Below, piece by piece: positions 1 to 49,157 of a DNA stretch of 49,157 nt. The notes under the pieces are model-generated. The model searched no databases. It had not been told where the DNA came from and saw nothing but the letters and a program-made list of their open reading frames with translations. The position numbers and the translations under genes are program-made. The stretch spans positions 1 through 49,157 of the forward strand of contig JAITQW010000024.1 of assembly GCA_031288715.1 (NCBI GenBank), given 5' to 3'. Position 1 is the stretch's first letter. Every line of letters starts with the position of its first letter. This DNA is from Lactobacillales bacterium. GTDB lineage: Bacteria; Bacillota; Bacilli; Lactobacillales; Streptococcaceae.

Positions 1-39
1 ATTTTATTATATTTCAACACAAAATAAATCAAAAGCGAT

Positions 40-71
40 GCTTATTAGCAATTAGGCTTATTAGCAATTAG
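40..71. repeat. Exact 16-bp tandem duplication
   Basis: GCTTATTAGCAATTAG occurs twice in direct succession at 40-55 and 56-71. It lies in a gene-free spacer left of the yhaM terminator. No function is visible. Confidence 0.85.
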
Positions 72-99
72 TATAGTAGCACATCATTTTTAGCTATGT

Positions 100-240
100 T
101 TTCAAAAACATCTTCTTAACCCTGAATAAATAATAGCAAATTCTCATTAGATAGTGCCTACATAAATGTCTTCTTAACAAAAAAATAATAATAATTTTTT
201 AATTAGATAGTATCTACATAAACATTCCCCTAACACACTA
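100..240. repeat. Degenerate direct repeats in AT-rich spacer
   Basis: Two diverged copies of a unit starting ATTAGATAGT and continuing CTACATAAA lie at about 146 and 202, a period of 56 bp. A partial third similarity (ATCTTCTTAAC) starts near 111. The core of the second copy, TAGATA-G-TATCTA, is a small palindrome. A similar motif (TTAGACAGTAGCTACA) recurs near 9301 in the bacteriocin cassette. I see no gene in 1-265. Confidence 0.5.
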
Positions 241-265
241 TTAATCGAAACGATTTGTTCGATAA

Positions 266-299
266 TAAAAAAACTGCTGACCTTATACGTCAACAGCCT
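266..299 (-). terminator. Rho-independent terminator after yhaM
   Basis: On the minus strand, CTGTTGAC and GTCAGCAG form an 8-bp stem (one G-T pair) around a short loop, followed directly by a run of seven T. It lies a few bases after the yhaM stop and probably ends the yhaO-yhaN-yhaM transcript. Confidence 0.85.
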
Positions 300-304
300 T
301 CTTT

Positions 305-1252
305 TTATTCATTCGGACGATAAAAATTACGATTATCCAGTCCAAAAACACGAGGTGTACTCTCGCCTGGAGAAACTTGCTGTAAAGCAGATGACATCAT
401 CTGAATGGACGCATCTAAATTATCGATACAATGCAAAACTTCTGCTTCAATAACCTTTGGACGCATAGGCGAACCCCACTCTAATTGCCCATGATGAGAT
501 AAAATCATATGACGAAGCAAAATCATCTCTTCTATGCTCGAATCAATCTCAAGTTCTACTGCAGCTTTAACAATCTCTTCATCAACAATCACGATATGCC
601 CAAGCAAATTTCCTGCTAATGTATACTCTGTCCCTATAGAACCCCCTGCTAACTCTACCACTTTTCCTAAATCATGCAAAATTACTCCTGCATACAGAAG
701 TGATGCATTCAATTCTGGATAGAGCTTCACAATCGATTCTGCCAAACGAAGCATCATCAACGTATGATAGGCCAGCCCTGTTTCGAACGCATGGTGATTC
801 GATTTCGCAGCAGGATAAGTATAAAAAACATCCTTGTATTTATTTAACAGAAAACGAACAATTCTATGCCAAGAAGCCTGCTTAATCTCAAACAACTTCC
901 GCTGAATTTCCTCTTCCAATTCTGTTGGCCTCATTGGTGGCTTCTCCGTATACAATTCCGGCTGAAAAGCTTCAGAATCAGTTGCTAAACGAAGACTAAT
1001 TTGATTAACTTGCGGCATACCTTGATAGAGCTCCTTTCTTCCCACCATATGCACAACTACTCCAGGCGTAAAATCTCGAATCGTCTTATCACTCGTATCC
1101 CAAAGATTCCCATTAATCGTCGCAGTCCGATCCTGAAAAACAAACGCTTGATACTTCTTCCCCGCACGTGTCATACGCACTTCCATACTCCTAATGAGCA
1201 CATATATTTCAAAATTATCTCCTACTTGAATCTCATTCAATAGCTTTATCAT
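305..1252 (-). CDS. yhaM: 3'-5' exoribonuclease YhaM
   Basis: YhaM trims RNA and single-stranded DNA from the 3' end in the cytoplasm of low-G+C Gram-positives. The protein has an N-terminal OB-fold nucleic-acid-binding region and then an HD phosphohydrolase domain. Visible metal-ligand motifs include the HD pair in ILHDLGK and later His residues in RHMILSHHG. I chose ATG 1252 because the minus strand reads GTAGGAGAG seven to eight bases upstream; the frame is open for nine more codons. It is the last gene of a yhaO-yhaN-yhaM group, followed by a strong terminator. Length (315 aa) is normal for the family. Confidence 0.93.
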   Translation of the reverse strand: MIKLLNEIQVGDNFEIYVLIRSMEVRMTRAGKKYQAFVFQDRTATINGNLWDTSDKTIRDFTPGVVVHMVGRKELYQGMPQVNQISLRLATDSEAFQPELYTEKPPMRPTELEEEIQRKLFEIKQASWHRIVRFLLNKYKDVFYTYPAAKSNHHAFETGLAYHTLMMLRLAESIVKLYPELNASLLYAGVILHDLGKVVELAGGSIGTEYTLAGNLLGHIVIVDEEIVKAAVELEIDSSIEEMILLRHMILSHHGQLEWGSPMRPKVIEAEVLHCIDNLDASIQMMSSALQQVSPGESTPRVFGLDNRNFYRPNE

Positions 1253-1378
1253 TAAAACTCTCCTACCTTCAACGTCCAACAGATTGTAAATACAACCAAT
1301 ACTCGCATAGTCTTGCTTATCGTAATAGCTATATGCATTGTTATTACTTAAATATTCGAATCATCGCCACAATAAAAA

Positions 1379-3979
1379 TTACAAACAAATCATTCTATCT
1401 GGCGCCTCTTCAGCAAAAAACACTCGCATTCTCTCATCACTTGAAAATAATAACACTTGACTCTCTTTTGCTACTTCTTTGAGCAATTTCACAAAATTTC
1501 CTTTTCGTTTTTCATCATAGTGCAGCCACACATCATCCATCAAAATAGGTGCAAAATACTTGTTCTGACGAAACAAGAATGCCATTCTTATGGATAAGTA
1601 CAACTGATCTCTTGTTCCTGTTGATAAATCTACCACACGAAACAGTTGCCCGTCTTTTCCCTCAATCTGTAGTTTCTCTGAAGACCACTCAATTCCAATA
1701 TAAGCATCCGAAGTAAGTGAAGCAAGTAAACGAGAAGCTGATGCCAACAATTCATGCAATGTTTGATCGCTCGAATAGCGCAACAAATCAATTAACAGTT
1801 TTGTCTCCACCTGATCAATTAACCATTCACGCACAAGATTTTGAAATTTTCCTCGCTGATATCCTTCATTTTGCACCCACTCCAAAAGCGTTCCATCTGC
1901 TTCCAACAATGATTTACGCCCCTTCAAACTAGCAGATTCTTTCAATAACCGCTGATACTCATCTTGCAAAATCTGTAAATTTTTCTCCTCTTCTTGCAAA
2001 TCTTGTAAAATTTTCTCAAAGTTAGTTTTCTTCTCTAGATCGAACAGCTCTTTTAATTGTTCGCTAACAAATTTCAAACGAATCTGCGACTCTTTTGCTT
2101 GACGTTGCTTGTCAAGAAAAGCTTCCATTCCAGCAAAATCAATTAAATGATACTTTTCAATCCAACTATCCCCTTCTTCTTTTAACGCTGAAATCTGCAC
2201 TTCTAATTCTTGAATCCGCTGAAAAATCACGCTTGAATTTTGAGATCTATTTTCCTCCGAAATACTTTCCATCTCAGATAAAAAGTCTCGAATTGCTTGA
2301 AATTTATCCTTAACATGTTGATTAGCAAACGGAATCCATTCTTGTAAAAACAATGTCTTCTCATCAAAAATTCCTAATTGCTCTCTAATATCCTCCAACA
2401 CTGCTTCTTTTTGATCCCGAACATTCAACGCACGTCGGAAATCTTCCACCTGGTGTCCAAAACGTAAAAATTCTTCCATCTGACTCATTTCTTTCAAATT
2501 TGCACGCTTAATCAATTGAGAAAAATGCTGCCTAATTTCCATCATTCCCTGACGATTATCCTCTAACCGCCTCCTTTGAATTCTTTTGATATACTTTTTT
2601 CGACTCCAGCCAACAAACAACATCAAAAAGATCCCAGAAAAAACAATTCCAACTAGACTTACTAAATTCCAGGGTGATAAAAAAACCTTCCATAACCATC
2701 TCCCCACACAAACAGATAACACAGGAAAGATAAGTAACCACCCATCAGACTTTAAAGAGTATTTTCTTTCATTTACTCCTTCTTTATCAAGCAATGACTC
2801 ATTCTCAAATTTAAGTCTTAAAAATTTCTCTTGTAAAATTTGCGTTTCCTGATAATCAAGCATACACGGAGGATCCATTTCGTGCCATTTCCAACGCGAG
2901 CTCAACTCAATAATCGTCTCAACTGCAGAAGTTAGAAGAACTTGTTGCTCTTGCTCTTTCTGTGTCAATTCAACCACACGCGCCTCTTCATTTAACAAAT
3001 TCAAAATTTTATCTTTCTCTCGCAAATAGAAGGAATAATTTTCTGTTCTATTAGATAATTCCGTCGTAAGAGCCACTTGATACCTTCTATTTGCTTGTGC
3101 TAACTCTTCTTTTACCTGAGAATATTGATAATAAAAATCCACTAATTGCTTATCATCTTCTTCTGGAAGCAACGGATTTTTCTGTAACCCTTCTTGCAAA
3201 TTTTTCCATTCGTAAAAACTTTCTTTCGCACGCATCTGAGAAGTTAATCGTTCTATTAACGAAAATTTTTGTTGAAATTTTCCACGATTCTCCTTAATGT
3301 CTTCTTCTAGTTTCAACAATTGCTGCTGCATTGCTTGATAACTACTTTCTTCCCTTTCTTTTTGAAAAATTTTCTTTCGAATCTCCAAAATCTCTGTTAC
3401 AGAAGCATTAAGTGGCCTTGCACTCCCTTTCTTAGCAAAAAACTTACTTGTCTTCTCCTGTAGCAATTTTGCTTTTTTAATTAACTCACGAGAACCCGTT
3501 GATGCAATCGAAAGAAGTGTCTCTTCAATTCTTTCCACTGAAAGTGCACGAATATCAGACAATTGTTCTTGTTTTAGGCTATAAACAGAACGAAATAAAT
3601 TTAAATTTAGTGGTCGAACTAATTGAAAAAACTCCTCTTCGCTTAAATTTCGCCCATCCACAAGCGTGATCTTAGTCTCATTATTCTTTCGAGCTTTCTC
3701 CTTACCTTTGATGCCAAAACGCTCAATTGTCACCTTGCCATGTTTAGGCAACTCCAAAAACAAGCGTCCGCCAAACACAGCTTCTTTATTTTTAGGTCGA
3801 AAATGTCGATTCTCTTTCTTTGCCGTCTCAAAACCAAACAACATCTGTTCTAAAAAACAATACAATGTCGATTTCCCAGATTCATTACCACCAAAAACCA
3901 TCTGAAGTCCTTCTGAAAAATCGTAGGCCTGTTGTTCTAATTTTCCGAATCCATCAATCTCCGCACGAATCAGCTTCAC
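1379..3979 (-). CDS. yhaN: YhaN-like AAA/SbcC-type ATPase
   Basis: This is a large SMC/SbcC-like ATPase, the usual partner of the YhaO nuclease. Walker A is GGNESGKST at residues 30-38. Long charged coiled-coil segments follow, interrupted by two hydrophobic stretches at about 413-430 and 436-458. These probably anchor it to the membrane, as in the Bacillus YhaN family. Near the C-terminus STGTRDQLYLSIR resembles the ABC signature, and APILMDDVW is the Walker B with catalytic acidic residues. It lies 114 bp after yhaO and 126 bp before the chosen yhaM start, all in one direction. By analogy with SbcCD, YhaO-YhaN probably acts on DNA ends or hairpins; this is inference from the family. Confidence 0.88.
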   Translation of the reverse strand: MKLIRAEIDGFGKLEQQAYDFSEGLQMVFGGNESGKSTLYCFLEQMLFGFETAKKENRHFRPKNKEAVFGGRLFLELPKHGKVTIERFGIKGKEKARKNNETKITLVDGRNLSEEEFFQLVRPLNLNLFRSVYSLKQEQLSDIRALSVERIEETLLSIASTGSRELIKKAKLLQEKTSKFFAKKGSARPLNASVTEILEIRKKIFQKEREESSYQAMQQQLLKLEEDIKENRGKFQQKFSLIERLTSQMRAKESFYEWKNLQEGLQKNPLLPEEDDKQLVDFYYQYSQVKEELAQANRRYQVALTTELSNRTENYSFYLREKDKILNLLNEEARVVELTQKEQEQQVLLTSAVETIIELSSRWKWHEMDPPCMLDYQETQILQEKFLRLKFENESLLDKEGVNERKYSLKSDGWLLIFPVLSVCVGRWLWKVFLSPWNLVSLVGIVFSGIFLMLFVGWSRKKYIKRIQRRRLEDNRQGMMEIRQHFSQLIKRANLKEMSQMEEFLRFGHQVEDFRRALNVRDQKEAVLEDIREQLGIFDEKTLFLQEWIPFANQHVKDKFQAIRDFLSEMESISEENRSQNSSVIFQRIQELEVQISALKEEGDSWIEKYHLIDFAGMEAFLDKQRQAKESQIRLKFVSEQLKELFDLEKKTNFEKILQDLQEEEKNLQILQDEYQRLLKESASLKGRKSLLEADGTLLEWVQNEGYQRGKFQNLVREWLIDQVETKLLIDLLRYSSDQTLHELLASASRLLASLTSDAYIGIEWSSEKLQIEGKDGQLFRVVDLSTGTRDQLYLSIRMAFLFRQNKYFAPILMDDVWLHYDEKRKGNFVKLLKEVAKESQVLLFSSDERMRVFFAEEAPDRMICL

Positions 3980-4093
3980 TTAAAAACCTCCAATTTAACT
4001 CCAAATTCTAAAAATTTTCGAATCTTTAGATCGAGTAGATTCAACTTAATAAACAATAAACATACTTTCTAATCGCATTTTTATCACAAGTTT

Positions 4094-5302
4094 TTAGACT
4101 TCTTTATTTACTTCAAAAAATAAATAAAATCGACGTTTTGCCTCTTCATATACTTCAGCTTGGAACGAAGAATCCACAAATTCCAACAGATTTTCCAATC
4201 CTCTTTTACTTGCTAATGGTTTACTTAACGTAGAGAGCAAGTCTTGCTTATGAAACTGATCGAATCGTTCTTCAATTTCTCGCTTTTCAAAAGGAATCAA
4301 CACCTTCTGCTGAACATCCATTGCAGCTCGCCAAGAAATCTTACTAATTGACAATTGAAGCGGATATAACGAATTAAAGAACTCTATTAATTCGAATTCG
4401 TCCAAAGATGGAATCAACGAATCTAAAACATTCTCTAATTGGATTTCAACAAACTGCATCTCACTTATTTTCGCTTCTTCAATTCTTCTCTGCAGGTAAA
4501 GACGTAAATCCTCCATATTCTGAATCTCACTCACATCACAAGAAAGTACTTGAAAAACAAGCGCTGCTACAGAAATTTCTTCTACTTTTAGCACTTCTTG
4601 GTCTAATTCAACTAAATTGACACAATGACTATTTTTTTCCTTACGAGTATGACCAATCGGCGCACCTGCATAACGAATTCGTCCTTCTGAATCTAACACT
4701 TCCGCTTGATGAATATGTCCTAACGCCCAATAATCATAGCGTTTTGTTTGCATTTCCTGCAAAGAGAAGGGAGCATAACGAGAATTTTCTCCGCCCAATT
4801 CTCCATGGTAGATTCCTAAATGATAGTCAATATCTTTTAGACGTTCAGGAAAATCAAGAATTTTTCGCTCAGAAATCCAAGGTCTACGATAACTGAAGCC
4901 AGAAATAGCCACCTTTGCTCCGCTTTTGGTCGTCTTCATCACGGTAGATACATCTTCCTCTGTAAAAAGATGCACATTTTCTGAAAAACGAAACCAAAAT
5001 CGACTTTCTTCATAATAATCATGATTTCCAAAAACCAAAAATACAGAAATATCCAAGTCTCTTAAGCGAGAAAGTGCAGAGGCAATCACTTTTTGTGTCT
5101 TAGGAGATGAAAATGTTCGATGAAACGTATCTCCTGCAAAAATTAAAAAATCAACTTTTCGCTCGATAGCTACATCAATGATTTTTTTCAACGTTTTTTC
5201 ATTCGCCAAGAGTAAGCGATTAGAAAATAACTCTTCTGTTGGACGCACCCCTTCAAAAGCACGGTCAATATGTAAATCTGATACATGCAAAAAACGAATC
5301 AA
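4094..5302 (-). CDS. yhaO: YhaO-like DNA repair exonuclease (SbcD/Mre11 family)
   Basis: A calcineurin-like metallophosphoesterase of the SbcD/Mre11 type. The motifs run in order: VSDLHID, FAGDTFH, FGNHDYY, GHIHQAEV. The nuclease half is followed by a C-terminal region that would bind the YhaN ATPase. The frame opens at ATG 5320. A perfect -10 box (TATAAT) at 5328-5333 would put the transcript start almost on that ATG, so I prefer TTG 5302, which follows a GGGGTGAGG purine run and gives the family-typical start MIRFLHVSDLHI. First gene of the yhaO-yhaN-yhaM group and divergent from folD. Confidence 0.88.
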   Translation of the reverse strand: MIRFLHVSDLHIDRAFEGVRPTEELFSNRLLLANEKTLKKIIDVAIERKVDFLIFAGDTFHRTFSSPKTQKVIASALSRLRDLDISVFLVFGNHDYYEESRFWFRFSENVHLFTEEDVSTVMKTTKSGAKVAISGFSYRRPWISERKILDFPERLKDIDYHLGIYHGELGGENSRYAPFSLQEMQTKRYDYWALGHIHQAEVLDSEGRIRYAGAPIGHTRKEKNSHCVNLVELDQEVLKVEEISVAALVFQVLSCDVSEIQNMEDLRLYLQRRIEEAKISEMQFVEIQLENVLDSLIPSLDEFELIEFFNSLYPLQLSISKISWRAAMDVQQKVLIPFEKREIEERFDQFHKQDLLSTLSKPLASKRGLENLLEFVDSSFQAEVYEEAKRRFYLFFEVNKEV

Positions 5303-5327
5303 ACTCCTCACCCCTCTCATTTTCTAC

Positions 5328-5333
5328 ATTATA
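5328..5333 (-). promoter_or_regulatory. -10 element of the yhaO promoter
   Basis: A consensus TATAAT on the minus strand just upstream of yhaO. No good -35 box is visible at normal spacing. The neighbouring bases contain an imperfect inverted repeat (CCAAAAACAAA / TTTTTGTTTGG), which could be a binding site. Confidence 0.4.
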
Positions 5334-5487
5334 ACCCAAACTTCCAAAAACAAATTTTATTTTTGTTTGGATTTACCCAAAAAAGAAATTTAAAAGTTAT
5401 TCAGTAAGCATTATGTTAAAATTGGAAAAAAGAATAAATTTATAATTGATTCACGTAAAAATTGATTATACAAGGAGAAATCAATTG

Positions 5488-6345
5488 GTGACTTTCATAG
5501 ACGGAAAAGCATTAGCTCAAAAAACAAAAGAAACATTGAAAATACGAGTTCAAACATTGAAAGAAAAGGGAATTACTCCTGGTTTAGCAGTAATTTTAGT
5601 AGGAGAAAATCCTGCTAGCCAAGCCTACGTTCGAGGAAAAGAAAGTGATGCAAAAAGTTTAGGATTCATATCCATCATTGACCGTGTAGATGAGTCTATT
5701 TCACAAGAAGAGCTACTAAAAAAAGTTGAACAATACAATCAAGATAAAAACATTCACGGATTATTAGTACAACTTCCCTTACCAAAACATATAAATGAAA
5801 AATCCATTACACTTGCCATTGATCCAAAAAAAGATGTGGATGGCTTTCATCCTGTAAATATGGGTCATTTATTTCTTGGAAATCCACTTATGATTCCTTG
5901 TACTCCGTTTGGAATTATGCGTATGTTTGAAGAGTACGCAATTGATTTAGAAGGTAAAGAAGCCATAGTAATTGGGCGTTCTAACATTGTTGGCAAACCT
6001 ATGGCTACTCTTCTAACCATGGCAAATGCAACAGTTACTATTGCACACTCTAGAACAACTGACTTGCCCAGTATTACTAAACGAGCTGATATCTTAGTTG
6101 TGACAATAGGTCAAAGCGAAAAAATCACCAAGGAATATGTCAAAAACGGTGCTGTTGTCATTGACGTTGGAATGAACCGTTCAGAAAGCGGAAAGTTAGT
6201 CGGAGATGTCAAAACTTGCGATGTCGCAGAAATTGCAAGTTTCCTTACCCCTGTTCCCGGCGGCGTTGGACCAATGACCCGTGCTATGTTAATGGAACAA
6301 ACCGTTCTTGCTGCTGAACGATCTACTGGTGAAAATCTCGTATAA
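5488..6345 (+). CDS. folD: Methylenetetrahydrofolate dehydrogenase / cyclohydrolase
   Basis: FolD interconverts 5,10-methylene-, methenyl- and 10-formyl-tetrahydrofolate using NADP, supplying one-carbon units. Visible motifs are [13 protein letters not shown] (substrate and catalytic Lys region), [32 protein letters not shown] (nucleotide binding) and the C-terminal [18 protein letters not shown] at 5472-5478 points to a start at GTG 5488 (TTG 5485 is also possible), giving 285 aa, the normal length. A TATAAT at 5441-5446 may be its -10 box. The gene stands alone and converges on the bacteriocin cassette. A decayed copy of its last ~180 bp lies at 9657-9837. Confidence 0.95.
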
Positions 6346-6377
6346 TAAAGGTTAACGGCATATTTATTATAGAAGCT

Positions 6378-7049
6378 CTAGTTTTTGCTTATCAATAATT
6401 TTTGATCTTTTATTTGGAAAATTTTATTTGCTAGTTGTTTTTTGAAATCCTCTGAATGTGAAGAAAAAAGAAAAATTCTCCCTGCCTTTGCCTGTGTTTT
6501 CATAATATGAATCATTCTTTCTCTGCTTTTCATATCTAATGCTCCTAATGGTTCATCTAATAAAATCAAAGGTACATCAATCGAAAAGAAACAAGCCAGT
6601 GCCAATTTACAACGCATTCCCAGTGAATAACTCTCAAGTTCCTTTTCATTAGTTAGGTTAAAATAAAGCTTTTTTAACATTTGTTTAACTTTAGAACAAT
6701 AATTTTGATCTTGACTCCAAAGATATCGGATGATTTCAATATTATCTTGATAATTTATTTTTTCATAAAATTTTGGCTTACTGGGAATAAAAATCAGCTT
6801 TTTCTTTAATTCTTCGTTTGCAATCACTTGGTTGTTAATTATTAAAGTTTCGAAATGACCTTTAAAATAAATCAATCCTGATAACAATTTCAACAACGTT
6901 GTTTTTCCCGACCCATTATCTCCAGATAAACAAGCGATGTCTCCATTTGAAAGATTAAAATGAGCATCTTCGAAAATCAATTGCTCACCATAGGAAAAAT
7001 TTAAATGCTTAATACTTATTTTTTTAATTATATCCATTGAGATTTCCAT
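6378..7049 (-). CDS. ABC transporter ATPase of the circular-bacteriocin cassette
   Basis: A stand-alone ABC ATP-binding subunit. Walker A is GDNGSGKTT, the signature is SYSLGMRC (a weak LSGGQ variant), Walker B is LILLDEP and the H-loop is FSSH. It is the last gene of a six-gene minus-strand run headed by a circular bacteriocin gene, and lies 6 bp after the SpoIIM/DUF95-like gene. In circularin A, uberolysin and AS-48 clusters an ATPase in this position works with the DUF95 membrane protein in export and self-protection. I infer the same role. Either ATG 7049 or ATG 7037 could be the start. The Leu/Ile/Phe/Lys-rich, AT-rich coding differs from the flanking housekeeping genes. Confidence 0.85.
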   Translation of the reverse strand: MEISMDIIKKISIKHLNFSYGEQLIFEDAHFNLSNGDIACLSGDNGSGKTTLLKLLSGLIYFKGHFETLIINNQVIANEELKKKLIFIPSKPKFYEKINYQDNIEIIRYLWSQDQNYCSKVKQMLKKLYFNLTNEKELESYSLGMRCKLALACFFSIDVPLILLDEPLGALDMKSRERMIHIMKTQAKAGRIFLFSSHSEDFKKQLANKIFQIKDQKLLISKN

Positions 7050-7055
7050 AGCCTA

Positions 7056-7580
7056 CTATAAAACAATTTTTAAATGTGATTCAATCAAGGCGGCAAAAAT
7101 TAATAAAAACACCAACATTATTAAAAAATAAAGGCTATATCTTATTCGAATGCATTTCTTATCAATATACCTGATATTATAAATAAACTTTTGTGTCTCT
7201 AAACCAATACTTGCAGCCATTAACAATGCAAGTATTTCTAAAAAAGCATGTGGTAAAATACCGGTTATAATCGGATTAATTCCATAGCGGTTAAAGACAC
7301 AGATCAGGACATTACCAAGAAAAATACTGTTAAAAATAATGAGCAGGAAACTTAGTAATCCGAAAGATAGGTTGCCGAAAACGATTAGGCACAAAGCAAG
7401 TCGAATATTTTGCAAAAAGATAGTAAAAAAGGAAACATTTTTGGGGTGGATATCATATTGATGATGGCAAAAAATAATGATCCCTACCAATACTAGTAAC
7501 AAATAACACGATGACATAGTAATGAGTTGCTTTTTAAAGTATTTAAAAGCCGTAATCATTTTATAAAGACAATTTTGCAA
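7056..7580 (-). CDS. SpoIIM/DUF95-like membrane protein of bacteriocin cassette
   Basis: A 174-residue integral membrane protein with about four or five hydrophobic segments. The central stretch FLGNVLICVF followed by GILPHAFLEILALL matches the conserved glycine and PHxxxE region of the SpoIIM/DUF95 family. Proteins of this family (for example As-48C and CirC) occur in circular bacteriocin clusters and pair with the ATPase for secretion or immunity. The TTG start at 7580 is supported by a very strong Shine-Dalgarno (AAGGGAGG) seven bases before it. Its start overlaps the end of the upstream 89-codon gene by 20 bp. Confidence 0.78.
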   Translation of the reverse strand: MQNCLYKMITAFKYFKKQLITMSSCYLLLVLVGIIIFCHHQYDIHPKNVSFFTIFLQNIRLALCLIVFGNLSFGLLSFLLIIFNSIFLGNVLICVFNRYGINPIITGILPHAFLEILALLMAASIGLETQKFIYNIRYIDKKCIRIRYSLYFLIMLVFLLIFAALIESHLKIVL

Positions 7581-7830
7581 AAAGGTGCCTCCCTTTACTA
7601 ATAAATTTCTTTTCTTCCTTCCGCAGAAGATAGCTGTATAAAATCAAATAAAAGAAAAAAATTATAAAAAGCAACACCGTCCATTTTGGAGGAATAAATT
7701 CTAATACGCCCTCCATCAGCAATATATAACACCAGGGAAGTACCAAGAGCCTCTTCCAGAAGGAATATAATTTTAAATATATTTCTTCTTCAAAATTATC
7801 TATTTCCTCAACGCTTCCTTGTCCTTTCAC
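7561..7830 (-). CDS. Small two-TM protein, candidate bacteriocin immunity/accessory factor
   Basis: An 89-residue protein with an acidic N-terminus, two hydrophobic segments (about residues 28-45 and 50-68) and a basic C-terminus (RKEEKKFISKGR). It starts with GTG inside TAGTG, where the stop of the preceding gene and this start share one base. There is no clear Shine-Dalgarno, so translation is probably coupled. I do not recognise a family. Circular bacteriocin clusters usually carry a small cationic hydrophobic immunity protein, and this is the best candidate by size and position. That role is inference only. Confidence 0.6.
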   Translation of the reverse strand: MKGQGSVEEIDNFEEEIYLKLYSFWKRLLVLPWCYILLMEGVLEFIPPKWTVLLFIIFFFYLILYSYLLRKEEKKFISKGRHLFAKLSL

Positions 7831-8471
7831 TAATCGATAGTTTTACTAAAAATATACGGACTTACAAACAAAGATAACCTGGGACCATAAAAAAATGACC
7901 AAAGAGATAGCAAAAGCAAAAAAATCATTGAAAAAATTAGAATAGCAACATGATGAATAAAGAAAATTTCTACTGCAATGGAAAATAAAAAAATAGCAGC
8001 CATTGGTATCAATGAAATACTTTTGAGTACAGCAATCTTTGTTTGATACAAATCAAAAAAACATCCCGAAAGTTTATAAATATATAATTGCGACTCGTCT
8101 ATTCGATAACGAAAAACGGGCAATAATTTATACTGTAAATTTTGGATAACTTCTAATTCAGAAACAAAAGCACTAAATATAATTAGAAAAACCATCAACA
8201 TAGGATTTTTCACATAGCGTAAAAAAATTAATAATACCCATAAGATTACAATCGTTGATGTAGATAAAAAATATGATAATGTGCCGGTTTCAAGATATTT
8301 TCGATCATTTTTAATGGTCCTTAATTGAGTAACAAATAAAATTTTCTTATCAAAAAACTGTTCACCAATTTTTTGCCACATTTTGATAAGTCTCAGTTTT
8401 AAAGGTGAAGGAAAATAGATAAATTCAGAATTATCCAGAATTTTCTCTAATTTAATTTTTGAACGATACAT
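7830..8471 (-). CDS. Multi-TM membrane protein of bacteriocin cassette (B-like, second part)
   Basis: A 213-residue protein with a soluble basic N-terminal region of about 60 residues and then about five hydrophobic segments. Its ATG sits in TAATG, sharing one base with the stop of the upstream gene, and no Shine-Dalgarno is evident, so translation is probably coupled. I do not recognise conserved motifs. Circular bacteriocin clusters encode one large (about 550-residue) multi-spanning maturation protein (CirB, As-48B). This gene and its upstream neighbour may be two halves of such a protein. That is inference from size and position. Confidence 0.65.
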   Translation of the reverse strand: MYRSKIKLEKILDNSEFIYFPSPLKLRLIKMWQKIGEQFFDKKILFVTQLRTIKNDRKYLETGTLSYFLSTSTIVILWVLLIFLRYVKNPMLMVFLIIFSAFVSELEVIQNLQYKLLPVFRYRIDESQLYIYKLSGCFFDLYQTKIAVLKSISLIPMAAIFLFSIAVEIFFIHHVAILIFSMIFLLLLSLWSFFYGPRLSLFVSPYIFSKTID

Positions 8472-9121
8472 TAAAATTGCTGTATCTTTTTAAAAATAAA
8501 AAATAATTTATCTAACTCTTGATGCCACTGCTCACTCAGAGCAGTATCAACTTTTCTTAGTGAATTTGTGTTCATTCCTTGATTAAAAATAATTTTCTTG
8601 AGTAGTTGGAAACTTCTAATGAGAAATCCCAAAAACATCTGAATCAAAGTAAGAGCTACCGCCGTTTTCATAATATATGAAAATAAAGAAATGCTTTTTA
8701 AACCTGTTTGTTTTTTAATTAATTCTCGTTTTTTAAGGGCGTATACTCTCACTAATGTGTAGGAAAATGATGCAAAAAAGAAACTAAACAACAAGGGAAA
8801 GGCTAGATCTAACCGAAAAACTAAAAAATAACAAAGAGTCCCAATTACCTTGTCAAAATAAACAACATAAAAAAAGAGGATTTCGCTTATCATTGTTATG
8901 TAAATCCTAACCTGTTTACTCTTTGGATTCATCATCATCCAATCGAAAGATAATGCTTGTAAGGCACTCTTTGAATGTTTAATGATAAATTCTAAGTGCA
9001 AAAATAGGTAGATCAATACAATAAAAAAATCGTAATAGTCAGTAAATAAAAGGGGAACAAATAATTTTCGTATTAAAAACAATGTTCCTGTAAATAAAAC
9101 TGTTTTCCCTAAAGTGAGCAA
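8471..9121 (-). CDS. Multi-TM membrane protein of bacteriocin cassette (B-like, first part; start uncertain)
   Basis: A 216-residue membrane protein with about five hydrophobic segments, ending in a charged tail and overlapping the next gene by one base (TAATG). The apparent start is a TTG at 9121 with no convincing ribosome-binding site. A better site lies upstream: AGGAG at 9233-9237, then TTG 9220-9222, opening a frame that encodes YQYLKNTFHNRLINN and continues into this gene only if the reading frame changes near an A7 tract at 9142-9148. So the gene may be frameshifted, may use slippage, or may truly start late. It is probably part of the bacteriocin maturation/export membrane complex. 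Confidence 0.55.
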   Translation of the reverse strand: MLTLGKTVLFTGTLFLIRKLFVPLLFTDYYDFFIVLIYLFLHLEFIIKHSKSALQALSFDWMMMNPKSKQVRIYITMISEILFFYVVYFDKVIGTLCYFLVFRLDLAFPLLFSFFFASFSYTLVRVYALKKRELIKKQTGLKSISLFSYIMKTAVALTLIQMFLGFLIRSFQLLKKIIFNQGMNTNSLRKVDTALSEQWHQELDKLFFIFKKIQQF

Positions 9122-9354
9122 AATAAAAAATAAAGTTCGCCTTTTTTTGTAATGTGCGGTAATAACATTTGATAGTTATTGATTAACCTGTTGTGAAAAG
9201 TGTTTTTTAAGTACTGGTACAACTAAAACCATCTCCTGCTTTTAAAATGCGAAAAATATATTCGAAGGAATTAATTTGAAATTCGTTTAAATAATAAAAT
9301 TAGACAGTAGCTACAAATTTTTAAATTATATAATTGGAGCTGCATAGAAAATTA

Positions 9355-9585
9355 TTAGTAAGCTATCGCTTTTTTGATACCTCTTTTTGCTAATCTTTTC
9401 ACCGTTTGTTTAAAAGTTTCCCACCCAATTGTCAAAAGAGTTGCGCTTCCAGCTGACGCTACAGAAGCTAAGATACCCAATACCGTCACAAATGTGCCTG
9501 CATGCAAAATAATATTAACAACTGCTGTCGCCGTTGCTTCTGGAACACCCAACGATGCTGCAACATTGGCTAAAAATGGATTCAT
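9355..9585 (-). CDS. Circular bacteriocin precursor, circularin A / uberolysin / AS-48 type
   Basis: A 76-residue precursor closely resembling circularin A. From Val8 onward the sequence runs VAASLGVPEATATAVVNI, with AGTFVTVLGILAS, LLTIGWETFK and the C-terminus KKAIAY, motif for motif like circularin A as I recall it. Cleavage after MNPFLAN would leave exactly 69 residues, the same as circularin A, with Val8 joined to Tyr76. Family members are cyclised head to tail, fold into a saposin-like helical bundle and permeabilise membranes of related bacteria. GGAAAGGAT upstream is a good ribosome site. It heads a minus-strand run of membrane and ABC genes. The mature boundary is inferred by homology. 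Confidence 0.92.
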   Translation of the reverse strand: MNPFLANVAASLGVPEATATAVVNIILHAGTFVTVLGILASVASAGSATLLTIGWETFKQTVKRLAKRGIKKAIAY

Positions 9586-9621
9586 AAAGAATCAATCCTT
9601 TCCACTTTTAAATTTTCATAT

Positions 9622-9655
9622 GTACAAATAGTATCATAATTATTTATCTGTTATC
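9622..9655 (-). promoter_or_regulatory. Possible promoter of the bacteriocin gene
   Basis: On the minus strand TTGTAG is followed at about 17-18 bp by TATGAT/TGATAC, roughly 40 bp before the bacteriocin ATG. The -35 box is at the edge of the decayed folD fragment. The assignment is by eye and tentative. Confidence 0.35.
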
Positions 9656-9656
9656 T

Positions 9657-9837
9657 ACAAAATATGTTAAAAACGGTACTATTATTATTGACACTGGGTT
9701 GAGATAGATCGCTCAGAAAGCGGAAAGTTAGTCGGAAATATCAAAATTTGCAATGTTGCAGAAATCACAAGCTTCCTTACCCCTGTTCCGGGACGTTGAA
9801 TCAATGAATTCGTGCTATGTGGATGGAACAATCCGTT
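9657..9837 (+). pseudogene. folD: Decayed duplicate of the folD 3' end
   Basis: This stretch aligns with bases about 6130-6306 of intact folD. Shared blocks include AAAAACGGT, TCAGAAAGCGGAAAGTTAGT and CTTCCTTACCCCTGTTCC. Most differences are G-to-A and C-to-T transitions, with small indels and stop codons, which is typical of unselected decay. It is in the same orientation as folD, so the bacteriocin cassette lies between an intact and a dead copy of the folD tail. No initiation site or complete domain is present. Confidence 0.88.
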
Positions 9838-9861
9838 GAAGTTTAAATTTCAAGCTTTATT

Positions 9862-10149
9862 CTATATTCCAAAACTATTTAACGTATCTACAACCTTCGT
9901 CAGATTACCTTTATTTCTTCCATCTTTATCCAATGGAGAAATCACTTCTAATGCATCTATTCGTACAATTAACGATCTATTTAATATCGTATGTTTATCG
10001 TTCGCAAAAATATGCAGCTCTTCCTCTAAAATATTTACACAAGCATCCTTCCAAGCAGCAAACGGCTCTTTTTCAGAATAAACTTCCTTCTTCACAAAAA
10101 CATGATCATTCAATAAATGAAAAGCAATATCATAATACTTTCCCTTCAT
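9862..10149 (-). CDS. Hypothetical protein, 95 aa
   Basis: A small soluble, mixed-charge protein of 95 residues that I do not recognise. It has no signal peptide, membrane segment or cysteine-rich motif apart from a single Cys. The ATG is preceded by AGGAGGTGAGA at ideal spacing, so translation is credible. It sits just beyond the dead folD fragment and may have been the original convergent neighbour of folD before the cassette arrived. Alternative start ATG codons two to three codons upstream are not in the same frame. Confidence 0.7.
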   Translation of the reverse strand: MKGKYYDIAFHLLNDHVFVKKEVYSEKEPFAAWKDACVNILEEELHIFANDKHTILNRSLIVRIDALEVISPLDKDGRNKGNLTKVVDTLNSFGI

Positions 10150-10404
10150 TCATTCTCACCTCCTACTTATAAAATGAACTCTACATATAGAGAAATTAAT
10201 CATCTATGATAAATTTTTATATTCATAGATTACTAATTAATTGACCTTCTTGCAATGTGCTATATTCACCAATCCAGGGGTTTGCACCCAACTTCATTCA
10301 GTCTTTACTTCACGATAAACTCCTTGTCTTTCGCTAACAATTCCTACTGCCATGCCTGTCGTGGAACTTACACCACTTAGTATTAAATCATGCAGGGTGC
10401 ACAT
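10150..10404 (-). other. Spacer with a short decayed coding-like stretch
   Basis: Between the 95-aa gene and the HU terminator there is no intact gene. At about 10290-10390 the minus strand gives a short open segment reading SGVSSTTGMAVGIVSERQG and ending in TGA; it looks protein-like but lacks a start and a recognisable family. It may be a gene fragment. The rest is AT-rich with nothing I can name. Confidence 0.3.
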
Positions 10405-10445
10405 AAAAAACAGCCAAATCAAAAATACATTCCGATTCAACTGTT
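10405..10445 (-). terminator. Rho-independent terminator after the HU gene
   Basis: On the minus strand ACAGTTGAATC pairs with GATTTGGCTGT (11 bp, three G-T pairs) and is followed by TTTTTT. Closer to the gene lies an AT-only perfect 12-bp hairpin (ATTTAAAAAATT / AATTTTTTAAAT), which may contribute to 3'-end stability. Confidence 0.7.
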
Positions 10446-10500
10446 TCCGATACATTTAAAAAATTATAGAATTTTTTAAATAAATAAAACTCAATAATTT

Positions 10501-10773
10501 TTATTTAACTGCGTCTTTCAATCCTTTTCCTGCACGGAATGCTGGGGTTTTTGAAGCTGGGATCGTAATCGCTTTTTTAGTTTGCGGGTTACGCCCTTTA
10601 CGTGCAGCACGATGACGAACTTCAAAATTTCCAAAACCTATCAATTGAACTTTCTCACCTTTTCCTAAAGTTTCTTGAATTGTTTTGAATACTGCATCTA
10701 CCGCTGCAGCAGCATCCTTCTTTGTAGTTCCTGTCTTATCTGCAACTGCATCTACTAAACCTGCTTTATTCAT
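10501..10773 (-). CDS. hup: DNA-binding protein HU
   Basis: A 90-residue histone-like HU protein, full length for the family. It starts [15 protein letters not shown], and the DNA-wrapping arm carries [20 protein letters not shown] with the Pro that intercalates into DNA, ending [10 protein letters not shown]. It bends and compacts the nucleoid as a dimer. It is a single-gene unit with its own strong promoter and terminator. A GAAAGGGTG ribosome site lies upstream. Confidence 0.97.
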
Positions 10774-11143
10774 AAAATAAACACCCTTTCAATTTAAACT
10801 TTCAATTTAAAAAATTTGGTTAAGACAGCAGATTTCTGCCTTTCCTGAACCGATTATACCAGTAGAAAGTAACAATGCAATATAAAACTAATGATTTTAA
10901 AGTATTTTTATTGTTTTCACTAAATTTTCAAAATTTTATGCTTATTTTCAAAAAATAATCCATTTTATAAAGTTTAATATTTAATAATATAACAGATATA
11001 TAATGCTTTGTTGACTGATTTTTATATTAAATATCCTATTTCTTTCTATTTTTTACAAAAATTTTTCTATGAAAATTAGAAAACAAGAAGAAAATACTTA
11101 ATATCTCTCAAAACATATGCTCATTAGCCCTATTTCATAAAAA
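10774..11143. other. HU leader and AT-rich spacer
   Basis: The 370 bp between HU and mutL hold the HU promoter and an ~80-nt 5' leader. The leader contains a small hairpin (GCAGA-AA-TCTGC) and two copies of TTTAAATTGAAAG before the start codon. The part from 10890 to 11143 is very AT-rich. I see no gene in it and no clear mutL terminator. Confidence 0.5.
10853..10880 (-). promoter_or_regulatory. HU promoter with extended -10
   Basis: On the minus strand TTGCAT is separated by 16 bp from a perfect TATAAT, which is preceded by TGG (extended -10). This predicts a strong sigma-A promoter, fitting the abundance of HU. Confidence 0.8.
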
Positions 11144-13180
11144 TTAATCTTCTACATCTCCAAACGCCACATGCACATCTTGAATCCGCTTGAACATTTT
11201 TTCTATATCTTTATTACTAAAAGAAATCAAAGTAGGACGACCATGAGGGCAATTAAATGGATTTTGACAATTCGCCAAATCAGACAACAATGCCCTTGCT
11301 TCTTCTGGTGATAATGCATGATTTGCCTTAATAGAGCGCTTACAACTCATCAAGATCGCTACATCTTCACGAAATTCTTTTACACTAACCTTACCTGTAG
11401 CCAAAAATAAATCAAGCATTTCACGCACCACAAACTCCTCTTGCCCTTTAGGATACCACATCGGATGTCTGCGCAATACAAAAGAATTTTCTCCATAACG
11501 CTCCAAAAAAATTCCAACCTGTTGCAATAATTCTTTACTTTCCTGAATAATAAGCATATCATTAAATGGATAATCCAAAATAATCGGCAGCAACAACTCT
11601 TGAAAATCATTACTTGCCTTCCCCATCTCTTCTCGATAATACTCATATTTCACGCGCTCTTGTGCAGCATGCTGATCAATAATATAAAATCCATCTTGTC
11701 CCTGAGCAAATAAATATGTCCCGTGCATTTGACCAAAATATTCAATGTCAGGAAATTTATTCCCCTCTATTTTATCAATAGCTTTTTTTGATTTTTCCAA
11801 TCCAGCATTTTCTTTTTTCTCAAAATCTCTCTCTTCTAATTTTACAAATTCCATATCTTTTTTTATATCAACCAATGAATCTGTTTCTTCTATTTCCGAT
11901 ATCTCCTCCTTCACAAAAGCCATACTCTTATCTATTGCGAAAAATTGACCACTATCTTCATCATAAACGAGTTTTGTCTCTCTCTCCTCTTTTTCAATTT
12001 CATCAAGTTTAGGAGATAAATTTTGCATCCTTACATAGGGTTTAGCATTCAAAGAAGAAGATTTTTTAACAAAAGATTGCGAAATTTCTGTACTTTTTTC
12101 ACGAGAAGAAAGAGATAGATTCATTTGATGATGCTCTTGAGCAGAAATTTTGTTGCGTTTAAATGATAAATTTTCTGCACCGTCAGGAATCAACTGCTCT
12201 TTCGACAATGCTTCACTTACCGCACACGTAATTAATGCCATTAATTCTTTCTCTTTAGACAAGCGAACTTCCAATTTTGCTGGATGAACATTCACATCCA
12301 CCAACAAAGGATCTGTTTGGATAAAAAGAGTCGCAATTGGAAAACGCCCAACCATAAGTTTTGAACCATATCCTTCCAATAATGCACGATTCAGCAGAAA
12401 ATTCCTTATATAACGCCCATTAATCAAAATCGAAATGTATTTCTTATTTTTCCTGCTAAGCTCCGGCTTCGATATATAACCTGCAAGTTCTACATCTAAA
12501 TCAGATGCTTTCAAAGAAATCATTTTCTTCGCACTCGCAATTCCGTAAATTCCAGCTAATGCCGCTTTTAAATCACCATTTCCCACTGTTTCAAACACTT
12601 TTTTTCCATCATGAATCAAACGAAAAGAAATTTCTGGATGACTAAGAGATAAACGATGAACCATTTCACTAATTACAGAAAATTCAGTTTGCAAAGACCT
12701 CATATATTTCAAGCGAGCAGGAGTATTATAAAATAAATTCTCAACAGTAATCTTTGTCCCTTTTCGCAATGGAGCAGGAGACTGTCTTTCTATTTTTCCA
12801 CCTTTCAAATGAACAAAACTACCTACATCTTCACCTACTACTGCTGTCTCCAAAAAAACATCAGAAACAGAAGCAATTGAAGGCAAAGCTTCTCCTCTAA
12901 ATCCAAGAGTTCGAACCCTAAACAAATCATCTATATTTTGAATCTTACTCGTAGCATGCTGCTTGAATGCCATCAAAACATCATCTTTAGAAATTCCTTC
13001 TCCATCATCAATTACTTGAATTTTCGCAAGTCCAGCCCCTTCCAAGTTAATTTCGATTTTGGTGCTCCCTGCATCCATAGAATTCTCAAGCAATTCTTTC
13101 ACTACCGAAGCCGGACGTTCAACTACTTCCCCTGCAGCAATTTGATTCGCTAATTGTTCACCTAATTCTTGTATTTTCAT
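11144..13180 (-). CDS. mutL: DNA mismatch repair protein MutL
   Basis: MutL couples MutS mismatch recognition to strand incision. The N-terminal GHKL ATPase shows LLENSMDAG, DDGEGI and HATSKI, then RGEALPSI. The C-terminal domain carries the endonuclease motif DQHAAQERVKYE and the zinc-site motif CPHGRPT, so this is a nicking MutL as in other Gram-positives. The linker between about residues 340 and 480 is low in conservation and charged. It starts 3 bp after the mutS stop with GGGGAG as ribosome site, so the two are co-translated. Length (678 aa) is normal. Confidence 0.97.
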   Translation of the reverse strand: MKIQELGEQLANQIAAGEVVERPASVVKELLENSMDAGSTKIEINLEGAGLAKIQVIDDGEGISKDDVLMAFKQHATSKIQNIDDLFRVRTLGFRGEALPSIASVSDVFLETAVVGEDVGSFVHLKGGKIERQSPAPLRKGTKITVENLFYNTPARLKYMRSLQTEFSVISEMVHRLSLSHPEISFRLIHDGKKVFETVGNGDLKAALAGIYGIASAKKMISLKASDLDVELAGYISKPELSRKNKKYISILINGRYIRNFLLNRALLEGYGSKLMVGRFPIATLFIQTDPLLVDVNVHPAKLEVRLSKEKELMALITCAVSEALSKEQLIPDGAENLSFKRNKISAQEHHQMNLSLSSREKSTEISQSFVKKSSSLNAKPYVRMQNLSPKLDEIEKEERETKLVYDEDSGQFFAIDKSMAFVKEEISEIEETDSLVDIKKDMEFVKLEERDFEKKENAGLEKSKKAIDKIEGNKFPDIEYFGQMHGTYLFAQGQDGFYIIDQHAAQERVKYEYYREEMGKASNDFQELLLPIILDYPFNDMLIIQESKELLQQVGIFLERYGENSFVLRRHPMWYPKGQEEFVVREMLDLFLATGKVSVKEFREDVAILMSCKRSIKANHALSPEEARALLSDLANCQNPFNCPHGRPTLISFSNKDIEKMFKRIQDVHVAFGDVED

Positions 13181-13183
13181 AGG

Positions 13184-15763
13184 CTACTCCCCTAATTTTT
13201 CTTTCAAATTAGACAAAATTTTCAAGGCCTCTATCGGATTCGTCATTAAAATGTCCAACTGTCGTAAACACTCTAGAACTGCATCTTCACTCTGACTTTT
13301 TTGTGTCTCAAAAAAGCTCTCATCTTCCTCTACCAAATAGCTATTACCATTAGAATTTATCAATATTTCTTCATTTCTTGATCCCATCTTTTCCAATACT
13401 TGCAACACTTCCTCAGCTCGATTCAATAAAACTTTTGGTAATCCTGCAATCTTAGCTACATGAATTCCATAACTCTTATCAGCAGCACCTTTTTTAATCT
13501 TATGAAGAAATACAAGTTCACCCTCTTGCTCAATCGCACCAACGTGAATATTTTCCAAGCCAGCAAGATCTTCCGCCAAAGAGGTCAACTCATGATAATG
13601 TGTAGAAAACAACGTTTTCGCTCCAACATATTGATGAATATGCTCAATAATTGCCTGCGCTAACGCCATACCATCATAGGTTGCTGTTCCACGTCCAAGC
13701 TCATCAAACAAAATCAAACTTTGATGCGTTGCCTTAGACAAAGCCAAGTTTGCTTCCATCATTTCTATCATGAATGTCGATTGCCCTGAAGCCAAGTCAT
13801 CACTCGCTCCAATTCTTGTGAAAATTTGATCAAAAATTGGTAACTTGGCTGATTTCGCTGGAACAAACGATCCAATCTGAGCCATTACCACCATTAAAGC
13901 AAATTGACGCATATAGGTAGATTTTCCTGACATATTTGGCCCAGTAAGCAACAAAATCTGCGTCTTTTCACTCATTTCAATGCTATTAGGTATATATTCC
14001 TGCTCTCCTAGCACTTTCTCAACTACAGGATGACGCCCATCCTCAATTTTTACTTCTTGCCCACCTCCAAAAATTTCCGGTTGCACATAATGATATCGCT
14101 CAGCCACACTTGCCAAACTTTGCAAAACATCAATATCGCTAATTGCTTTGCCTAGTTGTTGCAAATGCTCAATATATTCCTCAACCTGTGCTCTGACATC
14201 CAAAAACAATTCATATTCTAATTCAACTGATTTCTCCGTTGCCTCTAAAATAGTCGATTGCAATTCTTCCAATTCTTGCGTACCAAAACGATCCGCATTC
14301 TTTAAAGTAGCTTTCCTAAAATATCGCTCTTTTGGCACAAAAGACAAATTGGAGTTTGTTACATGAAAATAGTACCCATCCTTGCGATTGTAATCAATGC
14401 GCAAATTTTTAATTCCTGTCAATTGACGTTCTTTTTGTTCTAATTCTAAAATCCAATGCGAACCATTCTTCAATGCTTTACGATAACGATCTAGCTCCTC
14501 ATTGTAACCTTCCTTGATAATTCCGCCTTCTTTGATAGCTATAGGCGCTTCATCATCAATCGCATTTACAATCAATTCCTGTAACTCTTGATTGGGCATT
14601 AAATTAGTTAGCAAAGATTTAAATTCCCCTGAATCAATCAATCCTAAAATAGTCCTAATTCGAGGAATTTGCAAAAGTGAATGATGTAATTGTAACAACT
14701 CACGTGGATTAATCGTTCCAAACGACACACGAGCTGCCAAACGTTCTAAATCATATACACCCTTTAAACTTTCTTGCAAATCAGCTCGTTCAAAAAAATT
14801 CTGAAGCAAACACGAAATCATCGCTTGACGAGCTGAGATTTCTGATACAGAAATAAGTGGACGCATGATCCATTCTCGTAATCTACGACCTCCCATAGCT
14901 GTCTTCGTCTCATCCAACAGCCATAAAAGCGATCCATGCTTTTTCCCTGATCTAAAAGATTTTATTAATTCCAAATGGATCCTAGAAGAATGATCCATCT
15001 TTAAAAAATGCTCAACCTGATAGAATTTTGCTTTCTGCAAGTGGCCTAAATTTCGTTTTTGTGTCACCTGCAAATACGTCAATAATTTTTTTGCTACCTC
15101 AATAGAAGATGGAGTACATAAATCTTGTATTAAAAAATTAGTTTCCGCATTTTCTAGCATTTCAAATTGCTCTGAAAAAACTAGCTGAAGGCGCTGTTTT
15201 AAATTTTTCCTTAAATTCTCTGAAATCGGAGAAGCAAGAACCATCTCCTTGGTTTGCAAGACACAAGCTTCATTAAGAACCTCTTCTTCCGTGGAAAGTT
15301 CGCTAACTTTAAATTCCCCAGTGGATAGATCTGTATAGGCAAAACCAAAACGAGCGCCTGTCATTAATACCGCACATAAATAATTATTTGCCTTTTCCTT
15401 AATATCTTTTCCAGACATCATTGTTCCTGGAGTAATTACCTGTACCACTTCACGTCTAACCACTCCTTTTGTCTGTTTTAAATCCTTCATCTGTTCTGCA
15501 ATAGCTACCTTAAATCCAAGCTCCACTAAAGTATCAATATAATTTTGCACAGCATGATGCGGGACTCCCGCCATAGGAATCGGATTTTCTGAATTTTTAT
15601 TCCGACTTGTTAGCGTCAATTCCAACAATTGTGCTGCTTTTACTGCATCCTCATAAAACAGTTCATAAAAATCGCCCATTCGAAATAACAAAAATGCATC
15701 TTGATATTGCATTTTCAATTCCAAATATTGTTGCATTCCCGGACTTAATTTTTCTTGATTCAA
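13184..15763 (-). CDS. mutS: DNA mismatch repair protein MutS
   Basis: MutS binds mispairs and small loops as a dimer. The mismatch-wedge motif near the N-terminus is FRMGDFYELF, with the Phe-x-Glu element. The C-terminal ATPase has Walker A TGPNMSGKST, the FMIEMMEANLAL region and FDELGRGT (Walker B), followed by FSTHYHEL. It starts with TTG at 15763, seven bases after AAGGAAG, which fixes the start. Length (859 aa) is normal. It is followed by mutL 3 bp later. Confidence 0.97.
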   Translation of the reverse strand: MNQEKLSPGMQQYLELKMQYQDAFLLFRMGDFYELFYEDAVKAAQLLELTLTSRNKNSENPIPMAGVPHHAVQNYIDTLVELGFKVAIAEQMKDLKQTKGVVRREVVQVITPGTMMSGKDIKEKANNYLCAVLMTGARFGFAYTDLSTGEFKVSELSTEEEVLNEACVLQTKEMVLASPISENLRKNLKQRLQLVFSEQFEMLENAETNFLIQDLCTPSSIEVAKKLLTYLQVTQKRNLGHLQKAKFYQVEHFLKMDHSSRIHLELIKSFRSGKKHGSLLWLLDETKTAMGGRRLREWIMRPLISVSEISARQAMISCLLQNFFERADLQESLKGVYDLERLAARVSFGTINPRELLQLHHSLLQIPRIRTILGLIDSGEFKSLLTNLMPNQELQELIVNAIDDEAPIAIKEGGIIKEGYNEELDRYRKALKNGSHWILELEQKERQLTGIKNLRIDYNRKDGYYFHVTNSNLSFVPKERYFRKATLKNADRFGTQELEELQSTILEATEKSVELEYELFLDVRAQVEEYIEHLQQLGKAISDIDVLQSLASVAERYHYVQPEIFGGGQEVKIEDGRHPVVEKVLGEQEYIPNSIEMSEKTQILLLTGPNMSGKSTYMRQFALMVVMAQIGSFVPAKSAKLPIFDQIFTRIGASDDLASGQSTFMIEMMEANLALSKATHQSLILFDELGRGTATYDGMALAQAIIEHIHQYVGAKTLFSTHYHELTSLAEDLAGLENIHVGAIEQEGELVFLHKIKKGAADKSYGIHVAKIAGLPKVLLNRAEEVLQVLEKMGSRNEEILINSNGNSYLVEEDESFFETQKSQSEDAVLECLRQLDILMTNPIEALKILSNLKEKLGE

Positions 15764-15891
15764 CGCGACACTTCCTTACTTAATCTTTTCATATTTGTGA
15801 TTTGCCTATAAATCGAGCTTAACACAATAAACTTTCAAGTAAAATTTTTTTTAATATTAGATTTTATAAAGATTTGGATGACAATCACTTA

Positions 15892-16269
15892 TCAAAAGAA
15901 TTTCAAAAATCGAATAACAACCAACCCAATCGTCAAGCAGGGAATAAACGGAATTCGCTCACCACGAAACCGTATCATTCCCAATAAAATTCCAACAAAT
16001 GAGGCAATCATAACAATCTTGATTAAATCAAACATTGCTAGATAGCCACTCCACCAAGCAAGCAAATAAAAATCGGCTGCCCCTATTCCAATTTTTTGAT
16101 ACTCCGCAAGAATTCCCAATGCAATAAAAATCAAAATCCACAAAGAAAAATAAGGATGCCAAATAAACATCGGTAAGCCACACAATAAGAAATTCTTAAC
16201 TGTAAGCATACATGTTCGCCAATCTTCAACTGAAAGAAAAATTGCTGTCCCAATTAACCAAAACCACAT
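15892..16269 (-). CDS. Small A24-type prepilin peptidase-like membrane protein
   Basis: A 125-residue protein of five or six hydrophobic segments. It resembles the catalytic half of A24 prepilin peptidases (ComC/PilD): an early Asp in SVEDWRT, then IGIGAADFYLL matching the GxGD active-site region, and RIPFIPCLTIG near the C-terminus. The second motif reads GAAD rather than GxGD, so activity needs checking. The N-terminal methyltransferase-like half of full-length PilD is absent. It may process competence pseudopilins (comF genes are nearby) or be a degenerate remnant. AAGGTGGG about 10 bases upstream of the ATG is a fair ribosome site. A repeat (16302-16350) lies just upstream. Confidence 0.68.
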   Translation of the reverse strand: MWFWLIGTAIFLSVEDWRTCMLTVKNFLLCGLPMFIWHPYFSLWILIFIALGILAEYQKIGIGAADFYLLAWWSGYLAMFDLIKIVMIASFVGILLGMIRFRGERIPFIPCLTIGLVVIRFLKFF

Positions 16270-16301
16270 TTTAAATTATCCCACCTTAAAACCTATTAAA
16301 A

Positions 16302-16350
16302 ATCTCGGAGCTCAAAAATTTATTTCATTATAGATCTTGAGCAAATTCTG
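16302..16350. repeat. Dispersed 45-50-bp repeat, copy A
   Basis: One of three copies in this window, the others being 43806-43858 (same orientation) and 36684-36732 (opposite). All share TCTCGGAGCTCAAAAATT, then an ATTTnATTA core, then AGATnTTGnGCA. The outer parts GCTCAA and TTGAGC are inverted, so it can fold as a hairpin. Here it lies upstream of the A24-peptidase-like gene. Confidence 0.75.
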
Positions 16351-16471
16351 AAAATTTATCTTAATTAGCTCTATAAATAAATTACGCAAAATTTTAAAAA
16401 ACAAGATATTTATCTTACAAATACTTTAAATTAGGTATTTTAAAATTACTAGAATTCAATTCCTTGAAAAC

Positions 16472-16518
16472 TTAGGTTAATCGGAGTAACCTAATGATTA
16501 CAAAATAACAAGTATAAT
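16472..16518 (+). promoter_or_regulatory. DtxR-like dyad and promoter of the DUF960 gene
   Basis: TTAGGTTA (16472-16479) and TAACCTAA (16487-16494) are perfect inverted half-sites separated by 7 bp. The half-sites equal those of the DtxR/IdeR consensus, but that consensus has a 3-bp centre. A perfect TATAAT follows at 16513-16518, so the dyad covers the -35 position, where a regulator could act. No good -35 box is seen. Confidence 0.5.
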
Positions 16519-16553
16519 TATTTACATGAAATAAACAGAGGGGAGAGAGACCC

Positions 16554-16880
16554 ATGGCTACAACTTTTTCAAAAAATAGAAATCGTTTTGCTTCTTTTGG
16601 AACTATATCGAATCTACCATCAGAAATCATTGACAGTCTTTGGATAATAATTGATTTAGATTTAAAAGGAACAGTTGCTTTGCAGGAACTAATAACATTT
16701 AATTTAACAAACAATCATGGAAAACTAACCGTTCATTTTTCACAAGATGATGCTAGCATTGAAATGGGAATTGATCTTCCTTTTAAATATTCAGAAAATT
16801 TTCCAAATACCATCTATGCTTTTGATGATGGAAATAATCAAACCCTTCTATTACCAGAAGAAATCAATCAACATAAATAA
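16554..16880 (+). CDS. DUF960 family protein
   Basis: A 108-residue soluble protein. RFASFGTISNLPSEIIDSLW followed by an LQELITFNL stretch fits the DUF960 family, common in enterococci, streptococci and lactobacilli, with no established function. The gene has a clear AGAGGGGAGAG ribosome site, its own promoter region with an inverted repeat, and a terminator, so it is a monocistronic unit. It is one of the few plus-strand genes here. Confidence 0.75.
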   Translation: MATTFSKNRNRFASFGTISNLPSEIIDSLWIIIDLDLKGTVALQELITFNLTNNHGKLTVHFSQDDASIEMGIDLPFKYSENFPNTIYAFDDGNNQTLLLPEEINQHK

Positions 16881-16906
16881 AAGATGATCTATGTTCCGCT
16901 AAAGCA

Positions 16907-16950
16907 AAATCCGAGCAACTTGATCATAGCTGCTCGGATTTTATTTTCTT
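16907..16950. terminator. Bidirectional terminator between DUF960 gene and small peptide gene
   Basis: AAATCCGAGCA and TGCTCGGATTT form an 11-bp perfect stem, followed by TTTATTTTC on the plus strand and TTTTGC on the minus strand. It sits between the two convergent genes and can serve both. Confidence 0.85.
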
Positions 16951-16969
16951 ATTTCTATGTATTCAAAGG

Positions 16970-17125
16970 TTACTTTTTATAATCATGCTCTACATGTTTT
17001 TGGGCAATAACTGTCTTCCCTCCCCCAGCAACCTGCATTGAATCTACAAAATTATCTAAAATAGCCTGCCACCAACTGCTGTTTCTAGCAATTTGATTCC
17101 TTCTTGATAATTTGAATTTCTCCAT
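16970..17125 (-). CDS. Small peptide (51 aa) with Gly-Gly-Gly motif, possible secreted peptide precursor
   Basis: A 51-codon gene with a perfect AGGAGG at 17134-17139, eight bases before the ATG, and a shared terminator downstream, so expression is likely. The product starts MEKFKLSRRNQIARN, has a WW pair near residue 18, then VAGGG near residues 32-36 and a hydrophilic tail ending HDYKK. A double-glycine leader cleaved after VAGG would release a 16-residue peptide. However, the leader fits the LxxxE pattern only partly, and no peptidase-ABC transporter is linked. It lies after the comFA-comFC operon. I do not recognise a family; pheromone, bacteriocin-like peptide or ordinary small protein are all possible. 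Confidence 0.6.
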   Translation of the reverse strand: MEKFKLSRRNQIARNSSWWQAILDNFVDSMQVAGGGKTVIAQKHVEHDYKK

Positions 17126-17384
17126 AATATATTCCTCCTATTTTCACATCTTCGTCGATTGATGCTGATAAGTCTAACAAAAAATGAAAGCATAATTATT
17201 TTATATAAACTATTTTCACTTAATTTATATTTCAAAAATTATAATAGCCTGTTAGTCAGGTATAAAAACAGCGAACTGTAACATAAAACCATCCACCTAG
17301 AATAGAAAAAACATTGTTTCAATACTAGAAATCACGAAACAAATTATACTTATACACTAGTTTCCGAGGAAGCCTAATAAATTC
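17126..17384. other. Spacer between small peptide gene and comFC
   Basis: An AT-rich region expected to contain the promoter of the 51-codon gene. No convincing -35/-10 pair is seen. It also has a short hairpin-forming run CCTG-TTAGT-CAGG near 17250. Confidence 0.3.
17307..17342 (-). terminator. Weak candidate terminator after comFC
   Basis: On the minus strand TTGTTTC and GAAACAA pair across a 15-nt loop, followed by TGTTTTTTC. The stem is short and AT-rich. Confidence 0.4.
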
Positions 17385-18065
17385 TTAGCGTGCCAAAGTA
17401 AACGTTCTAACCTCAGACGGTTGTGCTTCTCTTATCGCATCAAAGCCGTGAAAAAGCGTTCGCCCTGTTGTATAAATATCATCTACTAATAAAACTTTTC
17501 TTTGAAAAATCTTCTCCTTTCCTCCTTCCATCAATTCAAACGACTGCAATTCTTGTAAACGCTCACCTCTCGTTTTATGAGATTGATATTCTCTATCATA
17601 TGGTTTTTTTAACACTTGAAAAAAGGAGATATTGCTGGCTTCAAGCAATCCTTCAACCTGATTAAAACCGCGCAAGAGCATTCGCTTTCTAGAAATAGGA
17701 ATCGGAACCACCAACCATTTCTTATATTTTTTCAAATATCTACGAATTTCCCTGGCAAACACTAACCGCAAACGATAGTCTCCTTGAAATTTATATTTTT
17801 GCATAAATTCTTCCATCGCCTCATTATAAAAATACAAGCTCTCATTTCGAAATTTATATCCTGGATAAAGTTTCTGCCATCTCCTGCAATCTTGACAAAT
17901 TTCATGTGAACAATACTTAAAACAGCTCAAACATACTTTTTTCTTTTCAATTTTCTCAAAAGCAGAAAAACAATGCAAACAACTATACTTCCTTTCGTAT
18001 CTCCACCAAAAATCTGCAATCGTTAGCACATCTTCTTGGAACTTGTTGCACAACAAACAAACCAC
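17385..18065 (-). CDS. comFC: ComF family phosphoribosyltransferase-like competence protein
   Basis: ComFC supports DNA uptake together with the ComFA helicase. The N-terminus has zinc-type Cys pairs (CLLC, CLHC, CLSC, CQDC). The C-terminal half is phosphoribosyltransferase-like, with VVPIPIS, RGFNQVE and the PRPP-binding loop VLLVDDIYTTGRT. The frame is open from GTG 18080, but GTG 18065 follows GTGAGG at nine bases and gives the usual MVCLLC start. It lies 166 bp after comFA, a larger gap than usual for this pair; the gap holds no gene that I can see. Length (226 aa) is normal. Confidence 0.9.
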   Translation of the reverse strand: MVCLLCNKFQEDVLTIADFWWRYERKYSCLHCFSAFEKIEKKKVCLSCFKYCSHEICQDCRRWQKLYPGYKFRNESLYFYNEAMEEFMQKYKFQGDYRLRLVFAREIRRYLKKYKKWLVVPIPISRKRMLLRGFNQVEGLLEASNISFFQVLKKPYDREYQSHKTRGERLQELQSFELMEGGKEKIFQRKVLLVDDIYTTGRTLFHGFDAIREAQPSEVRTFTLAR

Positions 18066-18231
18066 TAAAGCAAACCTCACTTTTCTATTAACAGTCGATT
18101 AATTTAAAAATACCATATCCTTATAGTCATAGTTTTTTTGCTCTATTTCTTTGTCAAAAATCTTCAAAATAAAAGCAAAAATTTCTCCAAATCTATTACT
18201 GCTTTTTAAATTAGTCAACTATAGCAATATC

Positions 18232-19533
18232 TTATTGAATCAATCTTCGCTTTTTCGCCAAATTATTCATCTTCTTAATCTCTTTCCGCGCAGAAATCAT
18301 CGCTTTACTTTTTCCATCATGCAGAAAATAAAGCTTCCCGCCTGGACGCATATGATTTCTACCCACACGTCCACTAATCTGAATCAAGGCAGATTTTGTA
18401 AATATTCTATGATTAGCCCCAAAAATAATTACAGAGATCTTAGGAAAAGTTACTCCCCGTTCTAAAATACTTGTAGTTAGTAAAAAATCATACGAAAAAT
18501 CACGCATATTCTGCACTTTTACGATTCTATCTTTATCCTCAGCAGAGACTGAAGCAAATATTTTTTCAGGAAACTCTTTTTGCAACAATTTTTCTAATTT
18601 ACTCATCCATTCAATACTCGGACAAAATATCAAAAACGGAAAATTATCCATAAAAAGCTCATTCATTATCTTCAGAAACTCTTTTGGAAGCTTTCCACTT
18701 ACCACATACAAATACCATTGATTTACCCATCTAAATTTGGGAACAACCAATTCATGCCTATGAAAACGGGCAGGTAGAATCACCTCTTCTAGTTTACCTC
18801 GACGTGCGCTTTCTAACAAAAATTCTGTAGGAGTTGCCGTTAAATAGATCAATGTTGCTTCCTTTTTTAAGGCATTTTTCACACCTACTTCTAACTTCTT
18901 TTCATTGATAAATGGAAAAGCATCTACCTCATCCACAATAAGAACATCAAAAGCCTGATAAAAACGCAATAATTGATGAGTCGTGGCAATCACTAATGAA
19001 GAGTCGTAATACATCTTCTCATTTTTTCCATGCAAAAGTGCAATTTCTAACTCTTGAAATGCAACACAAATCCGTGGATAAAGCTCTAAACACACATCCA
19101 CTCTAGGACTTACGATTCCTACACGCTTCCCCTGAGACAAAGCTTCTTCAATTCCCATAAAGAGCATCTCTGTTTTTCCAGCTCCTGTCACAGCGTAAAT
19201 TAATAATTTTCCTTGAAATTTTACCGCCTTCACAATTTTTTGAGAAATTTCCTCTTGTTCCTTTGTTAATTCTCCTCTCCATGTACATGTGTTTCTTAGA
19301 CAATGACGTTTTCTTTCTGGAATCCAGTACAGCGAACCCTTACTTCTCACTCTTCCCAGTTCAATACAATGCGGACAAAAATATCCCCCATCAGGGAGAT
19401 ATACCTCATTCTTATCCGAATATTGTTCACAACGCATACATTGAACATATTTATTTTTTAAAACCATTGAAGACATCTCAATGAAATCCGTCGAATCATC
19501 TGGTTTATCCAAAATCCTTCTGCCATATTCCAT
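18232..19533 (-). CDS. comFA: ATP-dependent competence helicase ComFA
   Basis: ComFA is the superfamily-2 DNA translocase that helps pull single-stranded DNA into the cytosol during transformation. An N-terminal four-Cys zinc site (CMRC, CPHC) is followed by Walker A AVTGAGKTEM, the VDEVDAFPF helicase motif II (DEVD box), TATPT (motif III) and QISGRVGRN (motif VI). Length (433 aa) is normal. It precedes comFC in the same direction. The frame is intact, so the late competence machinery could be functional if the other com genes exist. Confidence 0.93.
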   Translation of the reverse strand: MEYGRRILDKPDDSTDFIEMSSMVLKNKYVQCMRCEQYSDKNEVYLPDGGYFCPHCIELGRVRSKGSLYWIPERKRHCLRNTCTWRGELTKEQEEISQKIVKAVKFQGKLLIYAVTGAGKTEMLFMGIEEALSQGKRVGIVSPRVDVCLELYPRICVAFQELEIALLHGKNEKMYYDSSLVIATTHQLLRFYQAFDVLIVDEVDAFPFINEKKLEVGVKNALKKEATLIYLTATPTEFLLESARRGKLEEVILPARFHRHELVVPKFRWVNQWYLYVVSGKLPKEFLKIMNELFMDNFPFLIFCPSIEWMSKLEKLLQKEFPEKIFASVSAEDKDRIVKVQNMRDFSYDFLLTTSILERGVTFPKISVIIFGANHRIFTKSALIQISGRVGRNHMRPGGKLYFLHDGKSKAMISARKEIKKMNNLAKKRRLIQ

Positions 19534-19676
19534 CGCTATTGCGCACCTTAATCTAAAAAACTCATTCCACCCTTATAGTACGCAATTATTTAAAATTTAT
19601 ACTTTAAATTACAATTTTATATCTAAATTTTTACATCTTTAAAAATCCATGCTCTTGTAAGTATCCAAAGAATATA

Positions 19677-21035
19677 CTAATCAACTCCAATTTCCTTACG
19701 TACCACATTGGCAATAGCATCAACATAGTAATCGACTTTTTCTTGTGATTCTGCTTCAGCCATCACTCGCAACAACGCCTCCGTCCCAGAAGGGCGCACC
19801 AAAATTCTTCCATTTCCGTTCATCTCTGCCTTAATCTTCTCAATGATTTCACGAATTGCAGGAACTTTTACAGCATGATTTTTAGTACCATTTTCAACCT
19901 TAACATTCACTAATTTTTGCGGATAAATTGCTATTTCACTTACAAGCTCAGAAAGTTTCTTTCCAGCCTTCTTCATTACATTTAACAACTGAATTCCAGA
20001 TAAAATACCATCTCCAGTGGTATTCAAATCCAATAAAATAATATGACCAGATTGTTCTCCACCAAAATTACATCCTGATCTTCGCATTTCTTCTACTACA
20101 TATCGATCTCCAACAGCTACCACTACATCTTTCATACCCTCAGCCTCCACCGCCTTACGGAATCCAAGATTACTCATGACCGTTGTTACAATCGTATTAT
20201 TCGCAAGTTTTTGCTGTTCTTTCAAAAATTTCCCAATAATGAACATTATTTTATCGCCATCAACAATCTCACCTTGCTCGTCAATTGCAATCACACGATC
20301 TCCATCTCCATCAAAAGCTAGCCCTACATCCATTCCTTCTTCAACAACAAATTTTGCTAACACTTCTGGATGAGTAGAACCCAACCCATCATTGATATTT
20401 AAACCATCTGGACGCATTCCAATTGTTTTAAAATCCGTTTTTAGATCTGCAAATACTTGATTCACTGACATAAATGTTGCCCCATTGGCTGCATCAAGAG
20501 CTACTTTCAATCCATCAAGTAATTCTGTACTCGATTCAATCAAAAATTCATTGTACTTATGAATCCCTTCGGGATAGTTCTCTACCATTCCTAAACCCTC
20601 TGCTGAAGGACGAGGTAAATTGTCTTTCTTTTCAAGCAAATCTTCAATTTCAAGCTCCTGCTCATCCACCAACTTAAAACCATCGCTGCCGAAAAATTTA
20701 ATTCCATTATCACATGCAGGATTGTGTGAAGCAGAAATCATCACTCCTGCAACTGCTTTTTGCGTTCTCGTCAAATAAGCAACTCCTGGCGTTGAAATCA
20801 CTCCTAATTGAAATACTTCAATTCCTACCGACAACAAGCCAGAAATCAATGCCTGCTCCAACAACTGTCCAGACATGCGCGTATCTCGTCCAACTAAAAT
20901 TTGCGCTTGACCAGCGCCTGTGTAATGTTGAGTTAAAACATATCCTCCTACACGACCTAATCGAAAAGCCAACTCTGGTGTCAATTCCAAATTAGCAACT
21001 CCACGAACTCCATCTGTTCCAAAATATTTTCCCAT
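19677..21035 (-). CDS. glmM: Phosphoglucosamine mutase
   Basis: GlmM converts glucosamine-6-phosphate to glucosamine-1-phosphate for peptidoglycan precursor UDP-GlcNAc. Motifs: TDGVRGVAN at the N-terminus, the phosphoserine loop SASHNP (active Ser near residue 103), the metal loop DGDGDR, the sugar loop GGEQSGH and the phosphate loop [12 protein letters not shown]. It is the third gene of the conserved cdaA-cdaR-glmM operon. CdaA binds GlmM in other Firmicutes, linking c-di-AMP to wall synthesis. Length (452 aa) is standard. Confidence 0.97.
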
Positions 21036-21121
21036 TATAAATTTCTCCTATACCTTTAAAATAAATTCTATTCTCATAAAATATTTTTAACTGATTTTTT
21101 ATTGCATTTACTTTAGTACTA

Positions 21122-22105
21122 CTAACTAGAACCAGAGGTTATCTCAGATTTTAGAATAGGTACAACCGTTACTTTAACTTTTTTAGGTTCTACCGAATAC
21201 AACAAATGAGGCAATTCGTAATAGTAAACTTTTTTGTCCGTTATATCCGTTACATCAATCGGAAGTCTTAGAACATCCACTTTATCAATCTCGCGCTTCA
21301 GCCCACTAATTTGAACCTTTTCTACATCTGCAAACATCTGTACTTGCATAACATCTTTACCTAATGTTCCTTGTTGCACCAATTGCAAGCTAACCTGTTT
21401 ACTTGGTTTGTAAACTTCTATATTCAACCCTACTTCTGTTGGTATTGAACGAATACTTACAGGCTTATTGCTGAAATCCAACGCTTTAACAGGTAAAACT
21501 TCCGAATAATCATGATCCAAGGTAACCGTAGGAGGAAGCTCCACTTCCAAATGATCAATAAGATTCAATAACCTTTCTCCTGTAACAATTTCTAATTTCT
21601 CCGGATCAACTCTCACTTTTCCTAATGAAAAACCAGTGCTCAATTGTTCTTCGTTTATTTTAGTTCTAACTTCTAACTTCGCGGTTACTTTCTTATCAAT
21701 GGTCACACTAATTTTTGGGGTTTCAACATTTGCATCTACACTATCATTTAATCCTTCCACTCTAAGAGGTACTTCATGTGTTCCTTCCGCTAAATTAGAA
21801 AAATCAGCTACTACCTTAAACAAACGTGTTGCTTCACTTTCTTCTGTCTCTAACTTAATACGATTATAACTGCTAAGATGAACTTCAACTTCCGTATCAT
21901 ATCCGTAAGCATAAAATTTCTTTTCATTTATTTTCACTTCTATAGGTACATTATGAAGAGTGACATCATATCGCTCCGTTAACTGCTCAGACACAGTATT
22001 TTTTTGCTGATTCATCAAATTTGCATTGACAAATAAAATAAGCGCAATAATGAATGAAAGAAAAAAGTATAATCTTTTATGTTTATTAAACAAAAAAAAA
22101 TTCAT
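21122..22105 (-). CDS. cdaR: CdaA regulatory protein CdaR (YbbR domains)
   Basis: A membrane-anchored extracytoplasmic protein. One N-terminal transmembrane helix (about residues 11-28) precedes at least three YbbR repeats, seen as beta-rich units with the recurring pattern V.V.LP and VRVDPEKLEIVTG. It modulates the diadenylate cyclase CdaA. Its ATG overlaps the cdaA stop by 4 bp (ATGA), so the two are translationally coupled. glmM follows after 86 bp. The length of 327 aa is somewhat shorter than Bacillus CdaR and similar to lactobacillales homologues. Confidence 0.93.
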   Translation of the reverse strand: MNFFLFNKHKRLYFFLSFIIALILFVNANLMNQQKNTVSEQLTERYDVTLHNVPIEVKINEKKFYAYGYDTEVEVHLSSYNRIKLETEESEATRLFKVVADFSNLAEGTHEVPLRVEGLNDSVDANVETPKISVTIDKKVTAKLEVRTKINEEQLSTGFSLGKVRVDPEKLEIVTGERLLNLIDHLEVELPPTVTLDHDYSEVLPVKALDFSNKPVSIRSIPTEVGLNIEVYKPSKQVSLQLVQQGTLGKDVMQVQMFADVEKVQISGLKREIDKVDVLRLPIDVTDITDKKVYYYELPHLLYSVEPKKVKVTVVPILKSEITSGSS

Positions 22106-22980
22106 CTCTTCTCTCCTTTCTTCCTGTAAATTTTATCAAAGAAAGAATAGAAAAAGAATGACTTAGAATCATCTTCTTCATTTTCAACAAAAGAATTTCT
22201 TAAAATCTCAATTGTATCTTCTAATGTAAGTTCTGGTAAAAATGCTCCATCTTTGGTAAGACTAATACCACCAGTTTCTTCAGAAACGACAATTGTAACA
22301 GCATCTACCAATTCGCTTATCCCAATAGCTGCTCGGTGCCTCGTTCCATACTCCTTAGAAATCTTAGTTTTCCCTGTTAAAGGAAAGTACGCCGAAGCCG
22401 CTATAATTTTTTTATCTTTAATAATAACAGCGCCGTCATGAAGAGGAGTATTAGGAATAAAAATATTTATTAATAATTCTTCTGTTAACTCCGCGTCTAA
22501 ATAGATTCCTGTTTCAATATATTCTTGCATACTATCATGCCGCTCAATAGAAATCAATGCTCCAATTCTTCGCTTTGATAAGTATGTGATGGTTTTCTCG
22601 TAAACTAAAAGAATTTGTTCCTTTGACTTAACCTCAGGTAAATTAAACATTGTTTTTCTTCCAAACTTCTCCAAAATCTTTCGCAATTCTGGTTGAAAAA
22701 TAATGATAATCGCGATAATTCCATATGTCATCACTTGATCCATCAACCAAGTTATCGTAATTAAACCAAGTCCCCCACTTAGCCATCGGGCAATCAATAG
22801 GATAAGTATACCTTTAAACAATTGGCTTTCTTTCGTCCCCACTAATGCCTTAACTAAACAATAAAATAAAAACCAAACAATCAGGAAATCTAAAATATTG
22901 ATCCAAAAGTCACCAGAAAAAAAAGCACCTTCAAAAATTTTTTGCCAAAATTGACCATTCCACAACTCGCTCAATTTCAT
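22102..22980 (-). CDS. cdaA: Diadenylate cyclase CdaA
   Basis: CdaA makes the second messenger c-di-AMP from two ATP at the membrane, controlling potassium and osmotic balance. Three N-terminal transmembrane helices (about residues 25-100) are followed by the DAC domain with the catalytic DGA (182-184) in PLHDGAVII and RHRAA (214-218) in GTRHRAAIG. It heads the cdaA-cdaR-glmM operon. Length (292 aa) is typical. Confidence 0.96.
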   Translation of the reverse strand: MKLSELWNGQFWQKIFEGAFFSGDFWINILDFLIVWFLFYCLVKALVGTKESQLFKGILILLIARWLSGGLGLITITWLMDQVMTYGIIAIIIIFQPELRKILEKFGRKTMFNLPEVKSKEQILLVYEKTITYLSKRRIGALISIERHDSMQEYIETGIYLDAELTEELLINIFIPNTPLHDGAVIIKDKKIIAASAYFPLTGKTKISKEYGTRHRAAIGISELVDAVTIVVSEETGGISLTKDGAFLPELTLEDTIEILRNSFVENEEDDSKSFFFYSFFDKIYRKKGEKR

Positions 22981-23151
22981 AGATCTTCCGCCCTTTAATT
23001 ATATTCTACAAGAAGTATAACCTGAATGATTCCTACTTACCAGGTAAGTATAAATTTTAATGAAACTGTATTGAAAAAATGAAAAATCCTTTCTAACGTA
23101 AAGACATAAAGAGCAATAAAAATCACAAAATCTAAAAAACAGCTATAAATA

Positions 23152-23186
23152 TAAAAAAGAAGTCACATCTTCGTGATTTCTTTTTT
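23152..23186 (-). terminator. Terminator after adhE
   Basis: On the minus strand AAGAAATCAC and GTGACTTCTT form a 10-bp stem with one mismatch, flanked by an A-run before and TTTTTT after. It can act on either strand, but only adhE ends nearby. Confidence 0.85.
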
Positions 23187-23224
23187 ATATAATTTAATAA
23201 ATAGAAAATCTTAAAACACTCTTA

Positions 23225-25819
23225 TTATCTTTTATAATCGTAACAAATTTCAATGATCTCTTTCAATTCAGAAATTAATGGTTCTTTAGGATTAGCAGTA
23301 GTACACTGATCCTCATATGCTTTCTCTGCTAAATGATCTACATCTTTTTCCAATTGAGCTTTCGTCACTCCTTGAGCTTTCCAGTTCATTTCAATTCCAC
23401 AGGTAATTCCTAAATCATAAACTTTCTTCGCTAAAGCCTCTACTAACTCAGCAATTGTCTTACCTTTCAGACCGATCACACGACCAATTTCCGCATAATC
23501 TTCATCTGCACGGAAGTAATCATACTTAGGGAACATTGCATGCTTTTTAGGATCTTTTGCATTGTAACGAATTACATGTGGCAAGAGAATCGCATTGGTA
23601 CGTCCATGTGGAATATTCCATTCTCCGCCCACTTTGTGAGCAATTGAATGACCAACTCCCAAGAAGGCATTCGCAAACGCCATACCTGCCATTGTTGATG
23701 CATTATGCATTTTTTCACGCGCCTCATGATCTCCAGTTTTAACTGATTTTTCAAGGTATTCGAATACAATTTTGATCGCTTGCAAACTTAAACCACGAGT
23801 GTAATCAGAAGCCAACACAGAAACATAAGATTCTATCGCATGCGTTAATACGTCCATACCAGTATCAGCTGTAACAGAAGCAGGAACCGACAAAACAAAC
23901 TGCGAATCGATAATAGCTACATCAGGAGTCAACGCATAATCCGCTAATGGGTATTTAGTATGATCTTCAGAATCTGTAATTACCGCAAATGGAGTTACCT
24001 CTGAACCTGTTCCTGAAGTAGTTGGGATACAAACAAGTTTTGTTTTTTGTGCCGCATCAATCTTGTACGTACGTTTACGAATATCCAAGAATTTCTGTTT
24101 CGCACCAAAAAAGTTAGTTTCAGGATGTTCCCAGAACATCCACATTCCCTTAGCTGCATCCATTGCTGAACCACCACCAAGTGCAATGATGGTATCAGGC
24201 TGAAAATTTTGAATCATTTCCAATCCCTTATAAACAGTATCAGTCGACGGATTTGGTTCGACTGATGAAAATACTTCAATTTTTACATCGTTCTTACGCT
24301 TCATCAACTCTTTACGAACAATATCAGCATAACCAAACTGTACCATTCCTGGATCACAAACCAAGAAAACACGATCTAAATTAGGCATTTTTTGCAAATA
24401 TTGAAGAGAATTTTTTTCAAAGTAAATTTTTGGTGGAAGTTTAAACCATTGCATATTATTTCTCCGTTTCGCAAGCGTCTTAACATTAATCAAATTAACT
24501 GCTGACACATTTCTTGATACCGAATTCTTTCCGTAAGATCCACAGCCAAGAGTTAATGATGGTATCATCTCGTTATAAATATTACCAATTCCACCTTCTG
24601 AAGCAGGAGTATTTACCAATAAACGACACGCCTTCATGCGAACTCCAAACTTGATTTGCAGATCTTCATCTTCAGAGTGAATCACCGCCGTATGTCCTAA
24701 TCCACCAAGTTCCAACATAGCTTCACACAAATCAAGACCATTAGCCTCATCTTTTGATTTAATCATTGCAAGTACAGGAGATAATTTTTCACGAGACAAC
24801 GGATATTTTTCACCAACCCCACCTAATTCAGCAATCAACAATTTCGTTCCTTCAGGTATTTTTATTCCTGCTAAATTAGCAATGTATTTCGCAGAAAAGC
24901 CGACAATCTTCGGATTCACAGCATGCTTATCTTCCAACATAACTGTATTTTCTAATTGTTGTAATTCTGACTTTTTAACGATATAGCAGCCGTGCTTTTC
25001 AAATTCCGCCTTCACTTCTTCATAAACTTCTTTGTCAACAATAACAGCCTGTTCGGAAGCACAAATCATTCCGTTATCAAAAGTCTTAGAAACGATCACA
25101 TCATTCACAGCACGTTTAATCTTCGCTGTTTGGTGAATATACGCAGGAGTGTTCCCAGGTCCTACCCCTAAAGCTGGCTTCCCTGTAGAATAGGCAGATT
25201 TTACCATTGCTGCTCCACCTGTTGCTAAAACGGTTGCTATTCCAGAGTGATTCATCAAACCACTAGTTGCATCAAGCGAAGGATGTTCAATCCATTGAAC
25301 ACAATTTTTGGGAGCTCCTGCAGCAATCGCAGCATCTCGTACAATTTCTGCCGCTTTCGCAGAAGAAGTTTGTGCCGATGGATGAAAAGCAAAAATAATA
25401 GGATTTCTTGTTTTTAAAGCAATCATCGCTTTAAAGATAGTCGTAGAAGTCGGATTTGTTGTGGGTGTTACTCCACAAATGACCCCTACAGGTTCCGCAA
25501 TTTCAGTAATTCCTGTTTGTTTATCTTCGCTAATCACTCCAACTGTCTTATCGTGCTTAATGTGATTCCAAATATACTCAGATGCATACATATTCTTGAT
25601 AGCTTTATCTTCGTAAATTCCACGCCCTGTTTCATCTACCGCCATTTTCGCCAACAACATATGCTTATCCAAAGCAGCCATCGCCATCTCATGAACAATA
25701 TGATCGACTTCTTCTTGCGTAAAATCCTCCATCGCCTTCAAAGCAATACTTCCTTTTTTCGCTAGATCATCAATCATCGCCGGTACATCAATTTGACTAG
25801 AATCTTTCGTTTTCACCAT
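23225..25819 (-). CDS. adhE: Bifunctional acetaldehyde-CoA / alcohol dehydrogenase AdhE
   Basis: AdhE reduces acetyl-CoA to acetaldehyde and then ethanol, regenerating NAD in fermentation, and forms long spirosome filaments. The N-terminal aldehyde dehydrogenase half has PVGVICGVTPTTNPTS and catalytic Cys253 in DNGMICASEQ. The C-terminal iron-dependent alcohol dehydrogenase half has GGGSAMDAAK (NAD binding) and metal ligands in THAIESY, GVGHSIAHKVGG and IPHGRTNA. Length 864 aa is full. GGAGG precedes the ATG. It is 17 bp downstream of yajC, which is unlikely to be functionally related, and is followed by a strong terminator. The abundance of this protein fits a facultative fermenter. Confidence 0.97.
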   Translation of the reverse strand: MVKTKDSSQIDVPAMIDDLAKKGSIALKAMEDFTQEEVDHIVHEMAMAALDKHMLLAKMAVDETGRGIYEDKAIKNMYASEYIWNHIKHDKTVGVISEDKQTGITEIAEPVGVICGVTPTTNPTSTTIFKAMIALKTRNPIIFAFHPSAQTSSAKAAEIVRDAAIAAGAPKNCVQWIEHPSLDATSGLMNHSGIATVLATGGAAMVKSAYSTGKPALGVGPGNTPAYIHQTAKIKRAVNDVIVSKTFDNGMICASEQAVIVDKEVYEEVKAEFEKHGCYIVKKSELQQLENTVMLEDKHAVNPKIVGFSAKYIANLAGIKIPEGTKLLIAELGGVGEKYPLSREKLSPVLAMIKSKDEANGLDLCEAMLELGGLGHTAVIHSEDEDLQIKFGVRMKACRLLVNTPASEGGIGNIYNEMIPSLTLGCGSYGKNSVSRNVSAVNLINVKTLAKRRNNMQWFKLPPKIYFEKNSLQYLQKMPNLDRVFLVCDPGMVQFGYADIVRKELMKRKNDVKIEVFSSVEPNPSTDTVYKGLEMIQNFQPDTIIALGGGSAMDAAKGMWMFWEHPETNFFGAKQKFLDIRKRTYKIDAAQKTKLVCIPTTSGTGSEVTPFAVITDSEDHTKYPLADYALTPDVAIIDSQFVLSVPASVTADTGMDVLTHAIESYVSVLASDYTRGLSLQAIKIVFEYLEKSVKTGDHEAREKMHNASTMAGMAFANAFLGVGHSIAHKVGGEWNIPHGRTNAILLPHVIRYNAKDPKKHAMFPKYDYFRADEDYAEIGRVIGLKGKTIAELVEALAKKVYDLGITCGIEMNWKAQGVTKAQLEKDVDHLAEKAYEDQCTTANPKEPLISELKEIIEICYDYKR

Positions 25820-25836
25820 AATTTATTTCCTCCATT

Positions 25837-26100
25837 TTAAGCTGATTCAATCGAGCGAATCGCTGAAGCTTCAAATTCCAAATAAATTCCTTCGCAATCA
25901 AGAGTAATCGTCCCTTTTTCTTTACTTTGCTCATGCAAAAGTCCATGAAGTCCACCAATCGTTATAATTTTATCTCCAGATTTCATTTCATTTAGCTGAG
26001 TTAGACGATCTTGCTGTTGCTTCTTTTGTTGTCTAAACGTCACAACCAACCAAACTACTAAAGCTAATCCAAGAACGAGCATCATCGCATTTCCACCCAT
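25837..26100 (-). CDS. yajC: Preprotein translocase subunit YajC
   Basis: A small membrane protein with one N-terminal transmembrane segment (about residues 5-21), then the family pattern FRQQKKQQQDRLTQLNEMKSGD in charged form and the core KIITIGGLHG. YajC associates with SecDF and the Sec translocon. Length (87 aa) is normal. The gene is close upstream of adhE with the same direction; its usual neighbours tgt/queA are not here. Confidence 0.9.
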   Translation of the reverse strand: MGGNAMMLVLGLALVVWLVVTFRQQKKQQQDRLTQLNEMKSGDKIITIGGLHGLLHEQSKEKGTITLDCEGIYLEFEASAIRSIESA

Positions 26101-26289
26101 TTATTTTTCCTCATCTCTTTCTTTAAAAATAATGAAAATTTTACCAAACAAAGTGTAACAAACTTTGTTTTTTCGTTCAATTACTTATTGATTGTAGTAT
26201 GTATCAATATTTATAAAGCAGTACCTCATATAATATTAACACATACTGCAAGGTGGCACTTTTAACATCTTTGAAATATTTTGATATAT
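26101..26289. other. Spacer upstream of yajC with a hairpin
   Basis: AACAAAGT and ACTTTGTT form a perfect hairpin at about 26146-26172, followed on the plus strand by TTTTTT. It looks like a plus-strand terminator although no plus-strand gene precedes it. On the minus strand it would lie in the yajC leader. No clear promoter pair is visible. Confidence 0.4.
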
Positions 26290-26475
26290 TTAGAGCATAT
26301 TTACTCGTTTCAACTCAAGATAAAAATTTTCGTGATTTCCAGCCAGTAAAATGGATACAATATCTTTCTCCTCAACAGTGTATGCAATTTGATCTTTACC
26401 TGCCAAACCTTCATTACTTCGGCTGTGATAGCGTTCACGTTCAGTAAGGATACAAAACCGTTTGATAAAAGTCAC
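26290..26475 (-). pseudogene. Remnant of a RelE/ParE-superfamily toxin
   Basis: The frame encodes a C-terminal toxin-like segment: RYHSRSNEGLAGKDQIAYTV, then EEKDIVSILLAGNHENFY. Its shape matches the RelE/Txe fold end (basic SR motif, D-RIVYTV strand, then a strand with GNH and a terminal Tyr). The N-terminal half of a normal ~85-95-residue toxin is missing, no antitoxin gene is adjacent, and only a weak GTG start is available next to the polC stop. I therefore call it a relic. The family assignment is by pattern only. Confidence 0.45.
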
Positions 26476-26496
26476 ACCGATTTCGAAAAATGTCTA

Positions 26497-29400
26497 TTAA
26501 AACAACTCTTCAAACAGACTGAGCTGGTTTTCCTCTGGTAATCCGTCCAAAATGCCTTGCTCACTCATCTTCTCGATCAAAGTTTTTGAAACACCCGCCC
26601 TCACACGCAAATCTTCCTTGGATAAAAATTCGCCCTCTTCACGCGCCACCATAATATTTTGCGCCACATTTTCACCCAAAGAGTCCATCGCACGAAACGG
26701 CGGAATTAACGTATCCCCATCGATAACAAAATTCTTCGCATCCGAGCGATACAAATCAATCTTTGAAAATTTCAAACCCCTCTCCAACATCTCATTACAA
26801 ATTTCCAGGACTACCATTAAATTCTTCTCTTTATTACTCGCTTCCACACCCTTTTGCTGAATCTCTTCCACTCGAGCCTTAACAGCATTCGCTCCACCTG
26901 CCATTGCCACTAAGTCAAAATCATTCGCCCGAACAGAAAAATATGCACAATAATAAAAACAAGGATAATGCACCTTGAAATAAGCAATCCTTAATGCCAT
27001 TAAAACATATGCAGCAGCATGTGCCTTTGGAAACATATACTTAATCTTCGTACACGATTCAATGTACCAATCTGGAATTTTATTCTTACGCATCTCTGAA
27101 AGGTACCTTGCACGTTCCGCCTCAGGCATCTCATTCCAAGCACCCTTACGCACCCGCTCCATAATCTGAAACGCCATCTGTGGCTCAAGTCCCGCATGCA
27201 CTAAATACACCATGATATCATCTCGACAACCAATTACCTCCTTCAGAGTTGCACACCCTTTTTTTATCAACTCCTGTGCATTTCCTAACCAAACATCCGT
27301 CCCATGAGAAAGTCCTGAAATCTGCAATAATTCAGCAAACGTCGATGGTTTTGTCTCCTCTAACATTCCCATCACAAAACGAGTTCCAAATTCTGGAATT
27401 CCATACGTTCCCGTTTTTGCGCCAATTGCTTCCACACTTACACCCAACACTTCTGGACCTGAAAAAATCTTCATCACATCCGGATCGTCTATCGGAATCT
27501 TCGCAGGATCAATTCCAGAAAGGTTCTGCAACATCCGAATCATAGTCGGATCGTCATGTCCCAAGAGATCTAATTTCAATACATTGTCATGAATCGAATG
27601 GAAATCAAAATGCGTCGTCCGCCATTCTGCACTAACATCCTCAGCAGGATAAGCAATTGGAGTAAAATCATAAACTTCCATGTCTTGTGGAATCACAATG
27701 ATTCCCCCTGGATGCTGACCCGTCGTACGTTTTACTCCTGTAGCACCTTGTGTAAGACGTTCCACTTCCGCATTTCGTAATACCTGGTTCGTATCCCTCT
27801 CATAAGCTTTCACAAAACCAAATGCAGTCTTATCTGCTACCGTTCCAATCGTTCCTGCTCGAAACACATGATCTTCACCAAAAATATCCCGAGCATCCAA
27901 ATGTGCATACATTTGATCTTCACCCGAAAAATTCAAATCAATATCCGGCACTTTATCCCCATGAAATCCCAAAAATGTTTCAAAAGGAATATCTTGACCA
28001 TCTTTTTTCAATTCTTCCGAACAATTTGGACATTTTTTATTTGGCAAATCGTACCCCGAGCCATATTCTCCTTTCGTAAAGAATTCACTATAATGGCAAT
28101 TCATACAGTAATAGTGAGCAGACAAAGGATTAACTTCTGTAATCCCAATCATCGTCGCAACAAAACTTGAACCTACCGACCCCCTGGAGCCTACCAAAAA
28201 ACCACGTTTATTTGATCGCTGCACTAGCTTCTGCGAAATCAAATAAATAACAGAAAAGCCATTTCCGATAATCGCCTTTAATTCCTTCTCAATCCTTGCT
28301 TCCACAATTTCGGGTAATTTCTCACCATAGAGCGCCTTTGCCTGTTGATAAGTTAATTTCGAAATTTTCTTTTCTGCATTCTCCATCTTCGGTGTATACA
28401 ACTCTTGCTTTACAGGAGAAATGAATTCAAATTCACTTGCCAGCTGCTGTGAATTTTTCACTACAACTTCATACGCTTTCTCATCACCTAAAAAGGCAAA
28501 TTCTTCCAACATTTCATCTGTCGTCCTAAAATGAACTTTTGGCATAGAAGGCAAAGGACCATCTTTTATTTTAGGACGATTCAATGCATTTTCCCAACCC
28601 AAAGCACGAACCAAAATTTCCCGATAAATCGCATCTTGAGGATTCAAATAATGTACATCTCCCGTCGCTACAACAGGTTTTCCTAACTCCTCACCAAGTT
28701 GAACCAAAGACTTAAGAATCTTTTCCAATTTTTCTTCACTTGCCAATACCTCATTAAACAACAATGGTTCATAAATTGCTTTAGGCATCACTTCAATAAA
28801 ATCATAAAATTCTGCTACTTTCCGTGCTTTTTTATACCCCTTTTCTAATATTGCCTGAAACACTTCTCCTGTTGCGCAAGCAGAGCCAATCACTAAGCCT
28901 TCTCGATATTTCTTCAACTCACTACGTGGAATTCGTGCCAATTTTCCATGATAGTAAGTCACATAAGAAAGTGAAATTAACTTAAATAAATTCTTAAGTC
29001 CCTCTTGGTTCTTCGCATAAATGGTTGCATGAAAAGGACGTGCCCGTTTATAAGCGTCTTCGCGACTAACCTTCTCATTTAATTCATCACAAGTTACTAC
29101 TCCTAAACGTTCATTAACCTCTTTTACAAAAATCCAATTCAAGCGTGCCGTCGCCTCAGCATCATAATTAGCTAAGTGATGACTCTCTAAGCTCACACCA
29201 AATTTCTTCGTTAATTGACCCAAACTAAATTTTTTCAACTCTGGATGTAAGTTTCGAGCAAACTCCAATGTATCAATGCACGGCTCTGTAATTTCTTCAA
29301 TTCCATATTTAGCATAATTGGCATTCATAAATCCAACATCAAATACCGCATTATGCGCAACCAAAATCGCTCCCTGGCAAAATTCTTTAAATTCTTTCAA

Positions 29401-30879
29401 CACTTGCTCCAAAGGTTTTGATCCCTTTACCATTTCACTGGTAATAGAAGTTAACTGGGTTGTAAACGCAGAAATCGGCACCCCTGGGTCAATAAATTCA
29501 TCAAACTTATCAATGACATTTCCTTGATGCATCTTAGTAGCTGCTACCTGAATCAATTCGTTATACACAGCTGATAAACCAGTTGTTTCCACATCAAAAA
29601 CAACATAAGTGGCTTCCAATAGATCAATCGGACAAGGTCGATAACAAATAGGAACGTGATCATCTATCACGTTTCCTTCAATGCCATAAATAACTTTGAT
29701 TTCATTTCCAGCAGCTTGATAAGCATCTGGAAATGATTGCGCTCCTGCGTGATCCGTAATTGCAATCGCAGAATGACCCCATTTTTTTGCCTGATTAACC
29801 AATTCTTTCGCACTCACCACACCATCCATCATCGACATATTGGTATGTGCATGAAACTCTACTCGTTTTTCTCTCTCATTCGAATTATCCAGTCGAACAG
29901 GCCCTTTTATCTCCTTCAAATCAAGAATATTCATCACAAAATCATGAGCAAAGTCATTATACTGAACAGCTCCGCGAACTCGAATCCAACTATTTTTTTT
30001 TAATGCCTCAAACACCGCTTCTTCTTGCTTATTATTCGCAAATTTTTGCATTTGAAAAGATGAGGTATAGTCTGTCACCTTCAAATTTAAAATTTTTCGC
30101 CCCGTCTTAGTCGATCGTACTTTTGCAACGAAAATAACACCCTCAAACGTTACTCGCTTCTCTTCCTCTATTACGTCAACCATTGGTGTAATTAATTCTT
30201 CATCAGAAATCTCTCTTCCTAATCGCAAAAACCTACCTGCGACAACTTCTTTTTCAGAAAAATTAAGATCCTTTTTTACTTTTTCTTTCATTTTTTCAGT
30301 AGCAACTTGTACCATTTGCGCTTCCATTTCCTGTTTTTGATGCTGAAAGAAAGTCTCTACCTTCTGTGAAGAAGCAAAATCGACTGAAGATCGAAATGAC
30401 AAACGAGGAAAGCCTACATTTTGAAAATCTTCAACCAAAACGTTCAAATAATTCTGTTCAAACAAATTTGCCATCAATTCTTGCGAAAAGGAAACCTCTA
30501 CCCAACCATCTTCCTGCAAAGTTAGCGAACTCTTCACTAACTGCTGATTTAACACTCGTGAATCTAACTTTTCACTGGCAAGGAGTAATGAAAAATAATC
30601 CTTTAACAAAGATTCATCAAATGAAGAATCGTCTACATTAATCTTTACCTGAACGCTAGCAATTTTGTGAAAAGCATTCTGCAGCGCTTGGAAAAACAAT
30701 TCAAATTCTTCTCTTGGTAAAATTTTTGAAAATGAAAAAGAAAAGGCCCATACTCTCTTCTTTGGATAAACTTCTACACCTTGTAAACTTCCATTTCTTA
30801 TCAAAGATGAAGCAGCCAATGAATCCAAAAGACCAATATGAGCTAATAATTTTTCAAACAATTCTCTTTTTTCAGGCAT
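26497..30879 (-). CDS. polC: DNA polymerase III alpha subunit, PolC type
   Basis: PolC is the main replicative DNA polymerase of low-G+C Gram-positives, with built-in proofreading. In order: an OB-like N-terminal region, a PHP domain (EFHAHTNMSMMDG), an inserted DEDD exonuclease (FDVETTGLS and AHNAVFDVGF), the second part of PHP (ATGDVHYL), the palm with GSRGSVGSS and a zinc module (CMNC, CPNC), and PDIDLNF with catalytic Asp. The frame is open from TTG-like positions upstream, but ATG 30879 after GGAGAGGA gives the normal MPEKRELFEKLL start and 1460 aa. The usual upstream partner proS is 13 kb away. A 139-bp repeat lies directly upstream. Confidence 0.96.
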   Translation of the reverse strand: MPEKRELFEKLLAHIGLLDSLAASSLIRNGSLQGVEVYPKKRVWAFSFSFSKILPREEFELFFQALQNAFHKIASVQVKINVDDSSFDESLLKDYFSLLLASEKLDSRVLNQQLVKSSLTLQEDGWVEVSFSQELMANLFEQNYLNVLVEDFQNVGFPRLSFRSSVDFASSQKVETFFQHQKQEMEAQMVQVATEKMKEKVKKDLNFSEKEVVAGRFLRLGREISDEELITPMVDVIEEEKRVTFEGVIFVAKVRSTKTGRKILNLKVTDYTSSFQMQKFANNKQEEAVFEALKKNSWIRVRGAVQYNDFAHDFVMNILDLKEIKGPVRLDNSNEREKRVEFHAHTNMSMMDGVVSAKELVNQAKKWGHSAIAITDHAGAQSFPDAYQAAGNEIKVIYGIEGNVIDDHVPICYRPCPIDLLEATYVVFDVETTGLSAVYNELIQVAATKMHQGNVIDKFDEFIDPGVPISAFTTQLTSITSEMVKGSKPLEQVLKEFKEFCQGAILVAHNAVFDVGFMNANYAKYGIEEITEPCIDTLEFARNLHPELKKFSLGQLTKKFGVSLESHHLANYDAEATARLNWIFVKEVNERLGVVTCDELNEKVSREDAYKRARPFHATIYAKNQEGLKNLFKLISLSYVTYYHGKLARIPRSELKKYREGLVIGSACATGEVFQAILEKGYKKARKVAEFYDFIEVMPKAIYEPLLFNEVLASEEKLEKILKSLVQLGEELGKPVVATGDVHYLNPQDAIYREILVRALGWENALNRPKIKDGPLPSMPKVHFRTTDEMLEEFAFLGDEKAYEVVVKNSQQLASEFEFISPVKQELYTPKMENAEKKISKLTYQQAKALYGEKLPEIVEARIEKELKAIIGNGFSVIYLISQKLVQRSNKRGFLVGSRGSVGSSFVATMIGITEVNPLSAHYYCMNCHYSEFFTKGEYGSGYDLPNKKCPNCSEELKKDGQDIPFETFLGFHGDKVPDIDLNFSGEDQMYAHLDARDIFGEDHVFRAGTIGTVADKTAFGFVKAYERDTNQVLRNAEVERLTQGATGVKRTTGQHPGGIIVIPQDMEVYDFTPIAYPAEDVSAEWRTTHFDFHSIHDNVLKLDLLGHDDPTMIRMLQNLSGIDPAKIPIDDPDVMKIFSGPEVLGVSVEAIGAKTGTYGIPEFGTRFVMGMLEETKPSTFAELLQISGLSHGTDVWLGNAQELIKKGCATLKEVIGCRDDIMVYLVHAGLEPQMAFQIMERVRKGAWNEMPEAERARYLSEMRKNKIPDWYIESCTKIKYMFPKAHAAAYVLMALRIAYFKVHYPCFYYCAYFSVRANDFDLVAMAGGANAVKARVEEIQQKGVEASNKEKNLMVVLEICNEMLERGLKFSKIDLYRSDAKNFVIDGDTLIPPFRAMDSLGENVAQNIMVAREEGEFLSKEDLRVRAGVSKTLIEKMSEQGILDGLPEENQLSLFEELF

Positions 30880-30910
30880 GTTAAATCCTCTCCATACAGA
30901 AAGATACCAG

Positions 30911-31049
30911 ACCTCTTGTAAAATCAAGTATTACGCATCAAACATCACCTCGAGCTTGGTAGGTTTCATGCCTACCAAGCAGCGAAATTCTTCGAATTTG
31001 TATGTTTCCTTTTATTTTTCATACATTAATTATGCTTCGCAAGAGATCT
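30911..31049. repeat. 139-bp element with covarying hairpin, copy 1
   Basis: Direct repeat of 31401-31539. Both begin CTCTTGTAAAATCAAGTATT and end in AAGAGATCT, so the ends are inverted. The internal hairpin (30954-30980) has stem GCTTGGTAGG / CCTACCAAGC with loop TTTCATG. The second copy has ACATGGTAGG / CCTACCATGT, so the stem changed on both sides. This copy starts right after the trxA stop and lies upstream of polC. It is not a known family to me. Confidence 0.9.
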
Positions 31050-31050
31050 A

Positions 31051-31365
31051 CTACAGATACTTTTCAATAACTTCTTTTAATTGTTCCTTAGAATGAACAC
31101 CCACCAATTTCTCTAAAACCTCACCATTTTTTTGCAATAGTAAAGTTGGAATCGACATTATCCCAAATTTCACAGGAGTATCCATGTTTTCATCAATATT
31201 AAGCTTGGTGATTTTTATTTCTGTTTCATCATAATCTTGTGCCAATTGCTCTAAAATAGGAGCTTGCGTTCGACAAGGTCCACACCACGTTGCCCAGAAA
31301 TCTGTCAATACCAAACCTTCCCATGTCTCTTCTTGAAAAGTTCCATCTGTAATTTCACTTATCAT
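31051..31365 (-). CDS. trxA: Thioredoxin
   Basis: A 104-residue thioredoxin that reduces protein disulfides in the cytoplasm, using thioredoxin reductase. The active site is WCGPC with Cys28 and Cys31; the cis-Pro motif is MSIPTLLL. Length is standard. GTGAGGA lies before the ATG. The gene is sandwiched between two direct copies of a 139-bp repeat (30911-31049 and 31401-31539), which could have served as recombination sites or could carry its promoter and 3' end. Confidence 0.96.
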   Translation of the reverse strand: MISEITDGTFQEETWEGLVLTDFWATWCGPCRTQAPILEQLAQDYDETEIKITKLNIDENMDTPVKFGIMSIPTLLLQKNGEVLEKLVGVHSKEQLKEVIEKYL

Positions 31366-31400
31366 TGCTTTTCCTCACTTCCATAACGTGCATGCACTAA

Positions 31401-31539
31401 ATCTCTTGTAAAATCAAGTATTACGCATCAACCATTATCTCGAACATGGTAGGTTTCATACCTACCATGTAGCGAAATTCTTCGGATTGTATATTTTCTT
31501 TTATTTTTTTATGCACTAATTATGTTTCAAAAGAGATCT
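31401..31539. repeat. 139-bp element with covarying hairpin, copy 2
   Basis: Second copy, upstream of trxA and downstream of rlmB. The internal hairpin is at 31444-31470. Differences from copy 1 are scattered substitutions, and those inside the stem preserve pairing. Ends carry imperfect inverted CTCTTG / AAGAG. No open reading frame is present. Confidence 0.9.
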
Positions 31540-31621
31540 ATTGTAAGATTTTCATGAAATCTAGTATCCGCATCTGAAAAAATTATACCAAATAAATAAA
31601 AATTGTGATATTGATTATAAT

Positions 31622-32440
31622 TTATATATCCTGAAATAAATTCCTTTCACGGTAAACTTCGTACATCAATATACCCGCTGCCACACCCGCATTTAAGCTT
31701 TGAACATGTCCATTCATCGGAATTGCCAACATCTCATCCACCTCTTTTTTCAGAAGCGAACGAATACCACGACCTTCATTCCCAATAATGAGCGCTAGTT
31801 TACCTTTAATCTGCCACTTGCGATAATCCAAACCTTCCATATCTGTCCCAAAAATCCAGAAACCTTCTTGTTTTAATAAAGCAACAGTCTGCACCAAATT
31901 ACTTACACGAACCACAGGCACATGTTCTACTGCGCCTGTTGACGTCTTCACAACCGTCGGCGTAATTCCAACAGCATTATGTTTCGGCAAAATTACTCCA
32001 TCAACACCTGTTGCATCTGCTGTCCGCAAAATCGATCCTAAATTATGCGGATCTTCCAATGAGTCTAGAATTAAAAAAAATGGCTCCTCTCTCTTAGTTT
32101 GCGAAATAAGTTTTGAAAGCGTTAAATAACGATATGGAGAAGCTAAAACTGCTATACCTTGGTGAACTGCATTATTTGTCAAATTTGAAAGTTTAGATTT
32201 AGGTACCCATTTAACAGAGACTCCTGCAATCTTTGCACACTCTTTTATTTCATTAACCCTCTTACCTTTGGCATCTTCCTGCAAAAAAACCTTCATCGCT
32301 CTTCCTTGTTGAATAACCTCCTTACTTGAATGATATCCAAAGACAAAATCTTTCTTTTCTGAAGAAAGTACTTGATTTTTTAGATTCCTATCATCTTTTG
32401 CAACCTTTCGATTCTCACTTTTTTTTCCACTCTTTGACAT
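31622..32440 (-). CDS. rlmB: 23S rRNA (guanosine-2'-O-)-methyltransferase RlmB family
   Basis: A SpoU/TrmH-type SAM-dependent 2'-O-methyltransferase of the RlmB/YacO group. The substrate-binding N-terminal region includes FGYHSSKEVIQ. The knotted SPOUT domain shows LILDSLEDPHNLGSILRTADA, LIIGNEGRGI and IPMNGHVQSLNAGVAAGIL. ATG 32440 is chosen because GGGAG lies six bases upstream; the frame opens at TTG 32461. It overlaps the end of mrnC, as in the conserved cysS-mrnC-rlmB cluster, but cysS is not upstream here. Confidence 0.92.
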   Translation of the reverse strand: MSKSGKKSENRKVAKDDRNLKNQVLSSEKKDFVFGYHSSKEVIQQGRAMKVFLQEDAKGKRVNEIKECAKIAGVSVKWVPKSKLSNLTNNAVHQGIAVLASPYRYLTLSKLISQTKREEPFFLILDSLEDPHNLGSILRTADATGVDGVILPKHNAVGITPTVVKTSTGAVEHVPVVRVSNLVQTVALLKQEGFWIFGTDMEGLDYRKWQIKGKLALIIGNEGRGIRSLLKKEVDEMLAIPMNGHVQSLNAGVAAGILMYEVYRERNLFQDI

Positions 32441-32825
32441 GTACTTCTCCCACTTCCTCAATACACCAAGCGATCAATTCCTCCAAACGCTCTTTTTGCT
32501 TCGTTAAATGAAGATAACCCAGCAACGATTCAAAACCTGTAGATATTGAATATGTGTGATGATCCGTATTCTTCGCCTTGGTGTGAAATTTCGCATTTCT
32601 TCCTCGACGATAAAAAGAAACTTCCTCTTCACTCAATAAATCTTGATCCAATAACTTCTGAGTTAACTCTGCTTGCGCTTTTGCCGAAACATAAAATGTG
32701 GCCATTTTATGCAATATATTAGAACGAGTCCGCCCGCTTTGAAGTAAAAAATCTCGAATATAAACTTCATAAATTGCATCTCCAGCATATGCCAAGGCAA
32801 TTCCATTCAACTGCTTCACATCCAT
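32415..32825 (-). CDS. mrnC: Mini-ribonuclease 3
   Basis: Mini-III matures 23S rRNA ends in Gram-positives. It has the RNase III catalytic fold without the double-stranded RNA-binding domain: LAYAGDAIYEVYIRD (with catalytic Asp), then HTYSISTGFESLLGYLHL (the second acidic motif). ATG 32825 follows GGAG by nine bases and gives the usual MDVKQLNG start; five more codons are open upstream. It overlaps rlmB by 26 bp. Length (136 aa) is normal. Confidence 0.93.
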   Translation of the reverse strand: MDVKQLNGIALAYAGDAIYEVYIRDFLLQSGRTRSNILHKMATFYVSAKAQAELTQKLLDQDLLSEEEVSFYRRGRNAKFHTKAKNTDHHTYSISTGFESLLGYLHLTKQKERLEELIAWCIEEVGEVHVKEWKKK

Positions 32826-33093
32826 AAACTTTATCTCCACTCACTAATCCTGTAGTCAAAAAATCTTTCCGAAATCAACAATACTATTCTTATCAAAAAT
32901 TACAAATTCAAAGTTAGTCAGTAGACAAAAAATATAAATTGTAACTCAAAATTTAAAAACATTTACAATCACTTTAACTACGATACTGCATCTGAAAATT
33001 CTCATATATGTTAAATATTGCACAAATCTCAAAAATTAGAATACACTTGATTTGAAAGTTGAAATAGAAAATTGCAAAGAAGGTAAGATGACC
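32826..33093. other. Divergent spacer between mrnC and the Nif11-like gene
   Basis: AT-rich. The 19-bp string TATAAATTGTAACTCAAAA near 32930-32948 also occurs near 48400 beside the IS66 relic, so a scrap of the same element may be here. A possible weak promoter for the plus-strand gene is TTGCAC with TACACT 18 bp downstream (33019-33048). Nothing else is clear. Confidence 0.35.
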
Positions 33094-33372
33094 ATGAAAA
33101 ATAAATTATTAGAGATGATGAAAAATTATCCACTAGACTTCGAAGATATTCTCTTTTCTAAATCAAATCAAGATGCTTTCCAAATTGCTCAGCGTCTTAT
33201 CCCTAACTACACCATAGAAGAATTCAGAAAAGACTTCAAAGAGGTTGAAAAAGATCCCGCTCTTGATATAGATCAATTAGATAAGGTAATCGGTGGAGCT
33301 AATATTAATTGGTCCCCAACCGGAGATCTTGTTCAAGAGGATCCATTTTATAAGGAAAAAAGCTTAGATTAA
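33094..33372 (+). CDS. Nif11-like double-glycine leader peptide (possible RiPP precursor)
   Basis: A 92-residue protein whose first ~67 residues look like a Nif11-type leader: LLEMMKNYPLDF, a helix around AQRLIPNYTIEEF, then LDIDQLDKVIGG. Cleavage after the double glycine would release a 24-residue, Cys-free tail starting ANINWSPTGD. Nif11-like leaders usually guide modification and export of ribosomal natural products, but no modification enzyme, peptidase or transporter is adjacent. ATG 33094 lies ten bases after GAAGG; earlier in-frame codons are less well placed. The gene is monocistronic with its own terminator. Family assignment is by pattern, and the product could also be an unmodified secreted peptide. 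Confidence 0.68.
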   Translation: MKNKLLEMMKNYPLDFEDILFSKSNQDAFQIAQRLIPNYTIEEFRKDFKEVEKDPALDIDQLDKVIGGANINWSPTGDLVQEDPFYKEKSLD

Positions 33373-33393
33373 ATAGGTAATTTTATAAAAATT

Positions 33394-33428
33394 GAGTCGA
33401 AGCGTTAGACCGTTTCGATTTTTTATAT
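33394..33428 (+). terminator. Terminator of the Nif11-like gene
   Basis: TCGAAGCG pairs with CGTTTCGA (one G-T pair) across a 6-nt loop, followed by TTTTTT. Confidence 0.85.
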
Positions 33429-33459
33429 GCAATTCATCATGCAAATTGATATAAACATA

Positions 33460-33503
33460 AAAAAGAAGGTAGAGTTCATTATTCACTAAAGCTCTACCTC
33501 ATA
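33460..33503 (-). terminator. Terminator after brnQ
   Basis: On the minus strand AGGTAGAG and CTCTACCT pair (8 bp) over a 17-nt loop, then TCTTTTTT follows. It lies between the convergent Nif11-like gene and brnQ. Confidence 0.75.
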
Positions 33504-33526
33504 CTTCTCTAAACAATCACCTCTTC

Positions 33527-34915
33527 TTACTTCAATGCTTCTTTTTTTATACAAGAAATGATTAACCCAATGACAAAACCAATGAACGAAGGAGCCAACC
33601 AACCCAATCCATGCTCAAAAAGTGGCAGGTAACTTCCTATTTCCAAAAGACCTTTCACCAAACCAAAATCTTTTAATAGATCTGGAGCAGAGTTTAACGC
33701 GTCAAACACAGCAGCAAGACCCGCAAAAATCGTTGTCCATAAATATACAGGTTTACGATACCCCATCAAAGACTCAAGTAAAGCCAAAAATACCAAAGTA
33801 ATTGATAAGGGATATAGAAACATTAAAACAGGAACCGTCCAAACAATAATATGTGTCAAACCAACATTAGTCACAATTACTGGCAAAATACTAATGACAA
33901 TTATCACTTTTTTATAAGAAATTTTTTGATTGAAATCAACAGCTGTTTCCCCAGCTGAAACAATTAAACCAATTGATGTCTTTAAAGTGACTAATACAAT
34001 AATTACTGTCAATAATAACGACCCATAGACACCTAAATAATATTTCGCTAATTGCGCCAAAGCAACCCCACCATTTTCAGCAGGCTTAAAATGTCCAATA
34101 GACATTGCACCCATGAAAGATGTGGCTGTATAAATAACAATCATCAAAATCATGACTACTATTCCGGACTTTAAAGTTCCCTTTGCAATCTCTTTTGGTT
34201 TTGTTACACCAAGATTTTTCAATGTCGAAATGACAATAATTCCAAATGCTAAACTAGCCAACACATCCATTGTGTTGTACCCTTCCTTCACTCCTTGGAC
34301 AAATGGCAATGAAGTATATGCACCTGTTGTCGTCCCACCATCAACTGAACCTAGCGGATAAATAAAAGCAATAACTAATAAAATCCCTAAAAAAAGTAAA
34401 AAGGCAGGATTCAACCATTTTCCAACATAATCTAATAAAGCTGCAGGCTTCCTGGCAAATAAATATGCAATTCCAAAAAATAGAATGGAGTAGACAATAG
34501 AGTATAATAACAAATTAGTTTCCAAGCTTCTCACAGGTATAAATGGTTTAATTCCAATTTCAAAAGACGTAGCAGCAAGTCTAGGCATGGCAAAAAATGG
34601 ACCTATCGTTGCATAAAGCAAAATAGTAAATACGCTTGCATAACGCTTTCCAATTTTTGAAGATAACTCATAAACACCATTTGAATTTGTGACACTCATT
34701 GCCAAAATTCCTAAAAACGGCAATCCAACAGCCGTCAATAAAAAACCTAAATTAGCAATCGGCGTCTTTCCTCCTGCTTGTTGCCCCATAACAACTGGAA
34801 AAATCAGATTTCCAGCTCCAAAAAATAATCCAAACAACATCGAACCTACAAAAACGTAATTCTTAAACGAAAGTTTTTTCTGTTCCAATTCTTTCCACTC
34901 CTTTAATAACGACAA
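33527..34915 (-). CDS. brnQ: Branched-chain amino acid transporter BrnQ
   Basis: A 462-residue secondary transporter (LIVCS family) that takes up leucine, isoleucine and valine with Na+ or H+. It has about 12 hydrophobic segments. The N-terminal motif FGLFFGAGNLIFP and MGQQAGG are typical of the family, as is ATIGPFFAMPRLAATSFE. Length is normal. It lies 60 bp downstream of the flippase gene in the same direction and has its own terminator. Confidence 0.93.
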   Translation of the reverse strand: MSLLKEWKELEQKKLSFKNYVFVGSMLFGLFFGAGNLIFPVVMGQQAGGKTPIANLGFLLTAVGLPFLGILAMSVTNSNGVYELSSKIGKRYASVFTILLYATIGPFFAMPRLAATSFEIGIKPFIPVRSLETNLLLYSIVYSILFFGIAYLFARKPAALLDYVGKWLNPAFLLFLGILLVIAFIYPLGSVDGGTTTGAYTSLPFVQGVKEGYNTMDVLASLAFGIIVISTLKNLGVTKPKEIAKGTLKSGIVVMILMIVIYTATSFMGAMSIGHFKPAENGGVALAQLAKYYLGVYGSLLLTVIIVLVTLKTSIGLIVSAGETAVDFNQKISYKKVIIVISILPVIVTNVGLTHIIVWTVPVLMFLYPLSITLVFLALLESLMGYRKPVYLWTTIFAGLAAVFDALNSAPDLLKDFGLVKGLLEIGSYLPLFEHGLGWLAPSFIGFVIGLIISCIKKEALK

Positions 34916-34975
34916 TTTTGTAAAAATAGCTTATTTATAGCTATTATGAATTATCCAGCAATCATGAACTAAAGT

Positions 34976-36649
34976 CTAAAAAGGAAGCCAACGTTTAAAC
35001 CGCTCTATACGTTTTCCTAACAAGCGATCTGCAATTCTAAACTTAAACGCTACAAAAAGATAGACACTTCCTCCTACAAAAGATATCAGTAACAATAACA
35101 TAAAAGAAGAGATTCTTCTATCTGGATTCAAAAAAATGTATAGAGCAGAACGCGTTAACAATGTACTAATAACCATTACAATCGTTATAAAAAATAAAGG
35201 ACGACATGCTTTCACTAATTTTCGAGCATCTATCCTCGTTTCCAAACAAATTTTTCGAAAATTTAAATAAGCCACCAAACCCATTCCAATCGTTGTCGAA
35301 ACAAGCGGTCCATAAACTTTAAAAAGCACAATCATAGGAAATTGCAAAATAATCTTTACAAACATTCCAAGCACCAAATACCTAATCGCCTTCGAATTTA
35401 GACTTAATCCCTGCAATACACCTGTTGTTAAAACAATTCCTGCCAACAAAAGCGCCTGTAAAATTGACCAAGAAAGCAATGATATTCCTAAATAATTACT
35501 TTCTCCATAAAAGCAAGTATTGAGCGGATGCGCTAAAATAAGCATTCCAAAAACAGCTGGTAACATTACAAATAAAAATAATTGAATATTATTACCTACC
35601 AGCCTAGACAATTCTCTAAAATTTTTCAGTGTATGACTCTCTGTAATCAATGGTAATCCAGTAAAAGAGATCGCCGTAGAAAACGCAATAATAATCATAA
35701 CCAATTTACTTGGATTTGCGCTAAATAAAGTATACAACCTTTCTAAATTACCTTTAGACTGATTCGTAGCTACTGACATCATTCGATTAAATGTCCCTAA
35801 ATCAATTAGGCGAAACAACTGAATTCCCGAACCAGAAATAATAAATGGAATCGCTTCTTTAATGATTGAAAAAAATGAGGAAGACATATCCAAATTTTTA
35901 GATCTAACTACTAATTTTCGTGATCTTCTTAATTTTTTTCGTAATTTTACTTGTTGTTCGCGAAAAAAATACAACAAAACCACTAAACTACCTAACACAC
36001 CAATAAAAGCTGCTAGAGTTGACTGAATAACTGCATTTACAAAACTACCATGCTGCACTTTCATAATAATGTAAACTGCCAGCAACATCCAGACTACACG
36101 CATAATCTGCTCTACAATCTGAGATAAGGCATACGGCATCATATTATTATTTCCTTGAAAATATCCACGCAGCACACTCATCATCGGAAAAAAGAAAATT
36201 GCTGGAGCTAATGAGCGCATAACTGTTATTAACTCTTCTTGTCCATCAATTAGACTTACTAACCAAGGTGCACCAAAAAACATCAAAGCAGCAAAAATTC
36301 CTCCAAGAGCTGCCATCGTCTTTAATGAGTCACGAAACAATCTCTGAGACGATTCAAATTCATTTAGCGAGTTATACTGTGCTGTCTTCTTAGCAATCAA
36401 CGCTGGAATACCCGAAGTAGAAATCAACAATAACCACGCATAAATTTCATAACCTTTGCTGAATAAACTATTTCCTTCTTCTGCCCTAGGTTGCAACCAT
36501 GCATACCAAGGGATAACATAAATGGCTCCAAGAAAACGTGAAATCAAATTACTTGCAGATAACCAAAACACACCTTTAACCATTTGATTTTTCTGCCGCA
36601 CTAATTGCTTCATCGCTACTTCAGTCTCTTGTACATTTTCATTCATCAA
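34976..36649 (-). CDS. ytgP: YtgP/MurJ-like lipid II flippase (MOP superfamily)
   Basis: A 557-residue polytopic membrane protein of the polysaccharide-export/MOP superfamily. After a charged N-terminus it shows GVFWLSASNLISRFLGAIYV and then GIPALIAKKTAQYN, which match the YtgP group of Gram-positives. In streptococci this group provides lipid II flippase (MurJ) activity. I count about 14 hydrophobic segments. Lipid II flipping is inferred from homology; a general wall-polymer flippase role is the alternative. Confidence 0.82.
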   Translation of the reverse strand: MMNENVQETEVAMKQLVRQKNQMVKGVFWLSASNLISRFLGAIYVIPWYAWLQPRAEEGNSLFSKGYEIYAWLLLISTSGIPALIAKKTAQYNSLNEFESSQRLFRDSLKTMAALGGIFAALMFFGAPWLVSLIDGQEELITVMRSLAPAIFFFPMMSVLRGYFQGNNNMMPYALSQIVEQIMRVVWMLLAVYIIMKVQHGSFVNAVIQSTLAAFIGVLGSLVVLLYFFREQQVKLRKKLRRSRKLVVRSKNLDMSSSFFSIIKEAIPFIISGSGIQLFRLIDLGTFNRMMSVATNQSKGNLERLYTLFSANPSKLVMIIIAFSTAISFTGLPLITESHTLKNFRELSRLVGNNIQLFLFVMLPAVFGMLILAHPLNTCFYGESNYLGISLLSWSILQALLLAGIVLTTGVLQGLSLNSKAIRYLVLGMFVKIILQFPMIVLFKVYGPLVSTTIGMGLVAYLNFRKICLETRIDARKLVKACRPLFFITIVMVISTLLTRSALYIFLNPDRRISSFMLLLLISFVGGSVYLFVAFKFRIADRLLGKRIERFKRWLPF

Positions 36650-36683
36650 TTTTTGAAAACAAAGCCTCTTATAGTTTGCCCAA

Positions 36684-36732
36684 AATCTTTAATAAAATTA
36701 ATTTTTGAGCTCCGAGACACGTTAACAGGCTT
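36684..36732. repeat. Dispersed 45-50-bp repeat, copy C (inverted)
   Basis: The minus strand reads TCTCGGAGCTCAAAAATT, then ATTTTATTA, then AGATTTTGGGCA, matching the copies at 16302 and 43806. It is followed on the plus strand by a 7-bp hairpin, TAACAGG / CCTGTTA, at 36723-36747. It lies between the flippase gene start and spx. Confidence 0.72.
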
Positions 36733-36883
36733 CTAATAACCTGTTAGCTTGTACCTCTATAATCTGCTTTGTTTACCCCTTCCTAAAATCTACTACTTTC
36801 TCAAGTTTAATATTTCTATCTTACCTTGTCCACGCAATGTTTATTCCCTTCCACCTGCGGCTATCAAAACATTAAATAACTCT

Positions 36884-36922
36884 ATTGTCACATATTTTCA
36901 ATGTATGAAAATATGTGACAAT
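36884..36922. promoter_or_regulatory. 39-bp perfect palindrome upstream of spx
   Basis: ATTGTCACATATTTTCA (36884-36900) and its exact reverse complement (36906-36922) flank a 5-bp centre. Arms of 17 bp without mismatch are very unlikely by chance in this spacer. There is no T-run after it, so it is not a normal terminator. It could be a protein-binding site, a cruciform or the stem of an RNA; it lies about 100 bp before the spx -35 box. Confidence 0.7.
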
Positions 36923-37001
36923 CTTATTATATAGCAATTTTTGGACAAATATTTCAACTTATTTATAAATTATATTGCTTAAAAATGAATAAAACATTAT
37001 T

Positions 37002-37048
37002 ATATAAGTATTCTTATATTTGGGAATTATTGTTTTCTTACTTATACT
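37002..37048 (+). promoter_or_regulatory. spx promoter with upstream dyad
   Basis: TTGGGA (37020-37025) and TATACT (37043-37048) are 17 bp apart. Directly before the -35 box, ATATAAG and CTTATAT form a perfect 7-bp dyad with a 4-bp centre (37002-37019), a possible regulator site. Confidence 0.6.
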
Positions 37049-37091
37049 ACATTATATTTATTATTTTTTATAAGTGAAAGGAAGTGGTTTC

Positions 37092-37493
37092 ATGCTAAAA
37101 CTATTTACTTCTCCAAGTTGCACTTCTTGCAGAAAAGCACGAGCTTGGCTGGTTGAACACAATATTGAGTTTGAAGAAAGAAACATGATAAACAAACCTC
37201 TAACTATTGAAGAATTGCGAACTGTCTTATCCATGACTGAAAATGGAACAGAAGAATTAATTTCCACTCGTTCAAAAGCATATGCTTCACTAACAATTAA
37301 CCTAAATGATTTAACTCTACATAAATTATTAGAACTACTAGCATCCAACCCTGCGCTTGTCAGACGACCTCTATTAATTGACAACACACATTTACAAATT
37401 GGCTATAATGAAGATGAGATTCGTTGCTTCTTACCTAGAGACATTCGCCGCTTAGAACTACATCAAGCACAACTTATGGCTGGATTATTTTAG
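37092..37493 (+). CDS. spx: Spx/ArsC-family transcriptional regulator
   Basis: Spx binds the RNA polymerase alpha C-terminal domain and reprograms transcription under thiol and oxidative stress; it is controlled by proteolysis. The redox switch CTSC is at residues 10-13. The C-terminal part includes RRPLLIDNTHLQIGYNED, matching the family RRPI..D..RLQVGYNEDEIR. ATG 37092 follows AAAGGAAGTGG and gives a 133-residue protein, the normal length; six more codons are open upstream. It is a plus-strand single gene with its own promoter and long upstream region. Confidence 0.94.
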   Translation: MLKLFTSPSCTSCRKARAWLVEHNIEFEERNMINKPLTIEELRTVLSMTENGTEELISTRSKAYASLTINLNDLTLHKLLELLASNPALVRRPLLIDNTHLQIGYNEDEIRCFLPRDIRRLELHQAQLMAGLF

Positions 37494-37514
37494 GGCCTGA
37501 TAAAATTATGCTTG

Positions 37515-37575
37515 CAACTTTAAAATCATCTACATATCAAAATTAAGTTAATCAGTGTATTAAACATTTTCCAGG
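37515..37575 (+). pseudogene. Short IS66-like transposase scrap
   Basis: In one plus frame this reads KSSTYQN-stop-VNQCIKHFPG, which aligns with KPPTHQNSVNQHIKYYP in the IS66-type relic at 48395-48634. It contains stops and no complete motif. It is a probable fragment of the same element family. Confidence 0.4.
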
Positions 37576-37674
37576 GTAATGTGGATATTTTTTGAAACGT
37601 TTTTTCTTCAAAAAATACGTCTTTATTTTGACAACACAAAATTCTCTTGAACTCAATTCTCTTTTATAACAAAA

Positions 37675-38478
37675 TCAATATTCAATAAATGGATTCGTAT
37701 TCTCTTTTGATGTCAAAATTTCTATATTCCATCCGCTTTCATGCTTCCATTCGCTTAATAATTGAGCGACACGCGAAATAAACAATACCTCAATATAATG
37801 TCCCGGATCAATCGCATGAAGATTTCGCGCAATCATCTCTTGACCAGTATGATAATAAATATCTCCAGTAATATAAACATCTGCACCTTTTTGGATAGCT
37901 TCTGGATAAAATTTATCTCCACTACCACCACAAACTGCTACTCTCTTAATCAATGTTTCTGGTTTTTTAGTCACAAGACGCACAGAATTTAATGAAAATA
38001 CTTTCTTTACCTTTTCCGAAAATTCCCTAAGACTTAGAGCTTCTGACAATTCTCCCACTCTACCAATTCCGTAAGAAACCTCATTAATTTCATGTGTTTT
38101 CTTTAGAAATCCCTCATTCTTAACTTCCAACATTTCTAAAAACCAATCATTCAGCCCAGGTTGCACAATATCAATATTCGTATGCGCTACATAAACAGCA
38201 ATATCATGCTTTAACAAATCAACATACATTTTATTTTGTGGATCATCTATATCTAGCTGCTTTATTGGATAAAAAATTAAAGGGTGTTTGGCAATCAACA
38301 AATCTACATGATGAAAAATCGCCTCTTTCACCACTTCTGGGCGCACATCTAGCGTCACCATTACCTTCTTTATTTCTTTATTCAATGTCCCCACATGCAG
38401 TCCAACAGGATCATTCTCTTCTGCTAAGAATAATGGACAATATTCTTCAAAACGATCAATGATTGTTCTTGCGAGCAT
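37675..38478 (-). CDS. Nif3-like dinuclear metal center protein (YqfO/DUF34)
   Basis: A 267-residue Nif3/DUF34 protein. Metal ligands are visible in HHVDLLIAKHPLIF and AHTNID and in the C-terminal GDIYYHTGQEM and HAIDPGHYIE. It lacks the central CutA-like insertion of longer Bacillus YqfO. Family members may act as GTP cyclohydrolase-like hydrolases or metal-related factors, but function is unsettled. It overlaps the end of trmK by 23 bp, the standard trmK-nif3 pair of Firmicutes. Confidence 0.88.
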   Translation of the reverse strand: MLARTIIDRFEEYCPLFLAEENDPVGLHVGTLNKEIKKVMVTLDVRPEVVKEAIFHHVDLLIAKHPLIFYPIKQLDIDDPQNKMYVDLLKHDIAVYVAHTNIDIVQPGLNDWFLEMLEVKNEGFLKKTHEINEVSYGIGRVGELSEALSLREFSEKVKKVFSLNSVRLVTKKPETLIKRVAVCGGSGDKFYPEAIQKGADVYITGDIYYHTGQEMIARNLHAIDPGHYIEVLFISRVAQLLSEWKHESGWNIEILTSKENTNPFIEY

Positions 38479-39173
38479 GATTTATTACCTCCATAATCCA
38501 AGAAATTTCTCGTTGCAACTGATCAGTCTTTTTATCATCTGGAATTTTAGCCTGACTTAAAGAATTCAAAACATTTTTTCTGATCACAAGCTCCTGCTTC
38601 CATTTTTTTTGAAAAATTTTATTCTTATCTTTCAGCAAAAATGGTCCAAAAAATAATTCCATATCCGTAGAACAAGAATCTCCTTCATCTGCCACAATTA
38701 TCTCATAAATTTTTTGATTTTCTTCCATAATCTCTTCTGCTGAAATTTTATAACCATTTTTCATCAACCAATACCGCACACTGTCTTCCCCGATATTTGG
38801 CTGTAAAATTAGGCGCTCACTTCCATGAAGTAGCTTTTTTTGATAACCTCTTTCCAAAATTTTAACAATGAGTGAACCACCCATCCCCGCAATCGTAATC
38901 ACATCAATCTTATCCTCTGCACAAATAGCTTCTAAACCGTCTGCGAAACGAACCTCAATTTTATCGCATAACTTATTTTTACTAACCTGAAAATCAGCTT
39001 TCTCAAACGGACCTTTACTCACCTCTCCTGCGACAACGTAAGCTACCTCACCGCTCAAAACAGTTGCGATAGGTAGATAAAGCATGGTCGCTACCGATAT
39101 CCGCCAAACGAGACTTTTTTGGAATATACGAAGCAATTCTTTCCAAACGTTTGGACAATTTAAATTTTCTCAT
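38456..39173 (-). pseudogene. trmK: tRNA (adenine(22)-N1)-methyltransferase TrmK, frameshifted
   Basis: TrmK methylates A22 of tRNA using SAM. From ATG 39173 (GGAAAG upstream) the frame encodes KLSKRLERIASYIPKKSRLA, then DIGSDHA, the SAM-binding motif I. There an extra base in the AAA run at 39079-39081 (plus strand) shifts the frame. The continuation YLPIATVLSGEV, GEVSKGPFEKA and AGMGGSLIVKIL lies in the next frame to 38456. Removing one base restores a normal ~238-residue TrmK. The downstream frame can open at ATG-like codons only after motif I is lost. It may be a true inactivation or an assembly error. nif3 follows with overlap. Confidence 0.85.
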
Positions 39174-39214
39174 CTAATTTCAAACTTTCCTTTTCGCATG
39201 ATAGTCAGCTAACC

Positions 39215-39617
39215 TTAAAATGAACTCGGCATCTCCACAGATTTTTTTGTTAAAAATATTTGTAAAAAAGTTAAAACACATAAAATAATCGCTATACCCA
39301 AGTAACCAAAAAATGCACTTCCTGAAACAATTATCTCCGATAAAGCTTAAGCAAGTGGCATAATTGTTCCAAAGAGACCTGAATACATTCCAACTTTCTT
39401 ATGATTCATCAACTGCAACTTTATACTCTGCGCTGCAAGAATAATAATAACCTCCCTCATTGTAAATACAATAGTTAACAGTACAAGAGGGGGGAGGCAA
39501 GTATTGGATAACATGCACAACGCAAAGAAAAATCCATAAAGCAATGATCCTAAAATATATCGTTTTATTATTTTTAGTTAATCGATTCAAGCCAAAAATT
39601 GTAACAAAAATGAACAC
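39215..39617 (-). pseudogene. Broken C-terminal part of an MFS transporter
   Basis: Pieces in two frames join into a major-facilitator-like C-terminal half. The first piece (39617 down to about 39545) encodes FVTIFGLNRLTK. The second encodes LYGFFFALCML, FTMREVIIILAAQSIKLQLM, then KKVGMYSGLFGTIMPLA. An in-frame TAA at 39347-39349 follows, after which ALSEIIVSGSAFFGYLG continues to 39215. So there is a 5' truncation, a frameshift and a nonsense codon. The pattern resembles drug-efflux MFS proteins. It separates trmK from its usual upstream neighbour rpoD. Confidence 0.75.
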
Positions 39618-39684
39618 TGTTCATTCCTCAAATTTTAAGATTCCAGATTTTTACACTGTACATGGATTGTAAATATATACAATC

Positions 39685-40062
39685 TCAACAAAGAGACGAA
39701 ACAAATATTTTGCCTAAAAAAATTCCACTCATTGCAAAAGCAATTCCTAATACATAACTTAGTCCTAAATAAGTAAAAAATAGATGCTTACTATTAAAAT
39801 ATAGCTTATACAATTCCACATTTAGCGTCGAAAAAGTCGTAAATCCACCAAAAAAGCCAATACCTAAAATAGAATAGTACACTCCCCTTCCACATTTTGT
39901 CCAAGAATACAAAAATCCCAAACAAAAACTTCCTATCAAATTGATCCAAAAAATTGCGAATGAAAAAGGAGCACCTACTCTCTTACTCCATGCCTTTTGT
40001 AAAAAATAACGCAAAAATGTTCCAATGGAGCAAGCAATCCCTAGGAAAAAAAGAGTCATCAT
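39685..40062 (-). CDS. crcB: Fluoride ion channel CrcB/FluC, second subunit
   Basis: A 125-residue protein with four transmembrane helices. GIGFFGGFTTFSTLNVEL is the conserved Fluc motif with the Phe-box and the Ser/Thr pore residues. Fluc channels are antiparallel dimers that export fluoride. Two adjacent crcB genes, as here, often form a heterodimer. It overlaps the upstream crcB by 4 bp (ATGA). Confidence 0.92.
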   Translation of the reverse strand: MMTLFFLGIACSIGTFLRYFLQKAWSKRVGAPFSFAIFWINLIGSFCLGFLYSWTKCGRGVYYSILGIGFFGGFTTFSTLNVELYKLYFNSKHLFFTYLGLSYVLGIAFAMSGIFLGKIFVSSLC

Positions 40063-40445
40063 AACTCCTTTCGTTCAAATAAAAATCGTTGTCCTAGCTT
40101 CATACCCCAAAAAATCAAAAATAATCCGCCAACAATAGAAAGGAAAATATAAAGAGTTGCTATAAAAATATGACCTTTTAAAAATAGATTTGAAAGCTCT
40201 ACCATACAAGAAGAGAAAGTTGTAAAGCTTCCAATAAAACCTGTTCCGATTCCTAATAAAAGACGCTCAGGGGCCTTTTTAGAAACAAAATACTTTTCAA
40301 CAAAAAATGCCAAACAAAAACAACCAGCTAAATTAACAAACAAAGTTGCGACTGGAAATTCCCCTATTTTAGGGAAAAATTCTTCCAATTTAAAACGCAT
40401 AATACCACCAAAAAAACCAAAAATCATTATAATAATCGTATTCAT
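40059..40445 (-). CDS. crcB: Fluoride ion channel CrcB/FluC, first subunit
   Basis: A 128-residue, four-helix Fluc protein with GTGFIGSFTTFSSCMVEL, plus the N-terminal GGIMRFKLEE motif. It is the first of a two-gene crcB operon starting 60 bp after thrB. I looked for the fluoride riboswitch in front and did not find it. Confidence 0.92.
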   Translation of the reverse strand: MNTIIIMIFGFFGGIMRFKLEEFFPKIGEFPVATLFVNLAGCFCLAFFVEKYFVSKKAPERLLLGIGTGFIGSFTTFSSCMVELSNLFLKGHIFIATLYIFLSIVGGLFLIFWGMKLGQRFLFERKEL

Positions 40446-40505
40446 AAAAAATTACCTTTATGTTTTTAATGAATTTTCTTACGAAGCACCAAAAAAATAC
40501 TTATT

Positions 40506-41372
40506 CTACAATTGGGTCTGTAAACCTAAGCAATCGATTTCAAGCTTTTCTACCTGCCCTTTCACATTCATCTTTTCTAATTCATATGCAAATGAGTCTA
40601 CCTGCCCCAAAGGCAATAAAGTAATTGTTGTCGGTCCCGCTCCACTCAAATAAGTTGCATACGCCCCAAATTTTTGTGAATATTCACGAATTTTATGAAT
40701 ATGCGTTACAAGTTTTTCCCGGTACTTTTCATGAAATAAATCTTTCTCAATCATTTTTCCAGCAAGTTCTAAATTGCCAGATAAAAGTGCTCCAATCATG
40801 ACATTCGCAATCGAACTTGCTGCAACAGCATCTTTATAAGACATCTGTGTTGGCAATACCCCTCGACTTACAGAAGTGAACAATTCAAAATCAGGGATAA
40901 AACCAACCATTCCAACCTCCGGAAAACATTGCACTACACTCTCGACTTTTCTGTCCACAAAACTCGCTAACACAAAATTTCCCAAAACTGCAGGTGCTAC
41001 ATTATCAGGATGTCCTTCCATTTCTGTCGCAATTTCAATTATTCTTTTACGAGTAAACTTCAAATCTCCTAATTGATTTGCCAATTCAATCCCTGCAATA
41101 ATAACTGAGGAACTAGAGCCTAATCCTCGCGCCTGAGGAATATCTGAATCCATTAGAATAATATGAGGAGAAAGTGTTGGCTCGATTTTCAAAGCTGTCT
41201 GAATCAATAAATTTCTATCATCCGTGGGCACTTCACTACCTAGCGAGTGACAAATTTCCCACTTTGTAGCAGGTTGATTTACTTTAACCGTTAAATAACG
41301 ATTCAACGCAATACCACAAGAATCAAATCCTGGACCTAAATTAGCGCTCGTCGCAGGTACCCGAATTCTCAT
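40506..41372 (-). CDS. thrB: Homoserine kinase
   Basis: ThrB phosphorylates homoserine for threonine synthesis. It is a GHMP kinase with [19 protein letters not shown] at the N-terminus, the ATP loop [14 protein letters not shown] and the C-terminal motif [12 protein letters not shown]. Length (288 aa) is normal. Its ATG overlaps the thrC stop by 4 bp; it is the last gene of hom-thrC-thrB. Confidence 0.96.
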
Positions 41373-42427
41373 AATCTCGCCACTTCCTCACGCAAGTATT
41401 TACGCATTTCTTCCACATCACTCATCTTTCTAATATCAACATTTGATTTTTCAATGGCTGTATCTGGATCTTTCAATCCATTTCCCGTGAATACACAAAC
41501 AACTGTCTCCCTTGCTCCGATCTTCCCTGATTTTACATGTTGAATCACACCAGCTAAAGAAGCTGCTGAGCCAGGCTCAATAAACACACCATCCATAACA
41601 GCAACTTTACGATATGCTTCCAAAATTTCTTCATCCGTCACCGAATCAATAAATCCGTTAGACTCATCTCTAGCAGCTTCTGCTAATTTCCAAGATGCAG
41701 GATTTCCAATCCGAATAGCTGTCGCAATGGTTTCAGGGTATTCAATCACTTCTCCCTTTACAATCGCTGCTGCTCCTTCTGCTTCAAAACCGTGCATTCT
41801 TGGTAAAGAAGTTCCTTTAATATCATACCACTCATTAAATCCTTTCCAATATGCTGAAATATTCCCAGCATTACCTACTGGAATTGCTAACACATCTGGC
41901 GCTTTTTCCAACTGTTCACAAATTTCAAAAGCCGCTGTTTTTTGGCCTTCTAAACGATATGGATTCACTGAATTTACTAAAGAAATTTTTTCTGTAGATG
42001 TAATATTTCTAACCGCTTTTAATGCTTCATCAAAATTTCCTGGAATCGCAATGATCTCTGCTCCATACATAATCGCTTGCGCTAATTTTCCAAGTGCAAT
42101 CTTACCATCAGGAATTACAACATAAGCTTTCACTCCAGCACGCGCTGCATAAGCAGCACAAGCCGCAGAAGTATTCCCTGTAGAAGCACAACAAATAGCT
42201 TTAGCTCCCTCTTCCACTGCCTTCGCAACAGCCATCACCATTCCACGATCTTTAAAGGATCCCGTGGGATTTAAGCCCTCGTACTTTCCATACAATTCAA
42301 TGTTTAATTCTGCAGACAAACGTGGCAAATAAATCAAAGGTGTATTCCCTTCACACAAAGAAATTTTAGGAGTTGTCTCACTCACTGGAAGATAATTATA
42401 AAAACGTTCCAATAATCCTTTGTACAT
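41369..42427 (-). CDS. thrC: Threonine synthase
   Basis: ThrC converts O-phosphohomoserine to threonine with pyridoxal phosphate. The PLP lysine is Lys59 in GSFKDRG; the cofactor phosphate loop is [13 protein letters not shown]. At 352 residues it is the short class found in Bacillus and enterococci. It lies 27 bp after hom and overlaps thrB. Confidence 0.96.
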
Positions 42428-42454
42428 AACCTTTCCTCCCGAAAATCACTGGAG

Positions 42455-43741
42455 TTAACCCAGTATTTGATAAACACTATTTAATTCAAATTCAACATTC
42501 TTGGCAATTTTCTTTAAAAATTGATTTTTTTGACTCTTACTAGCCTCATGCGTCAAAATAATGACATTTGCAACCCCGTCTTGTAAATCATGCTGGCTTA
42601 CTTGTTGAATTTTAATTCCAACATCCGCAAATTCCTTTATTAAATGTGTTAATTGTCCTTCTCTGTCAGAAACTTTAATATTGAAATAATATCGATCAAA
42701 CACTTCCGAAGATGAAGCAAATTTCGTTTCTTCTTCATAAACCGCAAAGGGAATACCGAACGTTTCTTGCTTAACATCTTTCGCGATTTCAATCAAATCA
42801 GCAACAACAGAAGTTGCCGTTGGCAAACTTCCTGCACCAGGACCATAATACATAGATTCACCAATGCCTGTCGATTTCATAAAAACAGCATTCATTTCAT
42901 TCTTTACACTCGCCAATGGATGACTCTTCATCACCAAAATGGGAGCTACTCCAACATCAATTGCATCATTCACTTTTCGTGTGCGTCCGATTAATTTGAA
43001 TACATATCCTAACGAGTCCGCCATTTTCACATCAATTGCCTGCAAATTGCGAATTCCCTCTTTTTCTACATCTTCCAATTTCACCCTCATCCCATAGGCA
43101 AAATGACTTAAAATAACCATCTTATACGCCGCATCTATTCCATCTACATCATTTGTCGGATCTGATTCCGCAAATCCTAGACTTTTAGCAGAAGCTAAGG
43201 CGGTTTCATAAGATTTTCCATTACTTTCCATCTGCGTTAGTATATAGTTGGTCGTACCGTTCACAATTCCTAACACTTCTTCAATTCCATCTGCACACAA
43301 TGAATGACTCAATGTACGTAAAATAGGAATTCCACCTGCAACTGCTGCCTCATAATAAAAACTTCGCTTTTGCTCCTTCGCAACAGCAATCAACTCTGGT
43401 CCATAAATAGCAATTAAATCTTTATTCGCAGTAACCACATGCTTCTTCGCCTTCAATGCTTCTAAAATAAATTCATAAGCAGGATGAACACGTCCCATTA
43501 GCTCAACAACAATATCGATTTGCTCATCTTTTAAAATTTCTTGAAAATCCGAAATCAGCTTAATATCATATTCTTCTGCCAAATTTTGTACTTTCTCAAG
43601 GTCCAATACAAGCGCTTTGGACACAACAATTTTTACTCCTACAATTTGATTAATTTTTTTTGCCTTTTCTCGCAAAATAGCTGGTACACCTGAACCAACT
43701 GTTCCCAATCCTAATAAACCAACTTTCAAGCTTTCTTTCAT
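42455..43741 (-). CDS. hom: Homoserine dehydrogenase
   Basis: Hom reduces aspartate semialdehyde to homoserine, the branch point to threonine and methionine. GLLGLGTVGSGV is the NAD(P)-binding loop. AAVAGGIPILRTL, GIVNGTTNYIL and DVDGIDAAYK are catalytic-domain motifs. A C-terminal ACT-like domain (about residues 350-428, NIKVSDREGQLTHLIKEF) implies feedback control by threonine. It is the first gene of the threonine operon, 91 bp after proS. A copy of the dispersed repeat lies in that gap. Confidence 0.96.
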   Translation of the reverse strand: MKESLKVGLLGLGTVGSGVPAILREKAKKINQIVGVKIVVSKALVLDLEKVQNLAEEYDIKLISDFQEILKDEQIDIVVELMGRVHPAYEFILEALKAKKHVVTANKDLIAIYGPELIAVAKEQKRSFYYEAAVAGGIPILRTLSHSLCADGIEEVLGIVNGTTNYILTQMESNGKSYETALASAKSLGFAESDPTNDVDGIDAAYKMVILSHFAYGMRVKLEDVEKEGIRNLQAIDVKMADSLGYVFKLIGRTRKVNDAIDVGVAPILVMKSHPLASVKNEMNAVFMKSTGIGESMYYGPGAGSLPTATSVVADLIEIAKDVKQETFGIPFAVYEEETKFASSSEVFDRYYFNIKVSDREGQLTHLIKEFADVGIKIQQVSQHDLQDGVANVIILTHEASKSQKNQFLKKIAKNVEFELNSVYQILG

Positions 43742-43805
43742 ACTCTTTCTCCTAGCTATAAACGACTCTGCATTAATCTATACAGCACTTCTAGAGTCCT
43801 TTGAC

Positions 43806-45611
<1,806 letters not shown>

Positions 45612-45626
45612 TTATATAGAATGTTT

Positions 45627-46901
45627 TTATCTAAAAAATCTCAGAATATCATTCCAAGTAACAGCGATCATCAACAACAACAGAAACGATGCCCCAACAA
45701 GAGTGAAAATTCCTTCTTTTTCACGGCTCATTGATTTTCCACGAATTCCCTCAATCACATTCAACACAATCTTCCCGCCATCCAGTGCTGGAATCGGAAG
45801 CAAGTTGACAAAACCTAGATTGATCGATAATACTGCTGTCAATATAATAATATTAATAAATCCTGATTTACTAGCTTTCTGACTCATCTGAAACATCATC
45901 ACAGGGCCACCCAATTTATTTAAACTAAATCCTTTAAATAAATCCGCTATAGCTTTCAAAATTCCTGTAGATTTTGACCATGCTATTTTAAATCCTCCTA
46001 AAATAATACCACTAAAAAAATGCCGATCCATAGGCTGCTTCACTCCAATCACACCTACTTTTTCTCCATTAATAGTACTTGTTTTAGGAATCAGTTTCTT
46101 AACAAAAGTTTTTTCACCACGCCTTACTTTAATTTCTATTTCTTCACCAAGATATTGATTCATTGCTTCTTTCATCTCAGTCCAATTGGCTACCTTTTTT
46201 CCAGCAATTTCTTCAATATAATCATTTTCCCTTAACCCTGACTTCGCAGCTACGCTTCCCTTGGTCACCTCGCCAAGTTGATTTGTATCATTAATAGGAG
46301 AGCCTCCTTGTAAAAATGCAATAAAGACAAACAAAAGAATTGCTAGGATAAAGTTATTCATTGGCCCAGCAAAATTTGTCATCATTCTTTTAGGGACACT
46401 TACTGACTGCATTTGAACATCAATTGGAGCAATACGAATCTGCGTATCATCTTCTCCAATGAGAATCGCATCATGATCAACAAGATACTTAACTAACTGA
46501 CTCTCGTCTCCATTAATATACCCTTTGATAAACAATTCATTCTCTAAATCAACAGAATCTACCTCAAAGGGAAGACCTTGCTCTAAAACTATTTTTTTAC
46601 TTAAGTTAATTTTTTTAACTATATTATTTTCATCCAGCAATAAAGTCATGGTCGTCCCAGGAGGAATATTATTATCATCTTCACCCCAACCAGCCATTCG
46701 AACATACCCTCCTACAGGTAATAGGCGGATTGTATACGTTGTTCCTTTTGAATCTTGATGAGAAAACAATTTGGGACCCATCCCAATCGCAAATTCACGC
46801 ACCAAAATTCCTGAACGTCTTGCAAAAAAGAAATGCCCAAATTCATGAATAATCACTAAAATTCCAAACATAAGAATAAAAGTAATTGCTGTTTTCATCA
46901 T
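45627..46901 (-). CDS. rseP: Site-2 intramembrane metalloprotease RseP/Eep
   Basis: A membrane zinc protease that cuts transmembrane segments of anti-sigma factors and pheromone signal peptides (Eep in enterococci). The zinc motif HEFGH is at residues 19-23 and the third ligand is in LLPIPALDGGKI. A PDZ domain lies around residues 190-280 (LGEVTKGSVAAKSGL). Four transmembrane helices are seen. It sits between dxr and proS, the conserved order. Confidence 0.95.
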   Translation of the reverse strand: MMKTAITFILMFGILVIIHEFGHFFFARRSGILVREFAIGMGPKLFSHQDSKGTTYTIRLLPVGGYVRMAGWGEDDNNIPPGTTMTLLLDENNIVKKINLSKKIVLEQGLPFEVDSVDLENELFIKGYINGDESQLVKYLVDHDAILIGEDDTQIRIAPIDVQMQSVSVPKRMMTNFAGPMNNFILAILLFVFIAFLQGGSPINDTNQLGEVTKGSVAAKSGLRENDYIEEIAGKKVANWTEMKEAMNQYLGEEIEIKVRRGEKTFVKKLIPKTSTINGEKVGVIGVKQPMDRHFFSGIILGGFKIAWSKSTGILKAIADLFKGFSLNKLGGPVMMFQMSQKASKSGFINIIILTAVLSINLGFVNLLPIPALDGGKIVLNVIEGIRGKSMSREKEGIFTLVGASFLLLLMIAVTWNDILRFFR

Positions 46902-47183
46902 CTTTTCCTCAATTCTTTTTGTAGTTGATTAACTTGAAAATAAGTTATGAATTTTTAACGCTGAAAGCATAAATTTCAGTGTTCACCAAGAAGAGAAAAC
47001 GAATGTAAATAAGTTTTTTACAAAGAGTGAAAAATAACAAACGATCTTGGCGATTGGCACACAAAGTGTAGCAGAGCTAGGCAGAATGTACCTTTTGGTG
47101 CCGAAAATTTCGCTATTGCTATTTCATTAAGACAAATTAACAAAATCTTATATTTATTTCAAAAAATCAAGTATCAAAATTGC
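46902..47183. other. Spacer between dxr and rseP
   Basis: No gene is seen in 282 bp. A patch at about 47040-47110 is clearly richer in G+C than the surroundings. It contains a short palindrome (ACC-AAAA-GGT) and may be a decayed insertion or a structured RNA. I could not match it to a known RNA class. In most relatives the dxr-rseP gap is much shorter. Confidence 0.3.
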
Positions 47184-48353
47184 TTAATTTCCCACAAACT
47201 GATTCTTATCAAGCCAACTTTGAGCCTTCATTCGAGTTTCTTGATCAATTTTTATAATTTTCTCAAGTGTTAAATTTTCTAACTCTTGATGTTCCAATAC
47301 AAATTTTTCAATCAGGTACTCAATGGCCAAATAATCGATACTTCCAGCAATAAAAGCATTTACAGCTACTTCATTTACTGCATTATAAACCGTTGGAAAA
47401 CTACCACCTAATCGGCCAACCTTGTAAGCTAATTTTAACATTGGAAAACGCTTCTCATCTATATCTTCAAAATGAAGAGTGTGAAATTGCATTAAATCAA
47501 ACTCTTTTTCATTAACCAATGGGTAACGATTAGGATAAGTCAAGGCATACTGGATTGGTTCACGCATATCACTAGCACCCAATTGTGCAAGATAAGCTCC
47601 ATCAACAAAAACAACCATAGAATGAACAATACTCTCTCTATGTAAAACAACCTTAATATTATCATAATCTACATCGAATAACCAATGAGCTTCGATTACT
47701 TCCAAACCCTTGTTAACCATTGTTGAAGAATCAACTGTGATCTTTTTTCCCATAGACCAATTAGGATGTTGAAGTGCATCCTGTAGCGTAACTTTCGTAA
47801 GTTCTCTGCGGGTTAAATCACGAAAACTCCCACCAGATGCTGTAATCATCAGTTCCCGAATATTCCGCGAATTCTGTCCTTGAAGCGCTTGAAAAATAGC
47901 TGAATGTTCACTATCAACCGGCAAAATCTTCACATGATTTTCTTTTGCTGCCTGCATAATCCATTGACCTGCCATGACCAATGTTTCTTTATTAGCTAAT
48001 GCAATATCCTTTCCGCTCTTAATTGCTGCTAATGTCGGAAGTACCCCAATAGAACCCATCACAGCTGTTAAAACCACATCTACTTCTGAAAAGGTTGCCA
48101 CTGCCAAAAGTCCGTCCATTCCTGCTTTAAAAATAGTATGAGGGTACAGTAAATGAAGTGAGGCTGCCATCTCTTGATTTTTAACACCTACCAGCTTGGG
48201 ACAAAATTCTTCAATAATTTCCTTACCTAATTCAATATTGGAATAAAATGAAAACGCTAATAGTTCAAACTTATCCAAATTATTTCGCAAAACATCTAGT
48301 GCACTTGTTCCAATGGATCCAGTTGCACCTAATAAACTAATTTTCTTATGCAT
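47184..48353 (-). CDS. dxr: 1-deoxy-D-xylulose 5-phosphate reductoisomerase
   Basis: Dxr makes 2-C-methyl-erythritol 4-phosphate, the committed step of the non-mevalonate isoprenoid pathway. NADPH motif GATGSIGTSALDV at the N-terminus; the catalytic and metal region is LPVDSEHSAIFQ, with ASGGSFRD and HPNWSMGKKITVDSSTMVNKGLEVIEA in parts. Length (389 aa) is normal. Its presence indicates the MEP pathway, whereas many lactic acid bacteria use mevalonate. Upstream, where cdsA would be expected, are insertion-sequence remnants. Confidence 0.96.
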   Translation of the reverse strand: MHKKISLLGATGSIGTSALDVLRNNLDKFELLAFSFYSNIELGKEIIEEFCPKLVGVKNQEMAASLHLLYPHTIFKAGMDGLLAVATFSEVDVVLTAVMGSIGVLPTLAAIKSGKDIALANKETLVMAGQWIMQAAKENHVKILPVDSEHSAIFQALQGQNSRNIRELMITASGGSFRDLTRRELTKVTLQDALQHPNWSMGKKITVDSSTMVNKGLEVIEAHWLFDVDYDNIKVVLHRESIVHSMVVFVDGAYLAQLGASDMREPIQYALTYPNRYPLVNEKEFDLMQFHTLHFEDIDEKRFPMLKLAYKVGRLGGSFPTVYNAVNEVAVNAFIAGSIDYLAIEYLIEKFVLEHQELENLTLEKIIKIDQETRMKAQSWLDKNQFVGN

Positions 48354-48394
48354 AAATTCTCTCCGAGAACAACTCTCATTTTTGAAAATGTAAA

Positions 48395-48634
48395 TTGATT
48401 ATAAATTGTAACTCAAAACCGCCCACCCATCAAAACTCAGTTAATCAGCACATTAAGTATTATCCAAACGAATTGTGCCAAATGATTTATACTTCTTCAA
48501 GCTTGATTACTGAAACAATTTTTCAAAAGTTTAAACAGAAGGTTCCAACCTATCGCCAAGAAAAGCTTTGGACCAACTTAGGACTACCTTTAAATCGCGA
48601 TATGATTTGTAATTGGCATCAAGTTTGTGTGTGA
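48395..48634 (+). pseudogene. IS66-family transposase fragment
   Basis: The frame encodes SSLITETIFQKFKQKVPTYR followed by QEKLWTNLGLPLNRDMICNW, which matches the conserved middle of IS66 transposases (PSLV...QKY...LPLYRQE, LSR.T..NW). The catalytic DDE region and both ends are absent. The start is not real. It is a truncated relic. Confidence 0.72.
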
Positions 48635-48747
48635 AATTCTTTTTCTAAACATCGACAAGTGCCAGGATGGACCACTGCTTTTCAAGCTATTTAAAAACCA
48701 ACCTTTGCTGCTTTTAGTAAAGTTATAAAGTTAATTTCTTCATATCT

Positions 48748-48897
48748 TTACATATACATTTTTATAATCTTTTCAAATAAAGAGTCGAAGATATCTTTGA
48801 GCGCATCTTGCATATCTTCTACAGTTTTAGGTTGATAAGGGTTGAGTATTGCTTTCGCTAAATCCGTTATCTTTGGGTTTCTTTTCCATCTAGACAT
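48748..48897 (-). pseudogene. IS256-family transposase N-terminal fragment
   Basis: A 49-codon frame starting MSRWKRNPKITDLAKAIL, with VEDMQDALKDIFDSLFE, equals the start of IS256-type transposases (LKDIFGPLFE pattern). It stops after ~49 of ~400 residues, so it is a truncated relic. It lies between the IS66 relic and the Rpn-like fragment. Confidence 0.75.
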
Positions 48898-48905
48898 CAG
48901 ATTAT

Positions 48906-49157
48906 TCAATGAGATTTCAACAACTGAATCTCAGAAATAGAAAGACCGGTATACTTACTAATAGTAGATATAGACATGCCATCTTGCAACATCGATTGCG
49001 CAGTTTGTTTTTTTTCTTCTATTCTTCCTTGTAATTTCGAATTCTTTATCGCTGAATTAAAATCGCGTTCTCCTTTTTCCTTCATTCTCAAAAGTTCTTG
49101 TGTCTTCTTATCCGATGTGATTACATCAAACATTTTCACCGCCTCCTTGATAACTGG
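48906..49157 (-). CDS. 3' part of Rpn-family nuclease/transposase-like gene, cut by window edge
   Basis: The frame is open to the right edge of the window; the residues PVIKEAVKMFDVITSDKK precede a KMKEKGERDF-like and KLQGRIEEKKQTAQSML stretch, ending with GMSISTISKYTGLSISEIQ. This is the charged C-terminal coil plus the short helix-turn-helix-like tail of Rpn/PD-(D/E)XK recombination-promoting nucleases. The nuclease domain would be outside. AAGGAGG near 49150 is coincidental, or could start a truncated product at ATG 49139. Completeness cannot be judged. Confidence 0.6.
   Translation of the reverse strand, partial: PVIKEAVKMFDVITSDKKTQELLRMKEKGERDFNSAIKNSKLQGRIEEKKQTAQSMLQDGMSISTISKYTGLSISEIQLLKSH

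Follow-up and report, generated by a model that had tools for sequence, protein, structure and literature searches.

Six tightly packed open reading frames (ORFs) occupy the minus strand from position 6378 to 9585 of the window, by which we mean the whole stretch of 49,157 nucleotides analysed here (contig 32 of the source assembly). All six lie where an initial annotation had placed them when it read the region as a circular bacteriocin cassette of the circularin A type. The last gene of the cassette ends only about 30 bp from a convergent, intact folD, and part of folD recurs beyond the opposite end of the cassette. The features are listed below, where RBS denotes a ribosome-binding site, TM a transmembrane segment, and B the CirB-type protein of the related loci L193, L023 and L134.

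6124..6306, plus strand: left repeat copy, codons close to the folD 3' end (folD 5446-6345, intact); aligns with 9653-9837
6378..7049, minus strand: ABC transporter ATPase, 223 aa; PF00005, E 3.7e-19
7056..7580, minus strand: SpoIIM/DUF95 membrane protein, 174 aa; PF01944, E 1e-19; RBS GGGAGG 7 nt before a TTG start
7561..7830, minus strand: C-terminal part of a CirB-type protein, 89 aa; TAGTG overlap with the preceding stop, no RBS; matches L193 B 514-597 (E 4e-6)
7830..8471, minus strand: middle part of the CirB-type protein, 213 aa; TAATG overlap with the preceding stop, no RBS; matches L193 B 314-512 (E 5e-8)
8471..9121, minus strand: N-terminal part of the CirB-type multi-TM protein, 216 aa; starts at TTG and lacks a clear RBS; matches L023 B 25-216 (E 5e-6) and L134 B 69-275 (E 3e-4)
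9355..9585, minus strand: circularin A-type precursor, 76 aa, with a predicted leader/core split; RBS GGAAAGGA upstream
9653..9837, plus strand: right repeat copy, a decayed piece of the folD 3' end lying immediately past the precursor

The precursor and its closest relatives

The precursor scores 72.2 bits (E 3.3e-20) against TIGR03651, the circularin A/uberolysin model with a family cut-off of 30.7, and 38.5 bits against PF09221 (Bacteriocin_IId; cut-off 23.6). Judged by sequence comparison these matches are far above chance; they bear out the type first assigned to the 76-aa product. A search of the PDB by precursor sequence likewise returned AS-48 (E 8e-07). We predict a leader of seven residues (MNPFLAN) and a core of 69 aa running from Val8 to Tyr76. 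Aligned without gaps, circularin A and precursor residues 8-76 are identical at 44 of 69 positions (64%), and the match starts at Val8 and ends at Tyr76, exactly the leader and core boundaries of the initial annotation. The circularin A letters used for this alignment yield a cyclic mass of 6770.96, a charge of +4 and a GRAVY of 1.01, and their agreement with the published values of 6770.99, +4 and 1.007 serves as a check of the sequence (PMC6131525). The same core length, the same termini and the high identity place the new peptide within the circularin A subfamily. Its predicted average mass is 7019.24 Da when cyclic and 7037.3 Da when linear, with a computed charge of +5 and pI of 10.3. Cleavage between Asn7 and Val8 is supported by cerecyclin, whose precursor is also cut at an Asn-Val bond (N4-V5; PMC8534725). 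Structure prediction of the 69-mer, a check that had been proposed, was too weak to bear on the saposin-like helical bundle of the family: a single-sequence AlphaFold model of the core is helical (helices at 9-38 and 41-60), but its confidence is low (pLDDT 67, pTM 0.40), and a comparison of this low-confidence model with the PDB gave no significant match and no circular bacteriocin.

The locus resembles the cirABCDE cluster of Clostridium beijerinckii ATCC 25752 in the length and end residues of the core (Val first, Tyr last) and in its genes for a large membrane protein, a DUF95 protein and an ABC ATPase. It differs from that cluster at 25 of the 69 core residues, in the leader (MFL in circularin A), in the division of the CirB-type protein among three ORFs and in that a cirE-like immunity gene is not seen here. 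Uberolysin, enterocin AS-48 and cerecyclin belong to the same class and share the DUF95 and ABC genes, but they are of lower identity and have other leaders; AS-48 clusters also have more genes (PMC7132975). A first scan of genome contigs with the precursor found no relative, and a later genome search reached the nearest one, L193:3100-6372, in a Streptococcus-like genome of the same family (G209), whose precursor matches at 63% over 73 aa. That cluster has the same gene set, with a homologous B protein, a DUF95 protein at 50% and an ATPase at 38%; it differs in that its B protein is one ORF of 597 aa directly after the precursor, and in that its ATPase gene is followed by a 64-aa two-TM ORF, probably an immunity gene. 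At the present locus no attenuator hairpin was found between the precursor and the membrane genes (z +1.25), and promoter and terminator scans gave scores no higher than those of shuffled sequence.

Because the precursor family, the DUF95 gene, the ATPase gene and the gene order are all present, we read the locus as encoding a circular (head-to-tail) bacteriocin of the circularin A/uberolysin family, with a cyclised product as predicted, and put the probability of this reading at roughly 0.85. The DUF95/SpoIIM and ATPase genes, which had been correctly recognised from the outset, are both intact. In the mechanism that we envisage, the precursor would be cut between Asn7 and Val8, and Val8 would then be joined to Tyr76 by a membrane machinery composed of the CirB-type protein and the DUF95/SpoIIM protein; the ABC ATPase would aid export, and the cationic (+5), hydrophobic peptide may damage the membranes of competing Gram-positive cells. 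A peptide acting as a linear bacteriocin, or as a membrane peptide that is no bacteriocin, would be conceivable, cyclisation being here a prediction, but we consider it very improbable, given that characterised members of the TIGR03651 family are cyclised head to tail (PMC6131525) and that DUF95, the class-defining gene, is present. The cassette is well supported as an additional locus of the circularin A kind, ordinary in its class, unusual in its divided maturation gene and remarkable for its genomic setting, and the peptide itself adds one relative of circularin A.

A CirB-type protein in three parts

Of the five genes annotated downstream of the precursor on the same strand, all stand as placed, but two multi-TM proteins and an 89-aa protein do not stand as separate genes: from their matches, the ORFs of 216, 213 and 89 aa are the collinear N-terminal, middle and C-terminal parts of a single CirB-type protein. 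Homology thus makes the 89-aa ORF the tail of that protein and not a gene for immunity. The ATPase gene is followed by no small cationic ORF of the immunity type, and none was convincing among the ORFs of at least 20 aa listed at the locus. The initial description of a normal part list accordingly fails, with the CirB-type protein in pieces and a dedicated immunity gene not seen. Some immunity genes are tiny or located elsewhere, and absence at the locus is not proof of loss.

Deletion of cirB abolishes circularin A production (PMC9726714); since the gene is essential there, the state of the split CirB decides whether the present locus produces. The locus is either a working split version or a recently silenced one. 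We give even odds to a decaying, non-producing cluster in which frame changes have disrupted the CirB gene and the immunity gene has disappeared, leaving the precursor, DUF95 and ATPase genes as still-undamaged remnants. CirB is, after all, a single chain in L193 and in most other cassettes of the same genome (705, 386, 374, 543, 447, 430, 413 and 394 aa), and the inner CirB starts have no RBS, in contrast to the good sites of the precursor (GGAAAGGA) and DUF95 (GGGAGG) genes. Decay is also seen elsewhere in the genus, in the frame-broken precursor of cassette C16b, a DUF95 fragment (L136), remnants at L133 and a stop-containing DUF95 gene (G003:C3). On the other hand, each of the three pieces is open over its full length despite the AT-rich DNA, and a CirB-like protein is split at one point in two other species (241+252 aa in G003, 238+250 aa in G004), which argues that splits can persist.

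Both inner junctions, moreover, are TAATG or TAGTG overlaps of the kind found in coupled genes. This would suit a CirB made as three subunits, coupled in translation and assembled in the membrane, with self-protection drawn from the ATPase and DUF95 proteins or from one of the other ten cassettes of the genome. Naturally split membrane proteins are known from other cassettes of this class (L024, L137, L127, L131), and we hold such a working split to be a serious possibility, though one we would rate below even. It has to contend with the missing RBS at the inner starts, with the apparent absence here of a TM segment that separates the counterparts of parts 1 and 2 in L193, and with the lack of the same three-way split in any of the relatives compared. 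Maturation proteins of the opposite kind were also observed (L016:8524-10641 on contig C35; also L188 and L189), namely a CirB-type protein fused to DUF95/SpoIIM as a single 705-aa chain on contig C35 of this genome and similar B-DUF95 chains, 736 and 755 aa long, in G447, which belongs to another family and has three TIGR03651 precursors. Split, whole and DUF95-fused maturation proteins together form a natural set for asking which part performs cyclisation.

Eleven cassettes in one small genome

The cassette itself is of a known kind, and the novel part is the multiplicity of such cassettes together with the repeats that flank them. The source genome probably belongs to the Streptococcaceae, since its family includes genomes with FolD loci closest to those of named Streptococcus; a FolD scan matched named genera only at a distance (about 62%), and the assembly contains no 16S rRNA. 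The source assembly (1.27 Mb in 53 contigs, 88.6% complete) holds 11 copies of PF01944 (DUF95/SpoIIM), as against 2, 3, 5 and 2 in four genomes of the same genus and 0-2 in 35 other genomes of the family or order in the same search. Among 394 other Lactobacillales, PF01944 was present in 29 genomes with a maximum of two, in a pass that scored 9 of the 11 copies of the source genome. Four intact precursors exceed the TIGR03651 cut-off in the source genome, with a fifth that is frame-broken, and the maximum among 398 other Bacilli is three. The precursors of cassettes C42, C21b and C29 were tied in by profile comparison (probabilities 95 and 86), and that of C21a showed a weak profile link (57); no such link was found for the precursor of C46, and that of C6 lies off the contig. 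In a published survey the maximum was two independent circular bacteriocin clusters per strain, in Paenibacillus larvae (PMC7132975), which likewise carries more than one cluster per genome, but two as compared with the eleven DUF95 cassettes here.

Between the eleven cassettes, DUF95 and ATPase proteins share only 15-33% identity, apart from the pair C21b/C42 (42/56%), and the cassettes are therefore not the outcome of recent amplification. On the same identities, and on a contamination estimate of 0.02, we rejected strain duplicates in the assembly as the source of the eleven. A reduced bacterium that has shed much of its gene content and still keeps some eleven different cassettes would, if true, illustrate unusually strongly how bacteriocins serve warfare or the exclusion of competitors within a confined niche.

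As read from the sequence, the cassettes adjoin the core genes folD, pgi, ftsH, fba/folP, mnmG, guaA and gpmA, and biotin genes. The latter lie on contig C29 (L129:808-5812 and 10094-10795), where bioB, bioA, bioD, bioF, a BioG-like small hydrolase without an NCBIfam match and bioC surround another cassette; nutritional symbionts typically supply biotin. On contig C16 (L019:7780-8020) an uberolysin-like precursor is frame-broken, and its counterpart in the same cassette of genome G002 (L021) is intact at 80 aa. Other candidate bacteriocin genes were also noted. A member of the lactococcin 972 family (L127:11737-12042, contig C21; 39.7 bits, cut-off 32.1), with membrane and ABC genes adjacent, adjoins cassette C21b, and a 60-aa Ala/Cys-rich peptide without a family match (L131:7050-7229), possibly another peptide bacteriocin, lies beside cassette C42.

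Flanking direct repeats and proposed cassette insertion

The BLAST core of the folD repeat aligns 6134-6306 with 9661-9837 at 79.9% over 179 bp (E 1e-39), and FolD matches in the genome are confined to these two places. Probably, insertion of the cassette beside folD left a second copy of the folD 3' end at its opposite flank. Comparable repeats bracket other cassettes: 438 bp at 86%, with only two copies in the genome, around C21b; 109 bp at 83%, corresponding to the 3' end of the adjacent gene, around a cassette of G003; and, around C16a, 76 bp at 96% next to an element that is dispersed in over 40 copies and makes up part of the right-hand repeat, only the 76-bp part being counted as locus-specific. 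Shorter direct repeats flank C46 and C29, and a 79-bp repeat that may include dispersed-element sequence flanks G004_C42. Paired repeats are separated by 3.3-3.7 kb, approximately the cassette length plus 0.1-0.4 kb. As controls, matches this strong were rare between mismatched flank pairs and came from orthologous or dispersed sequence, and 351 kb of genus sequence contained five other direct repeats of at least 60 bp, some of them probably dispersed elements.

Long, locus-specific direct repeats around several cassettes suggest serial insertion. They would be explained by an insertion that duplicates its site, and also by a circular molecule that bears the site and integrates through a single crossover. 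No integrase or transposase was seen within the cassettes. The precursor had a single match among plasmids (42.7%, Anoxybacillus) and none among phages, and the sequences give no indication of a plasmid or phage origin. In the relatives, folD, fba and mnmG have no cassette next to them, but gene order differs too much between species for true empty sites to be aligned. We tentatively propose, at odds falling only just short of even, that in this genus, whose Lactobacillales genomes are very small (about 0.9-1.27 Mb), the cassettes form a scattered arsenal that is turning over, inserted by an unrecognised route with no integrase or transposase in the cassette, each insertion copying a stretch of 100-450 bp at the target (the folD 3' end in the present case), and then gradually decaying. 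The genome offers a test case for how circular-bacteriocin cassettes move between bacteria.

Other repeats were observed in passing. A thioredoxin-like gene of the window is flanked by two direct copies of a repeat roughly 139 bp long, 86% identical (30913-31050 and 31403-31540). Dispersed repeats of about 120-160 bp, present in more than 40 copies (e.g., L018:8300-8680), stand at many contig ends of the source genome and probably break its assembly; positions 48395-48634 of the window may belong to them.
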